64,000 nt of DNA, from NCBI RefSeq assembly GCF_005047655.1, contig NZ_SUKF01000005.1:248001-312000 (forward strand), given 5' to 3'. This document shows positions 1 to 64,000 of this stretch, in pieces. Each line of letters begins with the position of its first letter. Positions within the stretch are counted from its first letter, which is position 1. The position numbers and the translations under genes are program-made. This DNA is from Sinimarinibacterium arenosum (lineage in GTDB: Bacteria > Pseudomonadota > Gammaproteobacteria > Nevskiales > Nevskiaceae). The notes beneath the pieces were generated by a model. It was not told the origin of the DNA. It ran no database searches and was given only the letters and a program-made list of their open reading frames with translations.

Positions 1-1423
1 CGGAATACGAACCGGCGGTCGGCGGCCCCTGGATGCTCGACGCATACAGCCGTGCCGGCACGCGCTGCACATAGGCCTGCACGCCGGCGTCGACGGCGGA
101 CTCGGCCAGCAGTGCCATGTAGAACGAGGACAGACCGCCCCAGATGCCGATGGTGTCCGGCGCGTGATGCGAATGATCCGAGGTGACGACGATGTGATCC
201 GCCGGCACCACCGCTGCGCCGTAGCGTTCTGCGAGACGCTGTGCGATGCGCTGACGGATGTCGTACAGGCCGTTCGGTCCGTTGCCGGCCTTGTACGCGG
301 CGAAGTAGCCGATGTTGCTGGTCTTGACCAGGATAAAGCTCGACTCGCCGTCGCCCGTGATCGCGATCGCACCGGTGCGCAGCGGATCGTGTTCGGCCTG
401 CGCGTCGCGTCCGCAGAAGGTGTCGTAGCCACCGAGACACACCGACCCCGGCTCGGGCAGGAACGACGCCGAGGTCTCGGCCGCGCCGACCTTGAACGGC
501 AGCGCGCCGCCGTCGATCACCTCGACCGTCGCCGAACCCTCGTACCCGCCGACCTGCGCATGCACCTGCGTGCTGCCGCTGGCGAGCGCGGTCAGCACCC
601 CGCCGGCATCGACCTGCGCAATTGCCGCATCGTCGCTGGCCCACTGCGCCTCGGCACTGCGGTCGATGCGTGTGCCGTTGCTGTAGGTCTCGATCGCGCT
701 GAGCTGCTGCACTTCTCCCGGCGCCAGCGACAAGGCCGCCGGCTGCACCTGCAACGCCTCGAACTCGGCAGCGGTCACATTGACCGTCGCGTTCGCGGTC
801 TGCTCGTCATAGCGCGCGCTGATCTGCGTGCCGCCCGGCGCCTGCGCCGTCACGGTGCCGGCGTCATCGACCGTAGCCACGTTCGTCGCCGCACTGCTCC
901 ACTCGGCCTGATCGCTGACGTCACGGCGCGCGCCGGTGTCATCGGTCGCGAACACCCGCAAGGTCTGCTGGCGTCCGGCCGCGAGCGTGGCCGATGCCGG
1001 CTCGATCGCCAGCGCCGCGGTCGACCCGGCCTGCACGGTCAGAAACGCCACGGCCTCATCGTCGCCCAGATAACCGCGGATCTCGGTGCGGCCGGCGGCC
1101 AGCGCCGTCGCCACGCCCTGCGCATCGATCGTCGCAACGCTGTCGTCCGAGCTGTCCCAATTCAAAGTGGACGTGTCGAGCGTTTCGCTGTGGCCGCGAT
1201 CGTCGCGCGCCCGCGCCGCATACGCCAGTGTCTGACCGACACCGATGCTCGCTTCGCCCGGCGCGATCTCGATGCCGGCAGCCATTCCCGGCGCCACCGG
1301 TTCGCTGCTGCCGCAGGCGCTCAGCAGTGCCAGTGACAGGATTCCAAAGATGCCAGCGGCAATCGCCCGGAAAGTGCATGCGCGCGGCGGTACCGCGCAG
1401 ATCGCGTCGTCGTGGTGATTCAA
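1..1423 (-). CDS. Lipoprotein with bacterial Ig-like repeats and a ceramidase-type domain (C-terminus beyond window)
   Basis: The frame stays open from a TTG start preceded by GGAGGGG to the window edge, so the C-terminus is missing. A lipoprotein signal peptide ends in the lipobox LLSAC, which suggests export and lipid anchoring. Three Big-type Ig-like repeats follow (roughly residues 45-290), each with a 'W-S-S-ATVD..G.VTA' core. From about residue 305 the protein resembles the N-terminal catalytic domain of neutral/alkaline non-lysosomal ceramidases, including a His-rich TSDHSHH motif near residue 415 where the family places zinc ligands. It is the last visible gene of a four-gene lipoprotein operon. 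The family hydrolyses ceramide-like amides; the real substrate here is unknown. The TTG start is my choice from the Shine-Dalgarno sequence and the signal peptide. Confidence 0.8.
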   Translation of the reverse strand, partial: MNHHDDAICAVPPRACTFRAIAAGIFGILSLALLSACGSSEPVAPGMAAGIEIAPGEASIGVGQTLAYAARARDDRGHSETLDTSTLNWDSSDDSVATIDAQGVATALAAGRTEIRGYLGDDEAVAFLTVQAGSTAALAIEPASATLAAGRQQTLRVFATDDTGARRDVSDQAEWSSAATNVATVDDAGTVTAQAPGGTQISARYDEQTANATVNVTAAEFEALQVQPAALSLAPGEVQQLSAIETYSNGTRIDRSAEAQWASDDAAIAQVDAGGVLTALASGSTQVHAQVGGYEGSATVEVIDGGALPFKVGAAETSASFLPEPGSVCLGGYDTFCGRDAQAEHDPLRTGAIAITGDGESSFILVKTSNIGYFAAYKAGNGPNGLYDIRQRIAQRLAERYGAAVVPADHIVVTSDHSHHAPDTIGIWGGLSSFYMALLAESAVDAGVQAYVQRVPARLYASSIQGPPTAGSYS

Positions 1424-1487
1424 AGCTCCCCTCCAAATTCTTATAAAACAGATCCCTCCGGGCACTGCGCGCACCCGGAGGGACTGC

Positions 1488-4403
1488 CTACCGCTGCACC
1501 GAAATCCGACCCCAGTTGTCGTCGTGGTCATAGACGCGGATTTCGGCGGTCTCCCCCGCCCCCAGGTTCTGATTGCCTGCATTCAGGTTCGCACTGCAGG
1601 CGCTGCCGTCTTCCGTGCATTGCGCGGCAACGGCGTGCGTATTGCCGCTGGCATCGGTGACGACGACTTCGGCGCGCGCCAGACGCCCGTGCTGTGCCCA
1701 CGGCCGGAAGCTGCAGGTGTCGCAGATGCGCGGATCGTTGTTGTCGGACACGAACGGGAACGGACTGTCGTCCTCGCTGCGCGGATAGACGATCGCCGGC
1801 ACCGTGAAATTCACCATGTCGCCGCTGACACTGGCGTCATTAATCGCAATGCCGTCCCACACCGACACCTCGAATGGATCGGAGCAGAACGCATACGGCG
1901 TGAAGTCGAAGGACTGGCGGATGCGGCCGTCCACACAGAATCGATACGTGCCCGGCGGCGTGCTGTCGAGGCGCAACGGAAACGCGCTGTAGGCTTCGAA
2001 GCGCGCCGTCCAGAACCATTCCTGCAGACCAACATAGGTGCGCAGCACGCCGGGCACACCGTCCGGGAATTCCACCCGCACCGGCACTTCGCCGGTCTGG
2101 TCTGCGTAGGGCTGCCACTGCCCGGCTTCATCCTGGCGCTCGACGCGCACGCGCGGGTTGTCAGCCGCGGTCGAACCGCCGCGCCAGACGAAATGCGCGG
2201 CCGCGAAGCGCGTAATGTCCTGCGGCTGCGTGATCGGCTCGGCATCGCCGGCGTCATTGGGCATCGCCGACTGCCACAGTTCGTAAGCCGCGCCGCTAGC
2301 AGCACCGACAGTCATCGACAGCGTCTGCTGGCGCAACTCGTCGACTTGCGCCAGCGGATCGAGAAGTTCACCGGACAGTTCCGGACCACCCTGCAACCGC
2401 GCCGCCATGCGCACCAGCCGCGTGACCATGTAGTCCGCGGTGTGAGCGCCGTAGCTGGTCAGCGCCTTGCGGTAGCTGTCGCGGCTCATGTACTCGCGAT
2501 AGCTGACGGTGTAGCCGTTGTAGTCGCCAGCGTGGCCAACGCCGACCACAAGCTTGTAGCCCAGCACGCCGAGGTCCTGGATTTCCTCCTTGGTGAAGTT
2601 GCCCCACAGCGCCGCAAGGTCGTCGCTTTCGGTGTTGGCGACCAGCGCATTCTCCGGTGCGTCCCAGCCGCGGGCGTCGTTATGCACCTGCGCGCGCATG
2701 TGCGCGATCGCATCCGGTTCCAAGTTGTCGCCGGGAATGCGCTCTGCATTGTTCTCCGGGTCAGTCGGGTCGAAATACTGCGCCTGCAACACGCAGGCCT
2801 GCGCGTAGGCGGGATCGTCACGATACTCGGGCAGCAGGCAGGCCCAGTCGAAGCCGTCGTAGATATCGCCCTGCGTCTGGTTCAATCGCGATTCCAGATT
2901 CAGGATCAGATCCGACTGCGCCTCGCAGGCGCAGGACGCCAACAGGATGTCGCCGATGCGCAGTACCTGCAGCTTGAGCCGCAGGTTTTCCTCGACCAGG
3001 CCAACCGCCGGCGCGTCGTAGTGATCCGGCAGCGGAATGCCCTCGGCCTGCAGGGTCGTGAACAGCCGCGCGGTGACGCCGGTCAGTTCGTTGTCGCCGG
3101 GGAAGCCGAGCCGATAGCAGTCCGGCAGCCCCAGCGCCGGCACGCCGGGATCGCCGGCGACCGTGGTTTCGGTGACGCAGTTGGAGACACTCGGATACGG
3201 GTGCGAGACCGGTCCCGGCGTCCACACCGTCAGCATGTCGACGTCGAAGTCCGCGGTGTACGGGATCAGCGCAACCCCAGTGCCGATCGCGGTCCAGGCC
3301 CTGACGATGTCGTCGGCCAGAAAGCGCACGTTGCGCTCGGTCTGCACATAGCCCTCGTGCGCCCAGTCGCGTAGCACGCCTTCGCCGAAGGCGCAGTCGT
3401 CGGATTCCGGCGTTTCGGCGTCGGACGACCAGCGCCCGCAGACGGAGGCATCGTCGGCCAGCAACTCGGCATCGTCGCCACTGCTCTCGGCGCTGCCGAC
3501 GTCGCCCTGACTGAACACCAGCGGCGCGCCGGTCTCACGTTCGACCATGCGCTCCAGCGGGCCGAGGAAATCGGCGCTGTGCAGATCGTGCGGATCGAGA
3601 CTCTCCGGATGCTCGCCCCAGTTGATCCAGGTCGCCAGCGGACGCGGGTGCGCTGGATCACTGAGGTCGTCAAAGCGCAGCACGACCAGACCGTGGTCGT
3701 TGTATTCGAGCGGGTAGCCCGCCGGCGTGCCGTCGTCCGCAGTCGCGGTGCGCACGATGTTGCCCTTGTAGACGCGGTGCTGGATCTGCGTCGCGCCCAT
3801 GCGCGCTGGCTTGAGGTTCGCCGCTGCGGTCTCGATCGCCTCGGCCATCTTGCGCGCCTGGTTCTCGAAGAAGCGCGCGTCGAACACGTCCTGGAACAGG
3901 AACAGGCCGACCGCCAGAGTCGCTGCGTAGGCCGAGCTGTGGTTGTGCGTGACGTGATACAGGATCTGTTCGTAGCCGACGCCGGAGTCACCCTGGTCCA
4001 GCAGCTGGCCGACGCGGCGCAGCAGCATGTCCTGCGCCAGATAGTTGTCGGTCTTCAGCAGCGCGACGCGCTTTCCGTTATTACCTTCGATGACGATCGC
4101 GCGCGCGGTCAGGCGCGACTGCACGCCGTAGCTGGCGTGCTTGAGCTTGTGCGTCAGGAAGGGATCGACGTCGTTGCCGGCGACGGCGCCAAACGTGTCG
4201 GTGGCGTAGTCGCAGTATTGACCGGCGCAGTAGCCGACGTCCGGCGTCATGTCGACAACGCCGACACCGACGCGTACGCGGCTGGTCGGCGGCGGTTCGA
4301 CGCCGGCGCCATCACCACCGCCCTCAAGCTGCGGTACGGTTGAGCTGCCGCAGCCGATCAGCAGCAACGACAGTGCAACAACGATGATGAGGCCCTTGCG
4401 CAT
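1488..4403 (-). CDS. Ceramidase-like lipoprotein, 971 aa
   Basis: The start at 4403 gives a lipoprotein signal peptide with lipobox LLIGC; a longer frame upstream would bury it. The mature N-terminus carries the ceramidase-family opening (VGVGVVDMTPDVGYCAGQ), then an HVTHNHSSAY motif near residue 150 that fits the zinc-binding histidines, and WINWGEHPESL and FSQGDVGSAESS blocks typical of neutral-ceramidase-like hydrolases. The last ~250 residues look beta-rich, like the Ig-like C-terminal domain of that family. The ATG overlaps the stop of the upstream gene by one base (TGATG), so translation is probably coupled. The likely role is hydrolysis of an amide-linked lipid outside the cytoplasm; the substrate cannot be read from sequence. 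Confidence 0.82.
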   Translation of the reverse strand: MRKGLIIVVALSLLLIGCGSSTVPQLEGGGDGAGVEPPPTSRVRVGVGVVDMTPDVGYCAGQYCDYATDTFGAVAGNDVDPFLTHKLKHASYGVQSRLTARAIVIEGNNGKRVALLKTDNYLAQDMLLRRVGQLLDQGDSGVGYEQILYHVTHNHSSAYAATLAVGLFLFQDVFDARFFENQARKMAEAIETAAANLKPARMGATQIQHRVYKGNIVRTATADDGTPAGYPLEYNDHGLVVLRFDDLSDPAHPRPLATWINWGEHPESLDPHDLHSADFLGPLERMVERETGAPLVFSQGDVGSAESSGDDAELLADDASVCGRWSSDAETPESDDCAFGEGVLRDWAHEGYVQTERNVRFLADDIVRAWTAIGTGVALIPYTADFDVDMLTVWTPGPVSHPYPSVSNCVTETTVAGDPGVPALGLPDCYRLGFPGDNELTGVTARLFTTLQAEGIPLPDHYDAPAVGLVEENLRLKLQVLRIGDILLASCACEAQSDLILNLESRLNQTQGDIYDGFDWACLLPEYRDDPAYAQACVLQAQYFDPTDPENNAERIPGDNLEPDAIAHMRAQVHNDARGWDAPENALVANTESDDLAALWGNFTKEEIQDLGVLGYKLVVGVGHAGDYNGYTVSYREYMSRDSYRKALTSYGAHTADYMVTRLVRMAARLQGGPELSGELLDPLAQVDELRQQTLSMTVGAASGAAYELWQSAMPNDAGDAEPITQPQDITRFAAAHFVWRGGSTAADNPRVRVERQDEAGQWQPYADQTGEVPVRVEFPDGVPGVLRTYVGLQEWFWTARFEAYSAFPLRLDSTPPGTYRFCVDGRIRQSFDFTPYAFCSDPFEVSVWDGIAINDASVSGDMVNFTVPAIVYPRSEDDSPFPFVSDNNDPRICDTCSFRPWAQHGRLARAEVVVTDASGNTHAVAAQCTEDGSACSANLNAGNQNLGAGETAEIRVYDHDDNWGRISVQR

Positions 4404-6847
4404 CACGGCAGCGGCACCGCGACCGACTGCAGTGCAAAGCGCGCGACATTGGCGTAGGGCTCGGCAAGATTCTGCGGCTGCGCGCTTGGCACGATGAACT
4501 GCCACTGCTCGCCGTCGACCTCGGTCGTCGTCAACGGCGAGAACAGGTTGTCGGTGTCGTGCGTGACGAAGAAGTGCAGTCCGTGCGCGGCATGCGCGCC
4601 CTGGCGCTGCGTGCAGTCGAGATCCTCATACGTCAGCGCGTCGTTGCCGCTCGCCGCGCGTGCGGCGGCGACGTAGGCCTCGCGCACCTTGTCGTCACCG
4701 GAGTTGTCGCCCGGGAACGGCCGCGACACCGGGTCGTCGCCGGTGCCGTCGTCGAGGCAGGCGTCGTCGCGGTAGTACGGCACGACCAGCGGATTCAGCA
4801 AGGAAGTCGCGCCGCGCAGCAGGAAGGTATAGACCAGCGAACCGCCGTCGCCCTTGGCCGCGATCTGTTCCCAGTTGTCGAAGGCCAGCGGCAGATTGAA
4901 GGTCGGGTCCGGCACGTCGAGAAACGCGGGGCAGCGGCCGTCGGCGTTCGGTGAGGTGATGCCGTCGTCGAGCGACGGACAGAAGCCGAACAGCGGCGTG
5001 AAGCCGTCGACGTTGCCGATCTCGTCGTTGACACCATCGATCGGCACGCCCTGCGGCCGCAGGATCGTGTAGTAGCGCCCGCCCGGCACGCCCGCAGCGG
5101 CTTCCTCGGCGGTCGGCACCATTGCCGAACGGTTGTAGTCCCAGGAGGTGTAGAGACCATCCGGCGGAATCGGATGCACGCGGATGCGATAGCGGTAGGC
5201 CACCGCGTCGCGATAGAAGGTTTCGGTCTTGGTGACGTTGGTGCCGGAATCCGCGCCCCAGACTTCGCGGATGCAGCGCACCGGTCCGCAGCGCTCGCCG
5301 AGCAGGCTGGCGTTGCCTTCCCAGTTGACCTGCTCGTCCTCGAATCCGACCAGCGAGATCGTCGAGTCCGGCGACTGCTGGAATGCGCGTCCCTTCCAGC
5401 GGTCGATCAGGTCGGGACGCGTGTCCCAGTAGACGTCGGAATCGACGACATCCTCCGGCGCGCGGATGCGCAGGTCGCGCACCATCCAGCGGCCACTGGA
5501 CTGCCAGCGGTAGTTGGCCGTGGTGACGGTGACATCGTCGCGCGGGAAGCGGTCGGTCGAGGCGCAGCGGTAGCCGCCGTCGACCGCGCTGCACTGCTCC
5601 GGATCGCCGAAGTAGTCGTCGAGGCTGGCGACGCAGATCGCGCCGCTCAGGTTGGCGCCATAGTTGGTGTTGCTGGTGCCGAGCTTCTCCGGATCGTCAT
5701 CGGCGAAGCGGTAGCGATCGATCCACTGGTCGGCGTCGGCGCCGCGGGCGTAGTGCACGTAGTGCTCGTCCTTGAACCGCGAGCCACCCTCGACCTGGAA
5801 CAGGTAGACATAGCGCTGCGTCTGCGGCGCGAGCGGATCGATCAGCGCGATCTGCTGTGCCGCGCCGTCGACGCCCTCGGGCCGGCTGTCGCCCGGCGCC
5901 ATCTCGCCGGCATCGGCGGCCATGAACACGATCTCGTCGTCGTTATCCAGACCGGGCACGGGGTCCGGCGTCGGCCCGGCGAGGCCTTCGTTGACACCGT
6001 TGTTGTCGGGATCGGCGTCGTAGGCCTTGCTGCAATCGCCCTGCGTCATCGCCCAGGCTTCGGTGTCCCAGACGTAGCTGGTTTCCGGATCGGTGCCGGA
6101 GTAGATCGAGAACGTGCTGTTGCCGTTGGCGAGGAAGTACGGCATGCGCTCGTCGACCTGCACCGGAATCTCGACCCAGGCGCCGTCGCGCCAGGCGTAC
6201 GCCGCAATCTGCTCGACCGGCACGCCGCCGACAACCGTCTCGCCCTGCACCGGATAGATCAAGGTGCCGTTGTGCGCGTCGCGCACCGGCGCGCTGTTGG
6301 GCACCAGCGAACGCAGCAGTTCGAGTATCGGCGCACAGACCTGATCCAGCGGTGCCGGACACTGATCCAGGTACGCACCGGACGGATAGACGTTGGCAAT
6401 GCCGAACGCCGCCGGCGCGCTCCAGCCCGGCAGCAGTGCCCCGGGCACGACGACCGCCTCGACCTCGCGCCGCGCCGCCAGCGCCTGCTGCAGAGTTGAC
6501 GGCAGATCCTGCGCCAGACCCAGCAGATCCTCCGGGCTCTGCGCTTCCGGCAGCGCCGCGAGATTCGACGCCAGATTACCGAGCGCCGTCTGCAGCGCCG
6601 CGCCACCGGCGGCGACGTCGCCGTCGAGCAGTGCCGCGGTCACCGTGTTGGCGTCAGCACTGAACTGTGCGATGGCGCCGAGCACGCCGCCGCCGTAGCC
6701 GTCCGGCGTCTGCCCGTCCGTCGGACCTTCTTCGCCCGGTGTCGCGGTGTCTTCAGGCGCGGTGCTGCTGCGACAGCCCCCCAGCATCAGGGCACCAACC
6801 ATCAGGGCACTGGCCATCAGCGCGACCGCCATCTTGTCCATGCGCAT
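4403..6847 (-). CDS. Large lipoprotein of unknown function, 814 aa
   Basis: A signal peptide with lipobox MLGGC is followed by a Pro/Thr/Gly-rich linker. I recognise no domain in the remaining ~770 residues, which are rich in Asp, Trp and Tyr and contain paired cysteines, as in exported proteins with disulfides. The start has GGAG seven bases upstream; a second ATG two codons later is possible. The gene begins two bases after the upstream ceramidase-like gene and overlaps the downstream one by one base, so it is co-transcribed and probably works with the three hydrolase-like lipoproteins. A binding or carrier partner for lipids is only a guess. Confidence 0.75.
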   Translation of the reverse strand: MRMDKMAVALMASALMVGALMLGGCRSSTAPEDTATPGEEGPTDGQTPDGYGGGVLGAIAQFSADANTVTAALLDGDVAAGGAALQTALGNLASNLAALPEAQSPEDLLGLAQDLPSTLQQALAARREVEAVVVPGALLPGWSAPAAFGIANVYPSGAYLDQCPAPLDQVCAPILELLRSLVPNSAPVRDAHNGTLIYPVQGETVVGGVPVEQIAAYAWRDGAWVEIPVQVDERMPYFLANGNSTFSIYSGTDPETSYVWDTEAWAMTQGDCSKAYDADPDNNGVNEGLAGPTPDPVPGLDNDDEIVFMAADAGEMAPGDSRPEGVDGAAQQIALIDPLAPQTQRYVYLFQVEGGSRFKDEHYVHYARGADADQWIDRYRFADDDPEKLGTSNTNYGANLSGAICVASLDDYFGDPEQCSAVDGGYRCASTDRFPRDDVTVTTANYRWQSSGRWMVRDLRIRAPEDVVDSDVYWDTRPDLIDRWKGRAFQQSPDSTISLVGFEDEQVNWEGNASLLGERCGPVRCIREVWGADSGTNVTKTETFYRDAVAYRYRIRVHPIPPDGLYTSWDYNRSAMVPTAEEAAAGVPGGRYYTILRPQGVPIDGVNDEIGNVDGFTPLFGFCPSLDDGITSPNADGRCPAFLDVPDPTFNLPLAFDNWEQIAAKGDGGSLVYTFLLRGATSLLNPLVVPYYRDDACLDDGTGDDPVSRPFPGDNSGDDKVREAYVAAARAASGNDALTYEDLDCTQRQGAHAAHGLHFFVTHDTDNLFSPLTTTEVDGEQWQFIVPSAQPQNLAEPYANVARFALQSVAVPLP

Positions 6848-6849
6848 GC

Positions 6850-8670
6850 TCAGGCTCCGTCACCCAGCAGGCCGCAGACCGCGACCGGCAGGCCCGCACC
6901 GAGACAGACCCCCGCGAGCGGCGTTTGCGGATCAAGCAAGCTGCACAGCGCTTCCGGCGCGCCGGCGTCGAGGCACTGCTGTGCGTACGCTGACTGGATG
7001 CGCTCGAGGTTATTGGCGATGTCCGTGAGCAGGCAGTCCGGCGACGCCGGATCGACGCAACCACGCAGGTATTCCGGCAGGTACTCGATGGCCGGTGCGT
7101 CGAACAGCGGGATGTAGGCCTGCATGCGCAGCAGTGGCGCGGTCAGCGGTCCGAGCGAGACGAACTCCTCGTAGCCGGTGAACGGAATCAGGAAGCCGGT
7201 ATCGCCGGTCGGATCGACGTAGCTGAACTCCTCTTCCGGAATGATGTAGCCGAAGGAGTTGTGCGTCAGGCCCAGCGTCATCACGGTGGCGTCGGGATTC
7301 GCATACGCGGCGACGCGCCGGATGAACTGGCCGAAGGTGTGGGTGGTTTCGCCGGGGATCGTGACGATTTCCAGTCCGCCCTGACCGCCGAGGCTGACGC
7401 GCGAAACCCGGGTCGTCGCCGTTGTCGCGACCTGACCGATGTCGGTCGTGGTGGTCCCGAGAATGGCACCAAGCACAGGAATATCGGTCAGCGCGGTCGC
7501 AGTGAAGTCGTAGTAGCGGTTGAACGCGCCAATGCCGCCTGCCGCGACAAACAGCGGGTTGGTCACCGGCAGCGTTGCGGTGACCACACGGTGCTCCAGC
7601 TGCGGCGCCAACTTGCGCAGCGGCTGCGCGTCGGCGAATGCGGCGAGGTCGTGGCCTCGGCAGCGCACACGCTCGTAGGCATCCGGCTCGTCGAAGTCGC
7701 ACTGCCCGCCAGAGGGCGAGGCGTCGGCGATGACGCCGTTGTAGTACAGCGCAACCCCGCCATGCTGCTGCTCCAGATAGCGCATTGCGCCATAGATGTA
7801 GTCGGCATGCGGAACGCGCGGATCCTCGTCGATTGAGGTCGGGTGCGCGTTGTACTGCAGCAACTGCGCGATCGTGCGCCGGCCGCTGCTCTGCTCGACA
7901 CGGAGCAGGGTCACATGCGGGTCGGCATCGGCCGCCGGGTCGACATGCGGGCGGCGGTAGTTGTTGAAGTCCAGCGTCTCGCCCTGGCTGACACGCAGGC
8001 TCGCGCGGCTGCGCGAGGTGATCGCCTCGCTGACCGCATCGGCCGCGGACGCCAGCAGCGTATTGTCGATCCAGTCCTGCGGCACGCCGCCCCACAAGCC
8101 CTGCAAGTCGGCACCGGCGTGCGAGTGGGTCTGTCCGAACAAGACGCCGTCAGCCGGTACGCAGAAATCGAGCGCGCAGCTGGCGTCGACGATGGCTTGG
8201 GTCAGACGCTGCTGGATGACATTGCCGGCGCCGATCGCATCGACCGTAACGAACGCCACGCGGGTGTCACCGAGCGCCAGCAGCAGCAATCGCAAAGAGG
8301 TGTTTTCATCGTCTCGGGTGCGACCGGCATGGTGCACGCGTTCCTGCGCCGGCACCGTCAGGTTCTCGCCCAGCGGCGCAAACGGATCCGGCAGGTTCTG
8401 CAGTGGATTGATGCCGTAGCCGCCAAGATTGAACTTCTGCGTCTTGTTGCCGAGAAACAGACGTTCCTCGTCGATGCCGTCAATCTGCGCCTGCGTCGGC
8501 GTGATCACGCGCTCGGCCGCACCGGCGCAGAAATCATCCTCCACACAGGCTGCACCGGCAGCGCTCACTACCGCACCATCGCCGTCGACCGGGCGGCTGC
8601 TGCCGCACGCCGCCAACAGCACCAGCGACGCCACAACAGCGCCGCGGGCCACACCGCCCCCGATCTGCAT
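6850..8670 (-). CDS. Ceramidase-like lipoprotein, 606 aa; first gene of the operon
   Basis: I chose the ATG at 8670, preceded by GGAGGAG, because it puts a lipoprotein signal peptide (lipobox LLAAC) at the N-terminus. The protein shows the neutral/alkaline ceramidase pattern: a GGYG block after the N-terminal strand, TVDAIGAGN, the His motif GQTHSHAGADLQGLWGG near residue 190, YNAHPTSID and a later TIPGETTHTFG segment. It starts an operon of four tightly spaced lipoprotein genes. The divergent AraC-type gene is about 90 bases away and is the obvious candidate regulator. It probably hydrolyses a sphingolipid-like or other N-acyl amide outside the cytoplasm; specificity is not visible. Confidence 0.82.
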   Translation of the reverse strand: MQIGGGVARGAVVASLVLLAACGSSRPVDGDGAVVSAAGAACVEDDFCAGAAERVITPTQAQIDGIDEERLFLGNKTQKFNLGGYGINPLQNLPDPFAPLGENLTVPAQERVHHAGRTRDDENTSLRLLLLALGDTRVAFVTVDAIGAGNVIQQRLTQAIVDASCALDFCVPADGVLFGQTHSHAGADLQGLWGGVPQDWIDNTLLASAADAVSEAITSRSRASLRVSQGETLDFNNYRRPHVDPAADADPHVTLLRVEQSSGRRTIAQLLQYNAHPTSIDEDPRVPHADYIYGAMRYLEQQHGGVALYYNGVIADASPSGGQCDFDEPDAYERVRCRGHDLAAFADAQPLRKLAPQLEHRVVTATLPVTNPLFVAAGGIGAFNRYYDFTATALTDIPVLGAILGTTTTDIGQVATTATTRVSRVSLGGQGGLEIVTIPGETTHTFGQFIRRVAAYANPDATVMTLGLTHNSFGYIIPEEEFSYVDPTGDTGFLIPFTGYEEFVSLGPLTAPLLRMQAYIPLFDAPAIEYLPEYLRGCVDPASPDCLLTDIANNLERIQSAYAQQCLDAGAPEALCSLLDPQTPLAGVCLGAGLPVAVCGLLGDGA

Positions 8671-8762
8671 CCACTCCTCCGTTCTCGCACTCCGGCGCGC
8701 TCTGTGTCGCGTCGGCTCTCTCTCTTCGCGGTACCTCATGCGGGCCCGTCGATCGGCTCATC

Positions 8763-9860
8763 ATGGGTATCCGCCAAAGCGGGGTCTTGACGAATGCCGC
8801 CGTTTTATTAGGAAATCACGCCAACGTGTCGTCAAACCGCAACATTCCCCACACTGGCGTCATCGCTGCGCTCTATGCGCGCGGCCTGCTCGACTATCTG
8901 CGCGCCCGCGGAGTCGACCCGACGCAGCTGTATGCGCCCGATCGTGTCGCGCACTTCCAGCGCGTCGGCGGGCATGTCGAGATTCCGCTCGCTGAATGGA
9001 TCGCGATGTTCGACACCGCGGTCGACGCCCTCGGCGAACCCGACCTGCCGCTGAAGGCCGGCGGCAGCCTGCATTTGCGTCATCTGGGCGTGCTCGGCCA
9101 CGTGCTGATGAACTGCGCCACGCTTGAAGAGGTGTACCTGCAGCTGGCGCGCTACATCCGTCTGCTGGGTCAGATCGGCCAGCCGGCGCTGAGCCTGCAT
9201 GGCGACGAGGCGCATCTGCTGTGGAGCTGGCCCTACGATTCGCCGCCGGCGGATGCGGTCGCGCAGTTCATGCTCGGCGCGCGGGCGATGTTCATGCGCT
9301 GGCTCACCAACCGCCCGGACCTGCGCTACGACGCCTATTTTCATTTTCCGCGTCCGCGGGACACGCGCGCATACGAACAAATCTTTGGCGGCGCACTGCA
9401 TTTTTCGCAGCCGCACAGCAAGATGGTGTTCTCCCGCGACTACCTGACGCTGCCGGTGGTCTCGGCTGACGAGGAGCTGCGGCAGCAGGTCGAGGCGCAG
9501 GCGCAATCGCTGCTGCAGCAGCTGTCCGGTGAACCGCCGCTGCTGCGCGAACTGCGCAGCTTTCTGGCCCGCAACCTCGCCAATGGCCGGGTCTCGCTAG
9601 AGCTGTCGGCACAAGCGCTGGGGACATCCGCCAGAACCTTGCAGCGGCGTCTGTCCGAAAGCAATCTGTCGTTCCAGACCGCGCTGGATCAGGTCCGCCA
9701 GGCCCGTGCCGAAGCCCTGTTACGCGACCCGACGGTGTCGCTGACGCAGATCGCGTTCCTGCTGGGCTATACCGAGCAAAGCACGTTTCACAATGCATTC
9801 CGCCGCTGGACGCACTGCTCCCCGGGTGCGTTCCGCCGGCGTCAGCGATCCGCAACTTAG
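8763..9860 (+). CDS. AraC-family transcriptional regulator with arabinose-binding-type N-terminal domain
   Basis: The N-terminal ~230 residues match the domain found in OruR/ArgR-like AraC regulators (start VIAALYARGLLDYLRARGVD). The C-terminus carries two helix-turn-helix motifs: LELSAQALGTSARTLQRRLS, then LTQIAFLLGYTEQSTFHNAF. Such proteins activate nearby catabolic genes in response to a small molecule. It is divergent from the ceramidase-like lipoprotein operon and probably controls it. The ATG used here has no clear ribosome site. An in-frame GTG at 8826, with AGGA about 12 bases upstream, would give a protein 21 residues shorter that fits the family length equally well. Confidence 0.88.
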   Translation: MGIRQSGVLTNAAVLLGNHANVSSNRNIPHTGVIAALYARGLLDYLRARGVDPTQLYAPDRVAHFQRVGGHVEIPLAEWIAMFDTAVDALGEPDLPLKAGGSLHLRHLGVLGHVLMNCATLEEVYLQLARYIRLLGQIGQPALSLHGDEAHLLWSWPYDSPPADAVAQFMLGARAMFMRWLTNRPDLRYDAYFHFPRPRDTRAYEQIFGGALHFSQPHSKMVFSRDYLTLPVVSADEELRQQVEAQAQSLLQQLSGEPPLLRELRSFLARNLANGRVSLELSAQALGTSARTLQRRLSESNLSFQTALDQVRQARAEALLRDPTVSLTQIAFLLGYTEQSTFHNAFRRWTHCSPGAFRRRQRSAT

Positions 9861-10003
9861 ATGTGGGACCATCTTGCAGCGCTTCGTTCAGAAACCGACG
9901 CTCGACCGCCCGATGTTGCCGTCCGCACCGGAAAACCCCGCTGCAGCCTGCGACTTACGGTTATCTTGCACCGCAACATCAGCAGGCGTAAGGTGCGCGC
10001 CGC

Positions 10004-11380
10004 ATGAAGATCATCATTCTTGGGGCCGGCCAGGTGGGCTCGACGCTGGCGGAAAACCTCGCCAGCGAACAGAACGATGTGACCGTGGTCGACACCAAAG
10101 CGACCGCGCTCAACGAGCTCCAGGAACGCCTGGATATCCGTACGGTGCTGGGTCATGCCTCGCACCCCAGTGTGCTGCGTCAGGCTGGCGCCGACGATGC
10201 GGACATGATCATCGCAGTGACCGACAGCGATGAAACCAACATGCTGGCGTGCAAGATCGCCAACACCCTGTTCAATACGCCGACCAAGATCGCGCGTGTG
10301 CGCGCCACTGATTACCTGAAGGAAGAGAAGCTGTTCGGTCCGGACGCGCTGCCGGTCGATCTGCACATTTCTCCCGAGCAGCTGGTCACCGAGCTGATCC
10401 AGCGTCTGATCGAATACCCCGGTGCACTGCAGGTCGTCGACTTTGCCGACAGCAAGGTGCGACTGGTCGGCGTCAAGGCCTACTACGGCGGCCCCCTGGT
10501 ATCGCGCCAGTTGCGCGAACTGCCGCAGCATCTGCAGGACATCGATGCGCGCGTCGCCGCGATCTATCGCCGCGGCCGTCCGATCATCCCCGAAGGCGAT
10601 ACCGTGATCGAGGCCGAGGACGAGGTGTTCTTCGTCGCCGCGCGCGAACACGCACCCAAGATCATCGCCGAGCTGCGGCGCCTGGACAAACCGGTCAAGC
10701 GCGTGATGCTCGCCGGCGGCGGCAACATCGGCCTGCGTCTGGCCCGCGCGCTGGAGTCGAGCAAGATCCAGGTCAAGATCATCGAGAAATTCCGTGATCG
10801 CGCGAAGTTCCTTTCGGAGCAGCTCGAACACACGATCGTGCTCGCAGGCGACGCGGCCAACGAGGCGTTGCTGCGCGAAGAGAACATCGAAGACGTCGAC
10901 GTGTTCTGCGCGATCACCAACGACGACGAAGCCAACATCCTGTCCGCGATGCTGGCCAAGCGCCTCGGCGCGCGCAAGGCGCTGTGCCTGATCAACCGCG
11001 TGTCCTACGTGGACCTGGTCGAAGGCGGCAGCATCGACATCGCCATCTCGCCGCAGCAATCGACGGTCTCGGCGCTGCTGTCGCGCGTGCGCCGCGGCGA
11101 CGTGGTCAAGGTCCATGCGCTGCGCCGCGGTGCCGCCGAGGCGATCGAAGCGGTCGCGCACGGCGATCGCCACAACTCGCGGGTCGTCGGTCGACGACTC
11201 GAGGAGATCAAATTGCCGCCCGGCACGACGATCGGCGCGATCGTGCGCGGCGAACAGGTCATCATTGCGCACCATGACACCCTGATCGAGGCTGAAGACC
11301 ACGTGATCCTGTTCATCGTCGACAAGAAGCGCGTGAAGGACGTCGAGAAGCTGTTTCAGGTCGGCCTGAACTTCTTCTAG
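10004..11380 (+). CDS. trkA: Trk potassium uptake regulatory protein TrkA
   Basis: The 458-residue protein has two RCK modules. Each has an N-terminal Rossmann fold that binds NAD(H): [17 protein letters not shown] at residue 3 and [17 protein letters not shown] near residue 235. Each is followed by a TrkA-C domain ([20 protein letters not shown] and [20 protein letters not shown]). TrkA is the peripheral cytoplasmic subunit that gates the TrkH potassium channel. trkH begins five bases after the stop, giving a trkA-trkH operon. TAAGG upstream is a reasonable ribosome site. Full family length, nothing broken. Confidence 0.97.
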
Positions 11381-11385
11381 CAACC

Positions 11386-12876
11386 ATGGCACGCGTCGCC
11401 GCCATTCCAAGAGCGTCGTCCGCGCACCGCTACGCAGCGGTGCAGAAAGTCAGCGGCATGCTGCTGATGCTGTTCTCCATCACGATGCTGCCGCCGCTGC
11501 TGATCAGCAGCATCCTGGAAGAGGGCGTGTCCGACGCCTTTCTCGATGCCAGCTGGATCACGCTGACCGCAGGAGCACTGGTGTGGTGGCCGGTGCGCCG
11601 TCTCAACGTCGAGCTGAAAACACGCGACGGCTTTCTGGTGGTGGTGCTGTTCTGGCTGGTGCTGTCGATCTTCGGTGCGATCCCGCTGTACGTTACCCAT
11701 ACCGGCTGGGTCAGCTTCGTCGATGCGATGTTCGAATCGGCTTCCGGCCTGACGACCACCGGTGCCACCGTCGCCAGCGGGCTCGACAGCATGCCCAAGG
11801 CAATCCTGTTCTATCGCGTGCAGCTGCACTGGCTCGGCGGCATGGGTGTGATCGTGTTGGCGGTCGCGCTGCTGCCGATGCTCGGCATCGGCGGCATGCA
11901 GCTGTACCGTGCCGAAACGCCGGGGCCAATGAAGGATTCAAAACTGACCCCGCGCATCGCCAGTACCGCGCGTGCACTGTGGATCATCTACCTGACCTTG
12001 ACGGTAGTCTGCGGGCTGACCTACTGGCTGCTCGGCATGACGTTTTTCGACGCGGTCTGTCATGCGATGTCGACCATCTCTACCGGTGGCTTCTCCACTC
12101 ATGACGCCAGCATCGGCCATTACCAGAGCCTGCCGATCGAAATTGCAGTCATGGTCTTCATGCTCGCCGGAGCGATGAACTTTGCGCTCCATTTCATGGC
12201 GTTTCGCAGTCGCTCGATCCTGACGTATTTCCGTGATACCGAGTTTCGTGCGTTTCTGATCATCGTCGCCGTGTTCGGTCTGCTGGTCAGCATTCCGCTG
12301 TGGTGGTCCGGCACCTATGACTCGCTGGGAACAGCCATCCGCATTGGCCTGTTCCAGGTGATTTCCTTCGGCACCACCGCCGGTTTCGCCACCGCCGACC
12401 CGACGCCATGGCCGGGCTTTGTGCCCCTGCTGGTGCTGTTGTCCGGCTTCCTGGTCGGTTGTGCGGGATCCACCTCCGGCGGCATCAAGGTCACGCGCGT
12501 GGTCATGGTCGTCAAACAGATCAGTCGCGAAATGCAGCGCCTGCTGCACCCGAGCGCAACGATTCCACTGAAGCTTGGCGGCAAATCGGTTCCGGATGAA
12601 ATCGTCTACGCCGTCGCTGCGTTTTTCTCGGTCTATGTTGGACTGACGATCCTGTTGACTCTGGTGATGATCGGCACCGGTCTGGATCCGGTGACTGCGC
12701 TGTCCGCGGTCGCCGCATGCATCAACAACGAAGGCCCGGGCCTGGGTCCGCTCAACGCGACCATGGCCAGCGTCAGCGATTTCGGAAAATGGGTACTGAT
12801 CCTGACGATGCTGATCGGACGCCTGGAAATCTTCACCGTGCTGATCATCTTCACCCCGGGATTCTGGCGGCGCTGA
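11386..12876 (+). CDS. trkH: Trk-type potassium channel subunit TrkH
   Basis: The 496-residue integral membrane protein has four pore-loop motifs of the Trk/Ktr superfamily: SASGLTTTGATV near residue 120, STISTGGFST near 228, GTTAGFATAD near 329 and NNEGPGLGPL near 446. About ten hydrophobic segments separate them, as expected for four linked M1-P-M2 units. It imports potassium with TrkA, and the two genes are essentially contiguous. No strong ribosome site precedes the ATG, so translation may depend on readthrough coupling from trkA. Confidence 0.97.
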   Translation: MARVAAIPRASSAHRYAAVQKVSGMLLMLFSITMLPPLLISSILEEGVSDAFLDASWITLTAGALVWWPVRRLNVELKTRDGFLVVVLFWLVLSIFGAIPLYVTHTGWVSFVDAMFESASGLTTTGATVASGLDSMPKAILFYRVQLHWLGGMGVIVLAVALLPMLGIGGMQLYRAETPGPMKDSKLTPRIASTARALWIIYLTLTVVCGLTYWLLGMTFFDAVCHAMSTISTGGFSTHDASIGHYQSLPIEIAVMVFMLAGAMNFALHFMAFRSRSILTYFRDTEFRAFLIIVAVFGLLVSIPLWWSGTYDSLGTAIRIGLFQVISFGTTAGFATADPTPWPGFVPLLVLLSGFLVGCAGSTSGGIKVTRVVMVVKQISREMQRLLHPSATIPLKLGGKSVPDEIVYAVAAFFSVYVGLTILLTLVMIGTGLDPVTALSAVAACINNEGPGLGPLNATMASVSDFGKWVLILTMLIGRLEIFTVLIIFTPGFWRR

Positions 12877-12936
12877 AACCGCGAGCCGCTGCGGTATGAG
12901 ACGATAAGCGCCCCTTTTCGACGCCTCATCCGCACC

Positions 12937-13878
12937 ATGTCCGTCTTCACCAAAGTCAGCCATGCCGAACTTGGCACCTTTCTGAAGCAGTACCCGCTCG
13001 GCAAGCTGATCGGCTTTCAGGGCATTGGCGAAGGCGTCGAGAACACCAATTACTTCGTCGATACCGAAGACGGCCGCTGGGTTCTGACCTTGTTCGAACG
13101 GCTGAACTACGATGACCTGCCGTACTTTCTCGGACTGATGGAACACCTGGCCGCGCACGGACTGGCCAGTGCGATGCCGCTGCACACGCGCGGCGGGCAG
13201 ACGCTGACCACACTGAACGGCAAGCCGGCAGCGCTGGTGCGACGGCTGACCGGGCAGAGCGTGCTGTTCCCGAGCCTGGAACAATGCGAACAAGTCGGTC
13301 GCGCACTCGGTGATCTGCATGTGATTGGACGATCGTATCCCGGCTTCTGCGCCAATTCGCGCGGCGCTGCGTGGCGCCAGCAGACCGGCCAACTGCTCGC
13401 CAGCAAGACGTCTGATGCGGCGATCCGCGACCTGATCATCGACGAGCTCGAAACCCAGGCACGCTTTGATCTGGCGGCACTGCCACAGGGCGTGATTCAC
13501 GCCGACCTGTTCCGCGACAACGTGCTGTTTGTCGAGGACCGGCTGACCGGCGTGATCGACTTCTACTACGCCTGCAACGACGCACTGCTGTACGACCTCG
13601 CCATCACGGCGAACGACTGGTGCTTTGATGCCGACGGTCAGCTCAATCCGGCGCGCTGGCGCGCACTGGTGTCGGCCTATTGCGCCCGGCGCGAGCTGGA
13701 CGATGCCGAGCGTGCCGCCTGGCCACTGGTGCTGCGCGCGGCCGCGCTGCGCTTCTGGCTGTCACGCCTGTACGACTGGACCTTCCCGCGTGAAGGCGAC
13801 GTCGTTCACATCAAGGATCCGGACGCCTATCGCCGCATCCTGATGCATCACCGCGAACACGCACCCCCGCCGTTCTGA
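12937..13878 (+). CDS. thrB: Homoserine kinase (choline-kinase-fold ThrB)
   Basis: At 313 residues this matches the ThrB II type, which phosphorylates homoserine in threonine synthesis and is unrelated to the GHMK-type enzyme of E. coli. The N-terminus (IGEGVENTNYFVDT) is the family's ATP-binding strand pair. The catalytic loop GVIHADLFRDNVLF lies near residue 187 and the metal-binding GVIDFYYACND near 205. It stands alone about 60 bases after trkH and lacks a clear Shine-Dalgarno sequence. Such ThrB genes often sit outside a threonine operon, as here. Confidence 0.95.
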   Translation: MSVFTKVSHAELGTFLKQYPLGKLIGFQGIGEGVENTNYFVDTEDGRWVLTLFERLNYDDLPYFLGLMEHLAAHGLASAMPLHTRGGQTLTTLNGKPAALVRRLTGQSVLFPSLEQCEQVGRALGDLHVIGRSYPGFCANSRGAAWRQQTGQLLASKTSDAAIRDLIIDELETQARFDLAALPQGVIHADLFRDNVLFVEDRLTGVIDFYYACNDALLYDLAITANDWCFDADGQLNPARWRALVSAYCARRELDDAERAAWPLVLRAAALRFWLSRLYDWTFPREGDVVHIKDPDAYRRILMHHREHAPPPF

Positions 13879-13966
13879 TTCCCGCGTCACTCCGAGCGGG
13901 AGCACGCTCTCACCGCAAGGTCATAGCTCGTGGCTTGCGACGGATACGCCGCGCCCCGACCCTGGT

Positions 13967-14206
13967 CTATTTCGTCTGTTCGTCGATCTCGGCGTCGAGC
14001 TGCTGCTTGCGTTCATCGTTGGCGTCGAGCGCCGCGTCGACCTTGTCCGCAATCGCATCGCCAGCGTAGCCGACCGCTTCGGTATTGCGGATGCCCTGCG
14101 TCTCCTCGCGTCCCTGCTCCGCTTTCGGTACCGGCCGATTGCCGCGATCCGCACCATCGCAACCACCGATGAGCAATGCCACACACAGTCCGATCACGTA
14201 TTTCAT
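13967..14206 (-). CDS. Small lipoprotein, 79 aa, unknown function
   Basis: The ATG at 14206 has GGAG eight bases upstream and gives a short signal peptide ending in lipobox LLIGGC. The mature ~60 residues are charged and mostly helical, with a C-terminal Asp/Glu/Gln/Lys-rich segment that could form a short coiled coil. I recognise no domain. It is divergent from the MFS gene, about 117 bases away, and is likely a single-gene unit. Confidence 0.7.
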   Translation of the reverse strand: MKYVIGLCVALLIGGCDGADRGNRPVPKAEQGREETQGIRNTEAVGYAGDAIADKVDAALDANDERKQQLDAEIDEQTK

Positions 14207-14323
14207 CTCGACTCTCCATTGCATGAGCGCAGTGTATGCGTCCGCGACGCTGATCGCCGCATTGTGTTTGCTGCCGCTACAATCCCGGCCGGGGACGCAC
14301 ACATTCTGTTTCGGGGGATCACC

Positions 14324-15625
14324 ATGCTGGGCTTGAGCCGCTACCAGTGGACCGTATTGTTTGCCGCTTGGCTCGGCTGGGGCTTCGATGTATTCGACGG
14401 ACTGCTATTCAACTACGTCGCGCCCAACTGCGTGCCGACCCTGCTGAACCTCCCGATCGGTTCACCGGAAGCCAAGCAGGCCACACTGTTCTGGACTGGG
14501 CTGCTGACCTCGGTGTTGCTTCTCGGCTGGGCTGTCGGCGGCATTCTGTTCGGTCTGGTCTGCGACCGCATCGGACGCAGACGCACGCTGTTGCTGACGA
14601 TGACGATGTACGCCGTCGGCACCGCCGCCTGCGCGTTCGCGCCGAACATCTGGGTGCTGCTGGTATTCCGCATCATCGCGTCACTGGGCATCGGCGGCGA
14701 GTGGGCTGCGGGCGCGTCGATGGTGGCCGAGGTTGTCCCCGAGAACAAGCGAGTGACTGCTGGCGCGCTGCTGTATACCTCGGCTCCGATGGGCCTGTTC
14801 CTGGCCACCTTCGTCAACCTGCAGGTGGCCGGCCACTGGCTGGCCGACCAGCCGGAAGTGTCGTGGCGCTACGTGTTCCTATTCGGTCTGATTCCGGTCG
14901 CCGCAGCGTCGGTGGTGCGCGTGTTCCTGAAGGAGCCGGAGCGCTGGAAGCAGGTTGCGGCGGCGGCCGCGCCGCCGCGGCTGGTCGAGTTGTTCGGCCC
15001 CGAATATCGCCGAATCACCATCAGCGGCGTGATGATGGCCGTGGTCGCCTTGCTGACCTGGTGGAGCTGCAACGCCTTCATTCCAGTCGTGGTGTCACAT
15101 CTGGCCCAGACCGAAGCCGCCAGTCGCGGACTGGATCGCAGCGCGACGCTGGCGCTGGTCGAGAACTGGAAGTACACCGCCACGGCCTGCTTCAATCTCG
15201 GCGGTCTGGTCGGCACCTTGCTGACGATTCCGATCGCAACCCACATGGGGCGACGCCCGATGTTCGGGATCTACTTCGCCGCATCGGCATTGTCGATCTT
15301 CGTCACCTTCAGCGACGCGCTGCCGGCAGTGGCACGGCTGTACATGTACGCCGCGATCGGCATCTCGGTGTTCGGCGTATTCGGCAGCTTCACCTACTAC
15401 CTGCCCGAACTGTTCCCGACGCGTCTGCGCGCGACCGGATCGGGCTTCTGCTACAACGTCGGCCGCGTGATCGCGGCCGGCGGACCGTTTCTGGTCGGCG
15501 TGATCGCCTCGCAGGGCGCGAGCAGTGCGGTGCAGATCCTGTTCTGGGTCGGCGTCATTCCTGCCGTTGGCGTGTTGCTGACACCCTGGGTGATTGAGAC
15601 GCGCGGACGCCTGCTGGCCGACTGA
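14324..15625 (+). CDS. Major facilitator superfamily transporter
   Basis: The 433-residue protein has about twelve hydrophobic segments. The conserved MFS loop after TM2 appears as FGLVCDRIGRRRTLL, and its repeat in the second half as ATHMGRRPMFGIYF. The opening (QWTVLFAAWLGWGFDVFDG) resembles sugar- and aromatic-acid-type symporters, whose D-x-F-D motif in TM1 is involved in substrate/proton binding. I chose ATG 14324, which follows a GGGGGAT ribosome site; the frame is open upstream but lacks a signal. Substrate cannot be inferred, and no catabolic genes are adjacent. Confidence 0.9.
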   Translation: MLGLSRYQWTVLFAAWLGWGFDVFDGLLFNYVAPNCVPTLLNLPIGSPEAKQATLFWTGLLTSVLLLGWAVGGILFGLVCDRIGRRRTLLLTMTMYAVGTAACAFAPNIWVLLVFRIIASLGIGGEWAAGASMVAEVVPENKRVTAGALLYTSAPMGLFLATFVNLQVAGHWLADQPEVSWRYVFLFGLIPVAAASVVRVFLKEPERWKQVAAAAAPPRLVELFGPEYRRITISGVMMAVVALLTWWSCNAFIPVVVSHLAQTEAASRGLDRSATLALVENWKYTATACFNLGGLVGTLLTIPIATHMGRRPMFGIYFAASALSIFVTFSDALPAVARLYMYAAIGISVFGVFGSFTYYLPELFPTRLRATGSGFCYNVGRVIAAGGPFLVGVIASQGASSAVQILFWVGVIPAVGVLLTPWVIETRGRLLAD

Positions 15626-15798
15626 TTCGCACAGCGAATTCCGGGGTGATCCCCGAACGTGTAGGACTTCGCAGATAGCGAACCATTGCCATATAGCGGC
15701 GGCATGACCTTCCCTGTAGGCTAGCCGCCGCCCCGCGCCTGCTCGCGGGAAAAGCGCACTCCTCCCCACCTCGTTCCACGCTGAATAGGATGGTTCAC

Positions 15799-17499
15799 AT
15801 GCCTTCCCGCAAAGTGATTGGCCACACCGCCAAGTCCTTCGCTTTTGCCTCCGCCGCCGTACTGGGCGCACTGTTCACTCATCCCGCTTCCGCCTACGAG
15901 GCCGGCTGGTATTACGGCTTCGACGCGTACTACACGATGACGTCGGACTCCGACGGCAACACCTTCGTGCCCGGCACGGCCGGCACGCCGGCCACCGACC
16001 CTTCCCGCAACTGCCTGCTCGGCGATCTGCTCGGCCTCGGCAGTCTGATCGGGTCACTCGGCGGCACCGGACCCGACGGCTGCCTGCTGGGTCTGCTGGG
16101 CCCGGACATTCCGGGCAGCGAGGCCATCGACCCAACCGCCGACCAGAACTTCCGCACGCTGGTCAGGTTCAAGGACGGCTTTACCGGCGAGATGACGGTC
16201 GGCTATCTGTTCGAAGGCGGTCTGCGTCCTGAATTTAGTCTGGCCTACACCGAGAGTGACTGGGATACGGTCACGCTGGAGCTGGCCGGTGCCTCGCAGA
16301 CCAACAGCAGCAGCAACAGCCTGCGCGCCCTGCGCTTCATGGGCAACCTCTGGTACGACCTCGACTTCGGCGGCCCGGTGATTCCATACGTCGGTGCCGG
16401 ACTGGGGTATCAGAACACGCAGGTTTCCGGTGATCTCGACGAGAACGACGGCGGCCTGACCTACCAGCTCGGCGCCGGTGTCGGCGTCAACATCAATGAG
16501 CACATGATGTTGTCGCTGGACTACCGCTTCGTCACCGCAGACGATCCGACGTTCGAGACCTCGGACGGCGGCAACGTCAGCACCGAATACCAGTCGCACA
16601 ACGTCGGTCTCGGTCTGCGCTACTTCTTTGGCGGCGCCGGCCTCGACAGCGATGGCGATGGAGTGCGGGATCGCAACGACAAGTGTCCGAACACCCCGCA
16701 GGGTGCGGCGGTCGACAGCCGCGGCTGCCCGCTGGATACCGACAGTGACGGCGTCCCCGACTACAAGGATGAGTGCCCGAATACGCCCAAGGGTGTCGCA
16801 GTCGGCGCCAATGGCTGCCCGCTGGATTCCGACGGCGACGGCGTGCCCGACAGCCTCGACCAGTGCGCCGGCACTCCGGCCGGGACCCAGGTCGGTCCGG
16901 ATGGCTGCCCGCTGACCGATACCGACGGCGATGGTGTACCCGACTACAAGGACAAGTGCCCGAACACGCCGCAGGGTGTGGCGGTCGGCGCCGATGGTTG
17001 CCCGCTGGATTCCGACGGTGACGGCGTGCCGGACCACATGGACGAATGCCCGAAGTCACCGCCGGGCGCCAAGGTGCTGCCCAACGGATGCGCCCTGACC
17101 GGCGACTGCCGTCGTCCGCGCCCCGGCGAACAGGTCGACGAAAACGGCTGCGCGGTCGATCAGAGCTTCATCCTGCGCGGCGTCAATTTCGAATTCGACT
17201 CCGACCGTCTGACCCCGGAAGCGCGCGTGATCCTGAATCAGGTCGGCGCCACGCTGAACGCCTACAAGGGGGTGAAGGTCGACGTTGAAGGCCACACCGA
17301 CAACATCGGCTCGGACGCGTATAACCTCGGCTTGTCCGAGCGCCGCGCCAACGCGGTCAAGACCTACCTGGCAGGTCAAGGCGTCGATGGCGATCGCATG
17401 CAGCCCGTCGGCTACGGTGAATCACGGCCCATCGTCTCCAACGACGACGAAGCCGGCCGTGCGGAAAACCGTCGCGTGGTGCTGAAGGTTATCGAGTAA
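15799..17499 (+). CDS. OmpA-family outer membrane protein with thrombospondin type 3 repeats
   Basis: A cleavable signal peptide (ending near PASAYEA) is followed by an OmpA-like beta-barrel of about 250 residues (GLRYFFGGAG at its end). Then come five TSP3 repeats (about residues 282-455) with the D-x-D-x-D-G calcium-binding pattern, each closed by a Cys pair. The C-terminal OmpA domain binds peptidoglycan (NFEFDSDRLTPEA; NLGLSERRANAV near residue 513). The protein should link outer membrane and cell wall. The ATG at 15799 is preferred over 15790 because AGGA lies eight bases before it. An intrinsic terminator follows, so it is monocistronic. Confidence 0.93.
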   Translation: MPSRKVIGHTAKSFAFASAAVLGALFTHPASAYEAGWYYGFDAYYTMTSDSDGNTFVPGTAGTPATDPSRNCLLGDLLGLGSLIGSLGGTGPDGCLLGLLGPDIPGSEAIDPTADQNFRTLVRFKDGFTGEMTVGYLFEGGLRPEFSLAYTESDWDTVTLELAGASQTNSSSNSLRALRFMGNLWYDLDFGGPVIPYVGAGLGYQNTQVSGDLDENDGGLTYQLGAGVGVNINEHMMLSLDYRFVTADDPTFETSDGGNVSTEYQSHNVGLGLRYFFGGAGLDSDGDGVRDRNDKCPNTPQGAAVDSRGCPLDTDSDGVPDYKDECPNTPKGVAVGANGCPLDSDGDGVPDSLDQCAGTPAGTQVGPDGCPLTDTDGDGVPDYKDKCPNTPQGVAVGADGCPLDSDGDGVPDHMDECPKSPPGAKVLPNGCALTGDCRRPRPGEQVDENGCAVDQSFILRGVNFEFDSDRLTPEARVILNQVGATLNAYKGVKVDVEGHTDNIGSDAYNLGLSERRANAVKTYLAGQGVDGDRMQPVGYGESRPIVSNDDEAGRAENRRVVLKVIE

Positions 17500-17516
17500 G
17501 GCACCTGCGGATCCAT

Positions 17517-17553
17517 CACACCGCATCGGCGCAGGCCGGTGCGGTTTTTTTTT
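17517..17553 (+). terminator. Rho-independent terminator after the OmpA-like gene
   Basis: ACCGCA (17520-17525) pairs with TGCGGT (17540-17545), and a run of nine T follows directly. It lies about 20 bases after the stop codon of the OmpA-like gene. Confidence 0.75.
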
Positions 17554-17580
17554 GGAGCCGCCTAACGTGGCAATGCGGCG

Positions 17581-18000
17581 TCAGGCCGGTGGGAGGGCGT
17601 AGCTGCCGGTGACGTGTGCAACCACGGTCGGGTCGTCGTCGATCTTCAGCGCGACCTCCATCACCACCAGCCGCCGGCCCAGTTTCAGCAGACGCGCCTC
17701 GCCAATCACATCGCCCGGGCGCGCCTTGTTCAGAAAATTCATGTTGAAGTTGGCCGTCACCGCCATCAGCTGCGGCCCGATATGCGCAAGCACCAAGGCG
17801 TACATCGCCGAGTCCGCCACCATGAACAACGTCGGCCCGGAAATCACGTCACCCGGCCGCAGCATGCTGTCGTCGAACGGCACCCGCACCCGCGCGTACC
17901 CCTCACTAACCACCTCGACGCGCAGCCCGCTGCGATCAGCCACACGTAAACCGCCACGAATTGCGGATTCGACCTGGGCCGCATCCAGTTTTAGGCTCAT
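17581..18000 (-). CDS. PaaI-type hotdog-fold acyl-CoA thioesterase
   Basis: The 139-residue length and the sequence MLRPGDVISGPTLFMVADSA fit the 4HBT/PaaI thioesterase superfamily. The segment after the 'RPG..(I/S)GP' turn is the central hotdog helix that carries the catalytic acid (here Asp in VADSAMY). NFNMNFLNKARPGDV is the usual second half. It probably hydrolyses an acyl-CoA in the cytoplasm; the substrate is unknown. It begins four bases after the stop of the TauE-type gene and is therefore in the same operon. Confidence 0.88.
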   Translation of the reverse strand: MSLKLDAAQVESAIRGGLRVADRSGLRVEVVSEGYARVRVPFDDSMLRPGDVISGPTLFMVADSAMYALVLAHIGPQLMAVTANFNMNFLNKARPGDVIGEARLLKLGRRLVVMEVALKIDDDPTVVAHVTGSYALPPA

Positions 18001-18004
18001 CCTT

Positions 18005-18745
18005 TCATTGCTCCCATAGGCCGATGAAACCGTCGTACGCCAGCTTCAGTGACAGAACGACCAGGATCACCCTGAACAGACGCGCGAACTGCTGTTCGCT
18101 GACCCGGCCGTTGAGGCGCTTGCCCAGTGCCGTGCCGCCGATCACCGCCGCGCACAACAGCAGCAACAGCAGCGGCCGCGCGAAAGCATTGAACCCCACC
18201 CAACCATAGGCGATCACACGCAGACCGTGGCCGAGCATCTGGGTCAGTGCCAAGGTGCCGATGGTGGTTTCCTTGCGCCACTCGGGGCGAAAGAACAGCC
18301 GGCCGACAATCAGTCCGGTGGCACCGACAAACATGCCGACCGAACCATTGAGTAAGCCAGCCATGACAAACGCTGGGCGCGCGCCCAGCGGTTTGCGCAC
18401 GGCATGCGTCGGCACCAGCGAGGCCAGAATCAGCCCAGCCAGGATCAGGCGCACCCAGGCAACGTCGATGTTGGCAACGAACGGCGCAACCATGAAGGTC
18501 GCGGGCAAAGCCGCCAGCAGAAACCAGCCGGCCGCATGCCACTCGACATGTCTGACATAGGCCAGGGTGCGTGAGCTGTTGGAAACGAACTGCACCGCGG
18601 CAAACAGCGGCACCGCCTCTGCCGGCGCCATCCCCACGGCGTAGAACACGCCGATCAGGATGGTCCCGCCGCCCAGACCGGCGACGCCGGACAGCGTCGC
18701 AGAAGCAAAGCCGACGCCGACAATTGCGACGTCGATCAGCGTCAT
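18005..18745 (-). CDS. TauE/SafE-family membrane permease
   Basis: The 246-residue membrane protein has about eight hydrophobic segments. The N-terminal family motif (GFASATLSGVAGLGGGTILIG) and its internal repeat near residue 145 (MAGLLNGSVGMFVGATGLIVG) mark the TauE/SafE fold, whose members export sulfite, sulfoacetate or related anions. The start ATG overlaps the stop of the EF-hand lipoprotein gene (ATGA), so translation is coupled. The substrate is not evident. Confidence 0.88.
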   Translation of the reverse strand: MTLIDVAIVGVGFASATLSGVAGLGGGTILIGVFYAVGMAPAEAVPLFAAVQFVSNSSRTLAYVRHVEWHAAGWFLLAALPATFMVAPFVANIDVAWVRLILAGLILASLVPTHAVRKPLGARPAFVMAGLLNGSVGMFVGATGLIVGRLFFRPEWRKETTIGTLALTQMLGHGLRVIAYGWVGFNAFARPLLLLLLCAAVIGGTALGKRLNGRVSEQQFARLFRVILVVLSLKLAYDGFIGLWEQ

Positions 18746-19056
18746 TGAGTGCGTTGAGCTTTCTGCGGCGGCGCCTTGACGATGCGCTGCCACTCCAGAT
18801 AGCTCGACAGCTCGGCGCTCGAGATCAGGTTGTTGTGATCGGTATCAACGGTTTCGAAGCGCGGCAGCAATTCCGGCAGACCGGCCTCAACCTCATCACG
18901 GCTCAGCCGCTCGTCGCCATTGGCATCGGCTGTTTCGAACTTCGCCTTGTAAGGACCCAGAGCGTCCATCGATCCAGGCGGGGCACCGCGCCGCGGTCCA
19001 GGGTTGCCGCAGGCCGCAACCAGCAGCGTCAACGTGATCAGAATGAGTGCGCGCAT
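18742..19056 (-). CDS. EF-hand calcium-binding lipoprotein, 104 aa
   Basis: A lipoprotein signal peptide (lipobox LVAAC) is followed by two EF-hand loops. DANGDERLSRDE has all canonical ligand positions (1, 3, 5, 12). DTDHNNLISSAE is the second, with Asn at position 5. The protein should bind calcium in the periplasm. It overlaps the TauE-type permease gene by four bases, so the two are probably made together. Confidence 0.85.
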   Translation of the reverse strand: MRALILITLTLLVAACGNPGPRRGAPPGSMDALGPYKAKFETADANGDERLSRDEVEAGLPELLPRFETVDTDHNNLISSAELSSYLEWQRIVKAPPQKAQRTQ

Positions 19057-19104
19057 AAGTGCCGCATAGTGTGCCCAATCTACGGCGACACTGCTGCCGC
19101 TTGC

Positions 19105-20292
19105 CTAGTGAACCAGCCACACCGCCAGCAGCAACATCAGGCCCATGCCGAAAATGTCGGTGAACGTCGTCAGGAAAATGCTGCTGGCGGTTGCAGGATC
19201 GGCACCGATGCGGCGCAGGGTCACCGGCACCAGCACACCGAAGATACCGCTGGCGACACAGGAACCGACCATCGCCAGCCAAATCACCACGGCCAGCTGC
19301 GGCGCGTCGGGGAAGCCCGACATCATTGCGTACGCCCACATGGCGGCGGCGGCCACCAGTCCGACCAGCGCTCCGTTGCAGGCGCCGAGCAAGGCTTCCT
19401 TGCGCACCAGCGCAGGAATCGAGAGCGCTTCCAGATCACCCAGGGTCAAACCGCGCAGCGTAATCGCCATCGCCTGGGAGCCGGTGTTGCCACTCTGGCC
19501 CGCCAGCACCGGCAGAAACGCCGCCAGCGCCACCACGCGTGAGATCGTGTCAGCGAACGCTCCGACGACGAACGCGGCCATGAATGCGGTCAGCAGATTC
19601 ACCTGCAGCCACGGATGCCGCCGCCGCAGCGCCTCCCAAAACCCCGTGTAGACGCGCTCGGCCCCGTCGATACCGACCATGCGCCCGCTCTGCGCAGTAA
19701 TCTCGACCGCCTGCTGCTCGAACAATTGCCATCCGCGAATCACGCCTTGCAGCCGCCCCGCAGCATCCACCACCGGATACACCGGATAGTGTCGGTGCAG
19801 CGCGGCATCGATCGCGTCGCCGATTTCGGTTGCGGCAGTCAACGAAAACGGCTCTGCCAGCATCACTTCGGACAGCGGCTGCTCGGGCCGCGACAACAGC
19901 AGGTCGCGGATGACCACCACCCCGCTGAGGCGCTCATCAGCGTCAACCGCATACAGATAGGTGATGCGCCGCGCCTGATCGGATGCGCGCAGAAACGCGA
20001 TCGCGTCCTGCACACTGACACTGTCCGGCAGCACGCCCAGCGCCGGCTCCATCAGCTCGCCAACGGTATTGGGAATCGCCACTCTCAAGCCGGCGGCTGA
20101 CGCCGGCGTCACGCGATCGCGCAACGACTCCGGCAAATGCGAGGCGATGTCACGCGCGCGCATCGGCGGCAGCGCCTGCAGCACCGCGGCGACCCGCTCG
20201 ACCGATTCGCGACTGAGCACCGCTGCGGCGTCCAGCGGTCCGCGCGCTTCGACGGCACGCACCAGTTCAATAATCCGTTGCTGCGCATCCAT
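19105..20292 (-). CDS. mgtE: MgtE-type magnesium transporter
   Basis: The 395-residue protein has the MgtE order: a short N-terminal helical domain (about residues 1-60), two CBS domains (about 75-190) that sense cytoplasmic magnesium, then a five-helix membrane domain. The pore-lining segments are visible as AGQSGNTGSQAMA and TTFTDIFGMG; the Asp in the latter is the conserved cation site. It is shorter than the ~450-residue standard because the N-domain is reduced. It is the upstream gene of a minus-strand group with the EF-hand lipoprotein, 48 bases away. Confidence 0.93.
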   Translation of the reverse strand: MDAQQRIIELVRAVEARGPLDAAAVLSRESVERVAAVLQALPPMRARDIASHLPESLRDRVTPASAAGLRVAIPNTVGELMEPALGVLPDSVSVQDAIAFLRASDQARRITYLYAVDADERLSGVVVIRDLLLSRPEQPLSEVMLAEPFSLTAATEIGDAIDAALHRHYPVYPVVDAAGRLQGVIRGWQLFEQQAVEITAQSGRMVGIDGAERVYTGFWEALRRRHPWLQVNLLTAFMAAFVVGAFADTISRVVALAAFLPVLAGQSGNTGSQAMAITLRGLTLGDLEALSIPALVRKEALLGACNGALVGLVAAAAMWAYAMMSGFPDAPQLAVVIWLAMVGSCVASGIFGVLVPVTLRRIGADPATASSIFLTTFTDIFGMGLMLLLAVWLVH

Positions 20293-20373
20293 GAATCCAG
20301 GCTCCCGACGGATGCCGCATTATGTACACAGCTGCGTCGCGACAACGCAATCCGTTCCCCCTGCAGATAGGGT

Positions 20374-20412
20374 TTGACAGCGGAGGGCACAACGACATAC
20401 TAGGCGGTATGT
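20374..20412 (+). promoter_or_regulatory. Promoter with overlapping operator for the TetR gene
   Basis: A perfect -35 hexamer TTGACA (20374-20379) and a -10-like CATACT (20396-20401) are 16 bases apart. The -10 lies inside a perfect inverted repeat, ACATAC-N6-GTATGT (20395-20412), 14 bases before the TetR start codon. A repressor bound here would block its own promoter, the usual TetR-family autoregulation. Confidence 0.65.
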
Positions 20413-20426
20413 AATCGGAGCGCCCA

Positions 20427-21101
20427 ATGAAGGCCAGCGCCGCAAATCACTCAATGTCACCGCAACAGGCCAGGGCGCCCACCAAGGCCGGCGTGCGGCG
20501 TCAGCCCGATCTGACGCGGCAGCAGCTGCTGCAGTGCGCATTCGACGAGATTCATCGTTCGGGCTTTCGCGCCGCCAGCCTCGACGCCATTCTCGAATCC
20601 AGCGGCGTCACCAAGGGCGCGCTGTATCACCACTTCGGCAGCAAGACCGCGCTCGGCTATGCGGTGGTCGACGAGGTCGTGCGGCCGTGGGTTGAAGCCC
20701 TGTGGAAACCGATTCTGGAAGCCGGGAATGTCATTGATGCGGCGCTCGCGCTGTGTCGGGAACTCGCCCGTGCACGCTCCGAACAGGCGCTGCAGTACGG
20801 CTGCCCGTTCAACAACCTGATCAATGAAATGTCGCCGCTCGACCGCGGTTTTCGCGAGCGTCTGCAGCACATCCTGCACGACTGGCACGAAGGCGTCATC
20901 GTCGGCATACGCCGGGGACAGGCCAACGGCTCAGTCCGCAAGGACGTTGATGCTGAACAGGTTTCGGCGCTCATCATCAGCACTGCCGAAGGCTCTGTCG
21001 GCCTGGCCAAGGCCAAACAGTCACCCGCATTTTTTGACGCCGCGATGCGCGGGCTTGAGGCCTATCTGGAATCGCTGCGCCCACTACGCGCCGCCCCATA
21101 A
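20427..21101 (+). CDS. TetR/AcrR-family transcriptional repressor
   Basis: The 224-residue protein has an N-terminal helix-turn-helix (RQQLLQCAFDEIHRSGF, then ILESSGVTKGALYHHFGSKT) at about residues 30-75 and a helical ligand-binding C-domain resembling the AcuR/NemR-type TetR_C group. GGAG precedes the ATG by six bases. It is preceded by a palindromic operator and followed 49 bases later by the LolA-like and outer-membrane genes, which it may regulate. The ligand is unknown. Confidence 0.93.
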   Translation: MKASAANHSMSPQQARAPTKAGVRRQPDLTRQQLLQCAFDEIHRSGFRAASLDAILESSGVTKGALYHHFGSKTALGYAVVDEVVRPWVEALWKPILEAGNVIDAALALCRELARARSEQALQYGCPFNNLINEMSPLDRGFRERLQHILHDWHEGVIVGIRRGQANGSVRKDVDAEQVSALIISTAEGSVGLAKAKQSPAFFDAAMRGLEAYLESLRPLRAAP

Positions 21102-21150
21102 CCACGGCCACACTGGCCGCACTGTCCGTATTGATTCGAGGAGAAGATAC

Positions 21151-21945
21151 ATGCGTATTTCTGCACTGCTGCCCTCGCTGGCGCTCGCCGCAAGCTTCAG
21201 CGTCGCGCTGCCGGCCCACGCCGAGACGCCAGCCGAGAAAGGCCTGGCGATCGCGACCGAAGCCGACCACCGCGACCTGGGCTATGGCGACAGTTCAGCG
21301 ACGATGGAGATGATCCTGCGCAATCGGGCCGGCGACGAAGCGGCGCGCGAGATTCGCGTGAAGTCGCTGGAAGTGGAAGGCGACGGCGACAAGTCGCTGA
21401 TCATCTTCGATCAGCCGAAGGACGTCGAAGGCACCGCGCTGCTGACGTTCTCGCACAAGACCGGCGACGACGACCGCTGGCTGTATCTGCCGGCGCTGAA
21501 GCGGGTCAAGCGCATCGCCGGCAAGAACAAGTCGGGCCCATTCATGGGCAGCGAGTTCGCCTACGAGGACATGGGTTCGCAGGAGATCGAGAAGTACAGC
21601 TACACCTGGCTGCGCGACGAGGCCGTCGACGGCGTGAACTGCTTCGTGATCGAACGCGTTCCGGCTGATCCGGACTCTGGCTACACACGGCAGGTGGCGT
21701 GGATCGACCAGGCCGAGTACCGCGTGCAGAAAGTCGAGTTCTACGATCGCAAGCAAAGTCTGCTGAAGACGCTGACGGCGAAGGACTACCAGCAGTATCA
21801 GAACAAGCATTGGCGCCCGGGCCGCATGGATATGGTCAATCACCAGACCGGCAAGTCGACCACTCTGCTGTTCAAGAACTATGTTTTCGGCAGCGGCCTG
21901 AGCGAACGCGACTTCGACCAGGCGAGCCTGAATAACGCACGCTGA
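21151..21945 (+). CDS. Outer-membrane lipoprotein-sorting-like periplasmic protein (LolA-like)
   Basis: The 264-residue protein has a Sec signal peptide (cleavage near AHAET) and the LolA-like fold pattern of 'outer membrane lipoprotein-sorting protein' paralogues: DRWLYLPALKRVKRIAGKNK, FMGSEFAYEDMGSQ and YRVQKVEFYDRK. Such proteins bind hydrophobic cargo in the periplasm and usually lie beside a barrel protein and an RND-type exporter. Here the barrel follows 17 bases later but no RND gene is present. The start at 21151 follows GAGGAGAA. Confidence 0.88.
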   Translation: MRISALLPSLALAASFSVALPAHAETPAEKGLAIATEADHRDLGYGDSSATMEMILRNRAGDEAAREIRVKSLEVEGDGDKSLIIFDQPKDVEGTALLTFSHKTGDDDRWLYLPALKRVKRIAGKNKSGPFMGSEFAYEDMGSQEIEKYSYTWLRDEAVDGVNCFVIERVPADPDSGYTRQVAWIDQAEYRVQKVEFYDRKQSLLKTLTAKDYQQYQNKHWRPGRMDMVNHQTGKSTTLLFKNYVFGSGLSERDFDQASLNNAR

Positions 21946-21962
21946 ACCAGGGACTGCAGCCG

Positions 21963-23312
21963 ATGAATCCAGCCCGGGCCGTAGCACTCGGCAGCGCACT
22001 GCTGCTGGCATCCGCCAGCGTCGCCGCCGACGAGTCACGCACAAAGTTCAGCGCCGCTCTGTCCGCTGAGGGCCGCGGCTATCTGCATGATCCGGCATAT
22101 GCCGGACAGAATGGCGCAGCGGCCAGTGCATCGCTGTCATTGGAACCGGAGCTGTATGTCGAGTGGAGCCGCAACACCAGCGCCACCATCACACCGTTTG
22201 CACGCTGGGATTCGATCGACGAGGAGCGCAGCCACATCGACCTGCGCGAGCTGGCGCTGCAGCAGCGTTTCGGCAACTTCGATCTGCGCCTGGGTGTCAG
22301 CCGCGTGTTCTGGGGCGTGACCGAATCGGTGCATCTGGTCGACATCATCAACCAGACCGATCAGGTCGAGAACATCGATGGGGAGGACAAGCTCGGACAA
22401 CCGATGGCGATGCTGTCATGGACCACCGATGCCGGCGTCTTCACCGGATTCGTGCTGCCGTACTTCCGCGAACGCACCCTGCCCGGACCCGACGGTCGCT
22501 TCCGCTCCGAATTCACCTATGCGCAGAACGACGCGATCTACGAATCCTCCGATGAGGAACATCATGTCGACGGCGCGCTGCGCTGGAGTCTGTCGACCAG
22601 CCTGTTCGATCTGGGCCTGTCGTATTTCAACGGCACCGGCCGCTCGCCGCGCTTTGCACCGCGCGTGACCACCAGCGATCCCGGTGCACTGGCGCAGTTG
22701 CTCGACCAGCTCGGCCTCGCTGGCCTGCTCGGCCAACTGGCGCAGGGTCAGGTCGACGACGTCAGTGTCGATCTGGTGCCGGTCTACGATCAGATCGAAC
22801 AGACCGGGCTGGATCTGAATCTGGTATCGGGCAACTGGATCTGGAAACTTGAAGCGATCTACCAGGACAGCCGCGCACGCGACTATGGCGCCGCAGCCGG
22901 CGGCTTCGAATACACCTACGCCGGCGCGTTCAACAGCGCATGGGACGCCAGCCTGCTGATGGAGTACCTGTGGGACAGCCGCGGCGACGACACCGCGCCA
23001 TTGCCGACAGCGGAAGACCTGCAGGGCAACATGCTGCCACCGCAGCAGATTCCACCGCTGTTCCAGAATGATCTGTTCGTCGGCACACGACTCACGCCCA
23101 ACGACGTTGCCAGCACCGAGTTCCTTGCTGGAGTCGTCGTCGATCTCGATCATGGCGGCCTGTTTGCCAGCGTCGAGACCAGCCGGCGGCTGGGTTCAGC
23201 AGGCAAGCTGGCGCTCGAGTTGCGCATCTTCGCGGACGCCCAGTCCCAGGACCCTTTGTATCTGCTGCGCGACGACGATTATCTGCAGCTCGAGTACACC
23301 CACTATTTCTGA
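21963..23312 (+). CDS. Outer-membrane beta-barrel protein, partner of the LolA-like protein
   Basis: The 449-residue protein has a signal peptide ending near SVAADES and a mature region of alternating amphipathic strands ending in an aromatic residue (LEYTHYF), the usual outer-membrane insertion signal. Segments such as RVFWGVTESVHLVDIINQTD and RFGNFDLRLGVSRV resemble porin-like proteins found beside LolA-like genes (DUF1302-type loci). It probably forms an outer-membrane channel or acceptor for what the LolA-like protein carries. The exact family is uncertain. Confidence 0.8.
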   Translation: MNPARAVALGSALLLASASVAADESRTKFSAALSAEGRGYLHDPAYAGQNGAAASASLSLEPELYVEWSRNTSATITPFARWDSIDEERSHIDLRELALQQRFGNFDLRLGVSRVFWGVTESVHLVDIINQTDQVENIDGEDKLGQPMAMLSWTTDAGVFTGFVLPYFRERTLPGPDGRFRSEFTYAQNDAIYESSDEEHHVDGALRWSLSTSLFDLGLSYFNGTGRSPRFAPRVTTSDPGALAQLLDQLGLAGLLGQLAQGQVDDVSVDLVPVYDQIEQTGLDLNLVSGNWIWKLEAIYQDSRARDYGAAAGGFEYTYAGAFNSAWDASLLMEYLWDSRGDDTAPLPTAEDLQGNMLPPQQIPPLFQNDLFVGTRLTPNDVASTEFLAGVVVDLDHGGLFASVETSRRLGSAGKLALELRIFADAQSQDPLYLLRDDDYLQLEYTHYF

Positions 23313-23335
23313 GCGATACAGCGGGGAGACGGACG

Positions 23336-23938
23336 ATGTACACGCTCTACGGCATGTCCGGCAGCGGCAACTGCTACAAGCCAGCGCTGCTGATGCGGCA
23401 GCTCGGCATTGCGTATCGCTGGGTCGAGGTCGACCTGATTCACGGCGCGACGCGCACGCCGGAATTCCTGGCAAAGAACCCCAATGGCAAGGTGCCGCTG
23501 CTGGAACTGGAGGACGGCCGACTGCTCGCGGAGTCCAACGCGATGCTGTGCTATCTGGCTGACGGCAGTCCCCTACTGCCCAGCGAACGCTGGCAGCGCG
23601 CACAAGTCATGCAGTGGTTGTTCTTCGAGCAGTACAGCCATGAACCGGCGATCGCCACCGTGCGCTTCTGGGTCCACTACCTCGGAAAAGGCGAAGCGCT
23701 GCGCGACAGAATCCGCGAGACACGACCCAAGGGCTATGCCGCGCTCGGCGTGATGGAACAGCAGCTCGGCAAGACCGCCTTCCTCGCCGGCAACGACTAC
23801 ACCATCGCCGACATCGCGCTGTACGCCTACACTCACGTCGCGCATCAGGGCGGCTATCAGCTCAGTGAGTTTCCGCAGATCGAAGCCTGGCTGCGCCGGG
23901 TCGAGCGTCAGCCCGGCTTCATCGCCATGCAGAGTTGA
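23336..23938 (+). CDS. Glutathione S-transferase family protein
   Basis: The 200-residue protein has an N-terminal thioredoxin-like domain (YTLYGMSGSGNCYKPALLM; cis-Pro segment GKVPLLELEDGRLLAESNA) and an all-helical C-domain with the N-capping motif NDYTIADIALYAYTHVA. It should conjugate or reduce small electrophiles with glutathione. GGGGAG precedes the ATG. It lies 23 bases after the barrel gene and may be the last gene of that operon. Confidence 0.92.
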   Translation: MYTLYGMSGSGNCYKPALLMRQLGIAYRWVEVDLIHGATRTPEFLAKNPNGKVPLLELEDGRLLAESNAMLCYLADGSPLLPSERWQRAQVMQWLFFEQYSHEPAIATVRFWVHYLGKGEALRDRIRETRPKGYAALGVMEQQLGKTAFLAGNDYTIADIALYAYTHVAHQGGYQLSEFPQIEAWLRRVERQPGFIAMQS

Positions 23939-23965
23939 GCCCCCGCCGCGCACGCGGCGAGTAAC

Positions 23966-24766
23966 TCAGAAGCGATAGTGCAGCCCCAGGCTGACGACCG
24001 GCCACAGGTTGTAGCTCGATACATCGTCTTCGACATTCTGGCGTTCCTGCTCCAGCTCGTCGCGAAAGGTCTGCGCGCGCGGATCGCTCGGGTCATTGAC
24101 GTCAAAACCGGCGAGTCCATTCGGATCACAGGCCAGCACGCTGGAATTGCAGGCACGGCCCGTCGCCTGCAACGAGATCGACGGCGACTGCGCGAACATC
24201 ACGCCGACGTCCAGACTCATCGCAAAACCCGGCGCACCACTGCCGCCACCCCAGCCAATACCGGCGTAAGGCGTCACGCTGCCCAGGTCGATGTCGCCGT
24301 CCAGGCGGCCATCAGCGGTGTATTCGGCACCACCGATCTGATAAGTCTCGTTGTTGGCCGTGTGACTGAACGAGATGTCCGGCGGCGCCGAATAGACCCC
24401 GGCGGTCAGTCGAAAGCCGCCGCCGAAGGGGCGGAAATCCAGCATCGCAGCGCCAGCCTGAACCGTCAGATCGCCGTCATAGTCGATGCCGTCATAGTTG
24501 ACGCTGCCGCGGTAAGTGCCGCCGTAGTAGCCGGCACGCAGATCCAGACGCGGGGACAGCGCCATCGCCAGCTCCAGACCAAGCCCGGAACTGCCGGCAC
24601 GCAGGCCCAGCGCGAGTCGCCCCGGCTGCGCACTCGGAGCTTCCGCGGCAGCCTCCGGCGACAGCGAAGCCACCGGAATCTCGGACAGGGCGTCGTCCTG
24701 CGCAGCGGCGAAGCCGGGCACTGTCAGCGCCACGACGAACAGCAGCGCGTGTCGATTGCACATCAT
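23966..24766 (-). CDS. Outer-membrane beta-barrel protein, unknown function
   Basis: The 266-residue protein has a signal peptide (cleavage near FAAAQ) and a beta-barrel with strand pairs such as LRAGYYGGTYRGSVNY and ends in LGLHYRF, a terminal-aromatic signature of outer-membrane proteins. The start codon overlaps the stop of the LysR gene (ATGA), and GGGAG lies inside the end of that gene. This coupling suggests co-transcription with the regulator. I cannot assign a substrate. Confidence 0.78.
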   Translation of the reverse strand: MMCNRHALLFVVALTVPGFAAAQDDALSEIPVASLSPEAAAEAPSAQPGRLALGLRAGSSGLGLELAMALSPRLDLRAGYYGGTYRGSVNYDGIDYDGDLTVQAGAAMLDFRPFGGGFRLTAGVYSAPPDISFSHTANNETYQIGGAEYTADGRLDGDIDLGSVTPYAGIGWGGGSGAPGFAMSLDVGVMFAQSPSISLQATGRACNSSVLACDPNGLAGFDVNDPSDPRAQTFRDELEQERQNVEDDVSSYNLWPVVSLGLHYRF

Positions 24767-25695
24767 GAATTCACTCCCGCAGTGGTGTGGTCCGGCGTCA
24801 GCAAGCGCTGCAAAGCCGCGTGATCGAGCAGGCGCTGCCTGAACCAGCGCAACGCCCGGCCATCCTCCCCGGAGCGCCACGCCAGATGCAATGGAATCGG
24901 ATCGCGGGCGTTCTGAACCTGACGGACGACCAGTCGTCCGGCGGCAATATCCGGGGCTGCAAGATATGCCGGCAGAAAGCCGACGCCGAGCCCGGCAATC
25001 TGGGCTTGGAGCTTGGCGGAAAGCGACGACATGACCAGCGTGTCCTGTCCGGTTTCGACGCCGGCACTGCGCGGCGTCAGGCGTCGCGACGAGTCCGCCA
25101 CCACCACCGCGCGGTAGTGCTGCAGCACCGATCCCGGAATCGGTTCGGCCGCTTCGGCCAGCGGATGAAATGGCGCGCAGACAAACACGAAGTGCATGTA
25201 GCCAATGCGCTCGGTCGACAGGCCCAAGCCCGGCGGCACTTCCCCCGGCGCCGCCACCGACAGATCCGCACGACGGTCAGCCAGCGCGTCCCAGGCACCC
25301 CCGAGAATCTCGGTGCTCAGACGCAGGCGCGTGCCGCAGATCATCGAATCAAACTCGGCGATCAACGGAAACAGCAGCGACACCGGCACAAGCTCGTCGA
25401 CGGCAATGCTCAGCTGGGTTTCCCAGCCATGGGCGGCCTGCTTGACACGGTTCTCCAGACTCTCCGCCTGACGCAACAGTTCACGCCCGCGCTCCAGCAG
25501 CGTCTGCCCCGCGGGCGTCAATACCGGACGCCGGCCACTGCGATCGAACAGGGCCACGCCCAGATCGGATTCAAGCTTGCGCACGGTGTAGGTCACTGCG
25601 GACGGCACACGATGCAGGACCTCGGCGGCGGCCGCGAAGCTGCCCTGCTCCGCAATGGCGTCGAGTGTCTCCAGGGCATCCAGACTCAGCCGCAT
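24763..25695 (-). CDS. LysR-family transcriptional regulator
   Basis: The 310-residue protein has the LysR helix-turn-helix at residues 1-60 (LDAIAEQGSFAAAAEVLHRVPSAVTYTVRKLE) followed by a periplasmic-binding-protein-type effector domain. It is divergent from the pirin gene across 147 bases that hold an 8-bp inverted repeat, the common layout in which a LysR protein controls its divergent neighbour. Pirin genes beside LysR genes are frequent in proteobacteria. It also overlaps the downstream barrel gene. Confidence 0.94.
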   Translation of the reverse strand: MRLSLDALETLDAIAEQGSFAAAAEVLHRVPSAVTYTVRKLESDLGVALFDRSGRRPVLTPAGQTLLERGRELLRQAESLENRVKQAAHGWETQLSIAVDELVPVSLLFPLIAEFDSMICGTRLRLSTEILGGAWDALADRRADLSVAAPGEVPPGLGLSTERIGYMHFVFVCAPFHPLAEAAEPIPGSVLQHYRAVVVADSSRRLTPRSAGVETGQDTLVMSSLSAKLQAQIAGLGVGFLPAYLAAPDIAAGRLVVRQVQNARDPIPLHLAWRSGEDGRALRWFRQRLLDHAALQRLLTPDHTTAGVNS

Positions 25696-25729
25696 CTCCC
25701 CCTCCCGGGCCCGCTCGATTCAACTGGTT

Positions 25730-25760
25730 TGAAAGCTTGCCTCAAAACATTGAGCTTTCA
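25730..25760. promoter_or_regulatory. Candidate LysR operator between lysR and the pirin gene
   Basis: TGAAAGCT (25730-25737) and AGCTTTCA (25753-25760) form a perfect inverted repeat across 15 bases. It lies 34 bases upstream of the lysR start codon and 82 bases upstream of the pirin start. Arms and spacing are compatible with a LysR dimer site. Confidence 0.45.
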
Positions 25761-25842
25761 TACGCACCACCGGACCTCTACAGTGGATCGCATCTTACAG
25801 ACTCCGCTTTCGCAGAATTCCATCGCTGCCCGGCGCTCCGAC

Positions 25843-26541
25843 ATGCAAACACTCCGCACTACGGCCGATCGCGGTCATGCCGAGCACGGCTGGCTGATCA
25901 GCGATCACAGTTTTTCGTTCGGCGACTACTACGATCCGCGCTACGAGGATTTCGGCGCACTGCGCGTGATCAACGAGGACCGCGTGGTCGCGGGGGCGGG
26001 CTTCGCTCCCCATGCCCATCAGGGCATGGAGATTCTGACCTACGTACTCGACGGCGAACTCCGCCACCGTGACTCTACCGGCGGCATGGGCACGCTGCGC
26101 CCTGGAGAGCTGCAGCTGATGAGTGCCGGCAGCGGCATCACGCACAGTGAAATGAACGGCAGCGCCCACACCCCGGTGCACTTCCTGCAGATCTGGATTA
26201 CCCCCAACGAGCGCAATACAGAGCCCGGATATCAGCAACTCCAGCTCGACTCAGGGGCATTGGGTGACGGGTTCATTCCGGTCGCGGCGGGTGCTCCCGG
26301 TTGCGCGCCGCTGCATCTGCGGCAGGATGCGCGCGTGCTGCTGGCCTGGCCCGCAGCCGGCCGTGCGCTGACGCAGCCGCTGGATCCGGCGCGTCGTTAC
26401 TACCTGCACGTGGCGCGCGGCAGCATCACCGCCAACGGACAGGCCATGGGTGCCGGTGACGCACTGATGCTGCAGTCTGAAGCCGCGCTCGGAATCGAAA
26501 CGCGGGACGCGGCCGAGCTGCTGCTGTTCGATCTGGCCTGA
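25843..26541 (+). CDS. Pirin-family protein (YhhW-like quercetin dioxygenase family)
   Basis: The 232-residue bicupin has the complete metal site: His57 and His59 (FAPHAHQGMEILTYVL), His101 and Glu103 (SGITHSEMN). These bind iron and are conserved from YhhW to human pirin; YhhW has quercetin 2,3-dioxygenase activity in vitro. I chose ATG 25843 because it starts the cupin fold at the usual distance; the frame is open far upstream but only as a shadow of lysR. It is divergent from the LysR gene and likely controlled by it. Confidence 0.92.
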   Translation: MQTLRTTADRGHAEHGWLISDHSFSFGDYYDPRYEDFGALRVINEDRVVAGAGFAPHAHQGMEILTYVLDGELRHRDSTGGMGTLRPGELQLMSAGSGITHSEMNGSAHTPVHFLQIWITPNERNTEPGYQQLQLDSGALGDGFIPVAAGAPGCAPLHLRQDARVLLAWPAAGRALTQPLDPARRYYLHVARGSITANGQAMGAGDALMLQSEAALGIETRDAAELLLFDLA

Positions 26542-26550
26542 GCCAGACGC

Positions 26551-27534
26551 CTAAGCGCCCCAGTCCGCACTCAGGTGAATCACGAAGTCCGGCGAAGACT
26601 CGGTGATCACGTCTTCCTGGATCCCGGCCCGCCACTGCGCGCCGCTGTCACTGCGATAGCGGAATCCGAAAACGAGCTGTCCGCCGGGGCTACTGAGCCC
26701 ATCGAGATCGCTGTCGCTATATAGCGGCGCGTGCAGATAGAACTGCGCGCCGGCATCGATACGGGCCGTCAGCGCATAGCCCAGTGATGCCCAACCGAAC
26801 GGCAGAAGGGAGCGTTGCTGATCCTGCAGCGGACCCTCGGCCCGGACCACGCCGGCGCCGCCCGCAATGGCCCCGGTCCAGCGCTGTGCCGTATCCAGCG
26901 CAAACCCCCGCTCGTACCACAGCGAAGCCCCGAGGCCGCCGCCGAGCAGGCGATCAGCATCGCCACTCGGCAGCTGCAGCATTGCCCGCAGACAGCTGTC
27001 GGCCGCGCAGCGCGCGGCACCCAGGCGCAGGTCGCCGAGGGTGGCGTCGCTGCCGTTGATGTCGAACACGGTCCGACCATCGCGAACGTAGACGTAGCGG
27101 TACTCGTTGCGCGGAATCTGTTCACGGCCGCCATTGGGCAGGCCGAACCAGCGATGCCAGGTTTCGATGCTGGAATCCAGGACACCGCCGCCGGTCAGCA
27201 TCAGCGGCAGCTCAAGCGACCACAGCGTCCCCGCCCACTGCGTGCGGTACTGCAGCCCCAGGCGCACGGTCTCGCCGTCGAGGCGGATCTGCTCGCTGGC
27301 GGATTGGCTCAGCAGATTCTCGCTGGTCCAGTCCAGCGCGATGCGCGCGCCCGGACCGGGGGTCGCAGCCTCCGGCACCGGCAGCGGGGCAAACCGCGCC
27401 AGCGCGCCCTGGTTGAAGGTCGAGAATACAAACGGGGGCGCCGCCGCGGCGCGGCCGACACTGCACGCCAGCAACAGAATGACCGCGACAGGGGTCAGCA
27501 CAGCGGATCGGGACAGTCGGGTCATCGCGTTCAT
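26551..27534 (-). CDS. DUF3187-type exported protein
   Basis: The 327-residue protein has a signal peptide (cleavage near GRAAAAPP). Motifs such as DGETVRLGLQYR, LELPLMLTGGGVLD and SSIETWHRWFGLPNGGR are those of DUF3187 proteins, predicted beta-barrel outer-membrane proteins of unknown role. It is divergent from aroG. The family call is by memory of motifs only. Confidence 0.78.
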   Translation of the reverse strand: MNAMTRLSRSAVLTPVAVILLLACSVGRAAAAPPFVFSTFNQGALARFAPLPVPEAATPGPGARIALDWTSENLLSQSASEQIRLDGETVRLGLQYRTQWAGTLWSLELPLMLTGGGVLDSSIETWHRWFGLPNGGREQIPRNEYRYVYVRDGRTVFDINGSDATLGDLRLGAARCAADSCLRAMLQLPSGDADRLLGGGLGASLWYERGFALDTAQRWTGAIAGGAGVVRAEGPLQDQQRSLLPFGWASLGYALTARIDAGAQFYLHAPLYSDSDLDGLSSPGGQLVFGFRYRSDSGAQWRAGIQEDVITESSPDFVIHLSADWGA

Positions 27535-27681
27535 TGTTCGTGTTCGGGAACCCGCGGCATTGTGCCCGTTTTGCCACCCCAGGCGACGGCTATCACAGCG
27601 ATAGCGCTTCCTTGCGTGTTGTCAACTGCCCGATCTGTTAGCATCGGCGCCCAATTTTTTGTTGCTGCACGGGCTATTCCA

Positions 27682-28755
27682 ATGCGTTTTGTCACTGAAA
27701 ACACGCGAATCAAGTCGATCCGCGAAGTCGCCACGCCGGCGCAGATCCAGGCCGAGATTCCGGCTTCCGAAGCGGCCTTGAAGACCACCTTCGATGCCCG
27801 CCGCGAGATCCAGGACATCCTCTACGGACGCGATGACCGCCTGCTGGTGGTGGTCGGCCCGTGCTCGATCCACGACGTCGATGCCGCGCTTGACTATGCC
27901 GCGCGCCTGGCCCCGCTGAAGCAGCAGCTGGCCAAGAACCTGCTGATCGTCATGCGCGTGTATTTCGAGAAGCCGCGCACCACGGTCGGCTGGAAGGGTC
28001 TGATCAACGATCCGCATCTGGATGACAGCTTCGACATCAACACCGGCCTGCGCGTCGGCCGCAAGTTGCTGCAGCAGCTCAACGAACAGGGCATGCCGGC
28101 GGGCGTCGAATACCTCGACATCCTGACCCCGCAGTACCTGACCGATCTGGTCGCCTGGGGCGCCATCGGCGCACGCACCACCGAATCGCAGTTGCATCGC
28201 GAGATGGCGTCCGGCCTGTCGTGTCCGGTCGGCTTCAAGAACGGCACCGAGGGCAGCGTCAAGGTTGCCGTCGACGCAGCGCTGTCTGCAGCCAATCCGC
28301 ACCGCTTCCTGTCGATGACAGGGGACGGCCATCTGGCCATCTTCGAGACCAACGGCAACCCGGATTGCCACATCATCCTGCGCGGCGGCAGCGCCGGCAC
28401 CAACTACGACGCCAAGAGCGTCGACGCGGCCTGCGCGGCCTTGACCAAGGGCGGCCTGCGCCCGCAGGTGATGATCGACTTCTCGCACGCCAACTCGAAC
28501 AAGCAGCACAAGCGCCAGATCACCGTTGGCCAGGACGTTGCGCATCAGATCTCCGGCGGCGACGATCGCATCATGGGCGTGATGATCGAATCGCATATCG
28601 AGGAAGGCCGGCAGGAAATCGGGCCGCGTGATCAGATGACCTACGGCCAGTCGGTCACCGATGCCTGCATCCACTGGGACGACACCACCGAGCTGCTGCG
28701 CCATCTGGCGGGTGCCGTGGAACAGCGCCGGCTGCGACTGGCACGCAGCGCCTGA
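27682..28755 (+). CDS. aroG: 3-deoxy-7-phosphoheptulonate synthase, class I (AroG/F/H type)
   Basis: The 357-residue enzyme joins phosphoenolpyruvate and erythrose 4-phosphate, the first step of aromatic amino acid synthesis. Family landmarks are VVVGPCSIHD (residue ~55), YFEKPRTTVGWKGLINDP, GARTTESQ, GFKNGT and the C-terminal MIDFSHANSNKQ and MIESHIEEGRQ. The start at 27682 gives the usual family N-terminus. Which aromatic amino acid inhibits it cannot be decided here, so the symbol denotes the family. A perfect hairpin terminator follows. Confidence 0.95.
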   Translation: MRFVTENTRIKSIREVATPAQIQAEIPASEAALKTTFDARREIQDILYGRDDRLLVVVGPCSIHDVDAALDYAARLAPLKQQLAKNLLIVMRVYFEKPRTTVGWKGLINDPHLDDSFDINTGLRVGRKLLQQLNEQGMPAGVEYLDILTPQYLTDLVAWGAIGARTTESQLHREMASGLSCPVGFKNGTEGSVKVAVDAALSAANPHRFLSMTGDGHLAIFETNGNPDCHIILRGGSAGTNYDAKSVDAACAALTKGGLRPQVMIDFSHANSNKQHKRQITVGQDVAHQISGGDDRIMGVMIESHIEEGRQEIGPRDQMTYGQSVTDACIHWDDTTELLRHLAGAVEQRRLRLARSA

Positions 28756-28771
28756 GCGACCCGCAGGAAAC

Positions 28772-28799
28772 AAAAAGCCCGCACATCTGCGGGCTTTTT
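28772..28799. terminator. Bidirectional intrinsic terminator between aroG and priA
   Basis: AAAAAGCCCGCA (28772-28783), a four-base loop and TGCGGGCTTTTT form a perfect 12-bp stem with T-runs on both strands, so it can end transcription from both converging genes. Confidence 0.92.
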
Positions 28800-28824
28800 T
28801 GTGGGCGTTGCACTGATCGCCGCG

Positions 28825-30990
28825 CTACATCAAATCGTACGGGTCGACATCAATCGACCAGCGCAGCTTGCGTGCACCGGGCACGGCGTCCAGCTGCGGC
28901 AGGGCCACCGCAAGCACGCGCTGCAAGGCCGCACGCTGCGACGCGATCAACAACAGCTGCGCGCGCCAATAGCCGCCGCGGCGCTCCATCCCCGACGGCA
29001 CCGGATCGGTCACGATGACCCCGTGCGGGTTCTCGAACAGGGGCCGCGCCCGATCCAGCCAGGCCAGTGCGACATCGGCCTCGCGCGATTCGGCGCGCAG
29101 CAGTGCCAGATGCGAATACGGTGGCAGCCCGGCGTCGCTGCGCTCCTTCAGCAGCTGTTCGCACAGCGCCGCGTAGCCCTGCTCGGCCAGCATCCGCAAC
29201 TGCGGGTGTTCCGGGTGATGCGTCTGCAACCACACTTCCCCGGTCTGCCCGGTGCGCCCGGCACGCCCGGACACCTGCGTGACCAGCTGGCCCATGCGCT
29301 CGATCGCGCGAAAATCGCTGCCGTAAAGCGCCTGATCGGCCGACACGATGCCGACCAGCGACAGACCGGGAAAATCGTGGCCCTTGGCCATGATCTGGGT
29401 GCCGACCAGAATCTGTACAGTGCCGTCGCGCACCGCATCGAGCTGCGCCTGCAACGCGCTCGGACTGGTGATGCGGTCCGAGTCCAGCCGCGCGACGCGG
29501 TAGCGCGGAAAGTGGTTCGCCAGCGCCTGTTCGATGCGCTCGGTGCCGGCACCGATGCCGATCAGTTCGCGCGCACCGCAGGCCGGGCAGCGATGCGGCG
29601 CCGGCTGCTGTGCGCCACAGTGGTGACAGATCAACAGACCGCGGCCGCGATGCAGCGTCAGGTGTGCGTCGCAGTGCGGGCACGGCGCGTTCCAGCCGCA
29701 GGCGTGGCACAACAACACCGGCGCATAGCCGCGGCGATTCAGGAACAACAGCACCTGCCCCCCGGCCTCCAGGTGGCGCTCGGCCGCCTGCAGCAGAGGC
29801 TGTGACAGACCGTGATCCAGCGGCAGATTGCGCACGTCGAGAATGCGCACGGTCGGCGGTGCCGCACTGTGCACCCGGCGTTGCAGACGCAAATGTTGGT
29901 AACGCCCCTGCTGCGCGTTGTGCAGAGTCTCCAGTGACGGCGTCGCGCTGCCGAGCAACACCGGCAACCCCAGCTTCTGCGCGCGCAGGATCGCGACATC
30001 CCGCGCCGAATAGCGGAAGCCCTCCTGCTGCTTGTACGACGCGTCGTGCTCCTCGTCGACCACGATCAGGCCGAGTCGCGCAAACGGCAGCCACACCGCC
30101 GAGCGCGTACCAATCACGACCCGCGCGTCGCCGGCTCGGGCGCGCAACCAGGCCTGCTCACGCTCCCGATCACCGAGGCCGGAGTGGAAACTCAGCACCC
30201 CATCGCCGAAGCGTGCGGCGAAGCGCTCCACCAGCTGCGGCGTCAGGCTGATCTCCGGCGCCAGCACCAATGCCTGCCGGCCCTGCGCCAGCATCTCGGC
30301 GATGCGCCGCAGATACAACTCGGTCTTGCCGCTGCCGGTCACCCCGTCGAGCAGGGTGACGCTGAAGCCGTCAGGCGCTGCCGCCATCTCGGCCAGCGCG
30401 GTCGCCTGTTCTGGAGTGGGCGTCGGCAACGCCGCAGTGACCATCGGCGCCGCGGGCGGCAGCTCGACCGCCTCGATCCAGCCCTGATCCAGTGCCGCCT
30501 TGATCGTCGCGATCGACGCGCCCAGAGCCGCGCGGCTGAGGGGGCCGTCCTGCAACTGCGTCAACAGCTGGCGCTGCGCGCGGTTGCGTCCCGGCAGCTG
30601 CGCCAGGGCTTCCCGGCCGGCAGCGCGCAGCTGATATCCGGCCGGTCGCTGCAACACCGCATCCGCGCCTTTGCGCAGACGCCCCGGCAGCATCGCCGAC
30701 AACACCTCGCCCAGCGGGTGCCGGTAGTAGTCGGCTGCCCATTCGCACAGCGTCAGCAGTTCCGGAGGCAGCAGCGGCGCAGCGTCCAGAACTTCGCTCA
30801 GCGATCGCAGCCCGGTATCGCCAGCGGCCTGCTCGACCGGTGAGCGCAGCACCACGCCGACCAGCTCGCGACGCCCGAACGGCACCCGCACACGCACGCC
30901 GCGACGCACCTGCGCGGCCATCGCCTCGGGCACGCTGTAGTCGAACGCGCGCGACAGCGGCACCGGGACGGCAACCGTCGTCAACAGCAT
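28825..30990 (-). CDS. priA: Primosomal replication restart helicase PriA
   Basis: The 721-residue protein has the N-terminal 3'-end-binding domain (FDYSVPEAMAAQVRRGVRVRV), a DEAD-type helicase core with Walker A GVTGSGKTELYL near residue 215 and Walker B VVDEEHD near 312, and the eight-cysteine zinc region (CHACGWNAPCPHCD, then CHHCG and CPACG) near 425-475 that binds PriB/DnaT partners. It reloads the replisome at stalled forks. Full length. Confidence 0.97.
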   Translation of the reverse strand: MLLTTVAVPVPLSRAFDYSVPEAMAAQVRRGVRVRVPFGRRELVGVVLRSPVEQAAGDTGLRSLSEVLDAAPLLPPELLTLCEWAADYYRHPLGEVLSAMLPGRLRKGADAVLQRPAGYQLRAAGREALAQLPGRNRAQRQLLTQLQDGPLSRAALGASIATIKAALDQGWIEAVELPPAAPMVTAALPTPTPEQATALAEMAAAPDGFSVTLLDGVTGSGKTELYLRRIAEMLAQGRQALVLAPEISLTPQLVERFAARFGDGVLSFHSGLGDREREQAWLRARAGDARVVIGTRSAVWLPFARLGLIVVDEEHDASYKQQEGFRYSARDVAILRAQKLGLPVLLGSATPSLETLHNAQQGRYQHLRLQRRVHSAAPPTVRILDVRNLPLDHGLSQPLLQAAERHLEAGGQVLLFLNRRGYAPVLLCHACGWNAPCPHCDAHLTLHRGRGLLICHHCGAQQPAPHRCPACGARELIGIGAGTERIEQALANHFPRYRVARLDSDRITSPSALQAQLDAVRDGTVQILVGTQIMAKGHDFPGLSLVGIVSADQALYGSDFRAIERMGQLVTQVSGRAGRTGQTGEVWLQTHHPEHPQLRMLAEQGYAALCEQLLKERSDAGLPPYSHLALLRAESREADVALAWLDRARPLFENPHGVIVTDPVPSGMERRGGYWRAQLLLIASQRAALQRVLAVALPQLDAVPGARKLRWSIDVDPYDLM

Positions 30991-31303
30991 CGCGGCAGCC
31001 TGTGGATAAGTTTGTGGATTGAGGGCATCGGCCTAGATTCGAATATCGGCGCTGTCAAGCATCCAACTCGCCGCGCAGCTAAAGTTCCAGAAATAAATCC
31101 TTACGAATTAACAAACTGCACGAATGTGACGACATCTTGACAGTGGAACCACTTGATTGTGACAGGCAACCGTGCATAGCCATCATTGTGTATAAGGGCC
31201 GTGCGCACGCTGCGTTTTGATGCACCGACGCGCCAGATGATACCGCTGCGATGCACAGGGTGAGCGCACGCGGAAGCCGGGGCGGACTGCTAATCTTGCG
31301 CGC
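30991..31303. other. Intergenic region, AT-richer
   Basis: This 313-base gap separates priA from the hydroxylase gene. It is clearly AT-richer than the flanking genes between about 31080 and 31200 and holds TTGACA at 31137 and TATAAG at 31191, but I find no correctly spaced promoter pair. No open frame with a ribosome site, RNA gene or strong hairpin is visible. Confidence 0.5.
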
Positions 31304-32131
31304 GTGAACGCCCTGATTTCGATCTATCAAGACCCCATGTTCTGGTGGGTGCCGATTGGCACCGTCCTGCTGAGCATGGGGGCCTTCATCAGCTTTGCCG
31401 GTCCGCTGACGTGGATCGCAGCCCGCCAGCCGAGCTGGGCCCGGCACTACAAGATTCCCAACACTCGCGGGGCCGAACTCAGTGCCGAAGAAGCTGAGCG
31501 TCGCAACATCCTGATCCAGGGATCGCGGATGGTGCGACTGTCACTGCGCCAGTGGCTGATCAACAACCTCTGGATGTTTGCGGCGGCGGTTGCCGCCTGG
31601 CCGCTGATGCGTCTGGCCGGCATCCACACCGGCCCACTGCCGGCCTGGTGGGTGCTGCTGCTGCAGCTGCTGTTCTGCATCTACCTGGACGACTTTCTGT
31701 ATTACTGGCTGCATCGCTCGATGCACCAGCGCTTCCTGCTCAAGCACGTTCACGGTCTGCACCACCGCGTGCTCGCACCCTGGGCGATCAGCGGGCATTA
31801 CATGCACCCGCTCGAGTATGTGCTGACCGGCTCGCTGGCCTTCATCGGCCCGGCACTGCTGGGATCCCACGTGGCGCTGCTGTGGGTCTGGATCATCATC
31901 CGCCAGTGGGAAGCGGCTGAGGGTCACGCCGGCTACGCCTTCCGCTGGTCGCCGACCCACTGGCTGCCGGGGTCCGACGGCGCGCTGCATCACGACTATC
32001 ACCACGCCCGCGTGCGCGGCAACTACGGCGGCTTCCTGCCGATCTGGGACCGTGTCTTCGGCACGCTGGCCAAAGACTACGACCAGGCGGTGGAGCGCTG
32101 GACGCATCGACCCGACGCCGATCCCGCATGA
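31304..32131 (+). CDS. Sterol desaturase / fatty acid hydroxylase superfamily membrane protein
   Basis: The 275-residue protein has about four membrane segments and the di-iron histidine boxes of the superfamily: HRSMH (near residue 140), HGLHH (near 150) and HHDYHH (near 230). Members hydroxylate or desaturate lipids with O2. The start is GTG at 31304. The stop overlaps the next gene's ATG (ATGA), so it forms an operon with the EamA transporter. The lipid substrate is unknown. Confidence 0.9.
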   Translation: MNALISIYQDPMFWWVPIGTVLLSMGAFISFAGPLTWIAARQPSWARHYKIPNTRGAELSAEEAERRNILIQGSRMVRLSLRQWLINNLWMFAAAVAAWPLMRLAGIHTGPLPAWWVLLLQLLFCIYLDDFLYYWLHRSMHQRFLLKHVHGLHHRVLAPWAISGHYMHPLEYVLTGSLAFIGPALLGSHVALLWVWIIIRQWEAAEGHAGYAFRWSPTHWLPGSDGALHHDYHHARVRGNYGGFLPIWDRVFGTLAKDYDQAVERWTHRPDADPA

Positions 32132-33024
32132 GTCATCCCCACGAGCGCCGCGCGCTGCCGGCGCTGGTTCTCGGCGCCGTGCTGATCGGACTGGCGCCGA
32201 TTTTCGTCCGCACGGCCGGTGTCGGCCCCAGCGCCGCCGCGTTCTGGCGGCTGGCGCTGGCGTTGCCGCTGTTGGGCCTGTTGCTGTGGCGCCTGCCGCA
32301 ACCACCCGCTGCCAGCGATACCCCGCGACCACTGCGCTGGCTGTGGCTGGCCGGTGTGTTCTTTGCCGCCGACCTGGCGCTGTGGCACCAATCGATCCGC
32401 TGGACCTCGGTCGCCAACGCCACCTTGCTGGCCAACATGGCGCCGGTGTTCGTGACCCTGGCCGCGTGGCGCCTGTATGGGGAGCGTGTCAGCGGCCGTT
32501 ACATCATCGGCCTGGCACTGGCACTAGTCGGCGCCGCAACCTTGATGGCAGACAGCCTGCAGATCGGGCCTGAAACGGCGTTTGGCGACCTGCTCGGCAT
32601 TGCCGCAGCGGTGTTCTATGCAGGCTACCTGCTCGGCGTCAGTCGCCAGCGCAGACAGTTCAATACCCTGCAGGTGATGTTCTGGACCACTGCGGCCGGG
32701 GCGCTGCTGACGCTGCCGCTGACGCTGGCGATGGGCGAGACCCTGTGGCCTCCCGATCTGCGCGCCTGGAGTCTGCTGTTCGGACTGGCAGTGCTGTCCC
32801 ACGTCGGTGGCCAAGGCCTGATCGCCTACGCCCTGGCGCACCTGCCGGCCTCGTTCTCGTCGGTCAGCCTGCTGGTGCAGCCTGTCGCCGCCAGCCTGTT
32901 CGCCTGGGTGCTGCTATCGGAGCGCTTCGGCGCCCAGCAGGCCATTGGCGGCGTCGTGGTTCTCAGCGGCATCGTGCTGTGCCGGCTGGCCCTGTTGCAG
33001 CCGGTTCCTGCGCGCCCCAGCTGA
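32128..33024 (+). CDS. EamA/DMT-family transporter
   Basis: The 298-residue protein has ten hydrophobic segments in two EamA repeats. The first contains LWHQSIRWTSVANATLLANM and the second AYALAHLPASFSSVSLLVQP, both standard ends of the repeat. DMT proteins of this type export metabolites or amino acids. Its start overlaps the hydroxylase stop by four bases. Confidence 0.92.
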   Translation: MSHPHERRALPALVLGAVLIGLAPIFVRTAGVGPSAAAFWRLALALPLLGLLLWRLPQPPAASDTPRPLRWLWLAGVFFAADLALWHQSIRWTSVANATLLANMAPVFVTLAAWRLYGERVSGRYIIGLALALVGAATLMADSLQIGPETAFGDLLGIAAAVFYAGYLLGVSRQRRQFNTLQVMFWTTAAGALLTLPLTLAMGETLWPPDLRAWSLLFGLAVLSHVGGQGLIAYALAHLPASFSSVSLLVQPVAASLFAWVLLSERFGAQQAIGGVVVLSGIVLCRLALLQPVPARPS

Positions 33025-33135
33025 AACCCGCCCCGTTGCCAACGGGCCGGCCTCACGCATACTCTTGACTTCAGTCCGACACAGAGCGGACCGACACGAT
33101 GAATAACGCCGGAATGTCATCCTGGGAGGGAGACC

Positions 33136-33753
33136 ATGAAGCACTACTTCGTTGCAGCCTTGCTGGCCTGCTGCGTTTCTGCACCGGTCATTGCCGGCAA
33201 TAACGACGCTACGCCCGACCTGCTGGAACCGGGACTCAAATTCAACTGGGATTTCGGCGCGGCCCACGCAGACCACCGCACAAGCCTGCGTCTCGGTCTG
33301 TATCCCAGCGATCTGGGCTGGCGCCGCCTGTGGCTGGCCTCGGGCGCCAATGAGATGTCTGCGGTGGTCGATAAACCGGCAGTCCTCGATCTGCGATTCG
33401 GCGACGATCACGGCGTGCACTTGATGGGCCTGCCGCTGGATGCCCGGCTGCAATCCCTGGGCGCGACCGAAGGGGACGGCGCCAGTCACGGCAACTGGGG
33501 GCTGCGCGTCGGCGCGATCGTGCTAGCGGCCGGTGCGGCAACGGCTGTGATGCTCAATGCGCTCGGCAATGCCGCAGAGGACGGCCTCGACAAATCCATC
33601 GACGAACACTTTGCGGGTGATTCCAGCAACAGCAACAGCGATACCGGATCGGGCAGTGACACCGGTGGCGGCGGCATCCTGTGCATCAACGGAGTCTGCG
33701 CAATCCCCTGCGGCACCACCGGTCCGATCAACAGCTGCAACAGTGGCGGCTGA
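33136..33753 (+). CDS. Exported protein of unknown function, 205 aa
   Basis: A signal peptide (cleavage near PVIAGNN) with GGGAGG upstream supports a real exported protein. The mature part has a beta-rich region, a hydrophobic segment near residue 125 (VGAIVLAAGAATAVML) that may be a membrane anchor, an Asn/Ser/Gly/Asp-rich linker, and a tail with three cysteines (ILCINGVCAIPCG). I do not recognise the family. The gene ends 12 bases from the convergent amidase. Confidence 0.65.
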   Translation: MKHYFVAALLACCVSAPVIAGNNDATPDLLEPGLKFNWDFGAAHADHRTSLRLGLYPSDLGWRRLWLASGANEMSAVVDKPAVLDLRFGDDHGVHLMGLPLDARLQSLGATEGDGASHGNWGLRVGAIVLAAGAATAVMLNALGNAAEDGLDKSIDEHFAGDSSNSNSDTGSGSDTGGGGILCINGVCAIPCGTTGPINSCNSGG

Positions 33754-33765
33754 GCCGCCTTATTT

Positions 33766-35209
33766 TCAGGCCACGCCGCGAGCGGCGGTTGCCGGCGGCA
33801 CCCAGCCGCCGAAGCGCTGCTCCAGCGCCTGGGCGACGGCGATCGTGACCGCATCGTTGCCCGGAATGCCGACCACCTGGACGCCCAGCGGCAGGCCATC
33901 GCGATTCAGACCCAGCGGCACCTGCGTGACCGGAAAGCCAAGCACGTTGAACAGGCCGCAGTAGGCGAAGTGGAACGGCCGCAGCAGCGGCACGTTGTGC
34001 CGTGGCGCGGCGCTGGAATACGGCGGCATCAGCAGCACGCCGTCCGGTCCGATCGCATCGATCAGTTCCGCACGCAGCGCGGCGCCGAGGCGCGCATACC
34101 GCTCGACCGGCATCGGCACGCTTTCCAGTGCGTGCCAGCACCAGCGCGGGGACGGTGTGGTCTGAACGCCCGACGCTCAGCTTGAGCAGCTCGCGCGCCA
34201 CGGAGATGCGCCGCCCCTGGCCGAGCTGTTCTGCAAATGGCTGCGGCTGCGCCTGCTGCATCAGCGCCGACCAGATCTCGAACGAGCGTTTCATCGCCGG
34301 GAACACAGGCGTGCTCAACCCACGGCCCTGAGACCCCAGCCAGTCCGCCGCGCCGCGTTGCGCTGCGCGCAGATCCGCCGCGACCGGATGACGACCGTTG
34401 TGCTCGATCGACAGCACCCGGAGGGCGCTGACGTCCACCGCCGCCGGATCGCCGCTGAGCGCGCCATCACGCGCTTCGGGATCAACGCCATCCGCGCCAG
34501 CCAGGATCTGCAGCAGCGGCCACAGATCTTCGGCTCGCCGCGCCAGCGGGCCGGTCACACAGTTGAAGTTCATCCGCCCTTCCGGAAGCGGGTACTGGCC
34601 GGTATTCGGGACGATGCCCGGTGTCGGTTTGTGCCCGAACACGCCGTTGAAGAACGCCGGAAAGCGGATCGACCCGCCGACATCCGCGCCCAGTCCGAAC
34701 GGCGACGCGCCGGCGCCGATGATGGCGCCCTCGCCGCCACTGGAACCACCGACCATGCAGCGCGGATCGTAGGGATTGTTGGTGCGGCCGTAGACGCGGT
34801 TGTTCGACTCCAGCCACATGCACAGCTCGGAAGTGTTGGTGAAGCCCAGCACGATCGCGCCGGCGCGACGCAGACGCGCGACGGTCGGGGCGTCGGCGTT
34901 GGCAATCGCATCGCGCCGCGCGACCAGGCCGGACACCTGCGGAAAACCGGCGAAGGCGAAGTTCTCCTTGATCGTGCACGGCACGCCGTGCAACGGCGGC
35001 AGATCGTCCCGCCCCTGGTCGATCGCGGCATCGGCAGCGCGCGCTTCGTCACGGGCGGCGTCGAAGCGCTGCTGGACCACCGCATTGATAGTGGGATTGA
35101 CCCGCTCGATGCGGGCGATGTGCGCCTCGACGATGTCGAGGCTGCGCAAGTGACGCGCACGGATCGCACGGGCCAGTGCGGTGGCAGACAGCTGCAGCGG
35201 CTCAGACAT
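33766..35209 (-). pseudogene. Amidase, broken by a one-base frameshift
   Basis: The first ~355 codons, from 35209, encode an amidase-signature enzyme with the catalytic lysine in CTIKEN (near residue 83) and the Ser-Ser-Lys triad's serines in GGSSGGEGAI and GADVGGSIRFP. Near 34131-34140 the frame breaks. The next frame then continues the same family at ALESVPMPVERYARLG to a normal C-terminus (LGFPVTQVPLGLNRDGLPLG) ending at 33766. Removing one base in the GGCACGCACTGG region restores it. In the unshifted frame the C-terminus becomes Arg/Ala-rich nonsense that runs into the neighbouring gene. It is either a true pseudogene or a sequencing error. Confidence 0.85.
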
Positions 35210-35245
35210 GGATATCCCGGGGAATTGAGTTCGGTCGCAGCAACG

Positions 35246-35941
35246 TTACATCTTCAGCAGCTGCGACAGCTTAGATGCCGGCTGGCGGATCTCGTCGTCG
35301 AAGCCATCCGACACCTCGGTCTCTTCCGGATTGATCTCCACCAGCCACGGGCGCGGCTTGCGCTGGAACGGGATCAGACCGGCAGCCGGCCAGACAATCG
35401 CAGCGGTGCCGATGGCGATGAACAGATCACATTCGTCGATCAACGCCTGCGCGGTCGCGAACACGGCCTGATCGATACCGTCGCCAAACCAGGTGATGTC
35501 GGGGCGCAGCGTCTGGCCACAGCGCGGACACACGCGAACGCGGTAACGCCCGCCCGCGGTATCGGTCAGGCGGCCGTGCTGCGCGCAGCGCTGACGCCAC
35601 AGGCTGCCGTGCAGTTCGGCGGCCACGCTCGTCCCGACACGCTGATGCATGCCGTCGATGTTCTGCGTGATGATGTTCAGCGATGGATGCACGCGCTGCA
35701 GTGCCGCCAGATGCAGGTGACCGGCGTGCGGCACGCACGTCAACACATGCGAGCGGCGCAGTTCATGGAAGTCCAGCACGCTGTCCGGATCATGCTGGAA
35801 TGCCAGCTCGCAGGCGTAATCCTCGTAGTTGTACTCGTTCCAGATGCCACCACGACCGCGGTAGGTCGGCACGCCGCTTTCCGCGGACATGCCGGCCCCC
35901 GTGAACACAACCACCCGCTCGAAATGCCCCAACCGCAACAT
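35246..35941 (-). CDS. Sirtuin NAD-dependent protein deacylase
   Basis: The 231-residue protein has all core sirtuin motifs: TGAGMSAESGVPTYR (residue 14), QNIDGMHQR, the catalytic His in ELHGSLW, a zinc site with CAQH and CPRC, and IGTAAIVWPAAGL. It uses NAD+ to remove acyl groups from lysines. In the bacterial CobB/SIRT5 class a Tyr-x-x-Arg pair recognises acidic acyl groups; here it reads His59-x-x-Arg62, so the Arg is kept but the Tyr is not. GGAG precedes the ATG. It lies 61 bases downstream of the Fe-alcohol dehydrogenase gene, same strand. Confidence 0.93.
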   Translation of the reverse strand: MLRLGHFERVVVFTGAGMSAESGVPTYRGRGGIWNEYNYEDYACELAFQHDPDSVLDFHELRRSHVLTCVPHAGHLHLAALQRVHPSLNIITQNIDGMHQRVGTSVAAELHGSLWRQRCAQHGRLTDTAGGRYRVRVCPRCGQTLRPDITWFGDGIDQAVFATAQALIDECDLFIAIGTAAIVWPAAGLIPFQRKPRPWLVEINPEETEVSDGFDDEIRQPASKLSQLLKM

Positions 35942-36002
35942 CGTCGATCAAGTCTCCAGGGCGTTTCCTCGTGGCAGCAGGATGATCGGTCCGCGGCCTG
36001 CC

Positions 36003-37217
36003 TCAGGCCAGCATCTGCGCGATGAAGCGTTCGCAGTCCGGCTGATCCATGTAGCGCGGCACCGCGTAGGTGTAATGCGCTTCCTTCAGAGCGGCGGTGG
36101 CAATGGCCGGAATGTCTTCGCGCTTGAGCTTCTCGACCTTGGTCGGAATGCCGAACTGCTGGTTCTTTTCGCGGATCCACGCGATGAAGGCATCGGCCAG
36201 TTGTTCCGGGGTTTCGCCGCCCTTGGCCAGGCCGCCGGCCTTGGCCAGATCCGCCAGGCGCTGTGCACAGGCCGGTTTCGAGAAATCGAGCACGTACGGC
36301 ATGATGATCGCGTTGGCCAGGCCATGCGGGACGTGATAACGCGCACCGAAGTTGTGTGCGATCGCGTGCACGTAGCCGACGCCGGCCTTGGTGAAGGCCA
36401 CGCCGGCCTTGTAGGAGGCCAGCGACATGTTCTGGCGCGCTTCCTCGTCGGCCCCGCTGGCCATGACCTTGGGCAGGTTCTGCACGATCAGCCGCGTCGC
36501 ATCGAGCGCCTCACGGTCGGTATCGGCCATCGCGTTACGCGAGATATACGCTTCCACCGCATGAGTCAGCGCATCCATGCCAGTGGCGGCGGTGATCGGC
36601 GGCGGCAGTCCCTTCATCAGCGAGCCGTCGAGCGCGGCGGCGGTCGGCAGCAGGCGCGGATCCATGATCGCGAACTTGCGGTGCTGCGCGGGATCGGACA
36701 CCACCGCGGCAATCGTGATTTCGGAGCCGGTGCCGGCCGTGGTCGGCACCGCATACAGCGGCAGAATCCTGCGCCAGACACGGAACAGGCCGGCCATCTT
36801 CGCGATCGGCTTGTTGTTGGTCGCGCGCGCGGCGATGACCTTGGCAGCGTCGATCGACGAACCGCCGCCAACCGCGAGGATCGCCTGGCTGCCTTCGCTG
36901 CGCAGCATCTCCAGACCGGTTTCGATCTGTGCGATCGTGGGGTCCGGCTGCACGCCGTCATAAACGGACCATTGCACGCCCAGCTCGCTCAGCCTTTTCT
37001 GCATCGCTTCGAGCAGTCCGAGCTTGACCAGCATTGCGTCGGTGACGATCAGCAGCTTCTTGACGCCGTTGGCCGCGATCATCTCGCACAGCTTCAACGA
37101 CGAACCGGGGCCGCTGACGATCTGCGGTTTGCCGAAGATCGGCAGGAACAGGGTGCTGATCTTGAGCACGAACATCAGCACACGAAAGAACACGACTTGC
37201 AGCGAGAACGGAATCAT
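36003..37217 (-). CDS. Iron-containing alcohol dehydrogenase
   Basis: The 404-residue protein shows the group III alcohol dehydrogenase pattern: GGGSSIDAAKVIA for NAD(P) binding near residue 117, PTTAGTGSE near 158, and the metal ligands in TGMDALTHAVEAY and in AIAHNFGARYHVPHGLANAI. It should oxidise an alcohol or reduce an aldehyde. An unusual hydrophobic leader of about 28 residues (FSLQVVFFRVLMFVLK) precedes the catalytic fold and may be a membrane anchor. Confidence 0.93.
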   Translation of the reverse strand: MIPFSLQVVFFRVLMFVLKISTLFLPIFGKPQIVSGPGSSLKLCEMIAANGVKKLLIVTDAMLVKLGLLEAMQKRLSELGVQWSVYDGVQPDPTIAQIETGLEMLRSEGSQAILAVGGGSSIDAAKVIAARATNNKPIAKMAGLFRVWRRILPLYAVPTTAGTGSEITIAAVVSDPAQHRKFAIMDPRLLPTAAALDGSLMKGLPPPITAATGMDALTHAVEAYISRNAMADTDREALDATRLIVQNLPKVMASGADEEARQNMSLASYKAGVAFTKAGVGYVHAIAHNFGARYHVPHGLANAIIMPYVLDFSKPACAQRLADLAKAGGLAKGGETPEQLADAFIAWIREKNQQFGIPTKVEKLKREDIPAIATAALKEAHYTYAVPRYMDQPDCERFIAQMLA

Positions 37218-37364
37218 CCGGCGATCCTCTCTAATGAGTATCAGGGTTCAAGGCGGCGCACGCGCCCTGCCCGGGCATCGGTGCCGACATCTGCGGCAAG
37301 GCTCCGGGTGAAGGCGCGCATTGTGCCTGAGCCGCCAGCCCTGCCATAGCCCTGGAACGGCAAA

Positions 37365-37392
37365 GGCCGGCCCGGGAGACCCCGGACCGGCC
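37365..37392 (-). terminator. Candidate terminator downstream of katG
   Basis: GGCCGG-C-CCGGG (37365-37376), AGAC loop and CCCGG-A-CCGGCC form a stem with one mismatch, about 70 bases after the katG stop. On the minus strand only three T follow, so efficiency is doubtful. Confidence 0.45.
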
Positions 37393-37460
37393 CTATTAAA
37401 GCCCCACTCACTCAAGACTGCGGGACAGCCCTCGTTGACGTGACCCTCTTCGTCAGACGC

Positions 37461-39707
<2,247 letters not shown>

Positions 39708-39715
39708 TTAATAAA

Positions 39716-39752
39716 ATTGATTGTTGGTAATTGTTTGATTGTTTTTGACTAT
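39716..39752 (-). promoter_or_regulatory. OxyR-like element upstream of katG
   Basis: On the katG strand four tetrads, ATAG, CAAT, TTAC and CAAT, are each separated by seven bases. This matches the spacing of the OxyR consensus (ATAG-N7-CTAT-N7-ATAG-N7-CTAT) with 12 of 16 bases identical. It lies 72 to 108 bases before the katG start codon in an AT-rich patch. I see no oxyR gene in the window. Confidence 0.35.
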
Positions 39753-39795
39753 GTTCGTGCCGGAAGTGCGGCGTCATGCCGCCCGACGGCAGTGC

Positions 39796-40383
39796 CTAGA
39801 TCTTCTTGCGCCTGATGAACTGGACCACGGCGGCCTCGCCGGTGTGGTAGCTGCCTTCACGCACCTCGCGGACCTGCTCGCGCAGCAGCACCGGTTCGCA
39901 GTTCGGGAAGCCCTGCGTGATCTTGGCCGGCGTCATCAGCAGATCCAGATCCTTGGGACCGCCGGTATCGCGGCCCAGCTGATCCTCCGAATACGCCTCC
40001 AGCAGGATCAGTCCGCCGGGCTTCAACGATCGCTCAACCAGCGGATAGAGGCGGTTGCGGATCACACTCGGCAGGTGCGCAAAAATGGAGATCACCGCGC
40101 CGTAGGCGCCGGGCTCCGGTTCGAACTCGGCGAGATCCGCCACCAATGTCTGAATCTCGACGCCCTTGGACTGGGCCAGCGCCTGCGCCTTGGCCAGGCC
40201 CACCTCGGAACTGTCGACGCCGAGCACCTTCAGACCCAGCGACGCCAGGTACACACTGTTGCGACCCTCGCCTTCGGCCAGTGACAGCACCGGACCGTGC
40301 AGCATCCCGGCGTTCTCGGCCAGAAACGTATTGGGCTCGGTGCCGTAAATGTATTCCTTGGCGGCGTATCGTTCATTCCACAT
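39796..40383 (-). CDS. Class I SAM-dependent methyltransferase (TehB-like)
   Basis: The 195-residue protein starts with WNERYAAKEYIYGTEPNTFL, a hallmark of TehB/tellurite-type methyltransferases, followed by motif I (VLSLAEGEGRNSVYLA), VLGVDSSEVGLAKA and a Rossmann fold. It transfers a methyl group from S-adenosylmethionine to an unknown small acceptor. AGGAG precedes the ATG, and it begins 17 bases after the transporter gene, so the two form an operon. Confidence 0.9.
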   Translation of the reverse strand: MWNERYAAKEYIYGTEPNTFLAENAGMLHGPVLSLAEGEGRNSVYLASLGLKVLGVDSSEVGLAKAQALAQSKGVEIQTLVADLAEFEPEPGAYGAVISIFAHLPSVIRNRLYPLVERSLKPGGLILLEAYSEDQLGRDTGGPKDLDLLMTPAKITQGFPNCEPVLLREQVREVREGSYHTGEAAVVQFIRRKKI

Positions 40384-40400
40384 CGGATGCTCCTGCGCGC

Positions 40401-41132
40401 TTATTCCTGAACCTTGTGCCGGTGACCTTCATCCTTCAGCGAGAACGGTGTGAAGTGGGTACCGTCATCGTAGATGTCCACGCCCTCGGCGTGCTTGAGA
40501 CGACCGACAACGAAGTAAGTCACCGGCGTGAACACCACTTCGACCGACAGCTTCATCAGGAAGTTGAAGATCACCACCGCGATCAGCGCGTCGTTGGTCC
40601 AGACGCCGAAGAACGCGATCGGATAGAACAGCAGCGAGTCGGCGCCCTGTCCGGCGATCGTCGAACCGATCGTGCGCGTCCACAGAAACCGCCCTTGCGT
40701 CCACAGCTTCATCTTCGCCATCACGTAGGAATTGACGAAGTCACCGACCCAGTACGCGAGAATGCTGGCGGCAACGATGCGTGGTGTGCTGCCGAAGACG
40801 ATCTCCAGCGCCGGCTGCAGGGTCTGGTTCCACGGTTCGTCCGGGCTTGGTGTCATGCCGACGACGATGGTCGACATGATCGTGGCGAAAATCATCGCGC
40901 CAAAGCCGGCCCAGATCGCCCGCCGCGCGCGGGCGTAGCCGTACACCTCGGTCAGCACGTCGCCGAAGATATAGGCAACCGGAAAGAACAGATTGCCGGC
41001 GCCGAAGCTCAGCGGTCCGAACAGCGGCAGGTCGACCGTGCAGACCTTGCCTGGCCCGATCAGGTTCGAGCACAGCAGCACCGCCACCATGCCCGCGACC
41101 AGAAAGTCGTAATACCGAAACGCGCGCTGCAT
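40401..41132 (-). CDS. yhhQ: Queuosine precursor transporter (YhhQ/COG1738)
   Basis: The 243-residue membrane protein has six or seven hydrophobic segments. Family motifs include LCSNLIGPGKV near the start, LFFPVAYIFGDVLTEVYGY near residue 49, and WVGDFVNSYVMAKMK near 130. YhhQ imports 7-cyano-7-deazaguanine or related queuosine precursors used for tRNA modification. GAGGA precedes the ATG. Confidence 0.93.
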   Translation of the reverse strand: MQRAFRYYDFLVAGMVAVLLCSNLIGPGKVCTVDLPLFGPLSFGAGNLFFPVAYIFGDVLTEVYGYARARRAIWAGFGAMIFATIMSTIVVGMTPSPDEPWNQTLQPALEIVFGSTPRIVAASILAYWVGDFVNSYVMAKMKLWTQGRFLWTRTIGSTIAGQGADSLLFYPIAFFGVWTNDALIAVVIFNFLMKLSVEVVFTPVTYFVVGRLKHAEGVDIYDDGTHFTPFSLKDEGHRHKVQE

Positions 41133-41213
41133 GGCGCTCCTCGTGGCTCGATGCGCCCAAGCTAACCGATCGCCCGCCGCTCGGGAATACGTGCGGCGGG
41201 CAAAGCGCTGCGC

Positions 41214-42383
41214 CTACAGGAATTCCTTCGGATGCGGCAGCGGCTCTGGCGCCTCCAGGTCTTCCGGCTTCCACTGATGTGGAAAGCCCTCGATCGAACC
41301 CACCACCTTGCGATCACGGGCAATCACCGGACCATTCTGGGCGTACAGCGAAAGCAGTTCGGCAATCGAGACCAAAGCCGACATGTGCGTACGCTCGTAG
41401 CCATGCGACGAATCCGCGCCAAAGCCGATCAGCGCATGACGGATGTCGAAGCCCGCGCGCAGCGCCGCAGCCGAGTCGGAGAAGTAGTACGGAAACACAT
41501 CGCGCTGGTGATCGACGCCGTGCTTCTGGCACAGACCGATCAGCTCGCGCGTCAAGTGATAGTCGAATGGACCGCTGGAATCGCAGATCGCAATCGTCAC
41601 CCCGTGCTCGCGCGAATTCTGGCCTGGCGCCGGAATCGCGATGTCGATGCCGATCATCTCGCTGATCTTGTCATCGAGAATCGCGGAGGCGCCGAAACCG
41701 ACTTCCTCGGTGACGGTAAACATCGGATGAAAATACACCGGCAGCGTCACGCCGGATTCGACGATGGCCTTGACCGCGGCCAGCAACGCCGCAACGCCGG
41801 CCTTGTCGTCGAGATGCCGCGACGAGATGTACCCGTTCTCGTGAATCTCGGGCTGTGGATCGATCGCGATGAAATCGCCAACGTTGATGCCGAGCTTCCG
41901 CAACGCTTCAGTGCTCTGAGCGTACTCGTCGATGCGTAGCTCGACATGGTCCCAGGAGATCGGCTGGGTATCGACACCGTCATTGAACGCATGACCCGAG
42001 GCCATCAGCGGCAGCACCGTGCCACGGTAAGAGTTGTGATCACAGAACAGCGTGACCCGTGCGCCCTCGGCGAAGCGGCTCGACCAGGTACCCAGCGGCA
42101 GCATCGACAATCGACCATTGGGCTTGAGCGAGCGCACCGTCGCCCCCAGCGTATCCAGATGCGCAACGACGGCACAGGCGGGACGATCAGTCTCACCCTT
42201 GATCGTCGCGCGGATCGCACCACGCCGGGTGATCTCGTACGGCACGCCCAACTCGTCGAGCTTGCCGCAGGTGTAGTGCACCACTTCGTCGGTCAGCCCG
42301 ACCGGGCTGGGAATCGCCAGCAGCTCCAGCATTGTCTGTCGCAGGTACTGCGCATCAATGGGTAGTTTCTGCGTCTTGGGCAT
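41214..42383 (-). CDS. NAGGN-system M42-family peptidase
   Basis: The 389-residue metallopeptidase has the M42/M20-type site: VVAHLDTLG, RHLDDKAGVAALLAA and TVTEEVGFGASA hold the zinc ligands and general base. This paralogue group is found beside NAGGN genes and is annotated as the osmoprotectant NAGGN system peptidase; turnover or trimming of the dipeptide is a plausible role. The start overlaps the end of ngg by 29 bases, confirming one operon. Confidence 0.92.
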   Translation of the reverse strand: MPKTQKLPIDAQYLRQTMLELLAIPSPVGLTDEVVHYTCGKLDELGVPYEITRRGAIRATIKGETDRPACAVVAHLDTLGATVRSLKPNGRLSMLPLGTWSSRFAEGARVTLFCDHNSYRGTVLPLMASGHAFNDGVDTQPISWDHVELRIDEYAQSTEALRKLGINVGDFIAIDPQPEIHENGYISSRHLDDKAGVAALLAAVKAIVESGVTLPVYFHPMFTVTEEVGFGASAILDDKISEMIGIDIAIPAPGQNSREHGVTIAICDSSGPFDYHLTRELIGLCQKHGVDHQRDVFPYYFSDSAAALRAGFDIRHALIGFGADSSHGYERTHMSALVSIAELLSLYAQNGPVIARDRKVVGSIEGFPHQWKPEDLEAPEPLPHPKEFL

Positions 42384-44157
42384 AGGTCGTCTCGCGCGTG
42401 ATGCTGAATGGGAACATGAAATCGAGAAAGCGCTCGGCGGTCGGTTGCGGCTCGTGATTGGCCAGCCCGGGGCGCTCATTGGCCTCGACAATGACGTAGT
42501 CGGACAGCGCCGGCGAGCGCACCAGAAAATCCAGACCGGTGACCGGAATCTCCAGCGCCTTGGCGGCATCCACTGCCGCCGCGCACAAGCGCGGATGCAA
42601 AAAGTGGGTGACATCGTGCAGCGTCCCGCCGGTATGCAGATTGGCGGTCTTGCGTACCGCCAGCTCGACACCTTCGTCGAGCACGGCATCCATCGCGTAT
42701 CCGGCCAGGCGCACGCAGCGCTCGGTCTCCGCATCCATCGGAATCGTTGACTCCCCTCCGGTTGCGGCAGCACGACGGCGCGACAGCTTGGCGATCAGCT
42801 CAGCGATACTGTGCTGACCGTCGCCGGTGACGACCGGTGGCTTGCGCAAAGCCGCAGCGACCACCTTGTAGCCGATCACCACAATGCGCAGATCCTGCCC
42901 CGGGCAGTAGCGTTCAATCAGCACCGTGCTATCGAACTGGCGTGCCCGCTCGATGGCCTCGCGCATCTCGCCGGCATCACGCAGATCCACGCTGATGCCC
43001 TGGCCCTGCTCACCGTCGGACGGTTTGACCACAACCGCTCCGTGCTGCTGAAGAAAGGCGACATCATCATCGCTGCCATCGGCCTCGCGCTGCTCCGGCA
43101 CCGCCAGACCCGCTGCCGAAAGAATGCGCTGGGTCACGCGCTTGTCCTGGCAGCGCGACATCGCTATCGCCGTCGTCAGCTCCGACAACGACTCGCGGCA
43201 GGTGACGGAACGCCCACCGAGAGTGAGCCGGAAATAGCCCGCGGACGCATCCAGAATTTCGACGTCGACGCCGCGGCGTCGTGCGGCATTGACGATGATC
43301 CGCGCGTAGATATTGAGCGCCGCGTCATCTGGCGCCGGACTGGTGAACAGACGTTCGTTGATCGCGTTCTTGCGCTTGATCGAAAACACCGGCACGCGCT
43401 CGAAACCCAGCTTTTCATACAGTGCGATCGCCTGCTCGTTGTCGTGCATCACCGACAGATCCATGAACGCACGATCACGCAGACGGAAATGCTCGGCCAG
43501 ATGGCACACCAGCGCCTGACCGATTCCCGGCATCGTCGCGCCCGGGTCAACCGCCAGACACCAGAGACTGGAGCCTCCTTCTGGATCGCCGAACGCATGC
43601 ACGTGATCGACGCCGGTCACCGTTCCCAGAATCGCGCCGCTGAACGGATCTTCGGCAACCAGATACGTGATGTTGGGCGAGTCACGATGCGTCCACAGGA
43701 ACCCGGGATCAGCCGGCACCATCTGGCGTGCAAGGTAGATGCGGTTGATCGCCTCGGCATCTTCCATCGAATTCAGGCGACGGATGCGGTATGCGACCGC
43801 GACATCATCGGGCATCGCGAAGGACTGCAGCGCCAGACGGAACGTATGTGATGGATCGAGAAACAGCTGCTGCGGTGCCTGCGCCAGGATCACATGCGGG
43901 TCCCGCACATAAATCGCGATGTTGCGCGCGCCCGCACGCTCGCCCTGGACCTCTCGTGCAACGTCTTCCGGCTGCGCGTAGGTATGCGCCAGGATCAGCT
44001 TGCCCCAGCCGCATTCCAGTGCCACATCCTGCCGGTTCGGCTGATCCGCCTCATCGGCAAACGCCGGCCGGTGATGCGCCAGACTCGAAGGACCGATCAC
44101 CGCATCGCGATCCTTCACGCGGCTACGTGAGCCCGCCCGGGGTTTTTTCGATGTCAT
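42355..44157 (-). CDS. ngg: N-acetylglutaminylglutamine synthetase (GNAT + ATP-grasp)
   Basis: The 600-residue protein has a GNAT acetyltransferase domain (about residues 130-280; CLAVDPGATMPGIGQALV is the acetyl-CoA loop) fused to an ATP-grasp ligase (about 330-595; VVVKPSDGEQGQGISVDL and DYVIVEANERPGL). It is known in Pseudomonas and Sinorhizobium loci to acetylate and join glutamines in making the osmolyte N-acetylglutaminylglutamine amide. The ATG at 44157 follows TAGGAG, which overlaps the asnO stop. Confidence 0.95.
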   Translation of the reverse strand: MTSKKPRAGSRSRVKDRDAVIGPSSLAHHRPAFADEADQPNRQDVALECGWGKLILAHTYAQPEDVAREVQGERAGARNIAIYVRDPHVILAQAPQQLFLDPSHTFRLALQSFAMPDDVAVAYRIRRLNSMEDAEAINRIYLARQMVPADPGFLWTHRDSPNITYLVAEDPFSGAILGTVTGVDHVHAFGDPEGGSSLWCLAVDPGATMPGIGQALVCHLAEHFRLRDRAFMDLSVMHDNEQAIALYEKLGFERVPVFSIKRKNAINERLFTSPAPDDAALNIYARIIVNAARRRGVDVEILDASAGYFRLTLGGRSVTCRESLSELTTAIAMSRCQDKRVTQRILSAAGLAVPEQREADGSDDDVAFLQQHGAVVVKPSDGEQGQGISVDLRDAGEMREAIERARQFDSTVLIERYCPGQDLRIVVIGYKVVAAALRKPPVVTGDGQHSIAELIAKLSRRRAAATGGESTIPMDAETERCVRLAGYAMDAVLDEGVELAVRKTANLHTGGTLHDVTHFLHPRLCAAAVDAAKALEIPVTGLDFLVRSPALSDYVIVEANERPGLANHEPQPTAERFLDFMFPFSITRETTYAQDAETTH

Positions 44158-44167
44158 GTCGGCACTC

Positions 44168-45952
44168 CTAGACTTTATGTGCCTGCAACCAGCCTTCCAG
44201 CGCAGCCAGTTGCCACAGCTTGGATCCACGCAGCGGCGTGATGTGCGCCTCGGGGTCCCGATACAGCATGTCGATGTAGCTGCGTTGAAACAGCTGGCGC
44301 TCACGCGCGACCGGCGCATCCAGCAGCGAACGCGCGTAGTCGAGAAAATCCCCCTGCAGATACTTCAGCGCCGGCACCGGGAAATATCCCTTGGGCCGGT
44401 CGATCACCGCCGCCGGAATCACCTTGCGCGCGGCTTCCTTGAGCACGTATTTGCCGCCCATCTCCGGTTGATCCGGCGCGATCTTGTATCGCCCTGGCGT
44501 ACGTGCGGCCAGCTCCACCATCTCGTGGTCGAGAAACGGCACGCGGGCTTCCAGACCCCACGCCATCGTCATGTTGTCGACGCGCTTGACCGGGTCGTCG
44601 ACCAGCATGATGTTGGTATCCAGCCGCAGCGCCTTGTCGATCGCATCCGGCGCGTGCGCCTGCGCAAAGTGTGCGCGCACGAACTCCAGCGAATGGTCGC
44701 TGCCGAGAAAACGCGGATCGACCACCTGCGCATACTCCGCTTGCGTACGATCGAAGAACGCCTGCCGGTAGGTGTCCAGTGGGTCGTCGGTCTGCATCAT
44801 CGGCGGATACCAGTGATAGCCGCCGAAGACTTCGTCCGCGCCCTGTCCGCTCTGCACCACCTTGCTGTGCCTGGACACCGCCTCGGACAGCAGATAGAAC
44901 GCGACGCAGTCGTGCGACACCATCGGTTCGCTCATCGCGGCGATCGCCTCGGGCAGCCGCGGCAGCAAGGTGCGGCTGTCGATGAAGATCTTTTCGTGAT
45001 CGGTGGCGAAATGCTCGGCGACGATGTCCGAGTACTGGAACTCGTTGCCAGCTTCGGTGCCGACATCCTCGAAGCCGATCGAATACGTGCGCAGGTTCGA
45101 CCCTGCTTCCGCCATCAGGCCAACGATCAGGCTGGAGTCGACGCCACCCGACAACAGCGCGCCGACCGGTTCGTCCGACACCAGCCGTCGCTTCACCGCC
45201 AGACGCAGCGCATCCAGCGTCAGATCGCGCCAGTCCTCGAAGCTGCGCGCCTCGTCGTCGGCGTCGCGCTCGAACGAGGGCGACCAGTAGGTTTCCTCGC
45301 GCGTCTTTCCATCGGCTTCGACGAACATCAGCGTCGCCGGCGCCAGCTTGCGCACGCCCTGCAGGATCGTATGCGGCGCCGGCACCACGGCGTGGAAGTG
45401 CAGATAGTGATGCAGCGCGACCGGGTCAATGTCGCGGTCGACGTCACCGGCCTGCAGTAACGCCGGCAAGGTCGAGGCGAAACGCAGTCGTGCGCCCTTG
45501 CGTGTCCAGTACAGGGGCTTGATGCCGAGACGGTCGCGCGCCAACAGCATGCGGCCCGAATCGCGCTCCCAGATTGCGAAAGCGAACATGCCGTGCAGGC
45601 GCTGGACGAACTGCGCGCCCCAGCAGTGGTAGGCCTTCAGCAGAACCTCGGTATCGCCTTCGGACCAGAACGAATACCCCAGGCCCTTCAGCTCAGCGCG
45701 CAGCTCGGGATGGTTATAGACCGCACCGTTGAAGACGATGCCGAGCCCCAGCGTGTTGTCGATCATCGGCTGCTGCGCATGCTCCGACAGATCCATGATG
45801 CGCAGCCGTCGTTGTCCGACCGCCAGCGGACCCATCTGGAACAGACCCGCACCATCGGGGCCCCGACGCGCCTGCGCGTCGGTCATCTTCGCAACTGCAC
45901 CGATATCGGCGAGCTGTCCATCGTATCGGCGCTCGCCGGCGAAACCACACAT
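44168..45952 (-). CDS. asnO: N-acetylglutaminylglutamine amidotransferase (asparagine synthase-like)
   Basis: The 594-residue enzyme begins with catalytic Cys2 (MCGFAG) of a class II glutaminase domain, with RRGPDGAG and FNGAVYNH, followed by an asparagine-synthase domain whose ATP-binding PP-loop is LLSGGVDSS near residue 267. The family's NAGGN branch amidates the dipeptide using glutamine. It lies between marR (eight bases upstream) and ngg (ten bases downstream). Confidence 0.96.
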   Translation of the reverse strand: MCGFAGERRYDGQLADIGAVAKMTDAQARRGPDGAGLFQMGPLAVGQRRLRIMDLSEHAQQPMIDNTLGLGIVFNGAVYNHPELRAELKGLGYSFWSEGDTEVLLKAYHCWGAQFVQRLHGMFAFAIWERDSGRMLLARDRLGIKPLYWTRKGARLRFASTLPALLQAGDVDRDIDPVALHHYLHFHAVVPAPHTILQGVRKLAPATLMFVEADGKTREETYWSPSFERDADDEARSFEDWRDLTLDALRLAVKRRLVSDEPVGALLSGGVDSSLIVGLMAEAGSNLRTYSIGFEDVGTEAGNEFQYSDIVAEHFATDHEKIFIDSRTLLPRLPEAIAAMSEPMVSHDCVAFYLLSEAVSRHSKVVQSGQGADEVFGGYHWYPPMMQTDDPLDTYRQAFFDRTQAEYAQVVDPRFLGSDHSLEFVRAHFAQAHAPDAIDKALRLDTNIMLVDDPVKRVDNMTMAWGLEARVPFLDHEMVELAARTPGRYKIAPDQPEMGGKYVLKEAARKVIPAAVIDRPKGYFPVPALKYLQGDFLDYARSLLDAPVARERQLFQRSYIDMLYRDPEAHITPLRGSKLWQLAALEGWLQAHKV

Positions 45953-45960
45953 CGCAACTC

Positions 45961-46455
45961 CTAGTTTGGTTGATCCATCAGTTCACTGGCCTGCGGCACA
46001 GACACGCCGCGTGCCTCAGAGTGGGGTTCGGTTCGCATCAAACTGCCGATGCGCTCGACCGCAGCCAGCAGTGCCTCGCGCTCGGCCTCCGGCAACGCCG
46101 CAAAACCACGCACGAAGTCGTCGCGCATCAAGGCTGGCGCCACATTAAGGCGATCACGTCCCTGCGGCGTCAGCGTCACCAGCACGCGGCGCCGATCCTC
46201 GATCGCACGCATGCGCGCGATCAGGCCGCGGTCTTCGAGGCGATCAAGAATGGAGGTCACGGTGCCCTGGGTCAGGCTGACGCGGTCGGCCAGGCGCCCG
46301 GCCGTGATCGGCGCGGTTTCATTGCGCAACGCTTCAAGCAGCAGCAGTTGCGGCAGGGTCAGCCCAGCACTGTGCTCGATTGCCTTGGAGTAGGAATCGA
46401 GCGACTGCGCGATACGGCGCAGGGCACCCAGCAATGGCAGAACGTGAGAGGACAT
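45961..46455 (-). CDS. MarR-family repressor of the NAGGN operon
   Basis: The 164-residue protein has a MarR winged helix: ITAGRLADRVSLTQGTVTSIL (recognition helix) and the wing RAIEDRRRVLVTLTPQG. The ATG at 46455 is preferred because the fold is then complete; the longer frame upstream enters a different gene. It is the first gene of the asnO-ngg-peptidase operon, the same arrangement as in Pseudomonas. A perfect 20-bp palindrome at its promoter implies autorepression. The effector is unknown, presumably linked to osmotic stress. Confidence 0.93.
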   Translation of the reverse strand: MSSHVLPLLGALRRIAQSLDSYSKAIEHSAGLTLPQLLLLEALRNETAPITAGRLADRVSLTQGTVTSILDRLEDRGLIARMRAIEDRRRVLVTLTPQGRDRLNVAPALMRDDFVRGFAALPEAEREALLAAVERIGSLMRTEPHSEARGVSVPQASELMDQPN

Positions 46456-46460
46456 GGCAG

Positions 46461-46507
46461 ATGCTTTGAACTCAAAGCATTGTGGCCGCAGCGTCCCTCC
46501 GATGCAA
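46461..46507 (-). promoter_or_regulatory. Promoter and palindromic operator of the NAGGN operon
   Basis: ATGCTTTGA-AC-TCAAAGCAT (46461-46480) is a perfect 20-bp palindrome. On the operon strand a -35-like TTGCAT (46507-46502) and a -10-like CACAAT (46484-46479) are 17 bases apart, and the -10 runs into the palindrome. A MarR dimer bound there would cover the transcription start. Confidence 0.65.
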
Positions 46508-46564
46508 GCTGGAACGACCCAAGCCTTTGAGTCCGCCGCCGTTTCTTTGCCTTCGAGAGAAGGA

Positions 46565-47329
46565 TCAGCGGCGCTGCAGAATGATCTTGCGGCCGTTGCC
46601 CTCCAGCACCAGATAGGCGCCGGAGAATCGATACGCGGTGGCCGGGGCGAACGCCGGCTGCCCGTCGGCGCGCAGATACAGGGTGCCGTCGCGCCCCTGC
46701 CACTGGCCGCTGAATTCGATCGTGCGGCCGCCATCGTGGCTCCAGCCGCTGCCCCCGCCAGCGGACTCGACCCATTGCAGGACACGGCCATCCGCGTCCA
46801 GTTGCATCGTGCGGCGTGTGGCAAACGAGGCAATGCCCGAACCGCCGGGGCTGTTGATGACCTCCTCGTGGATCCACACGCCGATCAGGCGCGCGTCCAA
46901 GGCGCCGTCACTGCCGACACCGGGTGCACCAGACGCAGCCTCGTCCCGCGCGCTCGCGGTCTCGCGGACGAAACGCACCTGCCGTTCGCTGCTCTGCCCG
47001 CTGAACGGATTGGTGATCTTCACCGTGGCATCGAATGCATCCGCATCGAGACGCCCGACGATCGTGCCCAGTGCAATGCCGTACTCCGCATCGCTGATCT
47101 GCAGCACCAGCGGTTCGAGTTGCGCCGGGCCGCGCAGCAGCAGACGGATCGCACCTTCGTTCAGTTCGCCGTTGATGACGGCATCGGTCTGCTGCAGGTC
47201 CATCACGGAGGCAATGCCGTCGACGACGGCGACATACCGGCCCATGGAAACGGTCGCCGCATCCGCCGCCGCGGAACACAGCACGCTCACGACCAGCGCG
47301 ATCAACCAGCGATGCAGCCTGGATTTCAT
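46565..47329 (-). CDS. Exported protein of unknown function, 254 aa
   Basis: A signal peptide (cleavage near ADAATVS) is followed by a beta-rich protein with no domain I recognise. The C-terminal half (LIGVWIHEEV, QLDADGRVLQWVESAGG, IEFSGQWQGRDGTLYLRADG) looks like the small beta-barrel domain with repeated 'G.W' seen in lipocalin-like and other periplasmic proteins. Its start overlaps the preceding small gene by four bases (ATGA). It is the last gene of the operon that contains the TPR-secretin. Confidence 0.7.
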   Translation of the reverse strand: MKSRLHRWLIALVVSVLCSAAADAATVSMGRYVAVVDGIASVMDLQQTDAVINGELNEGAIRLLLRGPAQLEPLVLQISDAEYGIALGTIVGRLDADAFDATVKITNPFSGQSSERQVRFVRETASARDEAASGAPGVGSDGALDARLIGVWIHEEVINSPGGSGIASFATRRTMQLDADGRVLQWVESAGGGSGWSHDGGRTIEFSGQWQGRDGTLYLRADGQPAFAPATAYRFSGAYLVLEGNGRKIILQRR

Positions 47330-47580
47330 CGGTCGATCTCGACACGGCCGCGCAGACGATCGACCTGCGCCACACCGGACGCGTCGAACCCGTCGTTCGC
47401 CGAGATTGCCGAAACGCTGGTCGACGCCAGCGCGCTACAGCGTGCCACTCCGGCCGGCACGTTGAGCTCGACGCGGTTCCCCGCACGGCTGGCGCGATCG
47501 ATCACCGGCCCATCCGGCGAACGCATCGCGGACTGAATCCGGGTCGCGCCGACGGCTGGGCGATTGCGATGCGCCGGCAC
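47326..47580 (-). CDS. Small hypothetical protein, 84 aa (low confidence)
   Basis: The frame fits exactly between its neighbours: it begins with GTG two bases after the upstream stop and overlaps the next start by four bases (ATGA). There is no clear Shine-Dalgarno sequence, signal peptide or domain. The tight fit argues for coding; the Arg/Ala-rich composition argues for a chance open frame. Confidence 0.4.
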   Translation of the reverse strand: MPAHRNRPAVGATRIQSAMRSPDGPVIDRASRAGNRVELNVPAGVARCSALASTSVSAISANDGFDASGVAQVDRLRGRVEIDR

Positions 47581-47582
47581 GT

Positions 47583-48524
47583 TCAGTCCCGCAGCCGGAC
47601 ATCCACCACGACCTGATTGTTTTCGAAGCGCAGTTCGTCGAACCTGCGTCCGTCGTTGACCCGCGCGAACAGCTGCGTGCGGTCGACCAGATCGGTTTTC
47701 GGAAACGACGCCATCGGCGTCTTCCGGCGAACGATCGCGTAAGCAACGAACTCCGCACGCGGCGCCAGTCGCGGGACGTCGATGCCCGCGTTCAGATCGA
47801 GCGAGCTGGAGATCGGAAACGCGTACTCGCCGTGCGTGTCAGCACACACCGGAGCCAGGTCTGGCGTGGACGCTAGACGGCCGACACAGAACTCGCGCGG
47901 ATCGAGGAACGTGAAATCGCCCTTGAACGGTGCGTTCGGCGGAAAGCCGAAGATGAGCTGTGTCGCTTCGGAGTCGCGCGTGCCGATATTGCGGACACGC
48001 ACGCGGATTGACGCCGCCTGCGGCCCCAGCGGCACATTCAGCGTGCTGCTGCCGGAACAGCCGGAGGACACCCCGTCGGTGCAGCCGTGCGCCTCGATCA
48101 AGGTCACCTCGAGATCCGGCTTGCCGGCGTCGGTCGCCGCGCGACGGCAAACGAAACTTCCGTCCGTTTTGCGGATCGGCGAGCCGCCGTTGAAACAGAC
48201 CGGTTTCGCGCTTTCGCCCAGATCGCCGTCGACACAGAAGAAACGTCCATCCGCGCTGCGTACGAGCGTCTGTGCGCCGTTGCAGTTCGGCACGCGCCGA
48301 CTCTCGTCCGCGTCGAGTCCCACGACGGGACGCACACAGATCAGCTTGCCGTCGATTAACGCCCGCACCTCCCCGGCGTTCGGACACGCCAGCTTCTGCG
48401 CGCTCCGATCGGTCGAGAAGCGGGGATCGAACTGGGCCGTTGCCATTGTGGCAGCACTCAATCCGATGACTACCAATACCGTCATCGCCAATTGCCGCAA
48501 TCCGAGCCATCGCTTTGTGTTCAT
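47583..48524 (-). CDS. Exported Cys-rich protein of unknown function, 313 aa
   Basis: A signal peptide (cleavage near TMATAQF) precedes three similar Cys-containing segments of about 35 residues: LACPNAGEVRALIDGKLICVR, VPNCNGAQTLVRSADGRFFCV and PVCFNGGSPIRKTDGSFVCR. Each has a C-x(13-15)-DG-x-x-x-C pattern, probably a small disulfide-linked hairpin. A beta-sandwich-like region follows, with 'ASIRVRVRNIGTRDSEATQL' as in CARDB-type domains. AGGAG precedes the ATG. It is in an operon with the TPR-secretin. Function unknown; a surface or secreted adhesin-like role is only a guess. Confidence 0.75.
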   Translation of the reverse strand: MNTKRWLGLRQLAMTVLVVIGLSAATMATAQFDPRFSTDRSAQKLACPNAGEVRALIDGKLICVRPVVGLDADESRRVPNCNGAQTLVRSADGRFFCVDGDLGESAKPVCFNGGSPIRKTDGSFVCRRAATDAGKPDLEVTLIEAHGCTDGVSSGCSGSSTLNVPLGPQAASIRVRVRNIGTRDSEATQLIFGFPPNAPFKGDFTFLDPREFCVGRLASTPDLAPVCADTHGEYAFPISSSLDLNAGIDVPRLAPRAEFVAYAIVRRKTPMASFPKTDLVDRTQLFARVNDGRRFDELRFENNQVVVDVRLRD

Positions 48525-48551
48525 GATGCCGGTCTCCTGAGTTCGATCACG

Positions 48552-50234
48552 TCACACACGCCCGAGCATCAGGCTTTCCTCGATGGCTTCACGCTGATCC
48601 GCCGGCTCGTTGCCAACGCGCAGCTTCAGGTCGCCGCGCTTGGGCGTGCGCAGCCAGTGCGAGCGTTCCAGGCGTTTGATGATCGCGTTGACGTCGCTGT
48701 TGGGGTCGACGCGCTGGTGCCACAGCTCCAGCAGCGACTCCACCGTCTTCGAGCGGCGACCGGGTGAATCCGGCGTGTCGTAACTCAGCGGCAGCGACGG
48801 CGTCACCAGAATCAGCAGCGATTCCTGGCGCTGCGAATCGACGCTGTGACTGGTCAGCCAGTTGGCGACCGGAACGTCGCCGACCACCGGCACCTTGGAG
48901 AACGACTTGTCCTGCACTTGCTCGGACAGTGCGCTGAGCACCAGGGTCTGACCGAACTCGACATCGGCGGTCGCGCCGACCGACTGGCGGAACAGCGCCA
49001 GCGAATTCTCGAACGTGCCGATCTGCTCCTGGGTCAGGAACGAGCGCGAGGCGTCGAGCCGGAACGTCACCCGCCGGTTGTCGATGTATTCCGGTGTCAC
49101 CACCAGCTGCACCCCCACATCAATCGGCTGCAGACTGCCGAGATTGACGCCGCTGACTTCGACGTTGATCGTGCGCCCGGCGAAGAACTGCGACTCGCGC
49201 CCAAGGTGGGCCGTGATCGACGGTCGCGCCACCACGTTGTAGTACTGCCCCGAGTCGTTGAACAGATTGAGGCTGTAGTCGAGTTGCGGACTGGAGATCT
49301 GTGAGGTGATCGTGCGCGTGCTCTGTCGCGTGAGTCCCTCGCTGAACTGCTGCAGCACGTTCGAGTAGCCGTACAGCACGCGCAGGCCGTCGAACAGATT
49401 CACGCCGCGGTTCTTATTGTTCAGCATCGAGCTGAGCAGGATCGTGACCTCGACCACGACCTGCGTCGGCGCCGGCTCGGGCCTGGCCGCGCGTACCGGC
49501 GCCGCAGCGGTGTCGTCGATGCCGGCATCCGATGCCGTCCCGGTATCGGCCTGCGCCAGTTCGAGATACTCCGCCACGCGGCGCTCGAAGTAGGCGTCCT
49601 CGGCCGGGTCGTCGTTGAGTCGCGCGGCACGGCGCGCCATCGTCATCGCTTCCGGTTCTCCCTGCACCGCCAGCGCCAACGCCGCCAGACGCTGTGCGTC
49701 CTCCCGTTCCGAAGCGAGCTGGACCGTACGCTTGGCCGCGAGGTACAGCAGCGGCGTGTCCTGCCGGTGGTAGGACGCGACGCCCAGACCGTAGAACGCC
49801 TCCCAGCGCTGCGGCTGATCCAGCGCCGCCTCGGCAAAGCGCGACTGCGCCGCCGCCCAGTCGCCCCGCTCCAGCTCGAGCGCGCCCAGTCGCAGCAGGG
49901 CCCAGTAATTGCCGCTGGCAAAGCGGGCCGCATTGGCATAACCGACTTCGGCCAGCTGCAGCCTGGCGCGGTCGGTCTTGCGCGCACTGTTCTCCTGCGC
50001 CAGCGCGTACAGGAACTGCAGATGACCGTTACGCAGGTCCTGCTGCACCAGCCGCGCCAAGGGCGGCTCCGCGTCCGCCCACGCGCCGCCACGCAAGGCC
50101 GCGGCGGCTACCGACCAATCATCGGCCGGGGCGCCCGTCGCGACATCACGCTGCGGTTGCATCGCACAGGCGCCCAGCCCCAGCGTCAGCGCCGCGACTG
50201 AGAACATGCGGACGGTCGAAAGTCTTTGCATCAT
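48552..50234 (-). CDS. TPR-secretin lipoprotein
   Basis: The 560-residue protein starts with a lipoprotein signal (lipobox LGAC). About residues 45-220 are helical repeats of TPR type. The C-terminal ~300 residues match a bacterial type II/III secretin core: VVEVTILLSSMLNNKNRG, FFAGRTINVEVSG, GVQLVVTPEYIDNRRVTF, VEFGQTLVLSALSEQ and the terminal KVPVVGDVPVANW segment. Secretins form outer-membrane gates. This one lacks N0-N3 domains and has TPRs instead. No other secretion or pilus gene is nearby. It lies between the Cys-rich genes with gaps of 24 and 27 bases. Confidence 0.82.
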   Translation of the reverse strand: MMQRLSTVRMFSVAALTLGLGACAMQPQRDVATGAPADDWSVAAAALRGGAWADAEPPLARLVQQDLRNGHLQFLYALAQENSARKTDRARLQLAEVGYANAARFASGNYWALLRLGALELERGDWAAAQSRFAEAALDQPQRWEAFYGLGVASYHRQDTPLLYLAAKRTVQLASEREDAQRLAALALAVQGEPEAMTMARRAARLNDDPAEDAYFERRVAEYLELAQADTGTASDAGIDDTAAAPVRAARPEPAPTQVVVEVTILLSSMLNNKNRGVNLFDGLRVLYGYSNVLQQFSEGLTRQSTRTITSQISSPQLDYSLNLFNDSGQYYNVVARPSITAHLGRESQFFAGRTINVEVSGVNLGSLQPIDVGVQLVVTPEYIDNRRVTFRLDASRSFLTQEQIGTFENSLALFRQSVGATADVEFGQTLVLSALSEQVQDKSFSKVPVVGDVPVANWLTSHSVDSQRQESLLILVTPSLPLSYDTPDSPGRRSKTVESLLELWHQRVDPNSDVNAIIKRLERSHWLRTPKRGDLKLRVGNEPADQREAIEESLMLGRV

Positions 50235-50258
50235 GTCATCCCCCTGGAAATGGTCGCG

Positions 50259-50840
50259 CTAGCGGCAGCGCAGCCGCTGTATGCCGTTGAGATCGGTTTC
50301 ACTGGTCGGCACCGCCTGGCGGCCGCAGCAATAGGCCTGGTCGCCGGCGGCGACGATGGTTCCGGCCGGCGCGCAGACCGTGTTGAAATCGACGACTCCG
50401 CTGGTGTTGCGCGCCTGCGGCGAGAAGCGGCGGGTCCAGTACAGGCCGCGGCGCAAGCGGTCCTGCGCCTTGTCCCATTCAACGGCGCAGAACGCGCCGT
50501 TGCCGGCACCGCCGGCTGCGGAATTCGAACATCCGCGCCCCTGCGGATGCAGGAAGCAGCAACTGTCGTGTTCGATGCTGCCGGCGCTGACCATGCACTC
50601 CAGCTCGCTGGTGCCGAGCGCCGGCCGGCAGTACGCGACCCGGCCGGCGGGTCCGCCCAACTGGCTGCAGCCGTCCCCGGTGGCGCCGAAGCAATACGGC
50701 GAAACCCGCGCCGCAGCCGGCACACCAGGCGGGGTCATCTGCGATTGCGACGGCACGCTGATCGCGGCCAGCAGCAGCACCGCGACGATGCCGCCGGACA
50801 GCCCGCGGACGCCCCGGCACAGGGCCGCCAGCCGCTTCAA
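50259..50840 (-). CDS. Exported Cys-rich protein, 193 aa, unknown function
   Basis: I chose a TTG start at 50840 because it gives a signal peptide (VRGLSGGIVAVLLLAAISVP) and overlaps a short upstream leader frame (TTGA), implying coupled translation. The mature protein has about thirteen cysteines, including a CC pair (DSCCFLHPQGRGC) and several C-x(8-15)-C spacings, so it is a disulfide-bonded secreted protein. It is the first full gene of the secretin operon, directly behind operator copy A. Family unknown. Confidence 0.68.
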   Translation of the reverse strand: MKRLAALCRGVRGLSGGIVAVLLLAAISVPSQSQMTPPGVPAAARVSPYCFGATGDGCSQLGGPAGRVAYCRPALGTSELECMVSAGSIEHDSCCFLHPQGRGCSNSAAGGAGNGAFCAVEWDKAQDRLRRGLYWTRRFSPQARNTSGVVDFNTVCAPAGTIVAAGDQAYCCGRQAVPTSETDLNGIQRLRCR

Positions 50841-50914
50841 GATCGCACCCGGGCGCCCGCCGTTCGCGCGGCGCGGTACAGATGCAATGGGGATCGGACA
50901 GCGTGGCGGAACAT
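50837..50914 (-). CDS. 25-residue leader open frame before the Cys-rich gene
   Basis: A perfect AGGAGGAG lies three bases upstream of this ATG, and its TGA stop overlaps the TTG start of the Cys-rich gene (TTGA). It starts about 18 bases after the predicted transcription start of operator copy A. It may be a leader that couples translation, or the true N-terminus of the next gene if the sequence has a one-base error. Peptide: MFRHAVRSPLHLYRAART followed by AGARVRS. Confidence 0.45.
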   Translation of the reverse strand: MFRHAVRSPLHLYRAARTAGARVRS

Positions 50915-50938
50915 GGCTCCTCCTGGTCGATGGGCCGC

Positions 50939-51003
50939 AGACTGATCCCGTGCCGGTTCGAAATCCTGACCAATCGCCGACGAATTTCCGACGATTTGCG
51001 TCC
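50939..51003 (-). promoter_or_regulatory. Operator copy A and promoter of the secretin operon
   Basis: Read on the minus strand, the 43-bp element at 51003-50961 carries AAATCGTC and TGGTCAGGA blocks and three 11-bp-spaced repeats (CGTCGG, CGTCGG, GGTCAG). A -10-like CAGTCT lies at 50944-50939, 20 bases past the last repeat. No good -35 hexamer is present, which suggests activator-dependent transcription. It is in the gap shared with the divergent kinase-regulator gene. Confidence 0.72.
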
Positions 51004-51120
51004 ATGCCCTTCCGGCCCGCGGAAACACGGCAAAGCCGGACTACAATCCCGGCGACGACGCATCTGTCCGTGGAATCGAATGAGGGGATTCGATGAGCGC
51101 CAACAGCACCCGAAGCATTC

Positions 51121-53844
51121 ATGCCGCACACCACTGAACCCGGCGCGACCACGACCAGCGCCGTGCGCGGCATGCGCTGGCGTTTCGGGCGTTGCGGCTT
51201 CGACGGCTCCAGCCTGAGCCTGAGCGTCGACGATCAGATCGTGCCGCTGGAACCCAAGCCGCTCGAACTGCTGATGTTCCTGCTGCTGCACGCCGGCGAA
51301 GTCGTCACTAAAGAGGAGTTACACGAAAACATCTGGCCGGGCCGGGTGCTGTCCGAATCGGTGTTGACCAAATGCGTCGCGCGGCTGCGCAGCGCGATCG
51401 GGGACGCCGACCAGTCGATGATCCGGACCGTGCACGGCTATGGCTACCGCTTCGCCGCGGAGTTGAGCGTCGAGACCGCCACACCGGAGGCGCCGGCCCC
51501 GGCACTAGGGCTGCAGGCCGGCGATGCGCCACCGCTGCGCCCGCTGTGGCGCCTGCTCCGGCCGCTGGGTCACGGCGGCAGCAGCGAAGTCTGGCTCGCC
51601 GAGCACAGCAAGACGCGCGAGCAGCGCGTGTTCAAGTTCGCCCTGGGGCCGGACCAGCTGTCCGCGCTCAAACGGGAGATCACGCTGTTCCGCCTGTTGC
51701 AGCAGACCTACGGCGAGCGCCGTGACGTCGTCAGGCTGCTGGACTGGAATCTCGACGATCCGCCGTACTTCATCGAAACCGAACTCGTCGCCGGCGGCAC
51801 CCTGCCGGACTGGTGCGAGGCCCAGGGCGGGATTGCGACAGTGCCCACGGCGACGCGACTGGAACTGATCGCCCAGGCCGCCGAGGCGCTGGCCGCGGCA
51901 CACACCGCCGGCATCCTGCACCGCGATCTGAAGCCGGCGAACCTGCTTATCGACACCTCTGCCGAGCGCCCGCAGGTCAAGCTCGGCGATCTCGGCTGCG
52001 GACAGGCGCTGGATGCCCATCAGCTGCATCAGCTGTCGATCACGCGCATGGGCTTCACCCAGGCCCTTGACGGATCGACCGAAGGTACGCCGCTGTACCT
52101 CTCGCCGGAACGGCTGGCGGGTCAGCCGCCCACCGCCAAATCCGACATCTATGCGCTGGGCGTCATGCTGTATCAGGTGCTGGCGGCGGACTGGCGCCGA
52201 CCGCTGGCGCCCGGCTGGGAACGCGACATTGACGATCCTCTGCTGCGCGACGACATCGCCGCAGCTGCCGCCGGTCGCGCCGAGGAACGCATCGGTGATG
52301 CTGCCGAGCTGGCGTGGAACCTGCGCCACATGCGCGAACGCCACCAACGGCGCGAACATGAAACCGCGCAACAGCTTGAAGCCGAACGTCTGCGCAGCGC
52401 ACTGGACCGCAGTCGTCAACGCAGGGGCTTCACCCGTGCACTGGTTGCGGTGCTGATCGTCGGCATCTGTGCAACCAGTTTCGGTCTGTGGCGCGCACGC
52501 GAAGAAAGACGGCAAGCCATTGCAGCGCGCGAGGAAGCGAGCGCCGCCGTGCGCTTTCTCAGCGATGACGTACTGGCCGCAACCGATCCGTTCGGGGGCG
52601 GGCGACCGCGCCTGAGCCTGCATGGACTGCTCGACGAAGCGGCTCCCAAACTTGTCCAACAACTCGACCGCTTCCCGGTCGCGCGCGCGCAGATCGGCCT
52701 GGCCATGGGCCGCGCCTACGAAGGTCTGGGCGACTGGAGCGGCGCGCGACAACGGCTGGAAACCGCGCTCAAGGAAGCAGTCGGCGCGCTGGGCGAAGAA
52801 GCTGACTTGAGCCTGGCGATCGCCGATCGCCTGGCCTATGTCAGCCTGTTGCAGAGCCGCTACGACGAATCCGAGCGTTTGTTCGAGAAGGTCTACAGGA
52901 TCCGCAGCGCGCGTTTCGGGGAACACCATCCGGATACGCTGGCCACCCGTGACGGCATGGCGTGGCTGGAATACGAGCGCGGACACTATGCCGACGCCGC
53001 GCAGCGCTATGAAGCGCTGATCAAGGACTACGGCGACACCGATCCGGAGGGCCTGACCAGCGTGCGCTGGAGCCTCGCTGACTGCGATCTGGAACTCAAC
53101 CGCAGCGCCAAAGCCGAGCAGCTGATGCGTATGGTGATCGCCAACTCCACTGCCCTGCAGGGCGCGCACCACCCACGCGTGCTGTGGCAGATGACCACGC
53201 TGGGCGACGTGCTGATGACGCAGGGTCGCTATGACGAGGCGGCGCAGATCTTTGATCAGGCTTACACGGGGCTGGTCGCAACGGTGGGCGAAACCCATCC
53301 CTACACACTGACCGCGCTGCATTTTCGCGGGGTGCTGCAGCTCGAACGCGGTGATCCGGTGGCGGCGCTACCGCTGCTGCGTCGCGCCTACGAGAATCGG
53401 GCCGGCATCCACGGTGAGGACCATGTCTGGACGCGGTTCTCCGCCAACCGTGTCGGCGAAGCGCTGATCCAGCTGGGCCTGGTGTCCGAGGCGCTGCCGT
53501 TGCTGCAGAAGACCTACGCCGCCGCTGTCGCAGCACAGGGGCCGGCGCATCCCAATGTACTGCTGATTGTCCACAGCTACGCCGATGCATTGATCGCTGC
53601 CGGCCACAACGAAGAGGCCGAATCGCTGCTGCTGCGTGCGCTGGCCGACAGTCAGCAGTCGCTACCGTCCGACAATCTGCGCATCGCCTACCTTCGCCAG
53701 AGCCTGGGTGAACTGCGCGCGCAACAACACCGAACGGAGGACGCGAAGCGCGAGTTGACCGCCGCGCATGCCATCTATGTCACCGCACTCGGCGCCGCCC
53801 ATCCGCAGACCCAGCGCGCCGAGGAACGTCTGCGCCACATCTGA
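51121..53844 (+). CDS. Membrane regulator: OmpR-type DNA-binding domain + Ser/Thr kinase + TPR
   Basis: The 907-residue protein has a winged helix (about residues 24-114; ELHENIWPGRVLSESVLTKC, VHGYGYRFAAEL) like CadC/ToxR regulators. A complete Hanks-type kinase follows: Gly loop LGHGGSSEVW at 149, Lys171, HRDLKPANLL from 267, DLG at 290 replacing DFG, and YLSPE ending at 330. One membrane segment lies at about 436-457 (ALVAVLIVGICATSFGLW). The last ~440 residues are TPRs of the kinesin-light-chain type, predicted to be periplasmic. So it probably senses a periplasmic partner and both phosphorylates proteins and binds DNA. A 14-codon frame (51093-51137) with a better ribosome site overlaps its start. 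Confidence 0.9.
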   Translation: MPHTTEPGATTTSAVRGMRWRFGRCGFDGSSLSLSVDDQIVPLEPKPLELLMFLLLHAGEVVTKEELHENIWPGRVLSESVLTKCVARLRSAIGDADQSMIRTVHGYGYRFAAELSVETATPEAPAPALGLQAGDAPPLRPLWRLLRPLGHGGSSEVWLAEHSKTREQRVFKFALGPDQLSALKREITLFRLLQQTYGERRDVVRLLDWNLDDPPYFIETELVAGGTLPDWCEAQGGIATVPTATRLELIAQAAEALAAAHTAGILHRDLKPANLLIDTSAERPQVKLGDLGCGQALDAHQLHQLSITRMGFTQALDGSTEGTPLYLSPERLAGQPPTAKSDIYALGVMLYQVLAADWRRPLAPGWERDIDDPLLRDDIAAAAAGRAEERIGDAAELAWNLRHMRERHQRREHETAQQLEAERLRSALDRSRQRRGFTRALVAVLIVGICATSFGLWRAREERRQAIAAREEASAAVRFLSDDVLAATDPFGGGRPRLSLHGLLDEAAPKLVQQLDRFPVARAQIGLAMGRAYEGLGDWSGARQRLETALKEAVGALGEEADLSLAIADRLAYVSLLQSRYDESERLFEKVYRIRSARFGEHHPDTLATRDGMAWLEYERGHYADAAQRYEALIKDYGDTDPEGLTSVRWSLADCDLELNRSAKAEQLMRMVIANSTALQGAHHPRVLWQMTTLGDVLMTQGRYDEAAQIFDQAYTGLVATVGETHPYTLTALHFRGVLQLERGDPVAALPLLRRAYENRAGIHGEDHVWTRFSANRVGEALIQLGLVSEALPLLQKTYAAAVAAQGPAHPNVLLIVHSYADALIAAGHNEEAESLLLRALADSQQSLPSDNLRIAYLRQSLGELRAQQHRTEDAKRELTAAHAIYVTALGAAHPQTQRAEERLRHI

Positions 53845-53865
53845 TTCAGGGCACTGACGGCCCAC

Positions 53866-53895
53866 AAAAAAACCGGAGCTCGAGTGGAGCTCCGG
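53866..53895 (-). terminator. Intrinsic terminator of the disordered exported protein gene
   Basis: CCGGAGCTC (53873-53881), loop GAGTG and GAGCTCCGG form a perfect 9-bp stem. On the minus strand seven T follow. It ends the minus-strand gene at 53947 and may also serve the convergent kinase gene. Confidence 0.85.
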
Positions 53896-53946
53896 CCAGG
53901 TTCGCTGCAATTCGACGGCGCCATGCCGTCACGACCGCGGCACGCG

Positions 53947-55383
53947 CTACTTGTCCTTGGACGACTGCGTGTCGTCGGAGTCGTCGTCATCGCCCTCGTC
54001 CGCCGAACGCCCGCCGTTCAGATCCGTCTGCGATCCGACTCTGCCCAGCGTGTCACCGACACGATCCTGTTCGCGTCCGGGACCGGTATTGACCGTTTCG
54101 TCCGGACCCGGATCGACCGCGCCCAGACTGCCATTGAACTTGGGTCCCGAAACCGAGCCGCTTTCGCGGATGCCCGAACCCACCGGCTGTCCGAACAGGC
54201 TGTGCCCCATCGACTGCTGCGACGGCACCGCGCCCGAGCGGGCGACGCCGCTGCCGGTCTCGCCGCGATCCGGATTCACCGTGCCACCCGCCTTGGCCGC
54301 CTCCTTGATCTGGAAGTTCTTGTCGCCCAGCTTCTGACGGAGAAACTCTTCCTTGCTGACGTTGCCGTGGTCCTTGTCCGGGTCGGGCCGGCCCGCGGCC
54401 TCCTGCTGGTCGATCACCTTGCCGTCCTTGTCGTGCGTCACCGAGCTGCCGTCCGGCTGAATGGTTTCGCGCGTACCGTCCGGCTTTCTGACGTCGACCG
54501 AGCCGTCCGGATGCACCGTCGCCGAATGGCTGCAGGCATCGTTGTGACAGATCAGCTTGTCGTCCTTGGGCGGCTTGGCCTCGTCGCCACCGCCCGCGGG
54601 CTTGCCAGCGCCCGGCGTCTCGCCCTTGGAAATCGCATCGATCTCCTCGAAGCGCTTGCCGCCCATCACCAGGCCGGTAACCCTGCGCTCGTTCAGGCCG
54701 AGGTCCTTCGCCAGCGTGCCCTTGCCCCGGTTCTTCAGCTCTCCGTCCTGGAACGAGCCGGTCGGACTGGTGAGGCCTTCACCGTCAGCGATCGCGCCCT
54801 TGTCGATTCCGCGCGAGCGAGAATCGCTGGCCGCGGCCGCCTCACCCAGCGGGCCACCCATGCTGCCGCCGGTCAGGCCCTTCACGGGATTGCGCGCGCC
54901 GGCCGAAATGGCGGCGTCCGAGACTGCTTTGTCATCGATCTGCGGCCGCTCCCCGAAACCGTTGTCGAACTTCGGGCGTTGCGACGCCTTGTCCGCGGTT
55001 TCGTTGATCAGCAGCGTGTTGGCCGAACCATCACGAATATTGCCGGCGTCCTTCAACGCTTGCGCCGGATCGGACGACTTCGATCCCGAGCTGGTCTTGA
55101 CACCGCTGCGGTCGTCCCGGCTCAGGCCGGGCAGGCTCGGCTGCGGGCCGCCAGGGGCTTCCTCGTTAACGTCCTTCTTCTGATCCGGTCCGTCCTTGGG
55201 ATCCTGGAGCTTCACATCGGCCTTGAGCTTCGTCTGTGCCGACACGGCCGGCTTGGGGGCCTTCTTCTGGCTGGTGGCCAGATCCTTGTCGCCAGCCTGG
55301 GCGGGCCCTGCCAGCACCAGGCTCAACAGCGTCGCGGCGGCCAGGCCGCGCAACAGCGGCGCGGCGGTTTCTTCGGTATTCAT
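53947..55383 (-). CDS. Exported, largely disordered charged protein, 478 aa
   Basis: The ATG at 55383 follows AAGGAG and gives a signal peptide (cleavage near PAQAGDK). The mature protein is low-complexity, rich in Gly, Asp, Lys, Ser and Pro, with almost no predicted folded core and an acidic tail (DEGDDDDSDDTQ). Only one stretch looks structured: a repeated PDG turn (VHPDGSVDVRKPDGTRET, then QPDGSSVTHDKDGKV) near residue 300, beside a Cys pair CHNDAC. I recognise no family. It is a single gene behind operator copy B. Confidence 0.72.
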   Translation of the reverse strand: MNTEETAAPLLRGLAAATLLSLVLAGPAQAGDKDLATSQKKAPKPAVSAQTKLKADVKLQDPKDGPDQKKDVNEEAPGGPQPSLPGLSRDDRSGVKTSSGSKSSDPAQALKDAGNIRDGSANTLLINETADKASQRPKFDNGFGERPQIDDKAVSDAAISAGARNPVKGLTGGSMGGPLGEAAAASDSRSRGIDKGAIADGEGLTSPTGSFQDGELKNRGKGTLAKDLGLNERRVTGLVMGGKRFEEIDAISKGETPGAGKPAGGGDEAKPPKDDKLICHNDACSHSATVHPDGSVDVRKPDGTRETIQPDGSSVTHDKDGKVIDQQEAAGRPDPDKDHGNVSKEEFLRQKLGDKNFQIKEAAKAGGTVNPDRGETGSGVARSGAVPSQQSMGHSLFGQPVGSGIRESGSVSGPKFNGSLGAVDPGPDETVNTGPGREQDRVGDTLGRVGSQTDLNGGRSADEGDDDDSDDTQSSKDK

Positions 55384-55431
55384 GACAGGTCTCTCCTTCA
55401 GTCGGGTGCGGCATCGATTGCGCGCAGCCCA

Positions 55432-55496
55432 ACAGTAAGCAGACCGTTCCACCGAATCCTGACCAAACCCCGCCGAAGCCCCGACGATTTACGTCC
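55432..55496 (-). promoter_or_regulatory. Operator copy B and promoter of the disordered protein gene
   Basis: The minus-strand 43-bp element (55496-55454) has the same invariant AAATCGTC and TGGTCAGGA blocks, with repeats CGTCGG, CGGCGG and GGTCAG every 11 bases. A -10-like TACTGT lies at 55437-55432, at the same distance as in copies A and C. The start codon is about 50 bases further on. Confidence 0.75.
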
Positions 55497-55555
55497 GCCG
55501 CCATTGCCGGGGCCCGCATTGTGACGGCGCGCACATCCGGCAAGCCCCGGCACCC

Positions 55556-55583
55556 AAAAAAGGCCCCGTTTCCGGGGCCTTTT
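55556..55583 (-). terminator. Intrinsic terminator after the 287-residue exported protein gene
   Basis: GGCCCCG (55562-55568), TTTC loop and CGGGGCC form a 7-bp stem flanked by A and T runs. On the minus strand six T follow. It lies 30 bases after the stop at 55614. The same sequence recurs at 56644. Confidence 0.88.
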
Positions 55584-55613
55584 CGGGGCTGGCTTTCGCT
55601 CATCTGCACGCCA

Positions 55614-56477
55614 TCATGGAACCAGGCCCAGCAGCCGGTTCTCCAGACTCAGATCCAGATCGACATCGGTTTCTGCCGCCGAATGCTGGTTGTAGCCAAT
55701 CGCGGCATAGGCAGCGCCGTTATGGAACACACTGCCGCTGCTCCGGATCGTCAGCCGATAGTTGCCATTGGCGATCGACAGCACCTCTTGCAGCGGAACG
55801 TCAATGAAGACGCCGCCTGACGCTTCCGTGGAAACCGTCCGAGTGAAGATCACTTCATCCGGATTGCCGACCACAGCGATCCGCTTCAGTTCGATCACGA
55901 CGCTGGCGCTCGCTGGCTTGTAGGGCGGTGTGAAATAGGGATTGACCGGATCGGTTGCGCGTACACGCAAGTTGCCGGTGATGCGCACAACCGTCGGGCT
56001 CAGAACATTCAGCGTATTGAAATCGACAGCAATCAGTCCCGAATGGGTGTCACGGATCGTTCCGCTGTTGGGTCCGGCCACGTGACTCAGGCCCTGAACA
56101 GAGATCCCGGCGTGCGTCAGATACCCCAGACAATTGGTCTGCAGATCCTGGAACGCGGTGCTGTCCGATTCCACCAGCGTCGTGCCGTTGTAGACCGGTG
56201 GCTGGATGTCGCTGTGCGCCGCGATCAGCGTGCCGGGCTGATCGGTACGCACCTGGTCTTCTGCGGCGCAGACCCGGCCCGGCACTGGTTCGCCGTCGGG
56301 ATAGCACAGATGCGAGGTCACGCCGGGCACAATGGCGTATTCCTCGGACGTTGCCGTCGCAACCTCGGCCGTCACCTGCGCCTTGCCGAGCTTGATCGTG
56401 GGTAGGGCTGCCGAAGCAGGTGCGGATGCGAGCGTCGCGGCAAGTACGGCGCCGCCTATCAAAGCAGATTTGAACAT
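55614..56477 (-). CDS. Exported protein of unknown function, 287 aa
   Basis: I prefer the ATG at 56477 (GGGGAG six bases before it) to the one at 56483. A signal peptide (cleavage near APASAALP) is followed by a beta-rich protein with only three cysteines: SHLCYPDGEPVPGRVCAAED and TNCLGYLTHAG. The C-terminal half (VVIELKRIAVVGNPDEVIFTR, FIDVPLQEVLSI, YRLTIRSSGSVFHNGAAYAA) suggests a beta-sandwich. I recognise no family. It is monocistronic, behind operator copy C and before a terminator, and is the third unit of the proposed regulon. Confidence 0.72.
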   Translation of the reverse strand: MFKSALIGGAVLAATLASAPASAALPTIKLGKAQVTAEVATATSEEYAIVPGVTSHLCYPDGEPVPGRVCAAEDQVRTDQPGTLIAAHSDIQPPVYNGTTLVESDSTAFQDLQTNCLGYLTHAGISVQGLSHVAGPNSGTIRDTHSGLIAVDFNTLNVLSPTVVRITGNLRVRATDPVNPYFTPPYKPASASVVIELKRIAVVGNPDEVIFTRTVSTEASGGVFIDVPLQEVLSIANGNYRLTIRSSGSVFHNGAAYAAIGYNQHSAAETDVDLDLSLENRLLGLVP

Positions 56478-56522
56478 CACCATCTCCCCTGTCGTCGAGG
56501 CCGGCGGAATGCCGGCCCTGAG

Positions 56523-56587
56523 ACACTAGAAAAGGGACGTCGCCAAGTCCTGACCACCGCCCGTCAGAGTTGTGACGATTTACGGCC
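56523..56587 (-). promoter_or_regulatory. Operator copy C and promoter of the 287-residue protein gene
   Basis: The minus-strand element (56587-56545) is the most diverged copy, with repeats CGTCAC, TGACGG and GGTCAG every 11 bases, but it keeps AAATCGTC and TGGTCAGGA intact. A -10-like TAGTGT lies at 56528-56523, at the same position as in copies A and B. Confidence 0.72.
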
Positions 56588-56643
56588 GAACAGCAACAAC
56601 GGTGCGCTGAGTCGCGGCGGCGGAGGTTTGCGCCGCATCCATG

Positions 56644-56672
56644 AAAAAAGGCCCCGTTTCCGGGGCCTTTTT
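56644..56672 (-). terminator. Intrinsic terminator after pntB
   Basis: GGCCCCG (56650-56656), TTTC loop and CGGGGCC form the stem. On the minus strand a T-run follows, 20 bases after the pntB stop. The stem-loop is identical to the one at 55556. Confidence 0.88.
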
Positions 56673-56691
56673 GAAATCGCTGCAAAAAGAC

Positions 56692-58113
56692 TCAGTGGCC
56701 GCCGCCGTCCAGCGACTTGACCGCCTGGATCATCGCCACCATGACCTTCTGGGCATCGCCGTAGACCATGTTGGTGTTGTCGCGGAAGAACAGCTCGTTC
56801 TCGACGCCCGAGTAGCCCTTGCCCTGGCCGCGCTTGACCACATAGACCTGCTTGGCCTGGTCGACGTTGAGAATCGGCATGCCGTAGATTGGCGAGGACT
56901 TGTTGGTGCGTGCCGCAGGGTTCACGGTGTCGTTGGCGCCGATGACGATGGCGACGTCGGCTTCCTTGAACTCGCCGTTGATGTCTTCCATGTCATAGAT
57001 GATGTCGTACGGCACGCCAGCTTCGGCGAGCAACACGTTCATGTGACCGGGCATGCGGCCCGCGACCGGATGGATCGCGAACTTCACATCGACGTCATTG
57101 TCCTGCAGCAGCTTCACGAACTCATAGAGCTTGTGCTGCGCCTGCGCCACCGCCAGACCATAGCCCGGAGCAATGATGACCTTGGACGCATAGCGCATGT
57201 TGATGCCGGCATCGCCTGCATCGACCGGCCTCATGCTGCCCTGGATTTCACCCTGTTCTTCGTCGCCGGTGGCGCCAAAGTTGGAGAACAGCACGTTCGA
57301 CACGCTGCGGTTCATCGCCTTGGCCATCAGCAGAGTCAGCAGCGTACCGGCCGAACCCACCACCATGCCCGCGATCATCAGCGCCGGGTTGTTCAGCACG
57401 TAGCCTTCGAAGCCCACGGCCAGACCGGTGAACGCGTTGTACAGCGAGATCACCACCGGCATGTCGGCGCCGCCGATCGGCATCGTCATCATCACGCCGT
57501 AGACCAGCGCCAGCGCAAAGAACAGGCCGAGCACCGGCATCGTCACGCCGCCGTGCAGATACACGGTGTAGGCGCCAATGCCGAGCAGCACGACCAGCAG
57601 GCTTCCGTTGATGGCCTGCAGGCCGGACAGACGCAGGGTCTTGTTGATGCGGCCGTCGAGCTTGGCCCACGCGATCAGCGAGCCGGACAGCGAGACCGAA
57701 CCGATCAGACCGCCGAGCACCGCCAGCGACAGGCCGACGCTGCCGTGCGTCTTGTGACCGAACAGTTCGATCGCGGCGATCGCCGCCGCCGCGCCACCGC
57801 CCATGCCGTTGTAGAGCGCGACCATCTGCGGCATCGCGGTCATCGCGACCTTCTTGCCGCTCCACCAGGCCCAACCCAGGCCGAGCGTCAGCGCGACCGC
57901 GGCGAGGATGATGTTGGTCGTCAGATGCGGCTTGGCCGCCTCTTCCACGTCCAGCGTGTAGAGGAAGCTGGCGAGCACGGCAACGACCATGCCCCAGCCG
58001 GCGACGACGATGCCGGAGCGCGCCGTCACTGGCGACGACATGCGCTTCAGACCGTAGATGAACAGAAACGCCGCGGCGAAGTAAGCCGCGTCAATGATCA
58101 GTGCTGCATTCAT
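56692..58113 (-). CDS. pntB: NAD(P) transhydrogenase subunit beta PntB
   Basis: The 473-residue protein has an N-terminal membrane domain of about eight segments and a C-terminal NADP(H)-binding domain III: IAPGYGLAVAQAQHKLYE near residue 320, HPVAGRMPGHMNVLLAEA near 352 and VIGANDTVNPAARTNKSSPI near 395. With PntAa and PntAb it forms the proton-translocating transhydrogenase that makes NADPH. AAGGGG lies six bases before the ATG. Confidence 0.97.
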   Translation of the reverse strand: MNAALIIDAAYFAAAFLFIYGLKRMSSPVTARSGIVVAGWGMVVAVLASFLYTLDVEEAAKPHLTTNIILAAVALTLGLGWAWWSGKKVAMTAMPQMVALYNGMGGGAAAAIAAIELFGHKTHGSVGLSLAVLGGLIGSVSLSGSLIAWAKLDGRINKTLRLSGLQAINGSLLVVLLGIGAYTVYLHGGVTMPVLGLFFALALVYGVMMTMPIGGADMPVVISLYNAFTGLAVGFEGYVLNNPALMIAGMVVGSAGTLLTLLMAKAMNRSVSNVLFSNFGATGDEEQGEIQGSMRPVDAGDAGINMRYASKVIIAPGYGLAVAQAQHKLYEFVKLLQDNDVDVKFAIHPVAGRMPGHMNVLLAEAGVPYDIIYDMEDINGEFKEADVAIVIGANDTVNPAARTNKSSPIYGMPILNVDQAKQVYVVKRGQGKGYSGVENELFFRDNTNMVYGDAQKVMVAMIQAVKSLDGGGH

Positions 58114-58123
58114 GACGTTCCCC

Positions 58124-58435
58124 TTAGCCCTTCTTCTTGTCGGAAGGCTTGAACATTTCAAGCATGCGTTCGGTCACGACGTAGCCACCGGCCGCGTTGC
58201 CCGCGCCCAGCAGCACACCGAAGAAGCCGATCGCCTGCTGCAAGGTGCTCGATGCGTTGAGCAGCGCCCACAGCGCGCCGACCACGACGATGCCGTGCAC
58301 GAAGTTGGAGCCGGACATCAGCGGCGTGTGCAGAATCGACGGCACGCGGCCGATGATCTCGAAGCCGGTGAACGCGGCCAGCATGAAGATGTACAGGGCC
58401 ACGAAGCCCGTCAGTACCGTGGTTGCGTATTCCAT
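58124..58435 (-). CDS. pntAb: NAD(P) transhydrogenase subunit alpha part 2
   Basis: The 103-residue protein contains only the membrane part of the alpha subunit, with three hydrophobic segments (VLTGFVALYIFMLAAFTGFEII; MSGSNFVHGIVVVGALWALL; IGFFGVLLGAGNAAGGYVVT). It is a separate gene, as in alphaproteobacteria and many other bacteria with three-subunit transhydrogenase. It lies 14 bases after pntAa and ten before pntB. Confidence 0.95.
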   Translation of the reverse strand: MEYATTVLTGFVALYIFMLAAFTGFEIIGRVPSILHTPLMSGSNFVHGIVVVGALWALLNASSTLQQAIGFFGVLLGAGNAAGGYVVTERMLEMFKPSDKKKG

Positions 58436-58449
58436 GGAACGTTATCCCC

Positions 58450-59577
58450 TTAAGCTTCCACGGCCTTCTGGGCCGCTTCGTTCTTGATCTCGCCGGCGTG
58501 CGTCAGGCAGGCCTTGGCGAGCACCTCGTCTTCCCAGTTCAGTACAAACTTCTTCTCGGCGTCGAACATCAGCTCGATCAGGTTGTACTGGTTCTTGGCG
58601 TACAGCTCGGACGCATGCTCGGCCAGCATCGACGGCACGTTCAGCGGCGCGACGATGGTGACCTGGCCGACCTGGATGGTCTTGCCCGGCTCGGTGTACT
58701 CGCAGTTGCCGCCGCCTTCCGCAGCGAGGTCCACGATCACCGCACCGTTCTTCATGCCGTCGACCTGTGCCTTGCTGATCAGCTTCGGCGACGGACGGCC
58801 CGGAATCGCGGCGGTGGTGATGATCAGATCCGCCTGCTGGATGTGCTTGGTCACAACCGCGGCGATCTTGTCCTTTTCTTCCTGCGTCAGCTCACGCGCA
58901 TAACCGCCTTCGCCACGCGCATCGACACCGGTGTCGACGAACTTGGCGCCCAGCGACTCGGCCTGTTCCTTGGTTTCCGGACGCACGTCGTAGCCTTCGG
59001 TCATCGCGCCGAGACGGCGAGCCGTCGCCAGCGCCTGCAGACCGGCCACGCCCAGACCCATCACCAGGCACTTGGCCGGACGGATCGAGCCCACGGCGGT
59101 GGTCATCATCGGCAGGATGCGCGCGAGGTTGGTCGAACCCAGCAGCGCCGCGTAGTAACCCGACAGCGCGGCCTGCGACGACAGCGCGTCCATCGCCTGC
59201 GCACGGGTGATGCGCGGCACCAGCTCCATCGCGAAGCAGGTGATCTTCTTGTCACGCAGCAGCTTGACCAGCTCGATCTCGCGATGCGCATAAACAAAGG
59301 TCAGCAGTACCGCGCCGTCCTTCATCGCATCGACGACGTCGGCCGCCGGCGGCTGCACCGAGACGACGATATCGGCATCCGATACCAGCCCCTGGGGGTT
59401 GGCCGCGAAAGTGACATTCTTGAATGCACTGTCAGGAATACGGCTTGCGGCACCGGCGTCGGTCTGCATGTGAATCTCGCAGCCCAGTTTCACCAGCTTG
59501 TCAGCTACCGCAGGTACCATCGCCACCCGCTTTTCATTCGGGCGGGTTTCCTTGAGCACGGCAATCTTGACCGGCAT
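58450..59577 (-). CDS. pntAa: NAD(P) transhydrogenase subunit alpha part 1
   Basis: The 375-residue soluble domain I resembles alanine dehydrogenase. It has AVLKETRPNEKRVAMVP at the N-terminus, VMGLGVAGLQALATARRLGA for NAD(H) binding near residue 170, YDVRPETKEQ and the mobile loop region around ARGEGGYARELTQEE. It binds NAD(H) and starts the pntAa-pntAb-pntB operon. GAGGGG precedes the ATG. Confidence 0.97.
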   Translation of the reverse strand: MPVKIAVLKETRPNEKRVAMVPAVADKLVKLGCEIHMQTDAGAASRIPDSAFKNVTFAANPQGLVSDADIVVSVQPPAADVVDAMKDGAVLLTFVYAHREIELVKLLRDKKITCFAMELVPRITRAQAMDALSSQAALSGYYAALLGSTNLARILPMMTTAVGSIRPAKCLVMGLGVAGLQALATARRLGAMTEGYDVRPETKEQAESLGAKFVDTGVDARGEGGYARELTQEEKDKIAAVVTKHIQQADLIITTAAIPGRPSPKLISKAQVDGMKNGAVIVDLAAEGGGNCEYTEPGKTIQVGQVTIVAPLNVPSMLAEHASELYAKNQYNLIELMFDAEKKFVLNWEDEVLAKACLTHAGEIKNEAAQKAVEA

Positions 59578-59702
59578 GAACGGCTCCCCTCTGAAATCGC
59601 TTTTGAAGTCCCAACCAACCGCATCCGGCCTCGCTGCAGCAGGCCTTACGGACGCAAACGGGGTGCAAGTCTAGCGGATGATCTGGGGAATAACACCCAA
59701 AT

Positions 59703-59740
59703 TTGGACGATCCGGGCGATAGCCCCAGTTTATCGTCCAA
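59703..59740. repeat. Inverted repeat between pntAa and the DUF6279 gene
   Basis: TTGGACGAT (59703-59711) and ATCGTCCAA (59732-59740) are perfect inverted copies 20 bases apart, with an inner GGGC-GATA-GCCC hairpin. It lies 126 bases upstream of pntAa and 19 bases after the stop of the DUF6279 gene. It could be that gene's terminator or a pnt operator. Confidence 0.5.
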
Positions 59741-59758
59741 CTCAATCGGATCAGGCGC

Positions 59759-60640
59759 TTACCGCGGCTCCACCGCCAGCGCGGCAAATGCGTCGGCGAG
59801 GTCGCGCAGCCGTCGCTGGGCGTGTTCCCGCTGTTTCGGACTCAGGGAGGGCAACAGGCGCTCGAACAGGTTCAGCCACTGGACCTGATTTTCAGCAAAG
59901 ATCGCCTGCTGATCGGGTGTCCACAGACTGGAGCCCTCCGTCAGCAACGTCGTCATTTCAGGACAGAACGCCGGCGTCTGGCGCTGCTGCAAGGTCTCGC
60001 CCAGCGCCTCACGCCAGCTGCGGCGGTAGGCCACCCAGGCCGGCGCCACTGACGGCCGCGCCCGGTTCCACTCCGCGATCACCCCTCGCTGCGCGTCGTC
60101 CAGCGAGCCAAACCAGCGCCGCAACGCCTTGTCCAGCTCGCGTTCGGTGTCGTGCAGCACCTCGTCGGGCGGCGGCTCGATCTGCTCACGCACCAGCTCG
60201 GCGATGTCCTCGTCCGCCTCCGCCAGCAGCTCGTCGACCTGATCCGCACTGAGCCCCGGCCCCAGCGCGCAGGCCAGCGGCACCAGATGCGCCATGATCC
60301 GGTCCCAGGCCTCGCCGTAGTGCTCCGCAGTCCGGCCCAGCGCCTCCCGGCTCAGCGGTTGATCCAGCGCATCCGCCATGCCGCGCAGCTCGGCCACCCA
60401 GCGCGGCAGCTCCTCGCGGCGGTGCCAGCCCCAGAAGGTCTGGAACTGCGCATCAAACTGCGCCTTCTGCGCATCCGTCATCGAAACGTACTTGCCCGCC
60501 TCCCAGCGCGCGATGAAGTCCAGCCGGTTGTACACCAGGGAGGTCGTGCTGCAGGCGCTCAGCAGCCCGCAAAGCAGCAGCAGAGAGGCTCCGCGCCAGC
60601 GACTAAATCCGACAATGATCAAGGTCAGCTTTGCGCGCAT
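59759..60640 (-). CDS. DUF6279-family lipoprotein
   Basis: The 293-residue lipoprotein (lipobox LLSAC) continues with STTSLVYNRLDFIARWEAGK, the characteristic N-terminus of DUF6279 proteins, then an all-helical body rich in Arg, Glu and Trp. The function of the family is unknown. It is divergent from nrdJa with 44 bases between start codons, so their promoters may overlap. Confidence 0.86.
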   Translation of the reverse strand: MRAKLTLIIVGFSRWRGASLLLLCGLLSACSTTSLVYNRLDFIARWEAGKYVSMTDAQKAQFDAQFQTFWGWHRREELPRWVAELRGMADALDQPLSREALGRTAEHYGEAWDRIMAHLVPLACALGPGLSADQVDELLAEADEDIAELVREQIEPPPDEVLHDTERELDKALRRWFGSLDDAQRGVIAEWNRARPSVAPAWVAYRRSWREALGETLQQRQTPAFCPEMTTLLTEGSSLWTPDQQAIFAENQVQWLNLFERLLPSLSPKQREHAQRRLRDLADAFAALAVEPR

Positions 60641-60684
60641 TCCGGGCGTATGATCATGCGACGGTTCTTGCCGCCGGAAGGATT

Positions 60685-62760
60685 ATGAAACAGCCGACTC
60701 CGCTCCGCGATCTTCCTCCGCTGCCGCTGCAGCAAGCCTCAGAGCTGATCGCCCTGAGCAAGTACTTTCTCCCCGGCGAGGATCTCGACAGCATGCGTCG
60801 ACGCCTCGCGCAGGCGCTCGCCCGCTGCGAAGCCGACCCGGGCGCATGGGAGGAACGCTTCTATCACACGCTGCACTACGCCTTTCCGGCCGGCCGCATT
60901 ATGGCCAACGCCGGCGCGGAGTCGTTCAAGCCGAATGTGTCGACGATCAACTGCACGGTATCGCGCACGATCGAAGACTCCATGGCCGGGATCATGGGCG
61001 CCGCCTCCGAGGCCGCACTGACGCTCAAGGCCGGCTGCGGCATCGGTTATGACTTCTCGACGCTGCGCCCGCGCGGCGCGCAGGTCTCCGGCGCCGGCGC
61101 CACCACCAGCGGGCCGCTGCCGTTCATGGACGTGTTCGACGCTGTGTGCAAGACCGTCTCCAGTGCCGGCGGGCGTCGCGGCGCACAGATGGGCTGTCTG
61201 GAGATCGGCCATCCCGACATCGAGGCCTTCATCCTGGCCAAGCGCCAAGACGGCCGCCTGCGCGCGTTCAACCTGTCCTGCCTGATCACCGACGATTTCA
61301 TGCAGGCCGTGCGCAACGACGCCGAATGGTCGCTGGTGTTCCCCGCGTTCCCGGATGAGATGGAGTCGTCGCAGCTGGTCTGGCGCCGCTGGCCGCTGCA
61401 TGACACCGACTACACCGTCAACGAACGCGGGCAGACCGCGTGCCGCGTGTATCGCACCGTCCGCGCACGCGACCTGTGGGATCTGATCATGCACTCGACC
61501 TACGAGTTCTCCGATCCCGGCTTCCTGCTGGTCGACGAGATGAACCGCATGAACCCGCTGTGGTTCACCGAACACATCCGCGCGAGCAATCCCTGCGGCG
61601 AGCAACCCCTGCCCCCGTACGGCGCCTGCCTGCTCGGCTCGGTCAACCTCGCCTCGCTGGTGAAGAATCCATTCACCCCGCAGGCGCAGTTCGACTTCGA
61701 AGCCTACGGTGAAGTCGTGCGCACTTTCGCGCGCATGCTCGACAACGTGGTCGAGATCAACGGCCTGCCGCTGCCGCAGCAGCGTGAAGAGATCATGCGC
61801 AAGCGCCGTCACGGCATGGGCTATCTGGGCCTGGGCTCGGCGATGACGATGCTCGGCCTGCGCTACGGCTCACCCGAGTCCGTCGCCTTCACCGACAAAG
61901 TCACCCAGCGCCTTGCGGTCGAGAACTGGCGTGCGGGTCTGGAGCTGGCCAAGGAAAAAGGCCCGGCACCCATCCTCACTGAAGAGTTCGAGATCACCCC
62001 CGCGCTGCTCGCACTGCGCCCTGAGCTGGCGCATGACGGCTATGCCGTCGGCGACCGCGTGCCGGGGCGCGTGCTGCACGCGCGCTACTCGCGTCATCTG
62101 CAACGCATTGCCGAAGTGGAACCGCAGCTGGTTGCCGAGCTGGCCGAAGTCGGCGCGCGCTTCACGCACGCCACCTCGATCGCGCCCACCGGCACCATGG
62201 CCGCGTCAGTCGGCAACAACGCCTCCAACGGCATCGAGCCGAGCTTCGCGCATTCCTACATCCGCAACATGATCGTGCCCGGCGAGAAGGCCAAGCGCGC
62301 GATCCGCATGGACTCGTACGAGCTGCTGGCGTACCGGCAGTGGGCCGATGCAAACGTCGACCCGGACAACCTGCCCGACGCCTTCCGCGGTACCGCGGCC
62401 GGCACCGACCCGCGCGAACACATCGACGTGCAGGCCGCTGCCCAGCGCTGGATCGACTCCTCGATCTCAAAGACCATCAACGTGCCGTCCGACATCGCGT
62501 TCGAGGACTTCAAGGACATCTATCTGTACGCGGTCGACAACGGACTCAAGGGCTGCACCACTTTCCGCTTCAATCCGGAAGTGCATCAGGGCGTACTCGT
62601 ATCCGAAGCCGATCTCGCCAACACCGTCTATGAGTTCCAGCTCGCCGACGGCTCGCGCGTGCAGGTGCCCGGCAACGCCCAGATCGAATACGACGGCGGC
62701 ACCTACACCGCCGCCAATCTGTACGACGCGCTCAAGGAAGGCTTTTACGGCCGGCTCTAA
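60685..62760 (+). CDS. nrdJa: Class II (B12-dependent) ribonucleotide reductase, NrdJa subunit
   Basis: The 691-residue catalytic subunit has the redox pair Cys90 (STINCTVS) and Cys315 (YGACLLGSVNLASL), the thiyl-radical Cys304 with Glu306 in NPCGEQ, and HATSIAPTGTMAASVGNNASNGIEP near residue 495. It lacks the C-terminal cysteine-rich tail of single-chain NrdJ, which is supplied by the next gene. The enzyme makes deoxynucleotides with or without oxygen. The start at 60685 has GGAAGG only three bases upstream, which is short but the best available. Confidence 0.93.
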   Translation: MKQPTPLRDLPPLPLQQASELIALSKYFLPGEDLDSMRRRLAQALARCEADPGAWEERFYHTLHYAFPAGRIMANAGAESFKPNVSTINCTVSRTIEDSMAGIMGAASEAALTLKAGCGIGYDFSTLRPRGAQVSGAGATTSGPLPFMDVFDAVCKTVSSAGGRRGAQMGCLEIGHPDIEAFILAKRQDGRLRAFNLSCLITDDFMQAVRNDAEWSLVFPAFPDEMESSQLVWRRWPLHDTDYTVNERGQTACRVYRTVRARDLWDLIMHSTYEFSDPGFLLVDEMNRMNPLWFTEHIRASNPCGEQPLPPYGACLLGSVNLASLVKNPFTPQAQFDFEAYGEVVRTFARMLDNVVEINGLPLPQQREEIMRKRRHGMGYLGLGSAMTMLGLRYGSPESVAFTDKVTQRLAVENWRAGLELAKEKGPAPILTEEFEITPALLALRPELAHDGYAVGDRVPGRVLHARYSRHLQRIAEVEPQLVAELAEVGARFTHATSIAPTGTMAASVGNNASNGIEPSFAHSYIRNMIVPGEKAKRAIRMDSYELLAYRQWADANVDPDNLPDAFRGTAAGTDPREHIDVQAAAQRWIDSSISKTINVPSDIAFEDFKDIYLYAVDNGLKGCTTFRFNPEVHQGVLVSEADLANTVYEFQLADGSRVQVPGNAQIEYDGGTYTAANLYDALKEGFYGRL

Positions 62761-62780
62761 GCCCGCGCCCGGAGACACGC

Positions 62781-63545
62781 ATGTCCGAATCCAAGAAGAT
62801 CACCAGACTCGACAAACGCATCGTCGGCTGGAATGTGCTGCGCGACGGCCACGCCGCCAACAGCGAACCCGAGATCAACCCGCTGACCGTGCGCATCGAC
62901 CGGCGCGAAGAAGGCAGCTGGGAATCCACCACCACCAAGATCAACCTGACCTCGGCCGGTGGGCGCAAGACGATCTACTTCGTCATCGGCTTCGGCGTCG
63001 TCTGCGGGCGCATGAACGGCAAGTCCGTCTGCATCGAGCGACCGCTGGAGTTCTTCATCCCAGCGGGGCAGACCTCCGCCGAACACCAGTGGGTGTCCGC
63101 CACCATGCGCACACTGTCACTCGCCGCACGCGGTGGCTTCCTGATCAAGGCACTGGCGGACCTGCGCAAGGTGTCCTGGGATCGCGGCCCGGTCTGGTAC
63201 GGCAAGACCAAGTCCGGCAAAGGCATGGTGCACGACTCCGAAGTCGCCGCCATCGCCTGGGCCATCCAGCAGGAACTGCACAAGCGCGGCTTCCTCACCG
63301 AGCGCGGCAACGAGCGCCCGGTCGAAGCACTGGCCGAACACTACGAACGCACCCGCGGCTACCGCGACCGAATTCCCGTCGACAACCCGCATGTCGAATC
63401 ACGCCCCAGCGAACCTGCAACGGTCGATGACGAAAACACCCTCGCCATCGTCGGCGTCTGCCCCGACCCGGACTGCCGCGGCGAGATGATCATGAAAGAC
63501 GGCTGCCCAACCTGCCTGGATTGCGGCTACTCCAAATGTGGTTGA
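62781..63545 (+). CDS. nrdJb: Class II ribonucleotide reductase, NrdJb subunit
   Basis: The 254-residue protein corresponds to the C-terminal part of NrdJ: a beta-rich TSCPD-type domain (GRKTIYFVIGFGVVCGRM; PAGQTSAEHQW) and a Cys-rich tail ending CPTCLDCGYSKCG, which carries the cysteines that re-reduce the active site. In Pseudomonas aeruginosa NrdJa and NrdJb are separate genes in the same way. It begins 20 bases after nrdJa. Confidence 0.92.
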   Translation: MSESKKITRLDKRIVGWNVLRDGHAANSEPEINPLTVRIDRREEGSWESTTTKINLTSAGGRKTIYFVIGFGVVCGRMNGKSVCIERPLEFFIPAGQTSAEHQWVSATMRTLSLAARGGFLIKALADLRKVSWDRGPVWYGKTKSGKGMVHDSEVAAIAWAIQQELHKRGFLTERGNERPVEALAEHYERTRGYRDRIPVDNPHVESRPSEPATVDDENTLAIVGVCPDPDCRGEMIMKDGCPTCLDCGYSKCG

Positions 63546-63764
63546 CACACCCTGGATTGATTGCGGAACGTCCCAAATTGGGCTCGACGACCTCCCTCAC
63601 GCGAGGGGGGGACGATGACGCACTTTCCAAGCGTGATTCCATGTGGCCCCTTCTTAATTTTTTATCCAACATGGGCTTACTGATGTGAATCTGACTTTGC
63701 CACCAGGTTATGCGTCATTTTTGTCGTTGAATTGGCGTTGGGCATCAGAAGCGAGACGTTTGGC

Positions 63765-64000
63765 ATGACACTGGTAGCAGCTTGGGTTAGGCGTCACCAA
63801 ACGACCTCAGAGCTATATGTCGCCAGTGACTCTAGGCTCAATGGCGGACGAGCCTGGGACATCGGAACCAAAGTGCTTGATCTCGGCCGAGGTGACTCGG
63901 TTATTGCTTTCGCAGGCCATACCGCTGACGCGTATCCGTTGATGCTGCAGCTGCAGTCAGCCGTGAAGATGCACCCGAAGATTGCATCCAGAGCATACGA
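63765..64000 (+). CDS. Partial gene at the right edge, possibly proteasome/Ntn-hydrolase-like
   Basis: The frame is open for 78 codons to the window end. It begins MTLVAAWVRRHQTTSELYVA, then SDSRLNGGRAWDIGTKVLDL and later IAFAGHTADAYPLMLQL. The 'ASDSR.....W....K......D...AFAG' rhythm resembles HslV/proteasome-fold proteins, but the match is weak and the rest is missing. The DNA is clearly less GC-rich than the preceding genes, and the 220-base gap before it is AT-rich, consistent with horizontal acquisition. No clear ribosome site precedes the ATG. Confidence 0.5.
   Translation, partial: MTLVAAWVRRHQTTSELYVASDSRLNGGRAWDIGTKVLDLGRGDSVIAFAGHTADAYPLMLQLQSAVKMHPKIASRAY

What the first reader, a model, noticed from the sequence alone, without database searches (positions are those of the whole stretch)
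50939..56587. Three copies of a 43-bp promoter element define an unrecognised regulon
The elements at 50961-51003, 55454-55496 and 56545-56587, all on the minus strand, are identical in all three at 27 of 43 positions. Two blocks, AAATCGTC and TGGTCAGGA, are invariant. Each holds three half-sites at exactly 11-bp period and is followed at the same distance by a -10-like hexamer (CAGTCT, TACTGT, TAGTGT) with no good -35. Eleven-base direct repeats abutting -35 are the known layout of PhoB/OmpR-type activators. The genes behind them all encode exported proteins.
Basis: partly seen in the sequence, partly recalled or inferred. Interest (0 to 1): 0.9.

Follow-up and report, generated by a model that had tools for sequence, protein, structure and literature searches.

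The report
Paired promoter for kinase-containing membrane regulators
The three repeated DNA elements look like real switch-sites in front of genes for exported proteins, and the same kind of site, spelled differently but built to one plan, lies beside a family of membrane regulators in many bacteria, which suggests what this little-studied regulator family controls.

Summary
Observation confirmed: three minus-strand elements, 27 of 43 columns identical, far beyond chance; the genome holds no fourth close copy. The 11-bp repeats are clear in two, weak in the third. All lie within 3 kb of gene 51121-53844: an OmpR/CadC-type winged helix fused to a Ser/Thr kinase, one membrane segment and TPRs.

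Upstream of such regulators in other Gammaproteobacteria and in Acidobacteria lies a box of the same plan but different spelling: 11-bp direct repeats ending near GTCAGGAC, pointing away from the regulator. A YANNNT hexamer follows at 18 or 19 nt in 45 of 60 non-redundant boxes; other offsets have 0-2. Among 62 held-out loci 33 score, against 7 of 238 control windows. The genome's two other such regulators have their own, weaker boxes (E 0.03 and 0.52). The genes behind all five look exported.

So this is a local regulator-promoter pairing, not a scattered regulon. Best reading: a ToxR-like membrane activator with an inserted kinase, binding tandem repeats that overlap -35. Binding, activation, start sites and the kinase's role are inferred. 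I found no description in the papers searched.

The parts
50961..51003 (-). Element 1: three 11-bp direct repeats (GTCGGAA / GTCGGCG / GTCAGGA), upstream of the Cys-rich exported gene and divergent from the regulator
50939..50944 (-). -10-like hexamer CAGTCT of promoter 1
55454..55496 (-). Element 2, upstream of the low-complexity exported protein gene
55432..55437 (-). -10-like hexamer TACTGT of promoter 2
56545..56587 (-). Element 3 (weak middle repeat), upstream of a 289-aa exported protein gene
56523..56528 (-). -10-like hexamer TAGTGT of promoter 3
51121..53844 (+). Regulator, 907 aa: winged helix (aa 41-111), Ser/Thr kinase (aa 145-355), one hydrophobic segment (from about aa 435), TPRs towards the C terminus
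   Evidence: Pfam, hydropathy, AlphaFold and Foldseek for the winged helix, PDB sequence search
50259..50840 (-). Target 1: exported Cys-rich protein (193 aa if it starts at the TTG), with relatives beside related regulators
   Evidence: signal peptide by eye; tblastn relatives; alignment
48552..50234 (-). Secretin-domain lipoprotein with TPR, downstream of target 1 in the same direction; relatives in 6 of 80 named loci
   Evidence: Pfam Secretin 1.8e-21; tblastn
53947..55383 (-). Target 2: exported, low-complexity 478-aa protein; weak relatives beside regulators in L121 and L122
55614..56483 (-). Target 3: exported 289-aa protein; a relative (37% identity) lies directly behind the box in L154 (Sinimarinibacterium)

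Best explanation
The three elements are activator-dependent promoters bound by the neighbouring protein at 51121. That protein is a membrane-anchored one-component regulator of the ToxR/CadC type: an N-terminal OmpR-type winged helix, an inserted Ser/Thr kinase, one membrane segment and a TPR domain expected outside the cytoplasm. Winged-helix domains bind head to tail on 11-bp direct repeats; the last unit, near GTCAGGAC, overlaps a degenerate -35 (AGGACT), so RNA polymerase is recruited to a promoter whose -10 is a YANNNT hexamer 18 or 19 nt on. Regulator subfamilies differ in the spelling of their repeats, so the pairing is probably private: one regulator, one or a few promoters next door, driving exported proteins. 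In this window the set has grown to three promoters. Shown by sequence: layout, its conservation, co-occurrence with the regulator, location. Inferred: binding by this protein, activation rather than repression, start sites, TPR outside, private specificity, signal and kinase role.
For: Period-11 triple repeats upstream of 68 loci whose match begins in this winged helix: 15 at p<=0.01, other periods 0-5; 0 of 21 kinases without the winged helix, 0 of 13 downstream stretches. Box model on 62 held-out named loci: 33 hits, 32 pointing away from the regulator, controls 7 of 238. YANNNT at offset 18 or 19 in 45 of 60 non-redundant boxes and in 22 of 33 held-out ones, other offsets 0-2. Own genome: the three elements rank first, the boxes of its two other such regulators rank 4th (E 0.03) and 6th (E 0.52) of 9 hits. 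In 61 genomes 15 of 31 hits lie within 600 bp upstream of a regulator, all divergent, and 6 more in its neighbourhood. Winged helix: CadC best by sequence (8.7e-22), PhoB, PhoP, CadC and ToxR by fold. Hydrophobic segment in 75 of 77 regulators. The 62% ortholog in L030/L121 has its own box with TAGCCT at the same distance.
Against: No experiment. 27 of 80 named loci have no upstream site of 8 bits or more, and of 49 further loci not used for the matrix only 18 reach 10 bits; some have a site elsewhere in the locus. The box of one paralog in the own genome is poor: E 0.52, and no YANNNT at 18 or 19 nt. Recognition-helix/box covariation is weak: partial Mantel r 0.30 for unit 1 and 0.17 for unit 2, but 0.15 for the spacer and 0.13 for upstream bases, which should be neutral, and -0.16 for unit 3. 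10 of 31 genome hits at E<=0.05 are far from any regulator or on contigs without one. Element 3's repeats are poor.
Confidence: 0.8

Rival explanations
1. The 51121 protein binds the boxes but represses: sites that overlap -35 block polymerase until a signal releases it.
For: The last unit overlaps the -35 position, and repressors also bind there.
Against: The -35 and -10 hexamers are poor (AGGACT; mostly CAGNNT or TAGNNT instead of TATAAT), as in promoters that need help, and the units lie at fixed distance as in activation by PhoB-type regulators (established knowledge, not tested here).
Confidence: 0.12
2. The conserved GTCAGGAC-N18-YANNNT is the promoter of an alternative (ECF-like) sigma factor and the upstream repeats are secondary.
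For: The last unit and the hexamer are the parts shared by most subfamilies, while units 1-2 vary.
Against: In the own genome the convincing sites lie only beside the winged-helix kinases, whereas a sigma regulon would be scattered; the 11-bp repeats are enriched when searched for on their own.
Confidence: 0.06
3. A different OmpR-type response regulator binds the elements, and 51121 is only a neighbour.
For: The genome has 10 other Trans_reg_C proteins; 11-bp repeats suit any of them.
Against: Boxes follow the winged-helix kinase genes across genomes; none of the 9 own-genome hits lies beside one of the 10 other Trans_reg_C genes.
Confidence: 0.05
4. The copies are a mobile or extragenic repeat (REP-like) or a structured RNA without promoter function.
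For: Three similar copies in 6 kb.
Against: No Rfam match in 50000-57500; copies differ between genomes while keeping layout, orientation and distance to the hexamer; only three close copies in the genome.
Confidence: 0.02

Closest known systems
ToxR-like membrane one-component regulators (CadC, ToxR)
   Same: N-terminal OmpR-type winged helix (CadC is the best PDB match by sequence), single hydrophobic segment, C-terminal domain presumed outside, targets next door as cadBA for CadC (the latter recalled).
   Different: A Ser/Thr kinase lies between winged helix and membrane; a review read in passages (PMC5936718) describes the family as periplasmic sensor plus winged helix without a phosphoryl acceptor domain. 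CadC is proposed to bind an AT-rich quasi-palindrome, not 11-bp direct repeats (PMC5430869, passages).
PhoB/OmpR pho-box type promoters
   Same: 7-nt direct repeats with 4-nt spacers, i.e. period 11 (PHO box described so in PMC3131613, passages), next to -35 (recalled); same fold of the binding domain.
   Different: No receiver domain in the protein; the last unit ends 18 or 19 nt before the -10-like hexamer, further upstream than in E. coli pstS (about 10 nt, recalled).
SARP activators such as AfsR
   Same: OmpR-type winged helix in a large protein with TPRs, direct repeats at 11 bp.
   Different: The SARP 3' repeat lies 8 bp from -10 (PMC10936776, passages); here 18 or 19 nt. AfsR has a nucleotide-binding oligomerisation domain (abstract in the listing); that it lacks kinase and membrane segment is recalled.
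Membrane Ser/Thr kinases with TPR
   Same: Kinase and TPR resemble those of kinase-TPR proteins found in the same genomes.
   Different: Those sampled lack the winged helix, and 1 of 21 has a box by the same matrix.

Membership tests
ToxR-like receptors | N-terminal OmpR-type winged helix | tested here: met
   Trans_reg_C 3e-16; CadC 8.7e-22 with family profile; AlphaFold pLDDT 93, PhoB/CadC/ToxR by Foldseek
ToxR-like receptors | one membrane segment C-terminal to the winged helix | tested here: met
   hydropathy only: segment at aa 370-480 in 75 of 77 regulators of 600 aa or more, the window's included
ToxR-like receptors | C-terminal sensor domain outside the cytoplasm | not testable with these tools
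   TPR region follows the hydrophobic segment; side not measured
ToxR-like receptors | cytoplasmic part is the winged helix without phosphotransfer domain | tested here: not met
   Pkinase 2.3e-28 at aa 145-355; K172, D269, N274 and D290 invariant in 20 sequences (their catalytic role is recalled). Hence 'works like', not filed as an ordinary member
PhoB/OmpR box promoters | direct repeats with 11-bp period | tested here: met
   element 3 weak
PhoB/OmpR box promoters | repeats adjoin or overlap -35 at fixed distance to -10 | tested here: met
   45 of 60 at 18 or 19 nt; 15 of 60 without such a hexamer
PhoB/OmpR box promoters | bound by a phospho-receiver response regulator | tested here: not met
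   no receiver domain among the Pfam matches of the 907-aa protein
SARP (AfsR) promoters | 3' repeat 8 bp from -10 | tested here: not met
   18 or 19 nt; definition from PMC10936776 passages
Scattered regulon | sites at many loci in the genome | tested here: not met
   3 close copies by sequence; 9 hits by the general model, five beside winged-helix kinase genes, four others at E 0.27 to 4.4

The most novel reading that the evidence does not exclude
A widespread, undescribed class of membrane regulators carries sensor, Ser/Thr kinase and DNA-binding domain in one chain; each member has a private promoter beside it, spelled to fit its own recognition helix, and its kinase gates DNA binding or polymerase recruitment in response to a signal outside the cell, perhaps the exported product itself.
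Probability: 0.35. Interest if true: 0.8.

Novelty: new variant of a known kind. Interest (0 to 1): 0.62.

Why it matters
Fused winged-helix/Ser-Thr-kinase proteins were found in 27 of 61 genomes around the host and also in Acidobacteria, yet my searches returned no paper on what they control. A promoter plan that can be read from sequence points to their targets (exported proteins, in one branch a secretin-type lipoprotein), offers many natural protein-site pairs for a recognition code of OmpR-type winged helices, and makes the question of what a kinase does inside a DNA-binding membrane receptor directly testable.

Tried and rejected
The first genome pattern, typed with one N too many, gave 0 hits; corrected. 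In some searches I treated 14 minus-strand loci as if oriented; one search repeats the test with the right side, and 13 of the wrong-side stretches were kept there as a 'downstream' control. The 68 positive loci come from the listed matches that begin in the winged helix; 7 of them match in that part only (L057, L095-L100), and at least two listed ones (on G014:C35 and G015:C3) were not taken. Hand-anchored boxes: of 27 loci listed, 17 went into the first matrix; 10 were dropped as near-duplicates or of unclear anchor (L046, L094, L076, L078, L099, L087, L083, L063, L088, L097); L037, L040 and window elements 2 and 3 were added (21 in all). The hexamer was visible when I chose, so the 33 held-out elements are the fair test of it.

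Model R1 (34 elements) was trained on boxes from several genomes later searched, among them the window itself and 9 of the 12 loci behind; of the other three (L178, L193, L200) only L200's box was found. These searches therefore show mainly that few other sites match as well. Recognition-helix covariation was not convincing because neutral columns correlated too. The Cys-rich protein gave a poor model (pLDDT 65) and no fold match below E 2. The 25 PADLOC matches shown for the regulator (of 33) lie in the kinase region. The search of 60 relatives for the window's own spelling found only scattered 2- or 3-mismatch hits outside the own genome.

Literature: of ten searches in the PMC open library, eight sought winged-helix/Ser-Thr-kinase/TPR regulators and two PhoB-box comparators; none of the listings showed a paper that I recognised as being on such regulators. 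Papers were judged from listings, four were looked at in passages, none was read whole; subscription papers are not covered. The rival explanations are not strictly exclusive, so their odds need not add to one.
Full report
OBSERVATION. The three elements are present at the stated places on the minus strand and share 27 of 43 columns; both named blocks are invariant. Their pairwise identities (35, 30, 30 of 43) stand apart from everything else in the window (at most 24 of 43). A pattern with up to 3 mismatches found 3 matches and none in 100 shuffles; in the 4.54-Mb genome a similar pattern found these 3 and one 3-mismatch hit on another contig. The 11-bp period is clear in elements 1 and 2 and weak in element 3. 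The hexamers CAGTCT, TACTGT and TAGTGT lie at the same distance in all three. Start codons with Shine-Dalgarno-like stretches follow at 50914 (a short ORF), 55383 and 56483 (my reading), which fits starts just after the hexamers.

THE NEIGHBOUR. Gene 51121-53844 encodes 907 aa: Trans_reg_C winged helix (aa 41-111), protein kinase (145-355) and TPRs, with one hydrophobic segment from about aa 435. A profile of the winged helix matches E. coli CadC best among solved structures (8.7e-22), then response regulators and ToxR; the AlphaFold model (pLDDT 93) matches PhoB, PhoP, CadC and ToxR domains. K172, D269, N274 and D290, the kinase's catalytic positions by recalled knowledge, are invariant in 20 relatives. 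The genome holds three such fused regulators among 13 Trans_reg_C matches.

WHO THE HOST IS. Contigs of genomes listed as the same genus have the lengths of records of Solimonas flava DSM 18980, Solimonas variicoloris DSM 15731 and Sinimarinibacterium flocculans DSM 104150, so the window is most likely from Solimonas or a close relative (inference).

TEST IN RELATIVES. A 62% ortholog in another genus (L030 = L121, Nevskiaceae MAG) is divergent from a weak relative of target 2 (E 4e-5) and has between them GGTCGGAAAAC GGTCGGAATTC GGTCCGGAC, followed at the same distance by TAGCCT. I then took upstream regions of 68 loci from the 61 genomes whose match begins in the winged helix (7 match there only): triple repeats at period 11 reach p<=0.01 in 15 and p<=0.05 in 24, against 0-5 and 1-11 at the other nine periods; among 21 kinases without winged helix 0 and 0; among 13 downstream stretches 0 and 1. 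A matrix from 21 hand-set boxes was applied to 80 named loci fetched with the regulator alignment: 53 of 80 upstream regions score 8 bits or more, 50 of them pointing away from the regulator; gene-body control 4 of 80. Leaving out 18 loci whose box resembles a training box, 33 of 62 score 10 or more, 32 pointing away, against 7 of 238 control windows. With the same matrix and 10 bits, 18 of the 49 earlier loci not used in training score, 1 of 21 kinases without winged helix and 1 of 13 downstream stretches.

THE HEXAMER. From the away-pointing boxes of 10 bits or more plus window elements 2 and 3 (85) I kept 60 that are less than 70% alike. With the box ending at the C of GTCAGGAC, YANNNT occurs at offset 18 or 19 in 45 of 60; the other 36 offsets between 0 and 37 have 0 to 2 each. 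Among the 33 held-out elements it is 22. Most hexamers are CAGNNT or TAGNNT. The box consensus reads CGTCAGGAATTCGTCAGAATTCCGTCAGGACT. Repeats are spelled by subfamily: GTCGGAA in the window's branch, CTTTAGA in most Acidobacteria loci, GTTTGAA in Stenotrophomonas and a Thiobacillus MAG, CTTGAAGG in Thermomonas (organisms); the last unit stays near GTCAGGAC in most.

GENOME-WIDE. A sequence-only model of 34 elements returned in the own genome the three window elements first (E 2.9e-5, 6e-4, 0.007), then boxes upstream of the other two fused regulators at rank 4 (E 0.03) and 6 (E 0.52), and four other hits of E 0.27 to 4.4. The rank-6 box has no YANNNT at 18 or 19 nt (sequence). In 61 genomes, 31 hits at E<=0.05: 15 within 600 bp upstream of a regulator, all divergent; 6 in the same neighbourhood (two of them window elements 2 and 3); 3 far away; 7 on contigs without a regulator. 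16 of 27 genomes with a regulator have a hit, 2 of 34 without. In the 12 genomes behind named loci, 10 have a hit next to the regulator, 2 have none, and 3 further hits exist. Several of these boxes helped build the model, so the message is the scarcity of other sites.

TARGETS. Behind the boxes lie mostly genes with signal-peptide-like N termini: a rule-of-thumb test of 30 targets exported against 59 of 219 distal ORFs (a target could be assigned for 30 of the 49 named loci used). In the own genome all five boxes precede genes that look exported by eye, including a 2453-aa protein and a small lipoprotein beside the paralogs. The window's secretin lipoprotein has relatives in 6 of the 80 named loci, the Cys-rich protein in 4, target 2 weakly in 2, target 3 in 1, where it sits directly behind the box; flanks were at most 6 kb, often less.

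MECHANISM. Most likely the regulator, tethered in the membrane, sets its winged helices head to tail on the repeats and recruits polymerase over a degenerate -35 (AGGACT) that the last unit overlaps. Specificity may reside in units 1 and 2: for unit 1 the correlation with the recognition helix, after allowing for the kinase domain, is 0.30, for unit 2 0.17 and for unit 3 -0.16, but neutral columns show 0.13-0.15, so this is only a hint. What the TPR domain senses and what the kinase does are open.

KNOWN OR NEW. It works like ToxR/CadC receptors and like PhoB-type boxes, but the kinase in the chain and the 18/19-nt distance set it apart from ordinary ToxR-like proteins and from SARPs (8 bp; PMC10936776). 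Only passages of PMC10936776, PMC5430869, PMC5936718 and PMC3131613 were seen. I therefore call it a new variant of a known kind.

Noticed in passing
50840-50914 (minus strand): Right behind promoter 1 a 25-codon Arg-rich ORF with a good Shine-Dalgarno ends in a TGA that overlaps the TTG start of the exported Cys-rich protein; translational coupling or an indel.
   Followed up: no
50259-50840: Cys-rich exported family with an HDxCC motif, with relatives beside related regulators; no Pfam, NCBIfam or fold match, poor AlphaFold model.
   Followed up: partly
48552-50234: Secretin-domain lipoprotein with N-terminal TPR, far below the curated cut-offs of the type II, type III and pilus secretin models; relatives in 6 of 80 loci beside the regulator.
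   Followed up: partly
55562-55579 and 56650-56667: Two identical GGCCCCGTTTCCGGGGCC hairpins with T-runs (terminator-like) stand just upstream of elements 2 and 3, at the ends of the preceding minus-strand genes; they hint at a local duplication.
   Followed up: no
L199 1932 and 9072: Nearly identical boxes twice in one 9-kb locus (Stagnimonas MAG), another local multiplication like that in the window.
   Followed up: no
G012:C6:315948-316001 (in L210): The best-scoring hit of the 61 genomes lies 11 kb from the nearest fused regulator's start, before a 900-aa lipoprotein-like gene.
   Followed up: partly
L191: The record is titled Rhodospirillales, but a genome with this contig length (G033:C104) is listed in the window's family; the title may be wrong.
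   Followed up: no
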